DNA from: Actinomycetota bacterium
GTDB taxonomy: Bacteria; Actinomycetota; Thermoleophilia; Gaiellales; Gaiellaceae
NCBI GenBank assembly: GCA_013697275.1
Contig: JACCXC010000019.1
Location: 1 to 45,679, forward strand
Direction of reading: 5' to 3'
Length of the DNA stretch: 45,679 bases
Under the pieces are notes generated by a model that saw nothing but the letters and a program-made list of their open reading frames with translations, did not search any database and was not told the origin of the DNA. Shown here piece after piece: positions 1 to 45,679 of the stretch. The first letter of the stretch is position 1; each line of letters begins with the position of its first letter. A program made the translations under genes and the position numbers.

Positions 1-1967
1 AGCGTGACGGGCGCGACGGCGACCTCGGCCGCCGCCGCGGCCGCCGGGTCGACGACGCCCGCGCCCTGGACGGTGACCGGGTCAGGCCGGCCGGCGCGGA
101 CGAGCTGCTGTGCGCTCCCGACCAGCAGGCTCCGAAGCTCGGTAGCGGTGAGACCCGGACGCGCCTGGGCGAGGACGGCCGCCGAGCCGGCCACCACGGC
201 GGCGGCGACACTCGAGCCAGTCGCGGTGGCGTAGCGGGGCGAACCGTCCGCGTTCGTTCCCGCGTCGGCCGTCGCGATTCCGACGCCGGGTGCAACGAGG
301 TCGGGCTTGACGCCCCCGCCAAAGGACACGCCACCCGAGGAGAACGGTGCGACCTTCCCGAAGGTTCCGTTGCCGACGCGCCGGGTCGCTCCGAAGGAGA
401 CCGAGGCGACCTCGCCGCGCGCGAGGCCCTCGACGACCGCACGACCGGCCTCGGCAGGGATCGCGACGACGGGGATCGCAGTCGTCTCATCCAGGTCGAG
501 CGAGCCGGCTGGTGCGCGCGCACCGTAGACGACCACGGCGGTCGCGCCTGCCGTCACGGCGTTCCGCACCGTGGTCTCCAACGCCGGGCCGGCCGGCAGG
601 ATGGCCGCGTGACCTGACACGGTGCTGAGCCCCTCGGCGTCGAAGAAATCTGCGAGCGTCGCTCCGTCGGCGAGCGCGCTAGCCTCGCGCCTCGGGTCGG
701 CGAGCGTCGGGCCGGCGAGTGCTGCCGCCGGGAGTGCGCCTTCGGGCGGCAGTGCCCCGACCACCCGCGCCCGCTCGTCGAGGACGTACTCCGCGCCGAC
801 GCGCACGAGCGTCCGCGCGTCGAGCACCTCGGCGCGAGCGTCCAGTGCGCCGACGCCAATCGCGGCAGGGGCACCCCCCGGGGAACCAACCGTGCCGAAA
901 CCACGTCCGCCGCGCCCGTCGTTTCCTGCCGCTGCGACAACAAGGGTGCCGAGCCTCGCGGCCCCGTCGATGGAGCGGGCCTCGGGACTGTCGCCGAACG
1001 AGGCGTACGGCTCGACGACCGCCGCGAGCGCGACCGCCGCCGCGTCGTCGACGTCCCCGTCCGCATCGGGATCGACCGCGCGCTCCAGGCCTGCGATCAG
1101 GACGTCGCCGCGCCCGAGGAGCTGGTAGGAGCCGTCGGCGGCTCGCTCCCAGTCGAGCACGCGGATCGGGAGGATCTGCGCGGCGGGAGCGACGCCGCGG
1201 AGCCCGGCCGGCCCATTCGACCCGACGAGGATGCCGGCCATTCGCGTGCCGTGCGACTCGCGCCGCGCCGGCTCGTCCGGCTTCGGCTCGGCGGCGGCCC
1301 GACGGTCTCGGTCGGCGACGTCGTAGCCGGGGAGGACGCGCCCGTTCAGATACGGGTGGTCGAGGTCGACCCCGGTGTCGAGCAGGGCGATTCGCACACC
1401 GGCCCCTTCGAAGCCGGGCAACCCCACGTCGGGGCGGCGCCCGGCCCCCGCCCGGTACTCGGGCCGCGTCAGCACCTGCGAGGTGACGGAGGCCGGATAA
1501 ACGACCCGCACCGGATAAAGGCCCGCGACGCCGTCGGTCCGCTCGAGCGCGGCCAGGGCGCGGGAGTCCACCTGCGCCGAGAATCCGTTCAGCGTCCGCG
1601 TGAACGAGCGCTCGCGCCGCAGCTCGACGCCGCGCTCTGCCAGGCGAGCGAGGAGGACGCGCTGCGCCGCATCGGCCTCCGCGACCCAGCGCTTCTGATC
1701 CTCGGGTGAGGCAGGAGTCTCGGCAGCGGCCATCCGGTCGGCGAGGGAGGGCGCCTCGAGAACGACGATCATCCGCTGCCCGCTGGACACGGCCGGCCGG
1801 TCGCCGAGGAGGCCGTCCCACGCCTCCGCCGCAGCGTGGAGGACCGAGTCGCCGGCTCCCTGCACCGGCCCCGCGCCGGCGACTGCAGCGGCGAGTGCCG
1901 CGACCGCCGCGAGAGCTGCGGCGCGCAGCAGGAGAGGGCGACGGCTACGCCGCCGAGGCGTATGCAT
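1..1967 (-). CDS. Secreted subtilisin-like serine protease (S8 family), C-terminus beyond window
   Basis: Peptidase of the subtilase family, predicted to be exported. The reading frame opens at ATG 1967 with a basic, Ala-rich signal peptide (MHTPRRRSRRPLLLRAAALA) and stays open to the window edge (at least 655 residues). An inhibitor_I9-like propeptide region follows (IVVLEAP near residue 65). The catalytic triad is visible: Asp197 in LLDTGVDLDHPYL, His239 in SHGTRMAGI and Ser586 in TGSSVAAAVVAG (GSS instead of the usual GTS). The long His-Ser spacing contains AAAGNDG and a PA-domain-like insertion (residues about 380-470), as in C5a-peptidase-like and plant subtilases. Its start lies inside the last 23 bases of tsaD, so it is probably translated from the t6A operon. 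The family is clear; substrate and exact C-terminal domains are unknown. Confidence 0.85.
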   Translation of the reverse strand, partial: MHTPRRRSRRPLLLRAAALAAVAALAAAVAGAGPVQGAGDSVLHAAAEAWDGLLGDRPAVSSGQRMIVVLEAPSLADRMAAAETPASPEDQKRWVAEADAAQRVLLARLAERGVELRRERSFTRTLNGFSAQVDSRALAALERTDGVAGLYPVRVVYPASVTSQVLTRPEYRAGAGRRPDVGLPGFEGAGVRIALLDTGVDLDHPYLNGRVLPGYDVADRDRRAAAEPKPDEPARRESHGTRMAGILVGSNGPAGLRGVAPAAQILPIRVLDWERAADGSYQLLGRGDVLIAGLERAVDPDADGDVDDAAAVALAAVVEPYASFGDSPEARSIDGAARLGTLVVAAAGNDGRGGRGFGTVGSPGGAPAAIGVGALDARAEVLDARTLVRVGAEYVLDERARVVGALPPEGALPAAALAGPTLADPRREASALADGATLADFFDAEGLSTVSGHAAILPAGPALETTVRNAVTAGATAVVVYGARAPAGSLDLDETTAIPVVAIPAEAGRAVVEGLARGEVASVSFGATRRVGNGTFGKVAPFSSGGVSFGGGVKPDLVAPGVGIATADAGTNADGSPRYATATGSSVAAAVVAGSAAVLAQARPGLTATELRSLLVGSAQQLVRAGRPDPVTVQGAGVVDPAAAAAAEVAVAPVT

Positions 1968-2910
1968 CCAGCGCAAGATAGTCGGGAAACGGAATGGCCG
2001 TTGCGAACCTGGCCGCCGAGGCGATCATGGCCGCGTTGTCCGTGCAGAGGGCGAGCGGAGCGAGCTCGGCGTCGGCGAGGCTCTCACGCAGCTCCGAGTT
2101 GCTCGCAACGCCCCCGACGACCGCCACCTTCTGGGCGCCGAGCGCCTCCGCGGCCGCTCGCGTGCGCCCGACGAGCGCGCGCACGATCGCCCGCTGGTAG
2201 CTCGCCGCCAGGTCGGCACGGCGCCGCTCTAGCTCGCCGGCCTCCAACGCGCGCACGGCGTATACGAGCGCGGTCTTCAGGCCCGAGAAGGAGAAGTCGA
2301 AGCCGGGCACGCGTGCCACGGGAAGCGAGAAGGCCTCGGGATCTCCGGCACGGGCGAGTCGGTCGATCGCCGCGCCGCCCGGGTAGCCGAGACCGAGGAG
2401 CCGGGCGCCCTTGTCGAAGGCCTCGCCCGCCGCGTCGTCGAGCGTCGTTCCGACGACGCGGTAGCCCGCGCGATCCTGGACGTCCAGCAGCAAAGTGTGG
2501 CCGCCGGTCGCGAGGAGGCAGAGGAACGGCGGCTCGACCGAGCCGGGCTCGAGGAAGAGCGACGCGACATGGCCGTGCAGGTGGTCGACGGGGACGAGCG
2601 GAAGGCGCCGCGACCACGCGAGCGTCTTAGCGGCCGAGAGCCCGACGAGGAGCGCGCCGATCAGACCGGGGCCGCGGGTGACGGCGACCGCGTCGACGTC
2701 CGCGAGGCCGGCGCCGGCGTCGGCCAGGGCACGCTCGACGACGGGCGCCACGAGCTCGAGGTGCCGCCGCGACGCCACCTCGGGGACGACGCCGCCGTAG
2801 CGCGCGTGCAGCTCGGCCTGGGAGGCGACGACATTCGCCCGCACCTCGCCGTCCGCAGTGACTAGCGCGGCCGCCGTCTCGTCGCATGAGGTCTCGAGCC
2901 CGAGGATCAT
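1945..2910 (-). CDS. tsaD: tRNA N6-adenosine threonylcarbamoyltransferase TsaD
   Basis: Transfers the threonylcarbamoyl group to A37 of ANN-decoding tRNAs, working with TsaB and TsaE in the cytoplasm. The 321-residue protein starts MILGLETSCDETAA, the family N-terminus, and carries the metal-binding HxxxH in VDHLHGHVAS (His110, His114), the LLATGGHTLL segment and the GGVASNSELR nucleotide-binding motif. Length is slightly shorter than the usual 335-345. A longer upstream frame is open, but ATG 2910 gives the canonical N-terminus and overlaps the rimI stop by 4 bp. It is followed without a gap by the subtilase. All three dedicated tsa genes of this complex except tsaC lie in this operon. Confidence 0.96.
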   Translation of the reverse strand: MILGLETSCDETAAALVTADGEVRANVVASQAELHARYGGVVPEVASRRHLELVAPVVERALADAGAGLADVDAVAVTRGPGLIGALLVGLSAAKTLAWSRRLPLVPVDHLHGHVASLFLEPGSVEPPFLCLLATGGHTLLLDVQDRAGYRVVGTTLDDAAGEAFDKGARLLGLGYPGGAAIDRLARAGDPEAFSLPVARVPGFDFSFSGLKTALVYAVRALEAGELERRRADLAASYQRAIVRALVGRTRAAAEALGAQKVAVVGGVASNSELRESLADAELAPLALCTDNAAMIASAARFATAIPFPDYLALDAYASAA

Positions 2911-3374
2911 CCGACCTGCCGCACCCGAACCGGGTCCTTCCACATGATCAGCGCGTCCTCCCGGTTGTCCGTGTAGTAGCCACGGCGCACGCCCGTGGCC
3001 TGGAAGCCGAGTCGCTCGTACAGGGCGATCGCATGCGCGTTCGACACGCGCACCTCGAGCGTGTAGCCACGGCGCGGATCGCCCTCGGTCAGGTTGAAGA
3101 GCTCCTCTAGGAGCTGGGTTGCGATCCCGTGGCGGCGCAGGGGGGGATCGACGGCCACGTTCATGATGTGCCAGGCGTCGACGTAGCGGGAGATGATCAG
3201 GTAGCCGACCATGTGCTGCTCGTCCGCATCGAACGCGCCGAGCGAGATGGACGAGGGCTTGGCCAGCTCGCCCGCGAACATCGAGCGAGACCACGGCGTC
3301 GGGTACGCCTGGCGCTCGATGCGGTCGATCTCGCCGAGGTCGGAGAGCGTGAGCCGGCGAAGCTCGATCCTCAT
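2907..3374 (-). CDS. rimI: Ribosomal protein bS18-alanine N-acetyltransferase-like RimI (GNAT)
   Basis: GNAT-fold N-acetyltransferase of 155 residues that in well-studied bacteria acetylates the N-terminal Ala of ribosomal protein S18. The acetyl-CoA loop is seen as VDPPLRRHGIATQLLEEL (R/Q-x-x-G-x-G/A type), followed by the family segment LEVRVSNAHAIALYERLGF and the C-terminal YY of RRGYYTDNREDALIMWKD. It sits between tsaB and tsaD with 4-bp overlaps on both sides, the common bacterial tsaB-rimI-tsaD order, so co-translation is likely. The true target could be another N-terminus; the assignment to RimI rests on motif plus context. Confidence 0.92.
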   Translation of the reverse strand: MRIELRRLTLSDLGEIDRIERQAYPTPWSRSMFAGELAKPSSISLGAFDADEQHMVGYLIISRYVDAWHIMNVAVDPPLRRHGIATQLLEELFNLTEGDPRRGYTLEVRVSNAHAIALYERLGFQATGVRRGYYTDNREDALIMWKDPVRVRQVG

Positions 3375-3985
3375 ATGCGCAGGCGGCCTTCCTGGACCGC
3401 GACCTCGGCGTCGGGGACGCGCAGGTAGAGCGGCTCGAGCCGCTCGGCTGATCCGAAATCCGCGGCGAGCGCCGCGTGGTGGCGAGCCCAGGGGACGTGG
3501 GCCTCACTCTCCTCGCCCGGGACGGTGCCGCCCCGATCTTCGAGGACCCCGCGGTACCGGACGGCGCCGTCGCCAACGTAGAGAGATCCCGGCACGACGG
3601 GCAGGTCCTCCGGCGCGAGGACGCTCGGCTGCCCGTCCTGAAGAGTGAAGATCTCGCCGCGGCGCGCATCGATGACCGGGGTCGCGCCGGGTGAGCCGGC
3701 GGCGAGCGCGTCGAGCGTCGAGACGCCGGCGGCAGGGACACCGAGCGCGAACGCGAGCGTCCGGGCGGTGATCAGCCCCATGCGCAGGCCGGTGTAACTC
3801 CCGGGCCCCGTGCCGACCGCGAGGCGCTCGACGGCGCCGCGCTCGACGCCCGCTTCGGCCAGAGCCGACTCGATCTCGTGGAGGATTCGGATCGCCCGCG
3901 AGCGCCGCTCCGCGAGGACTTCACCGTCCCGAACGACCGCGACGGTGGCCACGTCGGTGGCGGTGTCGAACGCGAGGATCGTCAT
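3371..3985 (-). CDS. tsaB: tRNA threonylcarbamoyladenosine biosynthesis protein TsaB
   Basis: Scaffold paralogue of TsaD needed for t6A37 synthesis. The 204-residue protein begins MTILAFDTATDVATVAV (ASKHA fold phosphate-1 region) and contains the signature GTGPGSYTGLRMGL at about residues 58-71. The C-terminal half is divergent, as usual in TsaB, with PLYLRVPDAE near the end resembling the family's PxYLR motif. It overlaps tsaE upstream and rimI downstream by 4 bp each, giving a tightly coupled tsaE-tsaB-rimI-tsaD block. Confidence 0.94.
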   Translation of the reverse strand: MTILAFDTATDVATVAVVRDGEVLAERRSRAIRILHEIESALAEAGVERGAVERLAVGTGPGSYTGLRMGLITARTLAFALGVPAAGVSTLDALAAGSPGATPVIDARRGEIFTLQDGQPSVLAPEDLPVVPGSLYVGDGAVRYRGVLEDRGGTVPGEESEAHVPWARHHAALAADFGSAERLEPLYLRVPDAEVAVQEGRLRI

Positions 3986-4428
3986 GGTCGAGAGGTGGCC
4001 ATTTGCAGGGACATTCCTGCCCCCTGCACCTCGATCACTCTACGCTCCAGGTCCAGAAGCCGCAAACGGACGCGGGCCTGCGGCGCCGGAAGAAACTCCT
4101 CCCCGACTTCGGGCCACTCGACGAACGCCACCGCCCCCTCGAAGTACGGCTCGAGATCGGCCCAGTCGGCTTCGCTCATCCCGTCAAAGCGATAAAGGTC
4201 AAGGTGCGCGACGGGCACGCGCCCGCAGTAGCGATGTCCGATCGCGTATGTCGGGCTGGTGACCGGCCCTTCGACGCCGAGGGCGCGGCACGCGCCCCGG
4301 ACGAACGTCGTCTTCCCGCTTCCGAGCTCGCCGGAAACGGTGACGACGTCGCCCGGCGCAAGGCCGCCTGCGAGCCCGGCTGCGATCCGCTCGGTCTCCT
4401 CCGGGGAGCGGGATTCGAGCTCGGACAT
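3982..4428 (-). CDS. tsaE: tRNA threonylcarbamoyladenosine biosynthesis ATPase TsaE
   Basis: Small P-loop ATPase (148 residues) that resets the TsaB-TsaD complex during t6A synthesis. The Walker A is GELGSGKTTF (Gly33-Thr41), followed by the family motifs VTSPTYAIGHRY, HLDLYRFDG and FVEWPEVGEEFLP. The frame is open far upstream, but that part is the antisense shadow of the glycosylase gene; ATG 4428 gives a normal TsaE N-terminus (MSELESRSPEETERIAAGLA). It lies 38 bp downstream of the uracil-DNA glycosylase stop and overlaps tsaB by 4 bp. Confidence 0.94.
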   Translation of the reverse strand: MSELESRSPEETERIAAGLAGGLAPGDVVTVSGELGSGKTTFVRGACRALGVEGPVTSPTYAIGHRYCGRVPVAHLDLYRFDGMSEADWADLEPYFEGAVAFVEWPEVGEEFLPAPQARVRLRLLDLERRVIEVQGAGMSLQMATSRP

Positions 4429-4466
4429 CCCGACATCGTAGGGGCGGAGCTCGCCCCGCCCGCCCC

Positions 4467-5144
4467 CTAGAAGAGCCCTAGCTGCTCCACCGCCGGCGCG
4501 GCCTGAGCGACCGCCCGGACGGGCAGGGGGATGACCGGAGCTGGCTCGGGCGCGTACCGGTCGAGGAGGGCGGGGATCCGGCCGAAGTCGTCCTCCAGCG
4601 TGCGGAGCATCGCAGGGGTGTAGAGCGCGGCAGCCGGGTGGTAGAGCGGTAGGAGGGTGACTCGCATTCCGCCGACGGTCGCTTCCTGCGGCGCCCCGTG
4701 CACGCGCGTGATCCCGTGCGGCTTGCCCGTCAGGAGCTTCGTGGCGAAGTTCCCGAGCGTCGCGACAACACGCGGCTGGATGAGCGCGAGCTGGCGGAAG
4801 AGATGGCTTTCGCACGCCTCGATCTCGTCCGGGAGCGGGTCGCGATTCCCCGGCGGGCGGCATTTGATCACGTTCGCGATGTAGACCCCGCCCCGGTCGA
4901 GCCCGATGCCCGCCAAGAGCCGGTCGAGGAGCTTCCCCGCCTGGCCCACGAACGGATAGCCCTGCTGGTCTTCGTGAAAGCCAGGGGCCTCGCCGACGAA
5001 CATCAGGTCTGCATCGGGGTCCCCCACGCCGAAGACCACCTGCGTCCGGCCCTCGGCCAGGCGACAGCGCGTACAGGCGGACCACTCGGCAGCGTAGGCG
5101 GCTAGGGCGTCTCGGCGGTCGGGCTCGTGATTAACCGCAGCCAC
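4467..5144 (-). CDS. Uracil-DNA glycosylase, family 4 ([4Fe-4S] type)
   Basis: Removes uracil from DNA. Family 4 hallmarks are all present: the active-site motif GEAPGFHEDQQGYPFVGQAG, the second motif in PLYHPAAALY, and four candidate cluster cysteines (CTRC near the N-terminus, then KCRPPGNRDP and EACESH). With GTG 5144 as start the protein is 225 residues, normal for the family; this start overlaps the 3' end of the FmdB-like gene by 14 bp. Other starts are possible because no strong ribosome-binding site is seen. C-terminus is extended and Pro/Ala-rich (PAPVIPLPVRAVAQAAPAVE). Part of the operon running into tsaE. Confidence 0.9.
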   Translation of the reverse strand: MAAVNHEPDRRDALAAYAAEWSACTRCRLAEGRTQVVFGVGDPDADLMFVGEAPGFHEDQQGYPFVGQAGKLLDRLLAGIGLDRGGVYIANVIKCRPPGNRDPLPDEIEACESHLFRQLALIQPRVVATLGNFATKLLTGKPHGITRVHGAPQEATVGGMRVTLLPLYHPAAALYTPAMLRTLEDDFGRIPALLDRYAPEPAPVIPLPVRAVAQAAPAVEQLGLF

Positions 5145-5346
5145 AGCCCCCGCCGCAACAACCGCCGCCTGCGGATGGTTCGCCGAAGCTCGGTTGCCCG
5201 GCGGTGCCGTGAGCCGCGAACACGGAGAACTGCCGATTCGTCCGCCCGGAGCCGCAGTCTGGGCAGCCCGGATCGACGTCGTCGACGCGCATGAGCTCCT
5301 CGAAATGGCTCTCGCACTCCATGCACACATACTCGTAGATCGGCAT
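5131..5346 (-). CDS. FmdB-family zinc-ribbon protein
   Basis: A 71-residue small zinc-ribbon protein of the FmdB/CxxC_CxxC_SSSS regulatory family. It begins MPIYEYVCMECESHFEEL, the characteristic N-terminus, with two CxxC pairs (CMEC and CPDC) expected to bind zinc. The tail is Gly/Cys-rich (AGGGCCGGGCGCG), often seen in this family. GTG 5352 would add two residues; ATG 5346 is preferred because it is the conserved start and lies 9 nt from a TAGACT -10 box. It is the first gene of the minus-strand operon leading to the t6A genes. Function in this family is not established. Confidence 0.88.
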   Translation of the reverse strand: MPIYEYVCMECESHFEELMRVDDVDPGCPDCGSGRTNRQFSVFAAHGTAGQPSFGEPSAGGGCCGGGCGCG

Positions 5347-5355
5347 CGCCACGGG

Positions 5356-5385
5356 AGTCTAGGCACCTCTACGGACGCTTCGCAA
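5356..5385 (-). promoter_or_regulatory. Promoter of FmdB-udg-tsaEB-rimI-tsaD operon
   Basis: On the minus strand, TTGCGA (5380-5385) and TAGACT (5356-5361) are spaced by 18 nt. The -10 box ends 9 nt before ATG 5346, so the mRNA leader would be only about 2-3 nt. Seen in sequence; activity is inferred. Confidence 0.55.
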
Positions 5386-5496
5386 GACGGTCGGAAATCG
5401 AGGCTAAACTGCCCGGCACAGCGGCCGATAAAGACAGAGCAGGAGTTGGGCGTCGCGCGGCCGCGGCGTAAAGCACCTCTCGAGCACAAGGACGAG

Positions 5497-6123
5497 GTGA
5501 CAAACGTGGAAGGCCGTTCAGGCCGAGCGCGAGGCGCAGTACGGGCGGCCCGGTGGGTCGTACCGGTGGTTGCGCTGACGGCGATCTTCTATGGCGTCGT
5601 CCAGACGTCCGACCCGTTCTCCAAGTCGTTTCCCGGCCTTCCCGGTTCATTCCAGGCCTTCGAGAGCCCCGGCGCGGTGACGGTGTACGCGGAGCCGAGC
5701 CCGCCGCCCTCTCCCGCCCCCGTGCAGATCTCTCCTCCGCCGGCTGAGCCGGCGACCCTCGCGCCTTCGTCGCCAGCCGCGCCGCCTCTGAGCGGCGGAG
5801 CCGAGCCGACACCGCCGGCCGCGCCTACTTCGGTCCGCCCGAACCGGCCGTCGTCGGGCGGCGCAACGGGCGGCACGAATGCAGGCGGGGGAACCGGCTC
5901 GCGGCCCACCGGGCCGGATAGGCCCGTCCCCACGGCCGGATCGCCAAACAGCATCCAGTCCGGAAAGCACACGCAGAAGCCCGAGAGGGCGAAGTCCAAG
6001 GGAGGCCACAGCGGTCGACAGGCCGGTAAGGCCCAGAAGGACGAGGGCCAGAAGAAGCGCGACAAGGACGAGGGCCACAAAGACAAGGTCGACAAGGACA
6101 AGGGCGAGAAAGGCAAAGACTAG
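5497..6123 (+). CDS. Proline-rich, single-pass membrane protein with Lys/Asp-rich tail
   Basis: No family recognised. With GTG 5497 (preceded by AAGGA at a good distance) it has 208 residues: a short basic N-terminus, one hydrophobic segment (RWVVPVVALTAIFYGVVQ, about residues 19-36), a long Pro/Ala/Ser/Thr-rich stretch (residues about 65-140) and a charged tail made of KDEG/KDK-type repeats. Composition suggests an anchored, extracytoplasmic wall-spanning stalk with a polycationic/polyampholyte end. The frame is open further upstream to 5194, but that part is antisense to the FmdB-like gene. It is divergent from the t6A operon and 65 bp upstream of the pan cluster. It may be a real but fast-evolving gene; function unknown. 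Confidence 0.65.
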   Translation: MTNVEGRSGRARGAVRAARWVVPVVALTAIFYGVVQTSDPFSKSFPGLPGSFQAFESPGAVTVYAEPSPPPSPAPVQISPPPAEPATLAPSSPAAPPLSGGAEPTPPAAPTSVRPNRPSSGGATGGTNAGGGTGSRPTGPDRPVPTAGSPNSIQSGKHTQKPERAKSKGGHSGRQAGKAQKDEGQKKRDKDEGHKDKVDKDKGEKGKD

Positions 6124-6188
6124 GCGCGACCGATCCGCCCGCGGCTAGACTCGGTGGGCCCGGTATCCGCGAGGAACTGGAGCCCAAC

Positions 6189-6878
6189 GTGAGCTTCGAA
6201 TCTATCTGCATCGTCGGTCAGGGTCGCGTCGGCACAGCGCTCGCCGCGCGCCTGGAAGGACGGCTGCCCGTCAAGGTCACGAAGCGGCAGCTCGAGTGCG
6301 CGGATGCCGACCTCGTCTTACTCTGCGTCCCTGACCGCGCGATCGGGGGCCTCGCCGCCCGAATCGAACAGGGCCCCTGGGTCGCGCACACGAGCGGCGC
6401 GACCACGCTCGCCGAGCTGGCTCCGCACGACCGGCGCTTCAGCGTCCATCCGCTCCAGACCTTCTCGCGCTCGCGTGGGGCGGAGCAGCTCGACGGGGCG
6501 TGGGCGGCAGTCACGAGCGAGAACTCCGAGGCGAGCAAGGCCGGCCACGAGCTTGCCGGTCTCCTCGGGCTTCGACCGTTCGAGCTGCCCGACGAGGAGC
6601 GCGCCCTCTACCACGCGGCGGCGACGGTCGCGGCCGGGTTCCTCGTCACCCTTCACGAGGCCGCGGCAGAGCTCATGCGCGCAGCCGGAGCTCCCCCCGA
6701 GGCACTCGAGCCGCTCATGCGCCGGACGATGGACAACGGCTTCTCGCCGACGGGCCCGCACGCGCGCGGAGACTGGGAGACCGTCGAGCGCCACCTCGCC
6801 GAGATCCGCGAGCGCCGGCCCGACCTCGAGCGTCTCTACGAAACCCTGAGCGAGCTGACCGTGGAGCTCGCGCGATGA
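6189..6878 (+). CDS. Rossmann-like/DUF2520 NAD(P)-binding protein, pan operon
   Basis: 229 residues. The N-terminal Rossmann dinucleotide fold has GQGRVGTALAARL (about residues 10-22), and VLLCVPDRAI is typical of the F420/6PGDH-like oxidoreductase superfamily; HPLQTFSR and the C-terminal helical part (RALYHAAATVAAGFLVTL, then LMRRTMDNGFSPTGPHARGD) match the DUF2520 family. Start GTG 6189 has GGAG upstream. The stop overlaps the panC start (ATGA), and DUF2520 genes are repeatedly found next to panC/panB, where a ketopantoate-reductase-like role has been suspected. Since no separate panE is visible here, that role is attractive but is inference only. Confidence 0.85.
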   Translation: MSFESICIVGQGRVGTALAARLEGRLPVKVTKRQLECADADLVLLCVPDRAIGGLAARIEQGPWVAHTSGATTLAELAPHDRRFSVHPLQTFSRSRGAEQLDGAWAAVTSENSEASKAGHELAGLLGLRPFELPDEERALYHAAATVAAGFLVTLHEAAAELMRAAGAPPEALEPLMRRTMDNGFSPTGPHARGDWETVERHLAEIRERRPDLERLYETLSELTVELAR

Positions 6879-7681
6879 GAGTCGCGCGAACGATTCAGGA
6901 GGCGCGTGAGGCGCTCGCTGCCCCCACCGCCTCGGTCGGTCTCGTGCCCACGATGGGAGCTCTCCACCGCGGCCACCTGGCCCTGCTCGAAGCCGCCCGC
7001 GCCGAGTGCGAGGTGGTCGTCGCAAGCGTGTTCGTGAACCCGGCGCAGTTCGGGGACGGCGAAGACCTTGCCCGTTATCCACGTGACGAGGACCGCGACC
7101 TCCGGATGCTCGAGGAGGCCGACACGGACGTTGCCTTCATGCCCGAGGCAGCCGAGCTCTATCCGCCGGGGTTCGAGACCTGGGTCGACGTGGCGGGGGC
7201 CGGCGAAGGCCTCGAGGCCGCGGCGCGGCCCGGCCATTTCCGCGGTGTCGCGACCGTCTGCCTGAAGCTCTTCAACATCGTCCGCCCCGACCGCGCGTAC
7301 TACGGGCAGAAGGACGCACAACAGATCGCCGTCATTGCGCAGCTCGTCCGCGACCTGAACCTCGAGCTCGAGCTCCGCGTCGTCCCGACCGTCCGTGACG
7401 AGGACGGGCTCGCGCTCAGCTCGCGGAACGCGTACTTGAGCGCGGAGGAGCGGGCGGCCGCCGTGGCCCTTCCGCGCGCCCTCGCTGCCGGTGCCGAGGC
7501 TCACCGGGCGGGAGGCGACCCTGCGGCCGCGGCCTGCGCTGTCCTCGCAGCCGAATCGCGCCTGGCAGCCGACTACGTGGAGGTTGCCCGCTGGAACGGG
7601 ACCGACGTCCTCGCAGCGGCGGTCAGGGCGGGCTCGACCCGGCTCATCGACAACGTCGTCCTGCAGGGGAAGCACGCATGA
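6875..7681 (+). CDS. panC: Pantothenate synthetase
   Basis: Condenses pantoate with beta-alanine using ATP (pantoyl-adenylate intermediate). The 268-residue protein has the nucleotidyl-transferase HxGH in PTMGALHRGHLALL (about residues 24-37), the family blocks VFVNPAQFGDGEDLARYPR, HFRGVATVCLKLFN, YYGQKDAQQ and the KMSKS-like DGLALSSRNAYLS. ATG 6875 overlaps the DUF2520 stop; the panC stop overlaps panB by 4 bp. Length is close to the usual 280. Confidence 0.96.
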   Translation: MRVARTIQEAREALAAPTASVGLVPTMGALHRGHLALLEAARAECEVVVASVFVNPAQFGDGEDLARYPRDEDRDLRMLEEADTDVAFMPEAAELYPPGFETWVDVAGAGEGLEAAARPGHFRGVATVCLKLFNIVRPDRAYYGQKDAQQIAVIAQLVRDLNLELELRVVPTVRDEDGLALSSRNAYLSAEERAAAVALPRALAAGAEAHRAGGDPAAAACAVLAAESRLAADYVEVARWNGTDVLAAAVRAGSTRLIDNVVLQGKHA

Positions 7682-8571
7682 GCAGCCGCCCGGACGAGGC
7701 CGGGAAGCTTTCGCTCACCGAGCTCGCCGAGCTAAAGCGGCGGGGCCGGCCGATCGTGATGGTGACGGCTTACGACTACCCGACTGGCCGGCTTGCCGAT
7801 GTTGCGGGGATCGACGTCGTCCTCGTCGGTGACTCGGCGGCGATGACCGTTCTCGGCCACGACTCGACCCTGCCCGCCACGATGGACGAGCTGATCATGC
7901 TCGCACGCGCGACTGTCCGCGGCGCTCGGCGGCCGCTCGTCGTCGGCGACATGCCGTTCGGCTCCTTCCAGGTCTCCGATGAGGAGGCGGTGCGAAACGG
8001 CGTCCGGTTCGTCAAGACGGCGGGCGTTGACGCCGTGAAGGTCGAAGGCGCCGGGCCGACGCTCGGGCGCGTGCGTGCGCTCGTCGGCGCCGGGATTCCC
8101 GTCATGGGCCATGTCGGCCTGACCCCGCAGTCGGCGACCATGCTCGGCGGCTTTCGGGCGCAGGGCCGAACGGCCGAACGCGCCCGCAATCTTCTTGACG
8201 ACGCCCTCGCGCTCGAAGCGGCCGGGTGCTTTTCCGTCGTGCTCGAGGCGATTCCGGCCCCGGTCGCCACCCGAATCACGGAGGCACTCGACGTCCCGAC
8301 GATCGGGATCGGGTCGGGCGGTGGCTGCGACGGCCAGGTGCTCGTCCTCCACGACCTCCTCGGTCTCTACGAGGGCCGGGCCCCGCGCTTCGTGAAGCGC
8401 TACACAGAGCTCGCGGACACGATCCAGGCGGCGCTCTCGCGCTACGCCGGCGAGGTGCGCGCGGGCGTCTTCCCGGACGAAACGCACACCTACGCGATTC
8501 CGGAGGAGGAGCTCGCCGCCTTCGAAGCGACGCTCAGCTTGCCGAGAGCGGGATCAGCACGGCAAGCGTGA
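7678..8571 (+). CDS. panB: 3-methyl-2-oxobutanoate hydroxymethyltransferase
   Basis: Makes ketopantoate from alpha-ketoisovalerate and 5,10-methylene-THF, the first step of pantothenate synthesis. Motifs: VMVTAYDYPTGRLAD, metal-site VGDSAAMTVLGHDST, VVGDMPFGSF, DAVKVEGAG, MGHVGLTPQS, the catalytic Glu in VLEAIPAPVA, and GIGSGGGCDGQVLVLHDLLG. With 297 residues it is a little longer than usual at both ends. It ends the DUF2520-panC-panB operon; its last 38 bp overlap, tail to tail, the 3' end of the Yip1-like gene. Confidence 0.96.
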   Translation: MSSRPDEAGKLSLTELAELKRRGRPIVMVTAYDYPTGRLADVAGIDVVLVGDSAAMTVLGHDSTLPATMDELIMLARATVRGARRPLVVGDMPFGSFQVSDEEAVRNGVRFVKTAGVDAVKVEGAGPTLGRVRALVGAGIPVMGHVGLTPQSATMLGGFRAQGRTAERARNLLDDALALEAAGCFSVVLEAIPAPVATRITEALDVPTIGIGSGGGCDGQVLVLHDLLGLYEGRAPRFVKRYTELADTIQAALSRYAGEVRAGVFPDETHTYAIPEEELAAFEATLSLPRAGSARQA

Positions 8572-9196
8572 GGATCACGAGCCCGAGGATCACAAGGACG
8601 AGCGAGAGTGCTGCGCGCAGGATCGTCCACCGCTCCACGACGCTGATCCCGTAGACCAGCAGACCGACGGCCCAGGCGACGAACGCGCCGAAGGCGATGT
8701 CGAAGGCAAGAGCTCCGCCACCCTCGTCGGCGCCGCCCGACCGGAAGTTGTCGGAGCCATAAACGGCCAGGCGAACCGGCCACACGAGCAGGAGGCCAAG
8801 GACGAGCGGTGCCGCGGCAAAGGCCAGAAGGTGACGTGCACGGCGGTAGCTACCCCGGCTCCCCGCCCCCCGCAGGCCCATGAAGAGCGCTGCGCCTCCG
8901 AGCCAGTACGTCGTTGCCCCGTAGACGCACCCAAGGAAGAAGACGAGCACCGCCACAACGAGAGCGCTTTCGTCCACCAGCTCCTCGTCCAGTAGCTGGC
9001 CCGCCGCGCGGGTCAAGAGGATCCCGGCGATCCCCGCGAGGAGCGCCAGCGCGAGAATCGGCTCGCCCCGGGCCTCCGCCTCGCGGGGCGAGTCGTCACG
9101 GAGCGCCGCGAAGGTCGTGAACGGGCTGCCGAGGACGGCCAGAGTTCGGAGCCACCAGGCCCGTTCGGACGTCGGCTGGTCTGCGTGCTCCACCAC
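8534..9196 (-). CDS. Yip1-like integral membrane protein
   Basis: 220 residues with about five hydrophobic segments (around residues 46-62, 78-106, 123-145, 167-183 and 192-216). The N-terminal cytoplasmic part has WLRTLAVLGSPFTTFAALRDDSPRE, which resembles the P-x-x-x-F/W-x-x-L entry motif before the first helix of bacterial Yip1-domain proteins. Function is unknown. Starts are GTG 9196 or GTG 9193. The 3' end overlaps panB by 38 bp in convergent orientation, unusually deep for a conserved gene end. Confidence 0.65.
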   Translation of the reverse strand: MVEHADQPTSERAWWLRTLAVLGSPFTTFAALRDDSPREAEARGEPILALALLAGIAGILLTRAAGQLLDEELVDESALVVAVLVFFLGCVYGATTYWLGGAALFMGLRGAGSRGSYRRARHLLAFAAAPLVLGLLLVWPVRLAVYGSDNFRSGGADEGGGALAFDIAFGAFVAWAVGLLVYGISVVERWTILRAALSLVLVILGLVILTLAVLIPLSAS

Positions 9197-9202
9197 GCGT
9201 CC

Positions 9203-9208
9203 AGCCTA
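9203..9208 (-). promoter_or_regulatory. Near-leaderless -10 box for Yip1-like gene
   Basis: TAGGCT on the minus strand, 6 nt before GTG 9196. No good -35 is seen. It is one of a series of TANNNT boxes placed 6-12 nt from start codons in this window. Confidence 0.4.
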
Positions 9209-9338
9209 GCCTTGCGCGCCATCCGTCCTGCCCCGCCTACCTACGGAATCCTTACTTCACTCCCCTCTGGAGGGACGGGCAGGGAGACGGGTGCGCCGAC
9301 AACGTAAGCGTCAACTTTTTCCGTCTGCGGCTATCTAA

Positions 9339-9805
9339 GGAGTTCTCCGCCGGAATGCTCCTCTCGGCTGGCAGGTCGAGGGTGGGACGCGCATCCCGGC
9401 GGCCAAGGTCGAGCTCGTCACCGTCTCGACCGGCGAGCTGGACGTCTCTCCCCCAGGCGTGACGACCACGGGAGCTGCGTTGCGGGCCTCCGAAGAGATC
9501 GCGCTGCGTCGGGAGCTCACAGTGCGGAACGCGACCGCGGGTGCCCGAGACGTCCGGTTCGGGGCAACCCCCGCGCACGGCGAGCTGAACGGCGCCCTGC
9601 ACGTGGCGATCGCCGTCGAGGGGCAGCGTCTCTTCTCCGGAACGCTTGAGCGCCTCCGCCGCGGCTCCGCCGCGCTCCGCCTCGAAGCCGGCGCAACTGC
9701 AGCGGTAGCTGTGCGCCTGTGGATCCCCGCGGGCACGCCCGAAAGGATTGGCGAGCACAGACCCTCTCCGTTCGTCTCGATCTGACCAGCACCCAAACCC
9801 CATGA
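9339..9805 (+). pseudogene. Broken secreted-protein gene (TasA/SipW-dependent-like), 5' degraded and frameshifted
   Basis: A clear protein-like frame runs from just after a TAA at 9336 to TGA 9783-9785 (LGWQVEGGTRIPAAKVELV, then LDVSPPG, LRRELTVRNATAGARDVRF and GSAALRLEAGATAAVAVRLW). It looks like the beta-sandwich of TasA/camelysin-type surface proteins but lacks any signal peptide, and its first usable start (GTG 9459) is in mid-domain. At about 9741-9752 coding character moves to another frame, which reads DWRAQTLSVRLDLTSTQTP and stops at 9803-9805, forming an ATGA overlap with the next gene. That arrangement suggests an ancestral gene ending at 9805, now frameshifted. An AAGGAG at 9337-9342 precedes an out-of-frame ATG at 9355. 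Sequencing error is an alternative. Confidence 0.55.
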
Positions 9806-10773
9806 GAATCCGCATCGAGATCACGAGAGGCGGCCGCGCAGTTGCGACCGGTCGCCGCAGGAGCCGGGCGAGCAAGGTGCTCCTCTCGCTTGCCGTAGTC
9901 GGCGCCGTCACGATGGCAGCAGGCGTCGGTACCTACTCGGCCTTCACGGCGACGACAGCGAACTCCGGGAACTCTTTCGCCTCCGGCTCCGTCGCGATCG
10001 AGGACAACGACGGCGGCTCGACGGCGATGCTCGGTCTCGCGAACGCGAAGCCGAACGATTCGGACATCTCGTGAATCCGCGTTCGCTACACGGGCTCACT
10101 CGCCTCGACGGTGAAGCTCTACGCGAGCGTCACCGGAACCCTGCCGCAGTACCTGAACGTGACGGTCACGCACGGTTCGGGCGCGGCGGGCTTCGACAAC
10201 TGCACGGGCTTCACGGCCGACGCCGGCGACTATGGCTACGGCCCCGGCGGCGTGGTCTACAGCGGAACCCTCCAGGCGTTCCCATCCACCTACGCGGCGG
10301 GGATCACCGACCCGGATGCGAGCTGGACGAACGGCGAGGAGCGCTGGTTCCGCCTAGACGCGAGTCCCGGCGCGTCGACGAGCGGCTGCGTCACCGTTAC
10401 GTACAGCGGCTCCAACCCGGCAAGGGTGCGGATCTACGGCTCCGGGGTCGGGACCGGGCTCGAGGACTACGTCGTCCTCACGGTCACCCGCGGCGTGGCG
10501 AACGGCTCATCGCCCGGCTCGTGCTCGACCTTTGAGCCCGACGAGGGCGACTATCTCGGCTTCGGCGACGGAATCGTCTACCAAGGCTCGCTTGGTGCGT
10601 TTCCCGGCTCATGGGAGACCGCGGCGGACGAGCCGGACGGGCCGCCCGGTGCAACCTGGACGGACGGCGAGTCGCATGCGTATCGCTTCCATGTCGTGCT
10701 GAACGACGACAACGCGGCCCAGGGCCTCTCGGTCGTTCAGGCCTTTACCTGGGAAGCGCGAACGATCCCGTAG
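9802..10773 (+). pseudogene. SipW-dependent-type secreted two-repeat protein with in-frame TGA
   Basis: One continuous frame from ATG 9802 to TAG 10771-10773 (323 codons) is interrupted by a single TGA at 10072-10074. The first part has an N-terminal signal segment (KVLLSLAVVGAVTMAAGVGT) followed by YSAFTATTANSGNSFASG, typical of SipW-dependent/TasA-like proteins. After the TGA the frame continues IRVRYTGSLASTVKLYASVTG. There are two internal repeats of about 110 residues sharing VTVT/VRVRY..GS, LTVTRG, GDY..G.G.VY.G.L.AFP and W.(N/D)GE. In the second repeat the position equivalent to the TGA is Cys (TSGCVTVTYSGS), so TGA replaced TGC or TGT. Either a nonsense-mutated pseudogene, an assembly error or readthrough. 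Confidence 0.65.
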
Positions 10774-10789
10774 CGCGCTCGAAGCTTCG

Positions 10790-13627
<2,838 letters not shown>

Positions 13628-13633
13628 GGAGGC

Positions 13634-13662
13634 AGTCTAGCGAAGCGAACGTACGTTCCTGG
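13634..13662 (-). promoter_or_regulatory. uvrA promoter with LexA (SOS) box
   Basis: TAGACT (13634-13639, minus strand) ends 6 nt before the uvrA ATG. At 13646-13659 lies CGAAC GTAC GTTCC, which fits the Gram-positive LexA/DinR operator consensus (CGAAC-N4-GTTYC) fully; its core GAACGTACGTTC is a perfect 12-bp palindrome. The box covers the spacer and the edge of the -35 position, so LexA binding would block RNA polymerase. No similar box is seen before uvrB or polA. Confidence 0.8.
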
Positions 13663-13788
13663 CGCCGCTCCAAAGCCAGTCTCCGGCGCGTTCGCAAAGG
13701 CCGGCGCGGACAGGGCTCGCGACGCGCACCGCGCTTCGCACGCCGCGCCGAATCGCGAGCAGGGCCCGGCCGCCCCAGGGGCGACGCC

Positions 13789-14217
13789 CTAGCCGGCGAG
13801 CTGACGCGACCGAGCTTCAGCCACGTAGGGAACCGCGAGGTCGCCCGCGATCAGCGTCCCGTACCCGAGCATGCGTCCGATCAGCGATTGTTCGACCTCG
13901 ACCGGCGCGCCCCGGGGGAGCTCGACCTCTGCAGACCGCCGCCGGACGACCCCGTGCTGCACCACCAGACGCTGGCTGGTCACCACGACCCGGGTGCGAT
14001 CCCACCTGACAACCGCGCGCAGGGCGGCGAAGGCTCCGGCGGCGACGATGAGCGCGCCCAGCGCAGCGATGGGCCAGGCGGCGCCGGAGGCCACGAGCAC
14101 GAGTGAACCGCCGGCCGCGGCGATCACGAGGGCGCGGGCCAGCGGCCGGACGAGTGCCGCCCCGTGCGGGCGGGTCGAGAACCGGACGATCTCGTCGCTG
14201 CTGCGGAAGCGGCTCAC
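13789..14217 (-). CDS. Membrane-anchored bacterial PH-domain (bPH2/YdbT-like) protein
   Basis: 142 residues. Two adjacent hydrophobic helices (ALVIAAAGGSLVLVASG and IAALGALIVAAGAFAALRAV, about residues 28-66) are followed by the bPH2 pattern VVVTSQRLVVQHGVVRRRSAEVELPRG, in which the LPRG...VEQSLIGRMLGYGTL block resembles the I..V.V.QS...R..GYGT motif of that family. Start GTG 14217 has no obvious ribosome-binding site nearby; it follows a small membrane protein gene by 50 bp on the same strand. Function of such proteins is generally unknown. Confidence 0.75.
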   Translation of the reverse strand: MSRFRSSDEIVRFSTRPHGAALVRPLARALVIAAAGGSLVLVASGAAWPIAALGALIVAAGAFAALRAVVRWDRTRVVVTSQRLVVQHGVVRRRSAEVELPRGAPVEVEQSLIGRMLGYGTLIAGDLAVPYVAEARSRQLAG

Positions 14218-14267
14218 GCGGCGCGGTTTCGCCGGGCGGCCACCGCCTCCTCCCCGCGGCGCGCGGC

Positions 14268-14507
14268 TCAGGCCTTGCGCCAGCGGCGGAAGACGAGGCC
14301 TCCGACGGTGAAGCCGAGACCGAACGTCCCGACGGCGAACCCGCCCACCGCGACGGACTTGCGGAAGCCGGACATCCGCTCCCAGCGCCCAAGTGCCTCG
14401 TGCTCCTCGGGGGAGAGCGGCTCGCCGCGGCGCTTCTTGCGCCCCGCGGCCCCAGCTCGCAGGCCGACGTAGATGTCGTCGAAGAGCTCTGCGGATTCCT
14501 CAGGCAT
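14268..14507 (-). CDS. Small membrane protein, unknown family
   Basis: 79 residues from ATG 14507. An acidic N-terminus (MPEESAELFDDIYVGLRAG), a basic patch (RKKRR), a charged segment (PLSPEEHEALGRWERM) and one C-terminal hydrophobic helix (VAVGGFAVGTFGLGFTVGGL) with an RRWRKA tail, so a C-terminally anchored protein. GGGAGG touches the ATG directly, too close to act as a ribosome-binding site, whereas a TATAGT box ends 9 nt upstream, arguing for a nearly leaderless mRNA. Divergent from the metallophosphoesterase. No function can be assigned. Confidence 0.65.
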   Translation of the reverse strand: MPEESAELFDDIYVGLRAGAAGRKKRRGEPLSPEEHEALGRWERMSGFRKSVAVGGFAVGTFGLGFTVGGLVFRRWRKA

Positions 14508-14516
14508 CCTCCCAGA

Positions 14517-14524
14517 ACTATAGT
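14517..14524. promoter_or_regulatory. Palindromic bidirectional -10 element
   Basis: ACTATAGT is its own reverse complement, so both strands show TATAGT. On the minus strand it ends 9 nt before ATG 14507; on the plus strand it ends 13 nt before GTG 14538 and 25 nt before ATG 14550 of the metallophosphoesterase. The -35 regions are weak on both sides. Confidence 0.55.
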
Positions 14525-14549
14525 GTCCGCCCCCGATGTGGCCGGCCGG

Positions 14550-15398
14550 ATGATGTGGCCAGTCAGGGTCCTGCAGGTGTCGGACCTGCACACGGGCACG
14601 CTCGAGGAGCCCGAGGTGGAGGAGGATCTGCGGCGGCTCGTCGCCGAGGCCGACCCAGAGCTGGTGGTCGCGAGCGGCGACCTGACACACCGCAACAAGC
14701 CCGACCAGCACGCTCGGGCGGCCGGCTTCCTTCGCTCGCTCGAGCGCCCGCTCCTCGTCATTCCGGGCAATCACGACATTCCGGTCTGGCCACCCGCGCG
14801 CTTCACCGCGACCTTCGATGCCTTCAGGCGCGAATGGCCCGAAACGGAGCCCGTCTACCGCTCCGAGCGCATCGTGGCGTGCGGGCTCAACTCCGTGCGT
14901 CCCTGGAAGCACCAGGGCGGGGCGCTGCGCCGCGACCAGATCGAGGGGGTCGGGCGCACGTTTGCCGAGTCGGCGGCGGGTGCCCTCCGCCTCGTCGCCC
15001 TCCACCACCACCTGATGGGAGCGCCCTGGCGGACGCGCAAGCTGACGATTGCCAACCGCTCGACCGTCCTCGGCGGCCTGGTCGACGCGGGCGCCGACCT
15101 GATCGTCTCCGGGCACGTCCACCAGAGCAGCGTGGGCGAGCGAAGGGAGTTCGAGGTTCTAACGGCGGCGAGCCGCCTGCACGCAACAACCGTGGCGATC
15201 GCCCCCGGGCTCGGCCAGCCGCGCCCCAAGCGGCGCGGCGAGGCCCGCGGGCTCCACCTCTACGAGGCGGACGAGCGGTCGCTGCGCGTGCTCACCTACG
15301 CCTGGGCGCCGGCCGTCGGACACGGTTTGGGAAGCTGGGTTCAGATCGCCGACCGCCGCTTCCCCCGCGGCGAGGAGCCGCTCGCGACCGTCGGGTGA
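14550..15398 (+). CDS. Calcineurin-like metallophosphoesterase
   Basis: Predicted dimetal phosphoesterase of the cAMP phosphodiesterase-like class III group, 282 residues. All five metal motifs are present in order: VSDLHTG, VVASGDLTHRN, IPGNHDIP, ALHHHLMG and VSGHVHQSS. The substrate cannot be named. Start is uncertain: ATG 14550 or 14553 directly precedes WPVRVLQVSDLH, and in-frame GTG codons occur at 14538 and 14523; GTG 14538 would suit the 13-nt distance to the -10 box. It is divergent from the small membrane protein and convergent with the phosphodiesterase/nucleotidase fusion, from which a strong hairpin separates it. Confidence 0.85.
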   Translation: MMWPVRVLQVSDLHTGTLEEPEVEEDLRRLVAEADPELVVASGDLTHRNKPDQHARAAGFLRSLERPLLVIPGNHDIPVWPPARFTATFDAFRREWPETEPVYRSERIVACGLNSVRPWKHQGGALRRDQIEGVGRTFAESAAGALRLVALHHHLMGAPWRTRKLTIANRSTVLGGLVDAGADLIVSGHVHQSSVGERREFEVLTAASRLHATTVAIAPGLGQPRPKRRGEARGLHLYEADERSLRVLTYAWAPAVGHGLGSWVQIADRRFPRGEEPLATVG

Positions 15399-15401
15399 GC
15401 C

Positions 15402-15432
15402 GGAGGCCGCCGCCCGAGCGGCGGCGGCCTCC
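15402..15432. terminator. Strong hairpin, likely bidirectional terminator
   Basis: GGAGGCCGCCGCC (15402-15414) pairs perfectly with the sequence at 15420-15432, a 13-bp stem with a 5-nt loop. It lies between the stop codons of two convergent genes. No T-run on the plus strand apart from TTCC, so termination efficiency is uncertain. Confidence 0.7.
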
Positions 15433-15443
15433 CGTGCGCTTCC

Positions 15444-18400
15444 TTAGGGCGTCACCACCGGGCAGCCGACGCCGGTGCAGACGATCCGGCCCTGAATCGC
15501 AGGGCTGATCGTCCCCTGCGCCGTGATGTAGTCCGCGACGACCTGATCCATGATCTCCCGGGTCGTGAAGCGACCCTGGAAGTTCGGGTACGAGTCGCCG
15601 CCGCTCAGCGTGAAGTCGTTCGAGGCCAGGGTGTACGTCGAGCCGGCCGTCAGGTCGACTGCGGGCCCGGTACACGTCCCGTTCGCGGCCTGGCGCACCA
15701 CCGACACCACCCTGCTCCCGGCCGGGAGCGTGATGTTGTACGTGACGCAGAGGCCGGACACCTGCGGGAACCGTCCGTCGGCGGCAGGCATCCGCGAGAC
15801 GCCGTTCTCGAGCATCGTCTTCAGCTCCGCCCCGTTGATCGAGACCGTCGAGGCGACGTTCCCGAACGGGAGCACCTCCAGCACCTTGCCGCGCGTGATC
15901 GGATAGGGCGGAGGCGTGAAGGGCGGGCAGAAGTCCGTCGAGCTGTCCGTCGTCGGACAGGTCAGGTCGGCGCGGAGGCCGCCCGAGTTCGTGAGCGCGA
16001 AGTCGGTCCCGTAGGTCGCGCGCAGGGCGTCGGCGACGACGTTCCCTTCGAGCGACTCGCAGGTTCGGCCCGCGGACTGGCCGCAGGCATCCGCCCGCGG
16101 GATGCGGCGGGTCGAATTCCCGATCACGACGCTGAGCTGGCCGGTGAGCTGCGCGTTCAGCGAGTCGATCTGCGCCTTGAGCTCCGGATCCGGGCCCACG
16201 CCGATGTTCCACGGTCGGTGCCAGTCCGCCGTCTTGTAGATCACGCGGTTGTTCAGCGTGTTGATGACCAGGCGGACGCGTGTGAACCGGATGCCCTTGC
16301 TCCGGTTCTCGGTCAGAAGGACGCCGTTCGGCCTCCGATCGAGGGCTTGGAAGTCGGTGTGGTCACCGATGACCACGTTGACGTTCTTCGCGGCGTCCGC
16401 GAGCGCGACGAGCGGCCCTTGCGGGTCGTTCAGCGTGCCCGTGGTCGCCCCCAGGTGTCCGAACGCGACGATCGCGTCGACGCCCTTGGCCTTCAGCCTC
16501 CTCGCGTGCGCGTTGACGGCATCGGTTGCGCTGGTGACCTGGAAAGGCCCGAACGCGTCCGGCCGCACGAGCGTTGGCGCGTCCTCATTGGTGAAGCCGA
16601 TGAAGGCGACGCGGACGCGGGTCTTACCGCTCCCGAACGTGAACGTCTTGGCCGGAGCCCACTCCGGCGGGGTCTGGCCGCCCTGCGTGACGTTGGCCGA
16701 GAGATACCGGAACTTCGCCAGCGGAACGAGCTGCTCGCGGAAGTACTGTTGCCCGCGGTCGAAGTTGTGGTTGCCGAGGCCGTCGAGGTTGAACCCCATT
16801 CTGTTCATCGCCTCGATCGTCGGCTTGTCGCCGAAGAACGAGGAAATCGGGGGCGTCGCGCCGACGGCGTCGCCGCCCGTCAGCGTGACGTGCCCAGCCC
16901 GAGCCTCGCCGCGGTACGCGTCGAACCACGGCTTCAGGAACGCAGCGCCCCCGATGTCGTATACCTGGTTGATCGTCCCCGTGCCGGTCAAGTTGTCCGC
17001 GGCCTCGGTGAGCGGCGTCAGCTGGCCGTGGTAGTCGCTGATGTTCAGGATCGTGATCTCCTTGAGGTCACGCGGGCCCGCGGCCCGGCCGGTCAGCTGG
17101 CCGCCTCCGCCGGGCGCAGCCGTTCCGCCGCCCGGCGGCGGCTTCGGCGGCGCAGGCGTCGGCAGGAGGTCGAGGAGGATCCGCCCACGCGCATTCTGCG
17201 GGCCCGGGATCCGGAGGAGGAAAGCGACCGTCGGAGCGACGTCGATCGCCCGGACGTTGCGAAGCGACTTCTTCTTCGCGATCGCCGGCCCACCCGCGAT
17301 GAACGTTCCGTGCATGTTGACGTTCCGGGCGATGTTCACAAGGTTCGGGGCGTACCCGTGCTGGCCGAAGAAGTGGGAGAAGGCAATCCTCTTCCCCGGC
17401 TCGGCCGCGTCGAACTGGTATGGAGGCCGCGCGATCACGACGACGTCGCCCGAGCGCGAAGGATGGAGCGCGTCGGTTCCGTCGACGTTCCTGAGCTCTT
17501 CCTTCATGAGCACGCGGTCGATCACGGGCCGGCCCGGCGTGGCCGGGTCGGTCAGGTTCATGAACGCCGCCTTGACCTGCTGGCGGACGTCCTCGTACTG
17601 CGTGGCGCTGTAGCCCGCCGGGCGGCCTGAGATCGCCGGGTCACGCCCGTCCCGGCGCAGGTAGATCTGCGCCGTCCCGCCGGCCCAGCACGCCTTGACG
17701 CGCTGCGAGGTGTCGGCCGCGGCGACGCGACAGTTCGACAGCGACTCGGCCGAGGCGAGGCCGGCGTCCTGCAGCACCTTGCCCGCGTTGATCGCCATCC
17801 ACTGCGGAGCGAACCCGTGGTCCGAGCTCACGAACGTCGTCGCGTTCTTGACGAGCTGACGGGCCAGCTTGAGCGTTGAGTCGGCTTCGTGGTAGGCGGA
17901 GCGGATGAAGCCCTCGCGGGCGGGCACCCGGTTGTCCTTGGTGCCGTCCGCGTTCAGGTCGTCGTAGTACGGGTTCGGACGCCCGTCGATGTCCGTCTTC
18001 GTGACGAGGCCCATGAACTGGTGGGAGAACTCGTCCGTGACGGGGTTCCCGACGAGGAAGAGGTCGGGCTTCACGCCCAGGTCGTTGACGATATAGCGCA
18101 TGTAGGCCCAGTGCGCGTCGGCCCACATGAGGCCCTGCTGAACGTAGGTGTCCTCGTCCACGATCTCGGCCTCGAGCGGCGCGAAGTCGGCCGCGGTCGA
18201 GGTCGGGAAGCGTGAGGCGAGCTGCTCCTCGAAGTCCGAGGCGCACGTCGGCGTAGCCGTGCAGCCCGTGTAGGTCGCGTTCACGCGGGCGATCGACGTG
18301 TAGTACAGGCGGAACTGCGAGCCGTCGGCCGAGAGGTCGATCAGCTTGACGTAGAAGCCCGCTGTCTGTCCTGCCCGCGGCCCGGTGAGAGCGAGCTTGA

Positions 18401-19259
18401 TCTCGTCCCAGTCACCCCTGGCGAGGTTGGAGACGGCCTGCGCGCCGTTCTTACCGGACTCGGCCGGAACGACGATCGTCCGGTCGTAGTTCGTCTGCCC
18501 GTCGTTGGTCGAGTCGTAGATGTAGAGGTCGTAGAAGCGGTCGACGTTCGCCGTCGCGGGGAAGGCGGTGTTCGCCACCTTGAGCCGCTGCTCCCGGGCG
18601 GGGCTGTACGAGGTCGGTACGCCGGTCCAGCCCGTCGCGGTGGTGAGCGTGACCCGTTGGTACGTGACGCCGAACTGGTTCGCGAGGCCGGGCTGGCCCG
18701 GCAGGTCGTAGCTCGTGATGACTCCGCGGTCCGAGAAGAACGACCGGAAGTCCACCACCGGGCCGGCAAGCGCCGGGCTGATGTTCCGCGAGCCGACCCA
18801 CTCGACCGAGACGACCGTCTTGCCGGCGCGCTCGGCCGCCTGCTGGATCGTGTCCGCCTGGAGGATCCCCGTCGTGGCGAAGCTCGTGCGGTTCGTGAAG
18901 AGGTCGCCCGTCCGGTGGAACGTGTTGTTCGTCGAGCCGTGCTCGCTTGGCCACGTCCCCGTGGCGAGCGTGTACCAGCCGACGCCCGTGTTCGGCGGGA
19001 AGCCCTGCTTCAGCCCGTTGACACCCTTGACGCCGTCGCGCATGAGCGCGCGCATGGTCGGCATGGCGCCCGAGGCCGCATAGCGGTCTACGAGATCGGG
19101 CCGCATCCCGTCCGCGGCGAAGAGGATGACCTTCGAGGCCTTCGGCACGTCACGTGTCGAAGGTCTTTGCTTGGCGCCGGCCGCTCCGAGGCCGACGGCG
19201 AGCGGGAAGAGAGCGATGAGCGAGGCCAGAGCGGCCGGGAAGAGGCGACGAGTACGCAT
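15444..19259 (-). CDS. Secreted phosphodiesterase/nucleotide pyrophosphatase fused to 5'-nucleotidase
   Basis: 1271 residues from ATG 19259 (GGAGGG upstream), with a signal peptide ([20 protein letters not shown]). Residues about 40-700 form an alkaline-phosphatase-superfamily NPP-like domain: metal Asp50 in FAADGMRPD, nucleophile Thr91 in [27 protein letters not shown] and a final FGQHGYAP. A Pro/Gly linker ([13 protein letters not shown], near residue 710) leads to a 5'-nucleotidase/UshA-like half: [31 protein letters not shown], then the C-terminal domain with [10 protein letters not shown] and SGGDSYPNF. Such an enzyme could split extracellular nucleotides or diesters to nucleoside plus phosphate in one chain. 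A PhoP-type box upstream supports a phosphate-scavenging role. The usual GHTH motif of the second half reads GDHTD. Confidence 0.9.
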
Positions 19260-19293
19260 GCGCAGCAGACCCTCCAGAGACGTTGGGGCTTGG

Positions 19294-19322
19294 ACGCTAC
19301 AACCGGGCCGGGGCCGGGTCAA
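19294..19322 (-). promoter_or_regulatory. Promoter of the phosphodiesterase/5'-nucleotidase gene
   Basis: Minus strand TTGACC (19317-19322) and TAGCGT (19294-19299) with exactly 17 nt between. Predicted leader of about 28 nt contains the GGAGGG ribosome-binding site. The -35 hexamer is 5 nt from the last PhoP-type repeat. Confidence 0.7.
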
Positions 19323-19327
19323 TGTGA

Positions 19328-19371
19328 ACATGGTGTAACCGTCGTGACCACGGAGTGACGGGGTGGTGAAC
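19328..19371 (-). promoter_or_regulatory. PHO box: four 11-nt direct repeats (PhoP-type operator)
   Basis: Read on the minus strand toward the gene, four consecutive 11-nt units are GTTCACCACCC (19361-19371), CGTCACTCCGT (19350-19360), GGTCACGACGG (19339-19349) and TTACACCATGT (19328-19338). The TCAC core recurs every 11 nt in the first three and ACAC in the fourth, the layout of actinobacterial PhoP sites (direct repeat units with a GTTCACC-like head). The array abuts the -35 box, as expected for activation under phosphate limitation. Confidence 0.65.
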
Positions 19372-19383
19372 TTGGTCGCACGG

Positions 19384-19412
19384 TTGACGAATGGCATAGG
19401 CGGGCGTACGCT
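19384..19412 (+). promoter_or_regulatory. Promoter of gamma-glutamyltransferase gene
   Basis: TTGACG (19384-19389), 17-nt spacer, TACGCT (19407-19412), then 8 nt to GTG 19421. The transcript would have a leader of about two nucleotides. It lies 13 bp from the PhoP-type repeats that serve the divergent gene. Confidence 0.65.
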
Positions 19413-19420
19413 CGTGGCGC

Positions 19421-21454
19421 GTGCAACGCCTGTGGGGGGTCCTTGTCGTTCCGGCGCTGGTCGCGGCCTTCGCGGCGCCAGCCGCCGCCCAGGTTCCAGC
19501 GCCGGCGAAGCAGCCTGTCGCCTCCGGGAAGGGCGGCGCCGCGGCGACGGTCGACGCGCTCGGCACCCAGGCCGCGATGAACGTCCTCCGGAGCGGCGGA
19601 AACGCGATCGACGCCGCGGTGGCAGCCGCCGCGACACTAGGCGTCACCGAGCCGTACTCGTGTGGCATCGGCGGCGGCGGCTTCATGGTCATCTACCGCG
19701 CGGCCGACCGGAAGCTTTTCACGATCGACGGGCGCGAGGAGTCGCCCGCCTCGTTCCAGCCGAACAGCTTCATCAATCCGATGACCGGCAACCCGATCCC
19801 GTTCGCCGAGGGCCAGACGAGCGGCCTCGGCGTCGGCGTCCCGGGGACGCTTCGGACGTGGCAGGAAGCGCTCCGGCGCTTCGGCACCAAGCCCCTTGCC
19901 TCGCTCATGCAGCACGGGATTCGGGTCGCAGACGAGGGTTTCGTCGTCGATCAGACCTACCGCGACCAGACGGAGGCGAACCGAGACCGCTTCGACGACT
20001 TCACGACGACACGCGACGTCTTCCTGACCCCGGGAACCTTCCAGTCGCCGGCAGTAGGCTCGGTTGCCCGGAATCCACAGATGGCCGAGACGTATCGCGA
20101 GATCGCCTCGCGCGGCGTCGGCGCCTTCTACTCTGGCACGATCGCGGACGCGATCGTGCAGAGCGTCCAGAACCCGCCCGTCGTGCCCGGAACGACCCGA
20201 AACGTCCGGCCGGGGCTGATGACGCAGGCCGACCTGGCCGCCTACAGCGCGCTCTTCCGCAACCCGGCCTCGTCGAACTACCGGGGTTTGCGCCACGTCG
20301 GCATGGGGCCGCCGTCGAGCGGGGCCTCGACCGTCGGCGAGGCGCTCAACATCCTCGAGGGCTACCCCCTCTCGACGCTGACGCGCCCGCAGGGTCTCCA
20401 CTACTTCCTCGAAGCCTCGGCGTTCTCGTTCGCCGACCGCGGCCAGTTCCTGGGCGATCCGGATCATGTGAACGTGCCGCTCGCCGGGCTTCTCTCGGAC
20501 AGCTTCGCGGCCGAGCGGCGCGCGCTGATCGGGCCAACCGCAGCGGCGAAGCCCGTCCCGCCGGGTGATCCGACCGACAACGAGGGGCCGTCGACCACGC
20601 ATCTGACCGTCGCCGACAGGTGGGGCAACGTCGTGAGTTACACGTTCACGATCGAGTCGACGGGCGGCAGCGGGATCGTCGCCGGCGACAAGGGCTTCCT
20701 CCTGAACAACGAGCTGACGGACTTCAACTTCACGGCGGGCACGGCGAACTCGCCGGCCGGCGACAAGCGGCCGCGCTCCTCGATGGCCCCGACGATCATG
20801 CTCCGCGACGGCCGGCCCGAGATCGCTGTCGGCTCGCCGGGCGGCTCGACGATCATCACGACCGTCCTTCAGGTCCTCGTCGAGCACCTCGACTTCGGCC
20901 GCTCGCTTCCGGACGCCATCGCGACGCCCCGCGCGTCGCAACGCAATACCGCGTCCGTGTCTGCCGAGCCCGCCTTCATCGCCTCGCCGGACGCGGCCGC
21001 TCTGACGGCGCTCGGCCACCGGTTCACGAACGCGGGCGAGATCGGTGCAGCAACCGGGATCGACTTCCAGCAGGGCGGCGTCATGCAGGCAGTCGCCGAG
21101 CCGGTCCGCCGCGGCGGCGGGCATGCCGAGGCGATCGCGAACCGGGGCCCCGCCCCGAGCTGCCAGATCGAGATCGGGACGTTCCAGAGGCTGCAGGCGG
21201 GCCGCCGGCTCACTGTCGTCGTGTCCTCTTCGCGCCTCCTGGGAACTCCGGCCGAGGGCCGAAGAGCCACTGCGCGCGGCGCAGGCGCCAGCGCCTCGAC
21301 GACGCTCAAGCAGAACGGGCGAGGCCGCCTCATCCTGCGCCCCACGCGAGCGGGGACGCTCACCGTTCGCGTTGGGTCAGTCCGGTGTGCCGCGCTCAGG
21401 ATCGTCGGTGCCCCAGCTGGCGTCGGCTCCGGCCTGACCGGCCGATCCCTCTAG
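19421..21454 (+). CDS. ggt: Gamma-glutamyltransferase, secreted
   Basis: Cleaves gamma-glutamyl bonds (glutathione and conjugates) outside the membrane as a self-processed Ntn-hydrolase. 677 residues from GTG 19421 with a signal peptide ([20 protein letters not shown]). Family blocks: [44 protein letters not shown], and the processing site [15 protein letters not shown] in which Thr392 is the expected nucleophile. The C-terminal half shows [20 protein letters not shown] and [10 protein letters not shown], then [16 protein letters not shown]. About 110 extra residues after the catalytic core (from [11 protein letters not shown]) look like a small beta-rich appended domain. No ribosome-binding site, in line with the nearly leaderless promoter. 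Confidence 0.95.
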
Positions 21455-21492
21455 ACTCCACCGCGCCGGCGAGTACCGTTTCGACCAGGATT

Positions 21493-21507
21493 GCGGCCCT
21501 CGGCCGC
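21493..21507. terminator. Short hairpin between convergent ggt and nucleotidyltransferase genes
   Basis: GCGGCC (21493-21498) and GGCCGC (21502-21507) with a CTC loop, in the 86-bp gap between two convergent stop codons. No U-tract; weak support. Confidence 0.35.
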
Positions 21508-21540
21508 CCCGCCGACGAGCGACGTTTCGCCAATCCCTCC

Positions 21541-22071
21541 CTAGGCCGTCCGCTGGACGAATGCTCTCTCGACCTTGCGAGCGAAGGAGCGCGGATCGAG
21601 AGCCGGGAACCGGAAGAGCTCCGGCTCGATCTGCGCGAAGAGGGCGAGCGCCCGCTCCGGTTCGACGAGGCCGCGCTCGACCATCGCGTGCACGTCCTCG
21701 AGGTCCTGCCTGTGCCCTCGCTCGACCTTCGCGAGCGCCTGGGCGTAGGGGTCGAAGTGGTAGAAGCTGATCCGGCCCTCTCGCACGACGAAGATCGCCC
21801 GCTCCTCGGACCCGGGCGGAAGCGGGATGAAATGCGCGGGCGAGACCAGCTCGACGTTGACCTCCAGCTCGTCCTTCAGGCGTGCGAGCGCCCGGAGCAC
21901 CGCGTCGGTTTCCGGGACGAAGGTCACGTCGACGTCGATCGTGCTCTCGCGCCAGCCGAGCAGGACCGCCGTGGCGCCCCCGGTCAGGTAGGCGGCGACG
22001 TCGCTCTCCGCCGCCGCACCCAGCGCCCGCAGGAAGCGGCGGATGCGCGCGGCGTCGGCTAGCTCGCGCAC
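21541..22071 (-). CDS. Nucleotidyltransferase-like protein (DUF6036/MNT type)
   Basis: 176 residues. The N-terminal part has AYLTGGATAVLLGWRESTIDVDVTF: Gly31-Gly32 followed by Asp46 and Asp48, the GG...DxD layout of minimal nucleotidyltransferases of the DUF6036/AbiEii-like kind. The rest (YHFDPYAQALAKVERGHRQDL, then DVHAMVERGLVEPERALALF) fits the region in this family that follows the fold, with the K...R..D..D arrangement. It begins 13 bp inside the preceding 88-residue gene, at the end of the uvrB operon. Some relatives are toxin-antitoxin components; here no HEPN partner is visible, so a housekeeping or regulatory role is equally possible. Confidence 0.7.
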   Translation of the reverse strand: MRELADAARIRRFLRALGAAAESDVAAYLTGGATAVLLGWRESTIDVDVTFVPETDAVLRALARLKDELEVNVELVSPAHFIPLPPGSEERAIFVVREGRISFYHFDPYAQALAKVERGHRQDLEDVHAMVERGLVEPERALALFAQIEPELFRFPALDPRSFARKVERAFVQRTA

Positions 22072-22325
22072 TCGGCCGCGCGCTCGAAGCTCACGAGCCG
22101 GCGGAGAAGAGCGTTGTAGCGCCCGTGGGCCGAGTCGGGATCGTCGCCGCTCAGCCGCCCGTACAGCCGCTTCTCCGGCGCCGGAACGGGCGAGGGGACC
22201 TCCAAGCCGAGCGCCTGGAGCCGCGGCGCGCCGATCGAGACGAGCAACGCCTCGTCCGACTCGACGCCCGCCTCCAGGTCGGCCAGGCCCGCCTGCACGA
22301 GATCCGCGCCCGGAAGCTCCCTCAC
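22059..22325 (-). CDS. Small protein of unknown function downstream of uvrB
   Basis: 88 residues, [20 protein letters not shown] at the start. No signal peptide, membrane segment or known motif. It overlaps uvrB by 4 bp (ATGA) and the nucleotidyltransferase-like gene by 13 bp, so it is translated as part of the same unit. ARYNALLRR-like basic/hydrophobic helix near the C-terminus ([19 protein letters not shown]). The tight pairing suggests a partner of the nucleotidyltransferase-like protein, possibly an antitoxin or regulatory subunit, but that is inference from position only. Confidence 0.55.
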
Positions 22326-24331
22326 GCCGTCGCCGCCTCGGCGGTCGCCTGGAGCTCGCGGCGGAGGCCCTTGAGCTCGTCGCGCAGCTTCGCCGCGTAC
22401 TCGAAGCGAAGCTCCTCGGCCGCGACGTACATCTCCTCCTCGAGCGTGACCACGAGCTTCTCTAGCTCCTCGCGGCTCAGGCCCTCGACCTTCGCCTGAC
22501 CGCGCCGCCGCTTACCCGGGACGTTCGGCGACTCGAGCGCCAGGAACTCGGCGATGTCCGAAACGCCCTTGACGATCGACTCGGGCGTGATCCCGTGCTC
22601 CTCGTTGTACCGGAGCTGGATCTCACGTCGGCGGTTCGTCTCGTCAATCGCGCCCGTAATTGCAACCGTCATCTTGTCGGCGTACATGAGCACCTTGCCG
22701 TTCACGTTTCGCGCGGCGCGCCCGATCGTCTGGATCAGCGCCGTCTGCCCGCGCAGGAAGCCCTCCTTGTCGGCGTCGAGAATCGCCACGAGCGAGACCT
22801 CGGGCAGGTCGAGACCCTCGCGGAGGAGGTTGACGCCGACGAGCACGTCGTACTCGCCGAGGCGAAGCTCGCGAATGATCTGGATCCGCTCGAGCGTGTC
22901 GATCTCCGAGTGGAGGTACCGCGCCTTCACGCCCGACTCGAGCAGGTAGTCGGTCAGGTCCTCCGACATCTTCTTCGTCAGGGTCGTGACGAGGACGCGC
23001 TCGTTGACCTCCTCCCGCCGCCGAATCTCGTTCAGGAGGTCGTCGATCTGATTCTTCGTCGCGCGAAGCTCGACCTCGGGGTCGACGACCCCGGTCGGGC
23101 GGATGATCTGCTCGGAGACGACGTCGGAGTGGCGTAGCTCGTACGTCCCGGGAGTCGCGGAGGTGAAGAGAAGCTGCGGCGCGCGCTCCAGGAACTCGTC
23201 GAAGCGAAGCGGCCGGTTGTCGAGGGCGGACGGGAGGCGGAAGCCGTACTCGACCAGCGTCTCCTTGCGCGAGCGGTCGCCCTCGTACATGCCGCCGATC
23301 TGCGGGACCGTCTGGTGCGACTCGTCGATGAAGATCACGAAGTCGCCGGGGAAGTAATCGAGGAGCGAGTTCGGCGCCGAGCCGGCGGGGCGCCCGTCCA
23401 GGATCCGCGAGTAGTTCTCGATCCCGTTGCAGTAGCCGAGCTCCTTCATCATCTCCAGGTCGTACTCGGTGCGCTGGCGGATCCGGTGCGCCTCGAGCAG
23501 CTTCCCCTGCGTCTCGAAGAGCTTGACCTGCTCCTCTAGCTCGTGCCGGATCTGTCCGAGCGCGCGGTCGATCGTCGGCTTGTCCGTCACGTACTGCGTG
23601 GCGGGGAAGATCGCGAGGTGCTCGAGCTTCGCGAACACCTCGCCCGTCAGCGGGTCGAAGTGCGTGATCTGCTCGACCTCGTCGCCGAAGAAGGAGATTC
23701 GATAGGCGAACTCCGTGGAGGCCGGCTGTACCTCGACCACGTCGCCGCGCACCCGGAAGCGCCCGCGGCCCAGGAGCGAGTCGTTCCGCGAGTACTGGAT
23801 GTCCACGAGCTTGCGCAGGAGGACGTCGCGGTCGATCTCGTGGCCCGTGGCGAGCAGGACGGTCTTCTGCTCGTATTCCTTGGGCGAGCCGATCCCGTAG
23901 ATGCACGAGACCGACGCGACGATCACGACGTCCCGACGCGTGAGGAGGGCGCTCGTCGCCGAGTGCCGCAGGCGGTCGATGTCGTCGTTGATCGAGGCGT
24001 CCTTCTCGATGTAGAGGTCTGCTTGCGGGACGTACGCCTCCGGCTGGTAGTAGTCGTAATAGGAGACGAAGTACTCGACCGCGTTCGAGGGGAAGAACTC
24101 GCGAAACTCATTGCAAAGCTGCGCGGCGAGCGTCTTGTTGTGGGCGATGATCAGCGTCGGGCGCTGGATCTTCTCGATGATCCACGCCATGGTTGCGGTC
24201 TTCCCCGTCCCGGTCGCGCCGAGGAGCGTCTGGAAGCGATTGCCTTCGTTGACCGAGCGCGTGAGCGCCTCGATCGCCTTCGGCTGGTCGCCGGTCGGCG
24301 AGTAGGCCTGGGAGACGTGAAAGTCCGCCAT
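22322..24331 (-). CDS. uvrB: Excinuclease ABC subunit B
   Basis: Helicase-fold damage-verification subunit of nucleotide excision repair, 669 residues. Walker [16 protein letters not shown] (residues 37-51), the beta-hairpin [26 protein letters not shown] Walker B, motif [21 protein letters not shown], motif [11 protein letters not shown], and a C-terminal UVR domain ([20 protein letters not shown] and [17 protein letters not shown]). Start ATG 24331; upstream in-frame residues are not conserved. A TAACAT box (24339-24344) 7 nt upstream could give an internal near-leaderless promoter. No LexA box is visible, unlike uvrA. Follows the lytic transglycosylase gene by 32 bp. Confidence 0.98.
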
Positions 24332-24363
24332 CACCTTGATGTTAGCCCCGGCCGGCCGCGCCG

Positions 24364-24912
24364 TTACAGCTCGAGTTCGTCCTCGTAGGCGCGCGCGTAG
24401 ACCTCTCGCAGCTCGAGCACTTCGCGCACGTACTGGCGCGTTTCGGGGAAGCCAATCCGCCCTCCGTCCGAGGCCAGCCACTCGTCCACGTTTCGCTGCC
24501 CAGCGTTGTAGGCGGCGAGCGCAAGTCTCTCGTCCTCGTACTTCCGTAAGAGCCGGCGCAGGTAGAAGGCTCCGTAGCGGACGTTGATCTCCGGGTCGAC
24601 AAGGTCGGCCACGACGAACGCCTTACCGCCCGTGTGGACGGCGATCCCCTTTGCCGTCGACGGGAGGAGCTGCATGAGCCCGACCGCGCCTGACCGCGAC
24701 CGCGCCTCGGCGTCGAACTTGCTCTCGCGGTAGATCACAGCCGCCAGGAGAGCCGGGTCGAGCTGGTAGTTCCGCGCATGGCCGACGATCACGTGCTCGT
24801 AGGCGAGCGGGTAGCGGTGCTTGGCGTACCAGGCCGGCTTGTCCTCCTCGAGATAGAAGACGCCGGCCCCGAGCGCTGCGAGCGCGGTCACGGCTACGAG
24901 GGCGTATCTCAC
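24364..24912 (-). CDS. Lytic transglycosylase (SLT domain), membrane-anchored or secreted
   Basis: Cleaves peptidoglycan glycan strands. 182 residues: N-terminal hydrophobic segment ([19 protein letters not shown]), then a Slt70-type catalytic domain with the general acid Glu63 in [16 protein letters not shown], the [13 protein letters not shown] block, [13 protein letters not shown] and [16 protein letters not shown]. It is compact and without a LysM or other wall-binding module. ATG 24912 overlaps the coaE stop by 4 bp. Its place between coaE and uvrB looks like operon accretion rather than shared function. Confidence 0.92.
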
Positions 24913-25529
24913 GGGCCGTCCAGCTTGCCCATCACGTCGGATACGAAGCGGTCGAGTTCCTTGCGGGTGCCGTCGTTCACGTAGGCGAAGTCGGCGCGGC
25001 GGAGCTTCTCGTCGTCCGGGAGGAGGCGGGTCTCCCGCTCGTCGAGCGGCCGGCGGGCACGCGACGCCCGCACCTCGGGTGAGGCGGTGACGGCGATAAC
25101 CGCGTCGAAGCGCGTCTCACCGCCCACCTCGTAAAGGAGCGGGACCTCGGTCACGCAGACTGCCGGTGGTTCCTGCCGCTCCGCGAGATCCTCGCGCCAC
25201 TTGAGATAGGTCGCCACCACGCGCGGATGGAGGAGGCTCTCCAGCCAGGCGAGCGCCTCCGGGTCACCGAAGACAGTCTCGGCGACGCGCCCGCGGTCGA
25301 TCTCGCCGTCGTCGCTGAGCACGCCCTCGCCGAGACGCTCGACGATCGCCGCCTTCACCTTGGAGTCCTCGCGCAGGAACCGGTGCACGATCTCGTCACT
25401 CGAGATGACGGCCGCGCCGTGCCGTTCGAAGGCGCGCAGCATCGCCGACTTGCCGGCCCCGATTCCCCCCGTGATGGCGACCGCGACCGGACGCCTGGGG
25501 CTACTGCTTGTCGTCGTCTCCGCCCGCAG
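24909..25529 (-). CDS. coaE: Dephospho-CoA kinase (start codon unresolved)
   Basis: Phosphorylates dephospho-CoA at the 3'-OH, last step of CoA synthesis. The sequence shows the P-loop ITGGIGAGKSAML (25437-25475 region), SSDEIVHRFL, HPRVVATYLKWRED, the CoA-domain EVPLLYEVGGETRFDAVIAV and the lid ASRARRPLDERE. The first ATG (25442) lies after the P-loop and would delete it. Upstream, the frame is open only back to a TGA near 25550 and contains no ATG, GTG or TTG; only CTG codons (one at 25527-25529, used here as a placeholder) are available, overlapping the end of rpsA. Identity is firm, the 5' boundary is not. Confidence 0.8.
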   Translation of the reverse strand: MRAETTTSSSPRRPVAVAITGGIGAGKSAMLRAFERHGAAVISSDEIVHRFLREDSKVKAAIVERLGEGVLSDDGEIDRGRVAETVFGDPEALAWLESLLHPRVVATYLKWREDLAERQEPPAVCVTEVPLLYEVGGETRFDAVIAVTASPEVRASRARRPLDERETRLLPDDEKLRRADFAYVNDGTRKELDRFVSDVMGKLDGP

Positions 25530-27015
25530 GGGCGGGCTCGGCCTCAGCGTTCAGCTCGAGCTCGGCCTCAGCGCTCAGCTCCGGGTCGGCCTCGGCTTCG
25601 AGCTCAGGTTCCGCCTCGGGCTCGACGCTCAGCTCGGGCTCGGCTTCGGCTTCGGCTTCGGCTTCGGCTTCGAGATCAGGTTCCGCCTCGGCCTCAACGC
25701 TCAGCTCGGGCTCGGCTTCGAGCTCAGGTTCCGCCTCGGTCTCGGCAGCCAACTCGAGCTCTGCCTCGGCCTCGGCGCGGGGCTCTGTCTCGTGCCCTGC
25801 GTCCACTTCCTCGGCGGCGAGTGCCTCGCCGGTCGGCTCGTCCTGCTCCGCGAAGACCTCCTCCGAGAGGCCGAGCTCGGCCGACCCGCGCGTCTCCTGG
25901 CCGTCCTCGACGCGCTTCAGCGAGAGCGAGAGGCGGCGGCGCTCGGCGTCCATCTCGATGACCTTCGCGCGCACGGTCTCGCCCTGGGAGACGACCTCCC
26001 GGGGGTTCTCGACGTGATGCTGCGCGAGCTCGGAGATGTGCACGAGCCCCTCGACGCCAGGGAGGATCTCGACGAAGGCCCCGAACGTGACCACCTTCGT
26101 CACGCGGCCCTCGACGACGTCTCCCTCGTCATAGGTGTCGACCACCTGCTGCCAGGGATCGCTCTGCGTCTGCTTCAGACCGAGCGAGATCCGCTGGCGG
26201 TCGCGGTCGATGTCGAGCACCTTGACTTCGACCTCCTGGCCGATGTCGAGCACCTCCGACGGATGGTTCACGTGGCTCCAGGAGAGCTCGGAGATATGGA
26301 TGAGGCCGTCGATGCCGTCCAGGTCGACAAAGGCACCGAAGTCGACGATGTTGGAGATCGTCCCCGTGACGACGTTCCCGGGCGAAAGCCGGTCGAGGAT
26401 CGCCTGGCGCATCTCCTTGCGCTCCTCCTCGAGGACAGCGCGGCGCGAGAGGACGACGTTGTTGCGGCTGCGGTTCAGCTCGATCACCTTGCAGCGGAGG
26501 GTCTTGGCCATGAACTCGTCCAAGTCCTGAACCCGGCGGATATCCACGAGCGAAGCGGGCAGGAAACCGCGCACGCCAAGATCGAGGATGAGGCCGCCCT
26601 TCACGACCTCGATCACGGTGCCCTCGACCGGCTCGCCGCTCTCGGCCGCACGCTCGATCCGCTTCCACGCCATCTCGAAGCGGGCACGCTTCTTGGAGAG
26701 GATGAGGCGGCCTTCGGCATCCTCCTTCGTGAGGACGAGCGCGTCCACCTCGTCGCCGAGCTGCACCTCGTCGGCGGGATCGACCGAGCGGCGGATCGAG
26801 AGCTCGGCGACCGGGATGACGCCCTCCGACTTGTAGCCGATGTCGACGAGGACCTCGTCCTTGTCGACGCGGACGACCTTGCCGCTCACGACCTCCCCCT
26901 CGTTGATGATCGGGAAGGTTGCGTCGTAGTTCGGGATGAGGTCGCCGTCCGGACCAAGGGTCCAGACGTCGCCTTCGACCTTGGGTTCTGCCTCTACGGT
27001 TTGGTTCTCCACCAT
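25501..27015 (-). CDS. rpsA: 30S ribosomal protein S1
   Basis: mRNA-binding ribosomal protein, 504 residues. Four S1 repeats are visible: GEVVSGKVVRVDKDEVLVDI, GEPVEGTVIEVVKGGLILDL, GNVVTGTISNIVDFGAFVDL and GDVVEGRVTKVVTFGAFVEI, the typical actinobacterial four-domain type. After the last domain (about residue 360) comes a 140-residue acidic tail of EAEPELE/EAEAE repeats ending GGDDDKQ, far longer than usual. Start ATG 27015 sits 12 nt from a consensus TATAAT box, so the mRNA is almost leaderless. First gene of an operon with coaE, SLT, uvrB and two more genes; divergent from an anchored propeller-like protein. Confidence 0.97.
   Translation of the reverse strand: MVENQTVEAEPKVEGDVWTLGPDGDLIPNYDATFPIINEGEVVSGKVVRVDKDEVLVDIGYKSEGVIPVAELSIRRSVDPADEVQLGDEVDALVLTKEDAEGRLILSKKRARFEMAWKRIERAAESGEPVEGTVIEVVKGGLILDLGVRGFLPASLVDIRRVQDLDEFMAKTLRCKVIELNRSRNNVVLSRRAVLEEERKEMRQAILDRLSPGNVVTGTISNIVDFGAFVDLDGIDGLIHISELSWSHVNHPSEVLDIGQEVEVKVLDIDRDRQRISLGLKQTQSDPWQQVVDTYDEGDVVEGRVTKVVTFGAFVEILPGVEGLVHISELAQHHVENPREVVSQGETVRAKVIEMDAERRRLSLSLKRVEDGQETRGSAELGLSEEVFAEQDEPTGEALAAEEVDAGHETEPRAEAEAELELAAETEAEPELEAEPELSVEAEAEPDLEAEAEAEAEAEPELSVEPEAEPELEAEADPELSAEAELELNAEAEPAPAGGDDDKQ
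25532..25760. repeat. Low-complexity repeat encoding the Glu/Ala-rich tail of S1
   Basis: On the plus strand a unit close to CTTCGAGCTCAGGTTCCGCC recurs at about 25596, 25669 and 25717, and ACGCTCAGCTCGGGCTCGGC at about 25625 and 25697. Between them (GGCTTC) is repeated five times (25642-25671), encoding EA repeats. Copies are nearly identical, implying recent slippage or unequal exchange. Confidence 0.8.
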
Positions 27016-27026
27016 GCGAAAGCGCG

Positions 27027-27055
27027 CATTATAGCTGCGGTTCCGTGAAGGTCAG
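27027..27055. promoter_or_regulatory. Overlapping symmetric divergent promoter (rpsA / 27045 gene)
   Basis: Minus strand: TATAAT (27028-27033) with CTGACC (27050-27055) 16 nt upstream, and 12 nt to the rpsA ATG. Plus strand: CATTAT (27027-27032) with 12 nt to GTG 27045. The -11A/-7T of one strand pair with the -7T/-11A of the other. The two start codons are only 29 bp apart. Confidence 0.65.
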
Positions 27056-28112
27056 GGACGTCGCCATCGTCGCCGCGGTCCTCCTTGTGGGAGGCTTCGC
27101 CGTCGCAGACGCGCTCTGGAACAGGGAGCCGGAGGCGCGACCGTCGACAACGGAGAGGCTCGTCACGTCGACGGCTCCGAAGCCGCTCCCGCTCTCCGCC
27201 GAGACCGCTGCGCCCGTCCCGGCTCCGGGCTGGCTGGTCTTCACGGACGCGCGCGACTGCCGCCTTCGCGAGGCGAGTGTGGGCCGCGGCCTCGAGCGGG
27301 CGCTCCCACTGATCGGCACGAGCTGCGCCCTCTGGGGCCCGACCACGGGGTACCGCGTCGCCTTTGGGTCGCCAGGGTCGACAGATTCCGCTGCGGCATT
27401 CGAGCTGGTCGACCTCGGCCGCCCCGACCGGCTCATGGAAGGGGGTGCCCTCGTCGGGCCCGTCGTCTGGACGGCCGACGGCGCCCGGGCTGCATGGTGC
27501 GAGACGGCGACGAACGGCTATGAGCTCGACCTGGCCGATCAGGGAGTGAAACCGCTCGACTTCTGTCCTCGCACCTTCGTCGAGGGAGGGCGGCTCGTGA
27601 GCACGCGCGACCGCGCGCTCGTCCTGGGGGCACGGGTCGTGGCGACGGCATCCGGCCACATCGAGCAGGTCGCTTCGGGTCGCGACGGGTCGCTGGCACT
27701 CGTCCTCGAAGGCGGTCGCATCGAGCGACGCGGGCCGAATGGCGGGAGCTTCCGGGCGCGCCTTCCGGTCAACACGACCGGGCCGTCGCTCGTCTTCGCC
27801 CCCGACACGTGCGCGGTGGCTGCGGTGGGCCCGCTCACCGTTTCGGTCGTCGATCTCGGCTGCTTTCGCGGGCGTGGGCAGGTGACGACGGTCTCCACGG
27901 ACAACTGCATCAACCGGCGGGAAGAGGCGAACTCCGAGTGCGCCCGCTATCCCGCGCCGCGCACCTTCGTCGGACGCGCCGCTGCCTGGTCGCCCGACGG
28001 GAACTGGCTCGCAGTCGCCGAGCCGAGGGCGATCGCCTTCCACCGGGTCGCAGGCGGGTACCGCGTCATTCGCTGGCGCGCCCAGGCGGCATCGCTCGTC
28101 TGGCTGGGTTAG
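27045..28112 (+). CDS. Membrane-anchored beta-propeller-like protein
   Basis: 355 residues. N-terminal hydrophobic anchor (VAIVAAVLLVGGFAVADALW), a Thr/Pro/Ser-rich stem (about residues 25-60), then a soluble part with repeated short beta-strand patterns typical of WD40/TolB-like propellers: GPVVWTADGARAAWCE, SGRDGSLALVLEGGRIERR, SLVFAPDTCAVAAV and AAWSPDGNWLAVAEPRAIAF. Ten or so cysteines suggest extracytoplasmic disulfides. No specific family assigned. Start GTG 27045 is dictated by the adjacent rpsA promoter. Its TAG stop interlocks with the polA TAA on the other strand (TTAG). Confidence 0.65.
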   Translation: MKVRDVAIVAAVLLVGGFAVADALWNREPEARPSTTERLVTSTAPKPLPLSAETAAPVPAPGWLVFTDARDCRLREASVGRGLERALPLIGTSCALWGPTTGYRVAFGSPGSTDSAAAFELVDLGRPDRLMEGGALVGPVVWTADGARAAWCETATNGYELDLADQGVKPLDFCPRTFVEGGRLVSTRDRALVLGARVVATASGHIEQVASGRDGSLALVLEGGRIERRGPNGGSFRARLPVNTTGPSLVFAPDTCAVAAVGPLTVSVVDLGCFRGRGQVTTVSTDNCINRREEANSECARYPAPRTFVGRAAAWSPDGNWLAVAEPRAIAFHRVAGGYRVIRWRAQAASLVWLG

Positions 28113-30688
28113 CTCTTAGCCTCGTTCCAGTCGTCGCCGACGCCGACGTCGACAGCGAGCGGCGGGTCGAGCGGGTAGGCGCCCACCAGCTCGGCGCGCA
28201 CGAGCTCCCGCACGGCTGAGAGCTCCACCTCGGGAACCTCCAGCAGAAGCTCATCGTGCACCTGAAGCACGAGCCGCGCCGCCCGGCCCTCGGCGCGCAG
28301 CCGCCGCTGGATCGACACCATCGCCGTCTTGATGATGTCCGCGGCCGTCCCCTGCATGACGAAGTTGACCGCGAGCCGCTCCCCGAACCCTCGCGTCTGG
28401 CGGTTCGAGGCGCGCAGCTCGGGCGCAGGTCGCCGGCGGCCGAGCAGCGTGGTCGAGTAGCCGTCCCGCATCGCCTGCTCGATCGTGCGCTGGATGAAGT
28501 CCTGCACGAGCGGGAAGCGCGCCAGGTAGGCGTCGATGTACTCCTGCGCCTGCTCACGCGGGATCTCGAGGTTCTCCGAGAGCCCGAAGGCCGAGATCCC
28601 GTAGATGATCCCGAAGTTGACCATCTTCGCCACGTTCCGCTGATCCTTCGTCAGCTCGGCCCGCGGGACGCCGAGCACCTCGGACGCCGTGGCGGCGTGG
28701 ATGTCCTCGCCACGCGCGAAGGCGTCGCGGAGCTTCGGCTCGCCCGAGACGTGGGCGAGGATGCGCAGCTCCACCTGCGAGTAGTCGGCGGAGAGGAGCC
28801 GGAAGCCCGGCTCGGCGACGAAGGCGCTCCGGATCTCGCGCCCGAGCTCGGTCCGGATCGGGATCGACTGCAGGTTCGGGTTGGTGGTCGAGAGCCGCCC
28901 GGTCGAGGCGACCGCCTGGTTGAAGGTCGTGTGGAGCCGGCCGTCCTCGCCGATCAGCTCGGGGAGCGGGCCGAGGTAGGTGTTTAGGAGCTTGGAGAGC
29001 TCGCGCCACTCCTCGATCACCTCGACGATCGAGTGCTCTCCGCGAATCGAGCGGAGCACCCGCGTGTCGGTCGAGTAGCCGGTCTTGCCCTTCCGGCCCG
29101 CGGTCAAACCCAGCTTTTCGAAGAGGATCCGCGCGACCTGCTGCGTCGAGCCGAGCATGAACTCCTCGCCGGCGAGCTCGTGCGCGCGGGCTTCGAGCTC
29201 CTCGACCCGGTCGGCGAGGCGTGCCGTGATCTCCCCCATCCGGTACGTGTCGATCCGAATGCCCACGTCCTCCATTTCCGCGAGAACAGCCGTCAGAGGG
29301 AGCTCGATCTCTCGGTAGAGACCGTCTTGGCCGCGCTCGGCGAGCTTGTCGCGAAGGGGCGGCGCGAGGCGAAGCGCGGCAGCCGCCTGGCGGACGAGCG
29401 CCTCGGTCTCCTCGTCGGCCGCCGGCACCGGCTTCAGCTCGATCCCGCGCTCCTCCGCCAGGTCGTCGAGGACGTAGGTCGGGCGGCCGGGGTCGACGAG
29501 GTAGGCCATGAGGAGCGTGTCGTCGGCGACGTCGATGCCGCGGCCGGCCGCCCGGCGAAGGAGCTTGGCGTCGTGGGCCACGAGCTTCGCGTCACGGAGC
29601 GCGCGTACGACGTCGACCCGCCACTCTCCGACGAGAACCTCGCCCTGCGCCAGCGCGAAGCGGCCGTCGACGACCTGGATCGCAGCCTCCCCGCTCACCG
29701 CTTGCGGAACGGCCTCGCGCCACAGCACCTCGACCCCTTCGACGACGGGCGCGGAGGAAGGCAGCGCAGCATCGAGCTCGTCGACACGGCGCAGCAGATT
29801 CCGAAACTCGAAGCGGCGGAAGATCTCCTTGAGCTGCGAGCGGTCGGGTGGCGAAAGGACGAGGCTCTCCGGATCGCAGTCGAGCTCGAGGTCGCGGCGC
29901 ATCGTGGCGAGCTCCTTCGAGAAGCGCGCCTGGTCGGCGTGCTCGCGGATCGCCTTCCCGCGGGCGGGCGAAAGCTCAGCGGCGTGCTCGATCACGGCCT
30001 CGAGGGACCCGTACTGGGCGAGAAGCTGCCCGGCGGTCTTGTCGCCGATCCCGGGGATGCCGGGGATGTTGTCCGAGGTGTCGCCCTTCAGGCCGATGAA
30101 GTCGGGGATCAGCTCCGGCCCGATCCCGTAACGGGAAAACACCCGCTCGGGCGTGTAGACGTGGACGTCGGCGACCCCCCGCGGAGTCATCATCAGCGCG
30201 ACGTTCTCCGAGACGAGCTGGAAGGCGTCCCGGTCGGTCGAGACGACCGTCGTCTTCATGGCCGCCTCGTCGGCCCGCGTTGCGAGCGTTGCGATCACGT
30301 CGTCCGCCTCCCAGCCCTCGAACTCGAGGTTCCGGTAGCCGAACGCCTCGACGATCGGCCGGAAGTGCGGGAACTGCTCGCGCAGGAGATCCGGCATCGG
30401 CCGCCGGTCGATCTTGTAGTCGGGGCTCGCCTCCTTGCGGTGCACCGGCTTCGTGTCCCACGCGACGGCAACCCCGCGCGGGCGGTAGTCCGAGAGGAGC
30501 TTGAAGAGCATGTTCGTGAAGCCGAGGAGCGCGTTCGTCGAGAAGCCTTCCGAGGTAGCAAGCTCCTCCGGGAGCGCGAAGAAGGCGCGGTAGGCCAGGT
30601 TGTTGCCGTCGACGAGGAAGAGCTCGGAGTCACGGGCGGGCCCGTCGTCGAGCTGGAGCTCGGCCCCCGTCAGCGTCTTCGGCGACAT
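28109..30688 (-). CDS. polA: DNA polymerase I
   Basis: Repair and Okazaki-fragment polymerase, 859 residues. N-terminal 5' nuclease: FLVDGNNLAYRAFFALP, VAVAWDTKP, EGWEADDVIATLA, STDRDAFQLV and DFIGLKGDTSDNIPGIPGIG. The middle region (about residues 320-470) keeps a 3'-5' exonuclease fold remnant but lacks the DxE start motif, so proofreading is probably absent, as in several Gram-positive Pol I enzymes. Polymerase motifs: A DYSQVELRILAH, B RNVAKMVNFGIIYG, C VLQVHDELLLE. ATG 30688 is 8 nt from a TACAGT box; the longer upstream frame is not conserved. Confidence 0.97.
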   Translation of the reverse strand: MSPKTLTGAELQLDDGPARDSELFLVDGNNLAYRAFFALPEELATSEGFSTNALLGFTNMLFKLLSDYRPRGVAVAWDTKPVHRKEASPDYKIDRRPMPDLLREQFPHFRPIVEAFGYRNLEFEGWEADDVIATLATRADEAAMKTTVVSTDRDAFQLVSENVALMMTPRGVADVHVYTPERVFSRYGIGPELIPDFIGLKGDTSDNIPGIPGIGDKTAGQLLAQYGSLEAVIEHAAELSPARGKAIREHADQARFSKELATMRRDLELDCDPESLVLSPPDRSQLKEIFRRFEFRNLLRRVDELDAALPSSAPVVEGVEVLWREAVPQAVSGEAAIQVVDGRFALAQGEVLVGEWRVDVVRALRDAKLVAHDAKLLRRAAGRGIDVADDTLLMAYLVDPGRPTYVLDDLAEERGIELKPVPAADEETEALVRQAAAALRLAPPLRDKLAERGQDGLYREIELPLTAVLAEMEDVGIRIDTYRMGEITARLADRVEELEARAHELAGEEFMLGSTQQVARILFEKLGLTAGRKGKTGYSTDTRVLRSIRGEHSIVEVIEEWRELSKLLNTYLGPLPELIGEDGRLHTTFNQAVASTGRLSTTNPNLQSIPIRTELGREIRSAFVAEPGFRLLSADYSQVELRILAHVSGEPKLRDAFARGEDIHAATASEVLGVPRAELTKDQRNVAKMVNFGIIYGISAFGLSENLEIPREQAQEYIDAYLARFPLVQDFIQRTIEQAMRDGYSTTLLGRRRPAPELRASNRQTRGFGERLAVNFVMQGTAADIIKTAMVSIQRRLRAEGRAARLVLQVHDELLLEVPEVELSAVRELVRAELVGAYPLDPPLAVDVGVGDDWNEAKS

Positions 30689-30696
30689 CGTTTCGA

Positions 30697-30702
30697 ACTG
30701 TA
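30697..30702 (-). promoter_or_regulatory. Near-leaderless -10 box for polA
   Basis: TACAGT on the minus strand, 8 nt before ATG 30688; the -35 region is weak. Confidence 0.4.
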
Positions 30703-30786
30703 TTCGGCACCGGCCTCTACCCGGTCGGCGCAGCCGCCGGTTCGCCCCCGCGTCCTCGGGGAGGCATCGAGGCGGGCCGATCTGAC

Positions 30787-30792
30787 TACGCT
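30787..30792 (+). promoter_or_regulatory. Leaderless -10 box for Rieske oxygenase gene
   Basis: TACGCT, 6 nt before ATG 30799, placing the expected +1 at the A of ATG. Same hexamer as the ggt and tRNA-Leu -10 boxes. Confidence 0.45.
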
Positions 30793-30798
30793 CCGTCC

Positions 30799-31884
30799 AT
30801 GGACGTCGCGGCGGCGATTCGCGAGGGTTACACGCTCCCGGGCGCGTGGTACACGGACGATTCCGTCTTCGCCGAGGAGCGGCGGCGCATCTTCCACCGC
30901 ACATGGCAGTACGCGGGCCCGGCGGCCGCCGTTGCCGAGCCGGGCGATTTCCTCACGCACCGAACGGGAGCCGTGCCCCTCGTCGTCGTCCGCGATACGG
31001 ACGGCGCGTTGAACGCCTTCGTGAACGTCTGCCGCCACCGCGGAGCGGAGGTCGTCCTCGCCGAGCGGGGGAACCGCAAGACCCTCCAGTGCCACTACCA
31101 CGCGTGGACGTACGGGCTCGACGGATGCCTGCGGGCGGCCCCCGGCGAGAAGGAGCAGGTCGACTTCGACCGCAGCGAGTTCTCGCTCGTGCGCGTGCAG
31201 GCGGAGACGTGGGGACCGTTTCTCTTCGTGAATCCCGTCGCCGGGGCGCCCCCACTCGCCGAGACGCTCGGTGAGCTCCCGGCGATCGTGAACGCGTCGG
31301 GGCTCGACTTCGACGGGCTGCAGCTCCGGGAGACAGCCGAGTACGACACGGCCGCGAACTGGAAGGCGATCGTCGACAACCAGCTCGAGTGCTACCACTG
31401 CCCGGTCGCCCACCCCGCCTTCGCGGCCCTCGTCGACACCGACGACTACACGACCGAGGAGTTCCCGACGTTCACCGTTCAGCGCGGCCGCGTGCGGGAC
31501 TCCGCGCGGGGGGGCGACGGTCCGTACCGGATCAGTGCGGGCGTCGACGAGAGCTTCTACGTGTTCCTCTGGCCGAACTTCGCGCTCAACGTCTATCCAG
31601 GGCCGGGCAACGTCTCCGTGAACGTCTTTCTCCCACTCGAGCCCGGCCGCACGCTCGCGCGCTACCACTACTACTTTGCCGACGCGGTCTCAGACGACGA
31701 CCTCGCGGAGTTCGTCGGCTTCATCGACCAGGTGCAGCGAGAGGACATCGTCCTCGTCGAGTCGGTCCAGCGCGGTCTCGGCTCCGGCTTCTACGACCGG
31801 GGGAAGCTCTTCGCCGGCCGCGAGGACGCGCTCCGGTACTTCCAGCGGCTCGTCGCGGGCGCGCTGGCTACCGGGCGCCGCTAG
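30799..31884 (+). CDS. Rieske non-heme iron oxygenase, alpha-subunit type
   Basis: 361 residues. The Rieske [2Fe-2S] site is Cys78-x-His80 in NVCRHRGAEVV and Cys98-x2-His101 in LQCHYHAWTYG. The catalytic mononuclear iron site is in DNQLECYHCPVAHPAF (His200, His205) with the bridging Asp193, and a C-terminal Asp in QVQREDIVLVESVQRGL. The pattern resembles ring-hydroxylating/choline- and carnitine-monooxygenase-like enzymes that act on quaternary amines or aromatic acids; no reductase or ferredoxin gene is adjacent, so the substrate cannot be deduced. Divergent from polA, convergent with livF with interlocked stops (CTAG). Confidence 0.9.
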   Translation: MDVAAAIREGYTLPGAWYTDDSVFAEERRRIFHRTWQYAGPAAAVAEPGDFLTHRTGAVPLVVVRDTDGALNAFVNVCRHRGAEVVLAERGNRKTLQCHYHAWTYGLDGCLRAAPGEKEQVDFDRSEFSLVRVQAETWGPFLFVNPVAGAPPLAETLGELPAIVNASGLDFDGLQLRETAEYDTAANWKAIVDNQLECYHCPVAHPAFAALVDTDDYTTEEFPTFTVQRGRVRDSARGGDGPYRISAGVDESFYVFLWPNFALNVYPGPGNVSVNVFLPLEPGRTLARYHYYFADAVSDDDLAEFVGFIDQVQREDIVLVESVQRGLGSGFYDRGKLFAGREDALRYFQRLVAGALATGRR

Positions 31885-32699
31885 TCCATGCCCAGGTAGG
31901 CCTTCTGAACCTGCTCGTTCTTGGCCAGAGCCTTGGCGTCGTCCGTCAGGGCGATATGCCCCGTCTCCATCACGTAGCCGCGATGAGCGACGTCGAGCGC
32001 CATCATGGCGTTCTGCTCGACGAGGAGGATCGGCGTGCCCTGCTGGTTGATCTCCTTGACGATCTCGAAGATCCGCTCGACGAAGATTGGGGCGAGGCCC
32101 ATCGAGGGCTCGTCCAGCATGACGAGCTTCGGGCGCGCCATCAGCGCGCGGCCCATCGCCACCATCTGCTGCTCGCCGCCCGAAAGCGTCCCCGCACGCT
32201 GGGTCTTTCGCTCGGCGAGGCGCGGGAAGAGAGCATAGACCCGGTCGAGGTCTTCCTTGAAATTCTGGCGGTCGGTGCGCTGGAACGCCCCCATCTCGAG
32301 GTTCTCGAGCACGCTCATGTGCGGGAAGAGCCGGCGGCCTTCCGGAGACTGCGAGATGCCCATCTTCACGATCGAGTGCGCCGGGTCGTTCGTGATGTCC
32401 TTGCCCTGGAAGACGATTCGTCCCTTGCGCGGGTTGTTCAGTCCGTTGATCGACCGGAGGGTCGTCGACTTGCCTGCCCCGTTCGCGCCGATGAGCGTGA
32501 CGATCTCGCCCTCACGCACCTGGAGGCTGATCCCCTTGAGCGCGTGGATCGAGCCGTAATAGGTGTGGATGTCCGTGACCTCGAGGATCACGCCGTCGCG
32601 ACCCCCGTTTGCCCGCTGCTGCTGCGGCGGAGCCTGGGTCTCGGGCTGAGGTGCCGGGCTCTCGGCCGCCCGCTCGGGAGGCGGAGTCTGCTCGCTCAC
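31881..32699 (-). CDS. livF: Branched-chain amino acid type ABC transporter ATP-binding protein LivF
   Basis: 272 residues, cytoplasmic ATPase. Walker A GANGAGKSTTLR, Q-loop MGISQSPEGRRLFPHMSVLEN, signature LSGGEQQMVAMGRAL, Walker B KLVMLDEPSMGLAP, H-loop ILLVEQNAMMAL, and the C-terminal KAYLGMD typical of LivF. An unusual Pro/Gln-rich N-terminal extension (MSEQTPPPERAAESPAPQPE and onward, about 35 residues) precedes the domain; an internal start cannot be excluded but GTG 32699 overlaps the livG stop. Last gene of livK-H-M-G-F. Confidence 0.94.
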   Translation of the reverse strand: MSEQTPPPERAAESPAPQPETQAPPQQQRANGGRDGVILEVTDIHTYYGSIHALKGISLQVREGEIVTLIGANGAGKSTTLRSINGLNNPRKGRIVFQGKDITNDPAHSIVKMGISQSPEGRRLFPHMSVLENLEMGAFQRTDRQNFKEDLDRVYALFPRLAERKTQRAGTLSGGEQQMVAMGRALMARPKLVMLDEPSMGLAPIFVERIFEIVKEINQQGTPILLVEQNAMMALDVAHRGYVMETGHIALTDDAKALAKNEQVQKAYLGMD

Positions 32700-33490
32700 G
32701 CGACGGCCGCCTTGCCGAGGTAGGCCTCGATCACGCGGGCGTCCTTCTGGATCTCCTGCGGGGCGCCCTCGGCGATCTTCTCGCCGTAGTCGAGCACGGT
32801 GACGCGGTCGGAGATGCCCATGACGACCTTCATGTCGTGCTCGATCATGAGGACGGTCAGGTCGCGCTCCTCGCGGAGCTTCGCGGTGAAGTCCGTGAAG
32901 GCGGCGGTCTCCTGCGGGTTCATTCCGGCCGTGGGCTCGTCGAGCAGGAGGAGCTTCGGCTCGGTCGCGAGCGCCCGCGCAACCTCGAGGCGGCGCTGGT
33001 CGCCGTAGGGGAGGTTCCGGGCGAGCTGGTCGTCTCGTCCCTTCAGCCCCGAGAACTGGAGCAGCTCCCGGGCCCGCTCGCGCGCCTCGCGCTCCTCGCG
33101 GCGGATCCCCGGGGTGCGGATGACGGAGCGGATGATCCCGAAGGGCGCGCGGGCGGACGAAAGCCGCGAGTGCATCCCGACCATGACGTTCTCGAGCGAG
33201 GTCATTTGCTGGAAGAGGCGGATGTTCTGGAAGGTCCGCCCCACGCCGCGCTCGGTGATCGCGTGCGGCGGCTTCCCCGTCACGTTGTCGCCGTTGAAGA
33301 TCACGGTTCCGGCGGTCGGCTTGTAGACGCCGGTCAGCATGTTGAAGAAGGTCGTCTTTCCGGCCCCGTTCGGCCCGATCAGGCTGACGATCGACCGCTC
33401 GGGGATCACGAAGTCGACGTCGTTCACGGCCAACAGGCCGCCGAACTCCTTGCGGATCTGGGTCGCCTCGAGGAGCATGGCGCCGGCCAT
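32696..33490 (-). CDS. livG: Branched-chain amino acid type ABC transporter ATP-binding protein LivG
   Basis: 264 residues. Walker A GPNGAGKTTFFNMLTG, the LivG-specific VGRTFQNIRLFQQMTSLENV, signature LPYGDQRRLEVARALA (LPYG form), Walker B LLLLDEPTAGMNPQET, and H-loop VLMIEHDMKVVMGISDRV. Ends with VIEAYLGKAAVA as usual. The ATG overlaps the livM stop by one base (TGATG) and the stop overlaps livF, so the two ATPases are translationally coupled. Confidence 0.95.
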   Translation of the reverse strand: MAGAMLLEATQIRKEFGGLLAVNDVDFVIPERSIVSLIGPNGAGKTTFFNMLTGVYKPTAGTVIFNGDNVTGKPPHAITERGVGRTFQNIRLFQQMTSLENVMVGMHSRLSSARAPFGIIRSVIRTPGIRREEREARERARELLQFSGLKGRDDQLARNLPYGDQRRLEVARALATEPKLLLLDEPTAGMNPQETAAFTDFTAKLREERDLTVLMIEHDMKVVMGISDRVTVLDYGEKIAEGAPQEIQKDARVIEAYLGKAAVA

Positions 33491-34764
33491 CAGCGGCTCG
33501 CCCCGTAGACGCTCTCGTCCTGGACGCCTTCCTCCATCTCGAGCTTGCGCCGTCGCTCGGGTATCAGCCCGGTCGGGCGGAAGAGCATCATCAGCACGAT
33601 GATCACGCCGTAGATCCCGAACTGGTACTTCGCCACCTCGAAGTCGAGCGGAGTCTGCCGTTTGAGGTACGTGCCGATGTTCGCGAGCCCCTCAACGTTC
33701 AGCCAGGCGAGGATCGAGCCCGCGGTGACGACGCCCCAGACGCTGCCCATCCCGCCGAGCACGACCATGCAGAGCAGGAAAACGGAGATGTTGAAGTAGA
33801 ACTCGCTCGGGAAGGCGCCCGACTTGAAGCTCGCGTAGTAGGCGCCCGCGATCCCGCCGAAGAAGGCCCCGAGCGCATAGGCCCAGGTCTTGGTGCGCAT
33901 GAGCGGAATGCCCATCGCGGCGGCGGCCGTCTCGTCCTCCCGGATCGCGATCCAGGCCCGTCCGAGGCGCGACTCGCGCAGCCGCACGCTGCAGAAGAGC
34001 GTGATGAGGAGTAGAGCGAGCGCCGCGTAGAAGAAGAGCTTCTCGCGGATGAACGACTGCTGGAAGTTGACCGGGAGCCCGCCCCACGCGCCGTTCAGGC
34101 CCTCGCCGAAGCCCGGCGAGTCGATCGGGTTGATCCCGAACGTGCCCGCGGTCAGGTTGAACCCGCCCAGGTTGTCCCCATTCCGGACGAACACGGGGAC
34201 GATCTCGCCGAACCCGAGCGTTACGATCGCGAGGTAGTCCCCACGCAGGCGCAGCGTCGGGAGGCCGATGATGATCCCGGCGAGTGCGGTCAGGAGCCCG
34301 GCGGCGAGGAGCACGATCCAGACGTTCACGTGGATCCCGTTCAGGTCGCGGGAGATTCCGGCCGAGCCGAAGTGGAAGCTGACCTGCTGGAAGTGGCCGG
34401 AGGCGAGCCAGCCGGCCGTGTAGGCGCCGACGGCGTAGAACGCCACGTACCCGAGGTCGAGCAGGCCCGCGTAGCCGACGACGATGTTCAGCCCGACGGC
34501 CATGATCACGAAGACGATCACGATCACGGCCGTCGAGACGCTCGGGAAGTTGATGATGACCGGGACGTTCGTGAACTCCGCGAGCCAGTTCTCGTGGTAC
34601 CACGGGTAGAGCACCGCGAGCAAGATCAGGATCGTTGCCGGGATCAGCGTGCGGGCCCGCTCGGGCAGCTGGTTCCAGCCGCGACCGGCAGCACCCATAC
34701 CGCTCCGCCCCTTCACGCGCTCCATGCGACTTTCCGAGCCACCTGTCTTTCCCGTCGTGGCCAC
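33490..34764 (-). CDS. livM: Branched-chain amino acid type ABC transporter permease LivM
   Basis: 424 residues with about ten membrane segments. Family motifs: GYAGLLDLGYVAFYAVGAYTA (after the second helix), LPTLRLRGDYLAIVTLGFGE, and the ATPase-contact region GRAWIAIREDETAAAAMGI. N-terminus is extended and hydrophilic (about 35 residues). GTG 34764 is one base after the livH stop. LSPTDI-like C-terminal FRPTGLIPERRRKLEM is typical. Confidence 0.93.
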   Translation of the reverse strand: MATTGKTGGSESRMERVKGRSGMGAAGRGWNQLPERARTLIPATILILLAVLYPWYHENWLAEFTNVPVIINFPSVSTAVIVIVFVIMAVGLNIVVGYAGLLDLGYVAFYAVGAYTAGWLASGHFQQVSFHFGSAGISRDLNGIHVNVWIVLLAAGLLTALAGIIIGLPTLRLRGDYLAIVTLGFGEIVPVFVRNGDNLGGFNLTAGTFGINPIDSPGFGEGLNGAWGGLPVNFQQSFIREKLFFYAALALLLITLFCSVRLRESRLGRAWIAIREDETAAAAMGIPLMRTKTWAYALGAFFGGIAGAYYASFKSGAFPSEFYFNISVFLLCMVVLGGMGSVWGVVTAGSILAWLNVEGLANIGTYLKRQTPLDFEVAKYQFGIYGVIIVLMMLFRPTGLIPERRRKLEMEEGVQDESVYGASR

Positions 34765-34765
34765 G

Positions 34766-35872
34766 TCAGGTTCCTTCTGCGGTTCGTTCGCCCAAGAGGC
34801 CCTCCGGGCGGAAGACCAGGATCGCGATCAGGATCCCGAAGATCACCGCCCTGGTCCAGTCGCTGGGCGCGCCGACGTCCGGGAAGAACCACGCGCCGTC
34901 GAGCGGATGGCCCCAGCGGAGGCCCTCGTTGAAGGCCTCGATCAGGCCGATGATCGTGGCGCCGAGGACGGCCCCGCTCAGGTTGCCGATCCCGCCGAGG
35001 ACGGCTGCCGTGAAGGCGAACAGCCCGAGCTGGAAGCCCGTGTCGTAGCGCATGTTGAACTGGAGGAGGAAGAGCAGGCCCGCGGCGGCCGCGAGGGCGC
35101 CCGCGAGCGCAAAGGTCACGGAGATCGTCCGGTTGACGTTGATCCCCATCATCGCCGAGGCGTCCTTGTCCTGAGCCGTGGCGCGCATGGCCTTGCCCTG
35201 GCGCGTCGAGCGGACGAACCAGGTCAGCGAGACGAGAAGCGGGACGACGATCAGAAGGACGATCAGCTTGTTCCACTGGTAGGCGAACGACCCGATCTCG
35301 ATCGCGTTCGAGCGCGGCAGGAGCTCGGTCGCGCCGTAGAACTCGACGTCGTAGACCGCGAGCCCGACGTTCTGGACGATGAACGACACGCCGACAGCGG
35401 TGATGAGTGGCGCAAGCCGCGGGGCGGTTCGCAGGCGGCGGTACGCGACCAGCTCGATCAAGGCGTTCCCGACCGCGAAGAGCGGCATCGTCAGGATGAG
35501 GCAGAGCAGGAGCGCGCCGATGATGATCACCATCGAGTCGTCGGAAGTGATGCCGAGGAACTTGCCGCTCAGCACGCTGAACGCGACGAGGCCCGAGAGG
35601 GCGAACACGTCGCCGTGCGCAAAGTTGATCAGCTGGAGAATCCCGTAGACGAGCGTGTACCCGAGCGCGACCAGGCCGTAGACGGCCCCGTTCGTGAGGC
35701 CGATGAAGAACACGTTCATGAAGTCGGCGGGGTCGCTGATCAGATTCCCGATCAGCCAGATGAAGACCAGCGCGACGAGCCCGAGACCGATCAGCGAGAG
35801 GATCCCGGGCCGTTTCGGCCCGAGAAGGGCCGCGAGCGCCGAGGGTGGTTCTCTACGAGCCTGGACTGAGAT
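34766..35872 (-). CDS. livH: Branched-chain amino acid type ABC transporter permease LivH (probable AUC start)
   Basis: Permease with family motifs NGAVYGLVALGYTLVYGILQ, INFAHGDVFALSGLVAF, and the ATPase-contact MRATAQDKDASAMMGINVN. ATG 35719 would give 317 residues and the usual N-terminus (MNVFFIGLTNGAVYG). However, the frame continues upstream with good codon usage and encodes an additional hydrophobic helix (GILSLIGLGLVALVFIWLIG). A perfect AGGAGG (35880-35885) lies 7 nt before an in-frame ATC at 35870-35872, and there is no ATG, GTG or TTG between. I therefore place the start at ATC 35872 (368 residues), with ATG 35719 as the conservative alternative. Confidence 0.85.
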   Translation of the reverse strand: MSVQARREPPSALAALLGPKRPGILSLIGLGLVALVFIWLIGNLISDPADFMNVFFIGLTNGAVYGLVALGYTLVYGILQLINFAHGDVFALSGLVAFSVLSGKFLGITSDDSMVIIIGALLLCLILTMPLFAVGNALIELVAYRRLRTAPRLAPLITAVGVSFIVQNVGLAVYDVEFYGATELLPRSNAIEIGSFAYQWNKLIVLLIVVPLLVSLTWFVRSTRQGKAMRATAQDKDASAMMGINVNRTISVTFALAGALAAAAGLLFLLQFNMRYDTGFQLGLFAFTAAVLGGIGNLSGAVLGATIIGLIEAFNEGLRWGHPLDGAWFFPDVGAPSDWTRAVIFGILIAILVFRPEGLLGERTAEGT

Positions 35873-35898
35873 AGCTAGTCCTCCTGGGAAGCGGCGGC

Positions 35899-35924
35899 GA
35901 GGGGAGGGCCGAAGCCCTCCCCTC
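35899..35924 (-). other. UUCG-loop hairpin between livK and livH
   Basis: Minus-strand RNA would form GAGGGGAGGGC-UUCG-GCCCUCCCCUC, an 11-bp perfect stem capped by a UUCG tetraloop, 17 nt after the livK stop and before the livH ribosome-binding site. No U-run follows. It is likely a 3' mRNA stabiliser or attenuator that keeps binding-protein levels above permease levels. Confidence 0.75.
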
Positions 35925-35941
35925 GTGCACCGGTTTTCTGC

Positions 35942-37345
35942 CTAGGCGCCGCCGCCCTTGGCCGCCTCGACGAGCTCGGCCTCCGGCGTAACGACTTCCT
36001 GGGTGTCAAACGACTTCGCTGCGACGTAGATGGTCACTGGACCGACCGTCGGGTCGCCGTTCTCGTTGATCTCGAACTCCGGCGCGATGATCCCGTCCGT
36101 CGTCGTGAACTCGAACATGGACTGGATCACAGCCGCGCGGTCAGCACCGCCCGCCTCGACTGCCGCCAGAATCACCTCGGCCGCCTGGGCCGCGTATGCC
36201 GTGTACGGCTCGAGCGGAGGCTCGGCACCCGACGACTCCATGAAGGAATCGACGAACTCCTTGCCAGCACCCTCGAGCTGGTCGGCCGGAACGCCTGCGA
36301 CGCTCGAGAACGCGCCCGCGGCGGACTTGCCGGCCTCGTCGATCGTCGCCTGCGTGGTGAACCCGTCCGGCATGAGCAGGACGATCCCCTCGTCAGGCGT
36401 GGCCGCGTTCGGCCCGAGCACTGAGACCTTGTCCTTGATGACCTGGCCGCCATTCTCGCAGATGAGACCGCCGAGGAACACGGACTGTGCACCGCTGGCC
36501 TTGATCTTCCGGAAGAGCGCCTCGTAAGAGGACGCCTTCGGATCCCAGGCAGCGAAGCCCGAGACCTTCATGCCGAGGCTCTCGGCAGCATTCCGGAAGT
36601 TCTGCGCGACACCGAGACCGTAGGCCTCGCGGTCGTTCAGGACGTAGACGCTCTCGATGCCGATCGACTGCGCGTACTGCGCAACCGCAGCGCCCTGGTA
36701 CGCGTCGTGCGCCACCATGCGGGTGTAGTTGCGGGAGCCGGCCGGGTAGTACTTGTCCGGCTCGTCCTTCGCGCAACCTGGCCCGGCCTCGGTGAGACAG
36801 ACGTACGTGTTGGCGGGCGAGACCATCGCTACACCGCCGCCCGGCGCGTTGTTCAGGACCGGGATGATGATCGCGGCACAGCCAGAGTTGAACGTGCCGA
36901 TGACGCCGACGACCGCTTCGTTCTGGGCGTAGGCGTTCGCGTTCTGGCTGCACTTGCCCGGATCCCACTTCCCGGCCTGCGCCGTCGAGTCGTCACAGGA
37001 CTGGTACCCGACGTTCGTGTCGCCGGCCTTCCAGCCGTGCTGCTCGAGGACGAACTGGATGCCCTCGACCATCTGCACGGTCTGTACCCGCGACGAGCCC
37101 TGTAGCGGCAAGTCCGAAGCGATCAGGACGTCCGGAGAGCCTTCGCCCTCGTAGACCATCGCCTCACAGCTCGCCGACGGAAGCTCCGAGACGTCTCCGC
37201 CCCCGTCTCCGTCCCCGCCCGTATCACCGGTAGCAGCGGCATCTCCGCCACCCCCATCGTCGTCACCGCCGCAGCCCGCGGCCGTGAGCGCGAGGGCCCC
37301 GATGAGAAGCGCGAGAAGCGCCAAGAGAATTGACTTCTTCCTCAC
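35942..37345 (-). CDS. livK: Branched-chain amino acid type ABC transporter substrate-binding lipoprotein
   Basis: Type 1 periplasmic-binding-fold lipoprotein, 467 residues from GTG 37345 with AGGAGG upstream. Signal peptide RKKSILLALLALLIGALA and lipobox LTAAGC (Cys at about residue 23), then a Gly/Asp-rich flexible linker (GGDDDGGGGDAAATGDTGG). Domain features: VLIASDLPLQGSSRVQTVQM, GVIGTFNSGCAAIIIPVLNN, VSPANTYVCLT, YTRMVAHDAYQGAAVAQYAQ, and SVYVLNDREAYGLGVA. First gene of the liv operon. The ligand could be a branched-chain or another amino acid or amide; the family is broad. Confidence 0.93.
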   Translation of the reverse strand: MRKKSILLALLALLIGALALTAAGCGGDDDGGGGDAAATGDTGGDGDGGGDVSELPSASCEAMVYEGEGSPDVLIASDLPLQGSSRVQTVQMVEGIQFVLEQHGWKAGDTNVGYQSCDDSTAQAGKWDPGKCSQNANAYAQNEAVVGVIGTFNSGCAAIIIPVLNNAPGGGVAMVSPANTYVCLTEAGPGCAKDEPDKYYPAGSRNYTRMVAHDAYQGAAVAQYAQSIGIESVYVLNDREAYGLGVAQNFRNAAESLGMKVSGFAAWDPKASSYEALFRKIKASGAQSVFLGGLICENGGQVIKDKVSVLGPNAATPDEGIVLLMPDGFTTQATIDEAGKSAAGAFSSVAGVPADQLEGAGKEFVDSFMESSGAEPPLEPYTAYAAQAAEVILAAVEAGGADRAAVIQSMFEFTTTDGIIAPEFEINENGDPTVGPVTIYVAAKSFDTQEVVTPEAELVEAAKGGGA

Positions 37346-37466
37346 CTGCCTCCTCCTATCGTTGGCATTCGCAATCGTTCGACGCTCCACGAGCGCCCGG
37401 ACACCGGTCTGCAGCACTGGTCACGCTTCCCCTCGGTCCGCAGCTGTCCCGCTTGTCAGTCGGGCG

Positions 37467-37495
37467 ATTATGGCGGCGGAACCCGAGTGGTTCAA
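37467..37495 (-). promoter_or_regulatory. liv operon promoter
   Basis: Minus strand TTGAAC (37490-37495), 17-nt spacer, CATAAT (37467-37472). The leader to GTG 37345 would be about 115 nt, long compared with other genes here. Confidence 0.6.
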
Positions 37496-37504
37496 GCCTG
37501 ACGC

Positions 37505-37510
37505 TACGCT
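37505..37510 (+). promoter_or_regulatory. -10 box for tRNA-Leu
   Basis: TACGCT, 19 nt before the mature tRNA 5' end, implying a 5' leader of about 13 nt. Confidence 0.4.
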
Positions 37511-37529
37511 TGCCGAGGTGGCGTCCCTC

Positions 37530-37614
37530 GCCGAAGTGGCGGAACTGGTAGACGCGCTGGACTCAAAATCCAGTGGGGCTTGGCCCCGTGCGGGTTCGAT
37601 TCCCGCCTTCGGCA
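37530..37614 (+). tRNA. tRNA-Leu(CAA)
   Basis: 85 nt class II tRNA. Acceptor stem GCCGAAG (37530-37536) pairs with CTTCGGC (37607-37613), discriminator A at 37614. Anticodon loop CTCAAAA between CTGGA and TCCAG gives anticodon CAA, reading UUG. Long variable arm TGGGGCTTGGCCCCGT and T-arm GCGGGTTCGATTCCCGC. CCA is not encoded. Confidence 0.97.
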
Positions 37615-37685
37615 TTGACTTCTCCCCTCGTGCAGTCCTACTTCCGTGAGGCAAAAGACGTTGCCGGGTCAGCGAAGTTAGGCGT

Positions 37686-38735
37686 ATGGCGCGACGGGTC
37701 GGCGTCCTGACGGGCGGTGGGGACTGCCCCGGACTGAACGCCGTCATCCGAGCGGTCGCACGTCGCTCGCTCGACCGCGGCTACACGGTGGTAGGCGTTC
37801 AGGCAGGCTGGCGCGGTCTCGTTGACGGCCGCTTTCGCGATCTCGGTCCGCGGGAGATCTCGGGGATCCTCCCTCGCGGTGGCACGATCATCGGAACCTC
37901 GCGGACGAATCCGTACAAGAGCGAGCGCGGCGTCGAGGCCGTGCTCAGGCACCTCGAGGAAGCGCACCTGGATGCCCTCGTGGCAATCGGGGGCGAGGAC
38001 ACGCTCGGCGTGGCAGCACGGCTGCACGCTGAGCACGAGGTCCCCGTCGTCGGCGTCCCGAAGACGATCGACAACGACCTCTCTGCGACCGACTACACGT
38101 TCGGCTTCGACACAGCGGTGACGATCGCGACGGAAGCGATCGACCGACTGCACACCACGGCGGAGTCGCACAACCGCGTGATGGTCGTCGAGGTGATGGG
38201 CCGCCACACCGGTTGGATCGCCGTGATGAGCGGGATCGCCGGCGGGGCCGACGTGATCCTTATCCCGGAGCAGCCGATGACGGTCGAGGAGTGCTGCGAC
38301 GAGATCCGCAGCCGCCACGGGCGCGGCAAGGACTTCTCGATCGTCGTCGTGAGCGAGGGATACGAGCTGACCTACGCGTCGGGCGAGCGCCAGGCCGTCG
38401 CCGGCGAGCCCGCGGCCACCGACCAGTTCGGCCACGTCCGGCTCGGGGGGGTGGGCGACGCGCTCGCACGGGAGATCGAGACCCGCACGGGCTACGAGAC
38501 GCGGGTCACCGTGCTCGGGCACGTCCAGCGCGGCGGCTCGCCGACGCCCCGCGACCGGGTGCTCGCGACGCGCTTCGGCCTCAAGGCTGCCGACCTCGTC
38601 CACGAAGGGCAGTTCGGGATGATGGCCGCCCTCCACGGGGACGAGATCGTCGCCGTCCCGCTGCGCGACGCGGTCGTCGAGCTAAAGACCGTGCCGCCGG
38701 GCTGGTACGACGTCGCTCGCGCCTTCTTCGGTTAA
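37686..38735 (+). CDS. pfp: 6-phosphofructokinase, probably pyrophosphate-dependent
   Basis: Phosphorylates fructose-6-phosphate in glycolysis, 349 residues. N-terminal GVLTGGGDCPGLNAVIR and the substrate motifs PKTIDNDL, MGRHTGWIAV, RVTVLGHVQRGGSP are present. At the phosphoryl-donor site the sequence is AIGGEDTLG, with Asp105 where ATP-PFKs have Gly, and Lys126 in VPKTIDND where ATP-PFKs have Gly. The Asp/Lys pair is the established signature of PPi-PFK (as in Amycolatopsis-type enzymes), so PPi is the expected donor and the reaction would be reversible. Ribosome-binding site not clear. Downstream of tRNA-Leu. Confidence 0.92.
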   Translation: MARRVGVLTGGGDCPGLNAVIRAVARRSLDRGYTVVGVQAGWRGLVDGRFRDLGPREISGILPRGGTIIGTSRTNPYKSERGVEAVLRHLEEAHLDALVAIGGEDTLGVAARLHAEHEVPVVGVPKTIDNDLSATDYTFGFDTAVTIATEAIDRLHTTAESHNRVMVVEVMGRHTGWIAVMSGIAGGADVILIPEQPMTVEECCDEIRSRHGRGKDFSIVVVSEGYELTYASGERQAVAGEPAATDQFGHVRLGGVGDALAREIETRTGYETRVTVLGHVQRGGSPTPRDRVLATRFGLKAADLVHEGQFGMMAALHGDEIVAVPLRDAVVELKTVPPGWYDVARAFFG

Positions 38736-38753
38736 CGGCCCAGGGCCGGTGCG

Positions 38754-38759
38754 TACGAT
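38754..38759 (+). promoter_or_regulatory. Near-leaderless -10 box for lipoprotein gene
   Basis: TACGAT, 8 nt before GTG 38768; -35 not evident. Confidence 0.4.
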
Positions 38760-38767
38760 TCCGGGCC

Positions 38768-39550
38768 GTGCTGCGTGCAACCAGTCTCGTCCTGCTCGTC
38801 CTCGTGGCCGCCGCGTGCTCGGGCGGCGGCGGCGAGAGCGTCGGTTCGGCCACGACCTCCGCTGCGCCGACGACGACTGAGGCCGCGCCGACCACGACCG
38901 AGCCCGACCCGTTTCCGACAGTTCAGCCGGGCCAGGTGCTGACGCGTTTCGTGCGCGCGGCCCGCGCAGGCAACACACGCGCGATCTGGCAGCTCCTGTC
39001 CGTGCCCTCCCGCCGCCGGCTCGGGCCGACCTTCGAGGGGTTCGAGGCGCGCTCGGGCCCGCGCCTCGCGCGCGAGGTCGGCGTCTTCGTGCCGGGCAGC
39101 TCCCGCGTTTTCCTGGACGAGCCGATCACGAGTCTCTTTGCGGTGGCCGCCTACGGCGGGCGAACGACGATCGGCGAAGGCGGGCCGTTCGGGAGCTACG
39201 CGGCGGCGCTCCGCCTCGAGGACGGCGGGTGGCGGTTGGAGCTCGGCGGCCCTGTGCAGCTTCAGCCGCTCGGCCCCGATCCGGGAAGCGTGGCACGCGG
39301 GACGTTCCAACTGGCCGCCGGCGTCGAGGCGAACGCCGCGGTCGCCGAGGCCGGAATCTGGCTCGACGGGCAGGCGGTGCCCGGGCGGACGGCCGGCGCC
39401 GGAGATGCAAGGCGCGTGACGCTCTTCGGTGACTCGAGCGGCCGGATCCCGCGCGGCCCGCACGCGGTCGTCTCGTTCGCAAGCACGTTTGCGGACGCCT
39501 CCGCCCTCGCGTGGATGTTCACTTACCGCGGCAAGTCCCCCGGCCGCTAA
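38768..39550 (+). CDS. Predicted lipoprotein, unknown function
   Basis: 260 residues from GTG 38768. Signal peptide LRATSLVLLVLVAAACSGGG with lipobox VAAAC (Cys17), then a Thr/Pro-rich linker (TSAAPTTTEAAPTTTEPDPF). The soluble part has RFVRAARAGNTRAIWQLLS and RRRLGPTFEGF, which looks like an NTF2/SnoaL-type or DUF4878-like alpha-beta start used by many actinobacterial lipoproteins, followed by beta-rich sequence ending SALAWMFTYRGKSPGR. The TAA stop lies in the loop of a hairpin. No enzyme motif seen. Confidence 0.7.
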   Translation: MLRATSLVLLVLVAAACSGGGGESVGSATTSAAPTTTEAAPTTTEPDPFPTVQPGQVLTRFVRAARAGNTRAIWQLLSVPSRRRLGPTFEGFEARSGPRLAREVGVFVPGSSRVFLDEPITSLFAVAAYGGRTTIGEGGPFGSYAAALRLEDGGWRLELGGPVQLQPLGPDPGSVARGTFQLAAGVEANAAVAEAGIWLDGQAVPGRTAGAGDARRVTLFGDSSGRIPRGPHAVVSFASTFADASALAWMFTYRGKSPGR

Positions 39551-39559
39551 CGCGGCCGG
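39540..39559. terminator. Hairpin with the stop codon in its loop
   Basis: CCGGCCGC (39540-39547) pairs with GCGGCCGG (39552-39559); the four-base loop TAAC contains the TAA stop of the lipoprotein gene. It lies between convergent genes and may end transcription from either side. Confidence 0.55.
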
Positions 39560-39594
39560 AATGACGAATGGCACTTCGGGATGGAGCCCCGGAG

Positions 39595-41022
39595 CTAGAG
39601 CAGCTCGGAGAGCGGGAACGAGCGGTGCCGTAAGGGCGGCACCAGGTAGTTCTGGCGGTGCGTGGCGTTGAGCACGGCGTTGAAGCCTGCGCCGCGGCCG
39701 CGCGGGTCGATCGGGAGCTTCGTGCCGTCGGGCAGGACGCCGTCCATGGCGAGACGGTTCCGGTGGAAGTCGTCGCTCGTCGGGTTGAAGACGACGAAAT
39801 GGACACCCGCAGCCGGCTCGTTGCTCAGCCGGTCGACGTCCGGGCGAGAGCTCCAGAAGAACGGGTTGTCGAGCGTGTCGAAGTCGGCCCGCTGGGGGAT
39901 CGCCGTCCCCTTCGGATAGGGCGTCTCGTCGGTCCCGACGATCGCCTCTTGGAGGCGCGAGGCCGGCTGGATCGAGGCGCTGTGCCCGAACGCCCCGTGC
40001 CGCCTCGCATCCCGCTTCACCGCCTCGACGTCGGCCGCATCTTCCTCCGTCTGCGCGATCGTCTGCGTCCCCTGGGCGACGCGCGTCTCCGGCCGGATCA
40101 TCGTCGTCACGCGCTCGCTGAAGTCGAAGTTCAGAAACCACGCCTCGAGGTCTTCGAAGATGTGCGAGAGGTGCATCGCGGTGCCTCCGCGGAAGTACCC
40201 GTCCGGATGCTGGTCGGTCAGCCCCGGAATCGTCTCGTGATTCGCGATCCGCCCCGGCCCCATCGTGTTCTTCTGGCTCGAGGTGAAGCCGAGGAAGAGC
40301 TCGGCCGTGTCCGGGATCAGCTCAGCACCGGGGATGCCCGCCGCCAGGGCCATCTTCTTGGGCAGGCTCTGCTCGCCGCCGAACCCGCCGCCGATGAACC
40401 CGCGGCGGATGCTTGTCGGCTCGAAGAGGCCCTCCAGGCTCGCGAAGAGCGCCTTGGAGCCGGCGCGCACGTGCTCCGAGTTGTCGCTGCGGAAGAAGAC
40501 GGCCACCTCGTTCTCCTCGAGCACGAGGTCGTCCGGGTCGCTTGGGAAGCGGATCGCGTCGATGAGCGCCCGCGTCGAGCGCCCACGGGCTTCGCTCGCC
40601 CGCAGGTCGACCGGCAGGTGCTGGTCCGCCAGAGAGGGCACATAGCGGCTGAAGTACGGCAGACCCCAGGCGACCGTCACGTGCAGGCCGCGCGGCTCGG
40701 GCGCATACTCCCCTTCCAGCCGCCGCAGGGCAGCCTCGAGCGCCTCACGGGCTTCCCGTAGGGCAACTCGCGTTTCTTCCACCCGCACGGTCGCGGTGAC
40801 GACTTCGTTGTGGAGCGGAGGTACGAGGACCTCGACGCCGTTGTCGACCACCTTGTCGAGGGTGACCACGTGCTGTTCGGCTCCTCCCGCGCGGCGGCGC
40901 GGGAGCCCTCCGCCCTCGTCGGCAAGGCGGTCGAGTAGCTCGTAGATCCCGGCGCCGCCGAGCGCAGCGCCGAGCGCCGTGCCCGCACCGCCCACCACGA
41001 GCTGGCGGCGGGTGAGCTTCAT
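39595..41022 (-). CDS. Tat-exported DyP-type-peroxidase-like protein with altered active site
   Basis: 475 residues. N-terminal twin-arginine signal (MKLTRRQLVVGGAGTALGAA). The body resembles the ferredoxin-like repeats of DyP peroxidases/EfeB: GLHVTVAWGLPYF, AELFLGFTSSQ where DyPs have GFxDG, GGTAMHLSHIFEDLEAWF like the GxYLVVRKI..DLE.W segment, HGAFGHSASIQPASRLQE near the expected proximal heme His, and AAGVHFVVFNPTSDDFHRNR like the C-terminal GLLFVCYQ..I..QF. The distal Asp of GxxDG is not present, so peroxidase activity is doubtful. The start is 3 nt after the stop of an upstream lipoprotein gene. Could instead be a separate Tat-protein family of the same fold. Confidence 0.55.
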   Translation of the reverse strand: MKLTRRQLVVGGAGTALGAALGGAGIYELLDRLADEGGGLPRRRAGGAEQHVVTLDKVVDNGVEVLVPPLHNEVVTATVRVEETRVALREAREALEAALRRLEGEYAPEPRGLHVTVAWGLPYFSRYVPSLADQHLPVDLRASEARGRSTRALIDAIRFPSDPDDLVLEENEVAVFFRSDNSEHVRAGSKALFASLEGLFEPTSIRRGFIGGGFGGEQSLPKKMALAAGIPGAELIPDTAELFLGFTSSQKNTMGPGRIANHETIPGLTDQHPDGYFRGGTAMHLSHIFEDLEAWFLNFDFSERVTTMIRPETRVAQGTQTIAQTEEDAADVEAVKRDARRHGAFGHSASIQPASRLQEAIVGTDETPYPKGTAIPQRADFDTLDNPFFWSSRPDVDRLSNEPAAGVHFVVFNPTSDDFHRNRLAMDGVLPDGTKLPIDPRGRGAGFNAVLNATHRQNYLVPPLRHRSFPLSELL

Positions 41023-41025
41023 TCC

Positions 41026-41655
41026 TTACGCCTGCGTGGGCTCGACCCGGACGAGGCCGCTCGTGATGCGGTCGAGGCTCTCGACGACCTGGGCGTACGT
41101 GAGCGGCTCCGCAACGTGCTGACTGACGGCATAGAGCGTGCCCTCTTCCTCCCAGGAGTAAAGGACGTGCCAGACGTCCGCGCCGCGGTTTCGCGTGTAG
41201 ACCTTCACCTCGCGGTCACCCAGCTTCTTCGTCCCGCTCGGGTCGGCGAAGCAGGGAACCTTGCGCCGCCGCGTCACGCCCGCCTCGGTTTCGACTTCCT
41301 GACAAGTCGGGATCTTTGCGTTTCCCGGCTGACCGCGGAAGTTCACGTGCAGCTCGCCGCTCTGCACCTCGTACCACGTCCATCCGAGCAGATAGCTCCC
41401 GTCGGGGTCGACCGAGTTGATGTTGTTCCACATGCCGTCGATGTCGCCGTCCAGCGGGTCGGGCATCCAGCTCGGGCAGTAGACCGGGGCCTCGATCCGG
41501 TTCGCGAGCTTCTGCCAGTCCGCCTTCCACGCTGCGGGGCACTCGGCCTTCGAAGGTGACTTCGCCGCAGCCTTCGCCGGCTCTTCCTCCGAGCCGCCGC
41601 AGGCGCTCGCCGCGAGCGCTAACCCGGCCAGCACCAACGCGAGGACCCCTCTCAC
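41026..41655 (-). CDS. Predicted lipoprotein paired with the DyP-like protein
   Basis: 209 residues from GTG 41655. Signal peptide RGVLALVLAGLALAASACGG with lipobox AASAC (Cys19), then Glu/Lys/Ala-rich linker. Four more cysteines (AECPAAW, VYCPSWMP, PTCQEV, VPCFAD) probably form disulfides. Aromatic-rich segment GSYLLGWTWYEVQSGELHVN. No family recognised. It lies just 3 nt upstream of the Tat-exported DyP-like gene, so the two are almost certainly co-expressed and may act together at the cell surface. Confidence 0.75.
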   Translation of the reverse strand: MRGVLALVLAGLALAASACGGSEEEPAKAAAKSPSKAECPAAWKADWQKLANRIEAPVYCPSWMPDPLDGDIDGMWNNINSVDPDGSYLLGWTWYEVQSGELHVNFRGQPGNAKIPTCQEVETEAGVTRRRKVPCFADPSGTKKLGDREVKVYTRNRGADVWHVLYSWEEEGTLYAVSQHVAEPLTYAQVVESLDRITSGLVRVEPTQA

Positions 41656-41663
41656 AGTGGAAA

Positions 41664-41669
41664 AGTGTA
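41664..41669 (-). promoter_or_regulatory. Near-leaderless -10 box for lipoprotein/DyP-like operon
   Basis: TACACT on the minus strand, 8 nt before GTG 41655. Confidence 0.4.
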
Positions 41670-41695
41670 CGCGCCGGAACGTCAGTGGAAGCAGA

Positions 41696-41713
41696 AGCGG
41701 CGCGTCAGCCGCT
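41696..41713 (-). terminator. Hairpin at the end of the TIM-barrel gene
   Basis: AGCGGC (41696-41701) and GCCGCT (41708-41713) can pair around a 6-nt loop; it overlaps the stop codon of the upstream gene and precedes the next promoter. Weak stem, no clean U-tract. Confidence 0.35.
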
Positions 41714-42338
41714 AGCGCCTGGTGCCGCCGACGAGCTCACCGACGGCGCGGGAGAAGTCCGGCGCGCCGGCGAGGTTCCGGACGACCAGGGCGTCGACGC
41801 CAGCCCGCTCGAGCGCGAGTACCTGCTCCCTCGAGACGGCGTTCGTCTCGACGACGACGAGCTTCCCCGCCGGCACGTCCGGGAGAAGGTCGAGCGCGCG
41901 CTCGAGCTCTTCCTCGTCGTCGCCGCCGTCGCGGAGCGAGATGAAGACGATGTCGGGGTCGACGCGCTGCAGCGCTTCCTCGAGCTGGTCTTCGTCCTCG
42001 ACGTCGAGCGCGCAGTCGACGTCGAGCTCGAGAGCCTCCGCGTGCAGCTCCTCGAGCCGCTCGCCGGCTCCGGCCAGATCGTCGTAGCGGATCACGCATG
42101 CGTCGACACCGAGCTCGCTCAGGCGAAGGAGCCGCCCGACGTCCTCCACCGGCTCGCGCACGAGCACAGGGAGCCCAGCCGCGGGTTGCGCCAGCTCGGC
42201 GTGGCCGAGCGTCGCGACCGCGATCGCCTCCGCGCCCGCCTCCTCGGCGGCAGCGGCCAAGGATCCGACATCGCCCGAGAGTGCGGGAACGACCGAGATC
42301 CCATCGCCCTCGGAGATCGCCTGGCTGAAGCGGCTCAT
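41712..42338 (-). CDS. TIM-barrel protein resembling indole-3-glycerol-phosphate synthase
   Basis: 208 residues without membrane segments. Alternating strand/helix pattern of a (beta/alpha) barrel: ISVVPALSG, GAEAIAVATLG, LPVLVREPV, GVDACVIRYDDL, DIVFISLRDGG, KLVVVETNAVSREQVLALER and GVDALVVRNL. The last two segments resemble the TrpC pattern (E-x-x-x-R-x-x-V...AGADALLVG..L), but the TrpC catalytic EIKRxSPS is missing, so it is unlikely to make indole-glycerol phosphate. It sits 13 bp after the truncated ALDH gene in the same operon, so it may work on an aldehyde- or sugar-phosphate-linked step. Function open. Confidence 0.5.
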   Translation of the reverse strand: MSRFSQAISEGDGISVVPALSGDVGSLAAAAEEAGAEAIAVATLGHAELAQPAAGLPVLVREPVEDVGRLLRLSELGVDACVIRYDDLAGAGERLEELHAEALELDVDCALDVEDEDQLEEALQRVDPDIVFISLRDGGDDEEELERALDLLPDVPAGKLVVVETNAVSREQVLALERAGVDALVVRNLAGAPDFSRAVGELVGGTRR

Positions 42339-42351
42339 GCGCGCGAGAGGA

Positions 42352-43146
42352 TCAAACGCCGATCGGATGCCAGACGGTCTTCAGCTCGAGATAGGCAGCT
42401 GCGTGCCACGGCGAGTGTCCGTCGCCGTTTCGCACGACCCGCTTGACGTTCTCGGCCGCGAGCTCCTCGAGCTCGGCGCGGTCGCCCTCGACCCCTGCCA
42501 GGTCGATCGCGTTTACGTCCATGTGGGAGGCGAGCACCGGGGCGAGCTCGCCCTTTCGCCCGGTCAAGACGTTGACGACGCCTCCCGGAACGTCGGAAGT
42601 AGCGAGTACCTCAGCCAGTGTGATCGCGGCCAGCGGGTGTCGCTCCGAGGCGCAGACGACAACGGCATTCCCTCCGACGAGCGCCGGTGCGACCCGCGAA
42701 ACGAGCCCGTGGAGCGGCGGCGCCTCGGGCGCAACGATCCCGACGACTCCCGTCGGCTCGGGGATCGTGAAGTTGAAGTACGGGCCCGCGACCGGGTTCG
42801 ACGAGCCGATCACCTGCGCGAGCTTGTCGGCCCAGCCCGCATACCAGATCCATGTGTCGACGGCCTCGTCCACCTCGGCCTCGCCGCCGGAGAGCTCGGC
42901 GAACTCCGCGCGCCTGCCCTCCATCATCTCGGCGATCCGGTAGAGCACCTGGCCGCGGTTGTAGGCGGTCATCCCCGCCCACTCGGGGAGCGCGGCGCGC
43001 GCGGCGCGAACCGCGTCGCGGACGTCCTTCCGCGAGGCGCGCGCGACGTTCGCGTCCTCGATCTCGTACGTACGGCCGGACTCCGAGCGCGGGAACGCCC
43101 CGCCGATGTAGAGCTTGTAGGTCTTCCTGACGTCGAGCCTGCTCAT
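42352..43146 (-). CDS. Truncated aldehyde dehydrogenase paralogue lacking the catalytic domain
   Basis: 264 residues from ATG 43146. It follows ALDH sequence for the N-terminal, NAD-binding half (YKLYIGGAFPRSESGRTYEI, WIWYAGWADKLAQVIG, GVVGIVAPEAPPLHGLVSRV, APALVGGNAVVV) but then stops. The cofactor Lys segment (VLKPAETTP in its neighbour) is VVCASERHP here, FTGSTEVG is LAGVEGDRA, and the catalytic Cys and Glu are absent. The C-terminus ELKTVWHPIGV is intact and the gene is open with normal codon usage, so it looks like a maintained non-catalytic partner rather than a pseudogene. Overlaps the full-length ALDH stop by 4 bp. Confidence 0.85.
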   Translation of the reverse strand: MSRLDVRKTYKLYIGGAFPRSESGRTYEIEDANVARASRKDVRDAVRAARAALPEWAGMTAYNRGQVLYRIAEMMEGRRAEFAELSGGEAEVDEAVDTWIWYAGWADKLAQVIGSSNPVAGPYFNFTIPEPTGVVGIVAPEAPPLHGLVSRVAPALVGGNAVVVCASERHPLAAITLAEVLATSDVPGGVVNVLTGRKGELAPVLASHMDVNAIDLAGVEGDRAELEELAAENVKRVVRNGDGHSPWHAAAYLELKTVWHPIGV

Positions 43147-44645
43147 CCGCCCAAGCTCTCCGGCTTCCCCTCGAAGTCGAGGTATGGCTCGAGACCCTGA
43201 AGACCGCCCTCGCGGCCGAAGCCGGACTCCTTGAAGCCTCCGAACGGCGAGGTCGGGTCGAAGCGGTTGAAGGTGTTCCCCCACACCACCCCTGCCCGAA
43301 GGCGCGACGCCATGTAGAGGATCCGGGATCCCTTCTCCGTCCAGATCCCCGCGGAGAGGCCGTACGCGGTGTTGTTCGCCTTCTCGACCGCCTCCTCGGG
43401 CGTGCGGAATGTGAGGACCGAGAGCACGGGGCCGAAGATCTCCTCCTGGGCGATCCGGTAGCTCTGCGCAACGTTCGTGAAGACCGTCGGGGCGAAGAAC
43501 CAGCCCTTCTCGGGCAGGCGGCAGGGCGGCTGGTAGATCTCGGCGCCCTCCGCCTCGCCTGCGGCAACGAGCTCCTGGATGCGGTCGAGCTGCTCCTTCG
43601 AGTTGATCGCGCCGACGTCGGTGTTCTTGTCGAGCGGGTCGCCCACCCGAAGCGTCCCCATCCGGCGCTTGAGCTTCGCGATCACGGGCTCGTAGATCGA
43701 CTCCTGGACGAGGAGCCGGGAGCCCGCGCAGCACACGTGGCCCTGGTTGAAGTAGATGCCGTTGACGATCCCCTCGACCGCCTGATCGAGCGCGGCGTCG
43801 TCGAAGATCACGTTGGCGGCCTTCCCGCCCAGCTCGAGCGTCAGCTTCTTGTTCGTGCCCGCGATCGCCCGCTGGATCGCCTTCCCCACCTCGGTCGAGC
43901 CGGTGAAGGCGACTTTGTCGACGTCCGGGTGCTTGACGAGCTCGGCACCGGCGCGGCCGTCGCCCGTGACGATGTTCACCACGCCCGGAGGAAGTCCCGC
44001 CTGGCGAAGGACGTCGCAGAAGAGGAGCGCAGTCAGGGGCGTCGTCTCGGCCGGCTTCAGGACGACGGTGTTCCCCGTTGCGAGGGCTGGCGCGACCTTC
44101 CACGCCAGCATGAGGAGCGGGAAGTTCCACGGAATGATCTGTGCCGCCACGCCGACCGGCTGCGGACGACGGTTCGGGAAGGCGTACTCGAGCTTGTCCG
44201 CCCAGCCCGCGTAGTAGAAGAAGTGCGCGGCCGCGAGCGGGACGTCTACGTCGCGCGACTCCCTGATCGGCTTGCCTCCGTCGAGCGACTCGAGCACGGC
44301 GAACTCGCGCGAGCGCTCCTGCAGGACGCGCGCGATGCGGAAGATGTACTTGGCCCGCTCGCTGCTCGGGAGCGACGACCAGCCGTTCGAGAACGCCTCG
44401 CGAGCGGCGCCGACCGCGACGTCGACGTCTTCGGCGCCGCCGTACGCGACCTCGGCGAGCGGCTCCTCGGTGGCCGGGCTGACGGTCGGCTGGTACTCGC
44501 CCGAGCGCGGCTCGACCCACTCGCCGCCGATGAAAAGCCCGTAGCGCTCCTCGAGCTGCACGACGTCGCGCGACTCAGGGGAGGGCGCGTAGTCGAAAGC
44601 TGAAGGGACCGGCGAGCGGTCTTGACGTCTCTCGAGATCTGGCAA
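43143..44645 (-). CDS. NAD(P)-dependent aldehyde dehydrogenase, full length
   Basis: 500 residues from TTG 44645 (no ATG/GTG upstream of LEERYGLFIGGEW). Oxidises an aldehyde to the acid. Motifs: IIPWNFPLLMLAWKVAPALA, cofactor Lys in VVLKPAETTPLTA, Rossmann VAFTGSTEVGKAI, general-base Glu in LTLELGGKAANVIF, catalytic Cys in NQGHVCCAGSRL, EEIFGPVLSVL and PFGGFKESGFGREGG. Substrate unknown. A TACGAT box lies 12 nt before the TTG. It is coupled to a truncated ALDH paralogue and a TIM-barrel protein; similar full/short ALDH neighbours occur near deoC in Streptomyces, from memory, which might hint at deoxyribose or related aldehyde metabolism. Confidence 0.93.
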   Translation of the reverse strand: MPDLERRQDRSPVPSAFDYAPSPESRDVVQLEERYGLFIGGEWVEPRSGEYQPTVSPATEEPLAEVAYGGAEDVDVAVGAAREAFSNGWSSLPSSERAKYIFRIARVLQERSREFAVLESLDGGKPIRESRDVDVPLAAAHFFYYAGWADKLEYAFPNRRPQPVGVAAQIIPWNFPLLMLAWKVAPALATGNTVVLKPAETTPLTALLFCDVLRQAGLPPGVVNIVTGDGRAGAELVKHPDVDKVAFTGSTEVGKAIQRAIAGTNKKLTLELGGKAANVIFDDAALDQAVEGIVNGIYFNQGHVCCAGSRLLVQESIYEPVIAKLKRRMGTLRVGDPLDKNTDVGAINSKEQLDRIQELVAAGEAEGAEIYQPPCRLPEKGWFFAPTVFTNVAQSYRIAQEEIFGPVLSVLTFRTPEEAVEKANNTAYGLSAGIWTEKGSRILYMASRLRAGVVWGNTFNRFDPTSPFGGFKESGFGREGGLQGLEPYLDFEGKPESLGG

Positions 44646-44699
44646 GGCGCTCGCCTTATCGTACCCCCAGCGCCCGACCCTTCTTTCCCGCCGAGGAGA

Positions 44700-44725
44700 A
44701 CGGGCGGCGCTCCCGCACCGCCCGT
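44700..44725 (-). terminator. Hairpin downstream of the right-edge secreted-protein gene
   Basis: ACGGGCGG (44700-44707) pairs with CCGCCCGT (44718-44725), 8-bp GC stem, 10-nt loop, 25 nt after the stop at 44750 on the minus strand and before the ALDH operon start. Followed by T-CTCC only. Confidence 0.5.
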
Positions 44726-44749
44726 CGTCTCGGACGACTTCTCTGCCGG

Positions 44750-45679
44750 TCAGTTCACCTGGATGGGAATACGGAGGCCTCCGCTCAGGATTCCATCCTG
44801 CGGGACTTTCTGACCTGGGAAGACGGTGCCCGTGGACGTCGCGGTGCACAGGCCATCTCGCTCAGTCATCAAGAAGAGGAAGTGCACGCCCGGCGTGAGC
44901 AGGTTGCCCGGAATCGTGACCGCCTCATTTCGGTGCGCTCCCGGATGGTCGAACACCGACGTGCCCAAGTCCGCCGAGTGGAAGTTTGGGTCGAGGCGCA
45001 GCCAGTGGCTGGTGACCGCGTCGTCTCCGCCGCCGCCGAACGGCGCCCCGTCCTGTCCTGAAACGTTCAGCGTGTACGGCTCGCCGGCCGGGATGCCCGC
45101 GTATGGATAGGTCCACTCATCTAGGCGTGAGGACTTGTACTCAAGGCAGTCGTACCATCCGCGGCCCTCGGTCAGCCGCCGGGTGCACGAGTCGTAGTTC
45201 GAGTCGGCCTTGCCGTTCTGGAAGTTGACGCACCAGCCCGTGCTCGCGTGAATCTCGGCACCGTCTGATCGCTCCACGAACGTCAGAAAGCGCGTCTCAC
45301 GAAGCCCGTCCGGAGCCTCTGACGAGTCCCAGTTCAGCGTCCTCCAGACGACAGCGTCCATTTCGCCCGCGGCGATGGTTCGCTCATACCGGATGTCCTC
45401 GTAGAGCTGCCCAGGCGCGTCGTGAAACCGTGAGTTCCGGATCACGGAGCCAGCCGGAAGATTGTGTCCTACGACACGGATGTCCAACCTGATCGTCCCC
45501 GACACGGCCTGCTGGAGGGGGAAGCACATCCCGATGTGGAGATGCTCCGAGTCACCAAACCGGGCCACCTGGCCGTCATCGTCGCGGTCGTCCCACCAGC
45601 CCTGCGACTCCAGGAATACGCGCGGCTCCGGGTAGGTGGCCACTGGGTGGTTCGCCGGCTCGCCGATGCAGTTCGGAGC
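44750..45679 (-). CDS. Cys-containing secreted-type protein, 5' end beyond window
   Basis: At least 310 residues, open to the window edge; the first visible residues APNCIGEPANHPVATYPEP look like a mature N-terminus just after a signal peptide. Six cysteines (NCIGE, MCFPLQ, WCVNF, SCTRR, DCLEY, LCTAT) and many aromatic and acidic residues suggest an extracellular, disulfide-bonded beta-rich protein. Motif-like stretches are HLHIGMCFPLQQ, HNLPAGSVIRNSRFHDAPG and TPGVHFLFLMTERDG. No family recognised. GC and codon bias are visibly lower than in the neighbours, which hints at a different history. Confidence 0.65.
   Translation of the reverse strand, partial: APNCIGEPANHPVATYPEPRVFLESQGWWDDRDDDGQVARFGDSEHLHIGMCFPLQQAVSGTIRLDIRVVGHNLPAGSVIRNSRFHDAPGQLYEDIRYERTIAAGEMDAVVWRTLNWDSSEAPDGLRETRFLTFVERSDGAEIHASTGWCVNFQNGKADSNYDSCTRRLTEGRGWYDCLEYKSSRLDEWTYPYAGIPAGEPYTLNVSGQDGAPFGGGGDDAVTSHWLRLDPNFHSADLGTSVFDHPGAHRNEAVTIPGNLLTPGVHFLFLMTERDGLCTATSTGTVFPGQKVPQDGILSGGLRIPIQVN

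Follow-up and report, generated by a model that had tools for sequence, protein, structure and literature searches.

The window, the whole 45,679-nt stretch of Gaiellaceae DNA analysed here, carries on its minus strand a phosphodiesterase/5'-nucleotidase gene (15444–19259) with a product of 1271 aa. By Pfam, a type I phosphodiesterase domain (PF01663) at the N-terminus is joined to PF02872, the C-terminal domain of 5'-nucleotidases, and NCBIfam and PDB sequence matches assign the first half of the product to the nucleotide pyrophosphatases/phosphodiesterases (NPP) and the second to the UshA-type 5'-nucleotidases. These matches agree with the first-pass annotation, which had described the gene behind the putative operator as a fusion of the two enzymes. 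The fusion is predicted to be secreted due to a signal-like sequence at its N-terminus. The divergent gene, ggt (19421–21454, plus strand), encodes a gamma-glutamyltransferase (PF01019; TIGR00066 above cut-off). A minus-strand ORF of 176 aa (21541–22071) that has no NCBIfam match is located between ggt and uvrB.

The start codon of the phosphodiesterase/5'-nucleotidase gene (ATG at 19259) is preceded by a ribosome-binding site, GGAGGG (19270–19275), and by promoter-like hexamers on the same strand, TTGACC at −35 (19317–19322) and, 17 nt away, TAGCGT at −10 (19294–19299). A generic sigma-70 scan returned no hexamers above the tool threshold, because TAGCGT shares only three of six positions with TATAAT, and the empty scan is not counted as evidence against a promoter. 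The pattern TAGNNT is found 38–52 nt before the start of the window gene and of all eight orthologues inspected. The −35 hexamer is near consensus, and higher basal expression is therefore expected, to which an upstream-bound PhoP would add activation; the promoter may thus have substantial basal activity.

Upstream of this promoter, the minus strand from 19371 to 19328 contains four contiguous 11-nt units in one phase: GTTCACCACCC (19361–19371), CGTCACTCCGT (19350–19360), GGTCACGACGG (19339–19349) and TTACACCATGT (19328–19338). The first three carry TCAC and the last ACAC at the core, and 5 nt (TCACA) separate unit 4 from TTGACC; re-reading the sequence gave the same units, cores and distance to the TTGACC-17-TAGCGT promoter as had been reported. 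Unit 1 contains an exact GTTCACC and matches the family consensus best, while units 2 and 3, recognised in the sequence and by the matrix, contain CGTCACT and GGTCACG. The weaker unit 4, identified by the four-unit score and shuffles, contains TTACACC, and its ACACC is also the third unit at phoP of two relatives (G006 and G012). A further GTTCACA, absent from the first list of units, lies 9 nt beyond the fourth core, off the 11-nt phase and directly before TTGACC. Its TTCACA (19323–19328) occupies the place of the conserved TTTCAG in pstS promoters and, judged from this position, is a possible fifth, half-conserved unit.

An actinobacterial-type PHO box comprises at least two direct 11-nt units with a GTTCACC-like core, positioned upstream of or at the −35 element, and all of these features are present at the window site. 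The PHO box of S. coelicolor consists of GTTCACC in 11-nt direct repeat units (PMC4415409, PMC6283541). The window site resembles the boxes of S. coelicolor and S. filipinensis in its 11-nt direct repeats, in the GTTCACC core of unit 1 and in having units of graded quality, and the distance from the last unit to the −35 element is 5 nt compared with 4 nt at S. filipinensis phoU. It differs from the Streptomyces boxes in that units 2–4 are GTCAC or TACACC variants, the host belongs to another family and the window box is a prediction from sequence.

The 2.19-Mb assembly contains three exact copies of TCAC-N7-TCAC-N7-TCAC, one each upstream of phoP, of pstS and of the window gene, and the reversed pattern, used as a control, has no occurrence in the same genome. 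The phoP and pstS copies are on contig C116. Its genes encode a response regulator like PhoB (phoP, 882–1598), a PhoR-like kinase in divergent orientation and, after these, pstS, pstC and pstA; the first copy precedes the regulator gene and the second precedes pstS. A cognate PhoP/PhoR pair is therefore encoded beside pstSCA. The best NCBIfam matches of the regulator and kinase are PhoB and PhoR, yet both fall below the equivalog cut-offs, and MtrA and RegX3 are among the best solved-structure matches. The divergent arrangement of phoP and phoR with the PHO box between them (positions 882–2685 of C116, L071) is unlike the phoRP order of Streptomyces. By eye, no obvious membrane segment is seen in this kinase, which reads as a protein of 338 aa.

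The window box and the pstS and phoP boxes of the genome and family fit the same matrix, are oriented towards the gene and are spaced from the −10 element in steps of approximately 11 nt. The first TTCACC lies 60 nt from the −10 element at pstS, 62 nt at phoP and 71 nt at the window gene; the last distance is longer by about one unit, which matches the extra fourth unit. The window box scores lower than the pstS and phoP boxes and has four units instead of three. The pstS promoters also contain a conserved CCCACG at the −35 place and ACACT at −10, whereas the window gene has the near-consensus TTGACC. The spacing at the window site had been taken as known actinobacterial PHO-box architecture.

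A 34-nt matrix was built from 48 pstS and phoP upstream regions of family members, with the window genome left out; phased TTCACC-like units are present in all 29 pstS upstream regions of relatives and in most of the phoP regions examined. The matrix scan, which had been proposed as a check on the operator, returned 38.7 bits for phoP, 36.5 bits for pstS and 25.6 bits for the window site (19371–19338). The second-best score in the 45.7-kb window, 6.0 bits, comes from this box too, shifted by one unit. No match reached 18 bits in 4 Mb of simulated Markov sequence, and the highest score in real DNA of relatives, over 538,048 positions, was 8.1 bits. The four-unit score at the window box is 28.7, which none of 1000 shuffles equalled (p<0.001). 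The sequence-only profile gives a more conservative figure when run genome-wide, with phoP at the top (E 1.9e-5), followed by pstS (3.7e-4) and, in third place, the window site (19371–19341) at 0.032; by this figure the site alone is a moderate match, which owes its weight to where it lies and to its conservation. Across the family, 73 of 103 genomes have a profile match at E ≤0.01, and many of those checked lie at pstS or phoP. The next ranks in the window genome (E 0.17, then 0.37) are probable noise. The first of them, C209:2220–2246, scores 16.5 bits by the matrix and lies upstream of a GTPase-like gene; it is probably due to chance.

Conservation was assessed in nine orthologues with readable upstream DNA. 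PHO-type units are present in four of them (G011, G040, G025 and G008) at −95 to −116, compared with −111 for the window box. In the G011 orthologue the box scores 23.6 bits and stands 71 nt from −10, just as in the window gene, and the G040 orthologue has an 11.5-bit box (region p 1.4e-4) with a spacing of 48 nt; both are built of TTTACC/TTAACT units. The G025 and G008 orthologues each have two matching units (shuffle p 0.005 and 0.002, respectively). No recognisable box lies upstream of the remaining five (G002, G012, G034, G038 and G043). The first-pass annotation had held that a lack of repeats in orthologous upstream regions would speak against the operator; such conservation exists in four of the nine orthologues and is missing from five. 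A search by eye for exact TCAC repeats had suggested no conservation, a result that was dropped when the matrix found the G011 and G040 boxes. Homologues from Egibacteraceae, Caldilineaceae and Humibacillus (L109–L112) have no box by the Gaiellaceae-family matrix, which is not counted against conservation because their PhoP may read another consensus. In the protein tree the box-bearing orthologues do not form one clade, which fits repeated loss or gain of the box, so that among relatives this gene gains or loses a PHO-type control site.

These comparisons bear on whether the repeats might have arisen by chance in GC-rich intergenic DNA and regulate nothing. The genome-wide E of 0.032 and the absence of the box from about half of the orthologues would suit such an origin, but the site lies directly upstream of the promoter-like element of a phosphatase gene, shares its register with the G011 orthologue and carries an exact triple pattern common only to phoP, pstS and itself, which makes chance very unlikely. 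It is also very unlikely that the units serve another OmpR-type or 11-nt-period regulator, such as GlnR or an AfsR-like protein, instead of PhoP. Tandem recognition at 11 nt is common to OmpR-family proteins, the genome encodes further PhoP-like regulators (five matches in all) and some relatives carry a distinct TCACAGAAGYG repeat, but the window site fits the matrix trained on phoP and pstS and the function of the gene suits phosphate. The GlnR operator consensus is a pair of half-sites, GTnAC-n6-GAAAC, and reading both strands of 19317–19371 found no GAAAC. The TCACAGAAGYG-like 11-nt repeat occurs at several places in several relatives (L084, L103; G035, G004); it may serve a different regulator as operator, or it may be a repeat element.

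The window site is most probably a multi-unit PHO box through which PhoP would activate the phosphodiesterase/5'-nucleotidase gene when phosphate is scarce, a reading to which we assign a probability of roughly 0.88 from the sequence evidence. The repeat design equals that of the phoP and pstS control sites of the same genome, so the gene is very probably PhoP-activated under phosphate scarcity. The PhoP operator proposed in the first-pass annotation gains support from the shared motif at these two sites, from a matrix trained outside this genome, from the third rank genome-wide and from partial conservation among orthologues. Against PhoP control stand the five boxless orthologues, the deviation of units 2–4 from TTCACC and an E value of only 0.032, together with the near-consensus −35 element and the basal activity that it may bring. 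Under phosphate scarcity, PhoP, a PhoB/RegX3-type regulator whose gene lies next to pstSCA, would in its phosphorylated form bind the TTCACC-like 11-nt units head to tail. Positioned just upstream of the −35 element, it would bring RNA polymerase to the TTGACC-17-TAGCGT promoter and increase transcription of the gene. The enzyme, if exported, would free phosphate from nucleotides and diesters, and the Pst transporter would take this phosphate up.

Pho regulons often contain 5'-nucleotidases of the UshA type as scavengers (PMC4415409), and SCO4152 of Streptomyces coelicolor is a secreted 5'-nucleotidase under Pho control (PMC7866108). A nucleotidase gene preceded by a PHO box of the actinobacterial type is therefore of a kind already known. 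Pho control of a secreted 5'-nucleotidase is common to SCO4152 and, as a prediction, to the window gene; the window enzyme differs in carrying a type I phosphodiesterase at its N-terminus, and the likeness is one of kind. The window member and the family-wide PHO-box matrix are new. The site places an uncharacterised phosphodiesterase/5'-nucleotidase fusion within the predicted phosphate-starvation regulon of a lineage known from assemblies.

The box also lies close to the divergent ggt gene. The promoter-like elements of ggt, TTGACG (19384–19389) and TACGCT (19407–19412) with a 17-nt spacer on the plus strand, are evident in the sequence and fall under the generic threshold, and the −35 element starts 13 nt from the box. 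If TACGCT is the −10 element, the ggt mRNA would start near the GTG at 19421 and be nearly leaderless; a comparably short distance to the start codon appears at several pstS and phoP promoters of the family. It had been suggested that ggt might share the control. In that case PhoP would act on ggt too, as activator or repressor, through these units. The 13-nt distance stood, and a bidirectional PhoP-controlled region has a precedent in phoRP-phoU of Streptomyces filipinensis (PMC6283541). The box units, however, face the phosphodiesterase/5'-nucleotidase gene and point away from ggt, as units point to the gene at pstS and phoP. A full-locus matrix scan of the ggt loci of relatives found no site of at least 10 bits, and orthologues of the phosphodiesterase/5'-nucleotidase gene have the box without an adjacent ggt. 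In the literature covered, ggt, phosphate starvation and PhoP occur together in a single paper, a general genome description. The suggestion of shared control thus found no support, and a common operator appears unlikely.

In three relatives (G040, G002 and G012), the phosphodiesterase/5'-nucleotidase gene directly follows uvrB in the upstream DNA, while in the window a small ORF and ggt sit between the two genes, and ggt therefore probably arrived later. That two divergent secreted enzymes then passed under the control of a single PHO box is quite doubtful; if this happened, phosphate scavenging would be coupled to glutamate release from gamma-glutamyl compounds. To our knowledge, no link between a Pho regulon and such glutamate release has been described.

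Beyond this locus, the family-wide PHO-box matrix covers pstS, phoP, second copies of pstS and probably ppk, and can be used for regulon prediction. In one relative, a 28.9-bit PHO box (G002:C9; L101, minus strand, position 301) is located upstream of what appears by eye to be the start of a polyphosphate kinase gene, with more matches nearby. In another, a 24.3-bit PHO-type site (G011:C149; L094, position 743) is found beside a pst cluster, before a gene whose product by eye resembles a low-molecular-weight phosphatase/arsenate reductase.
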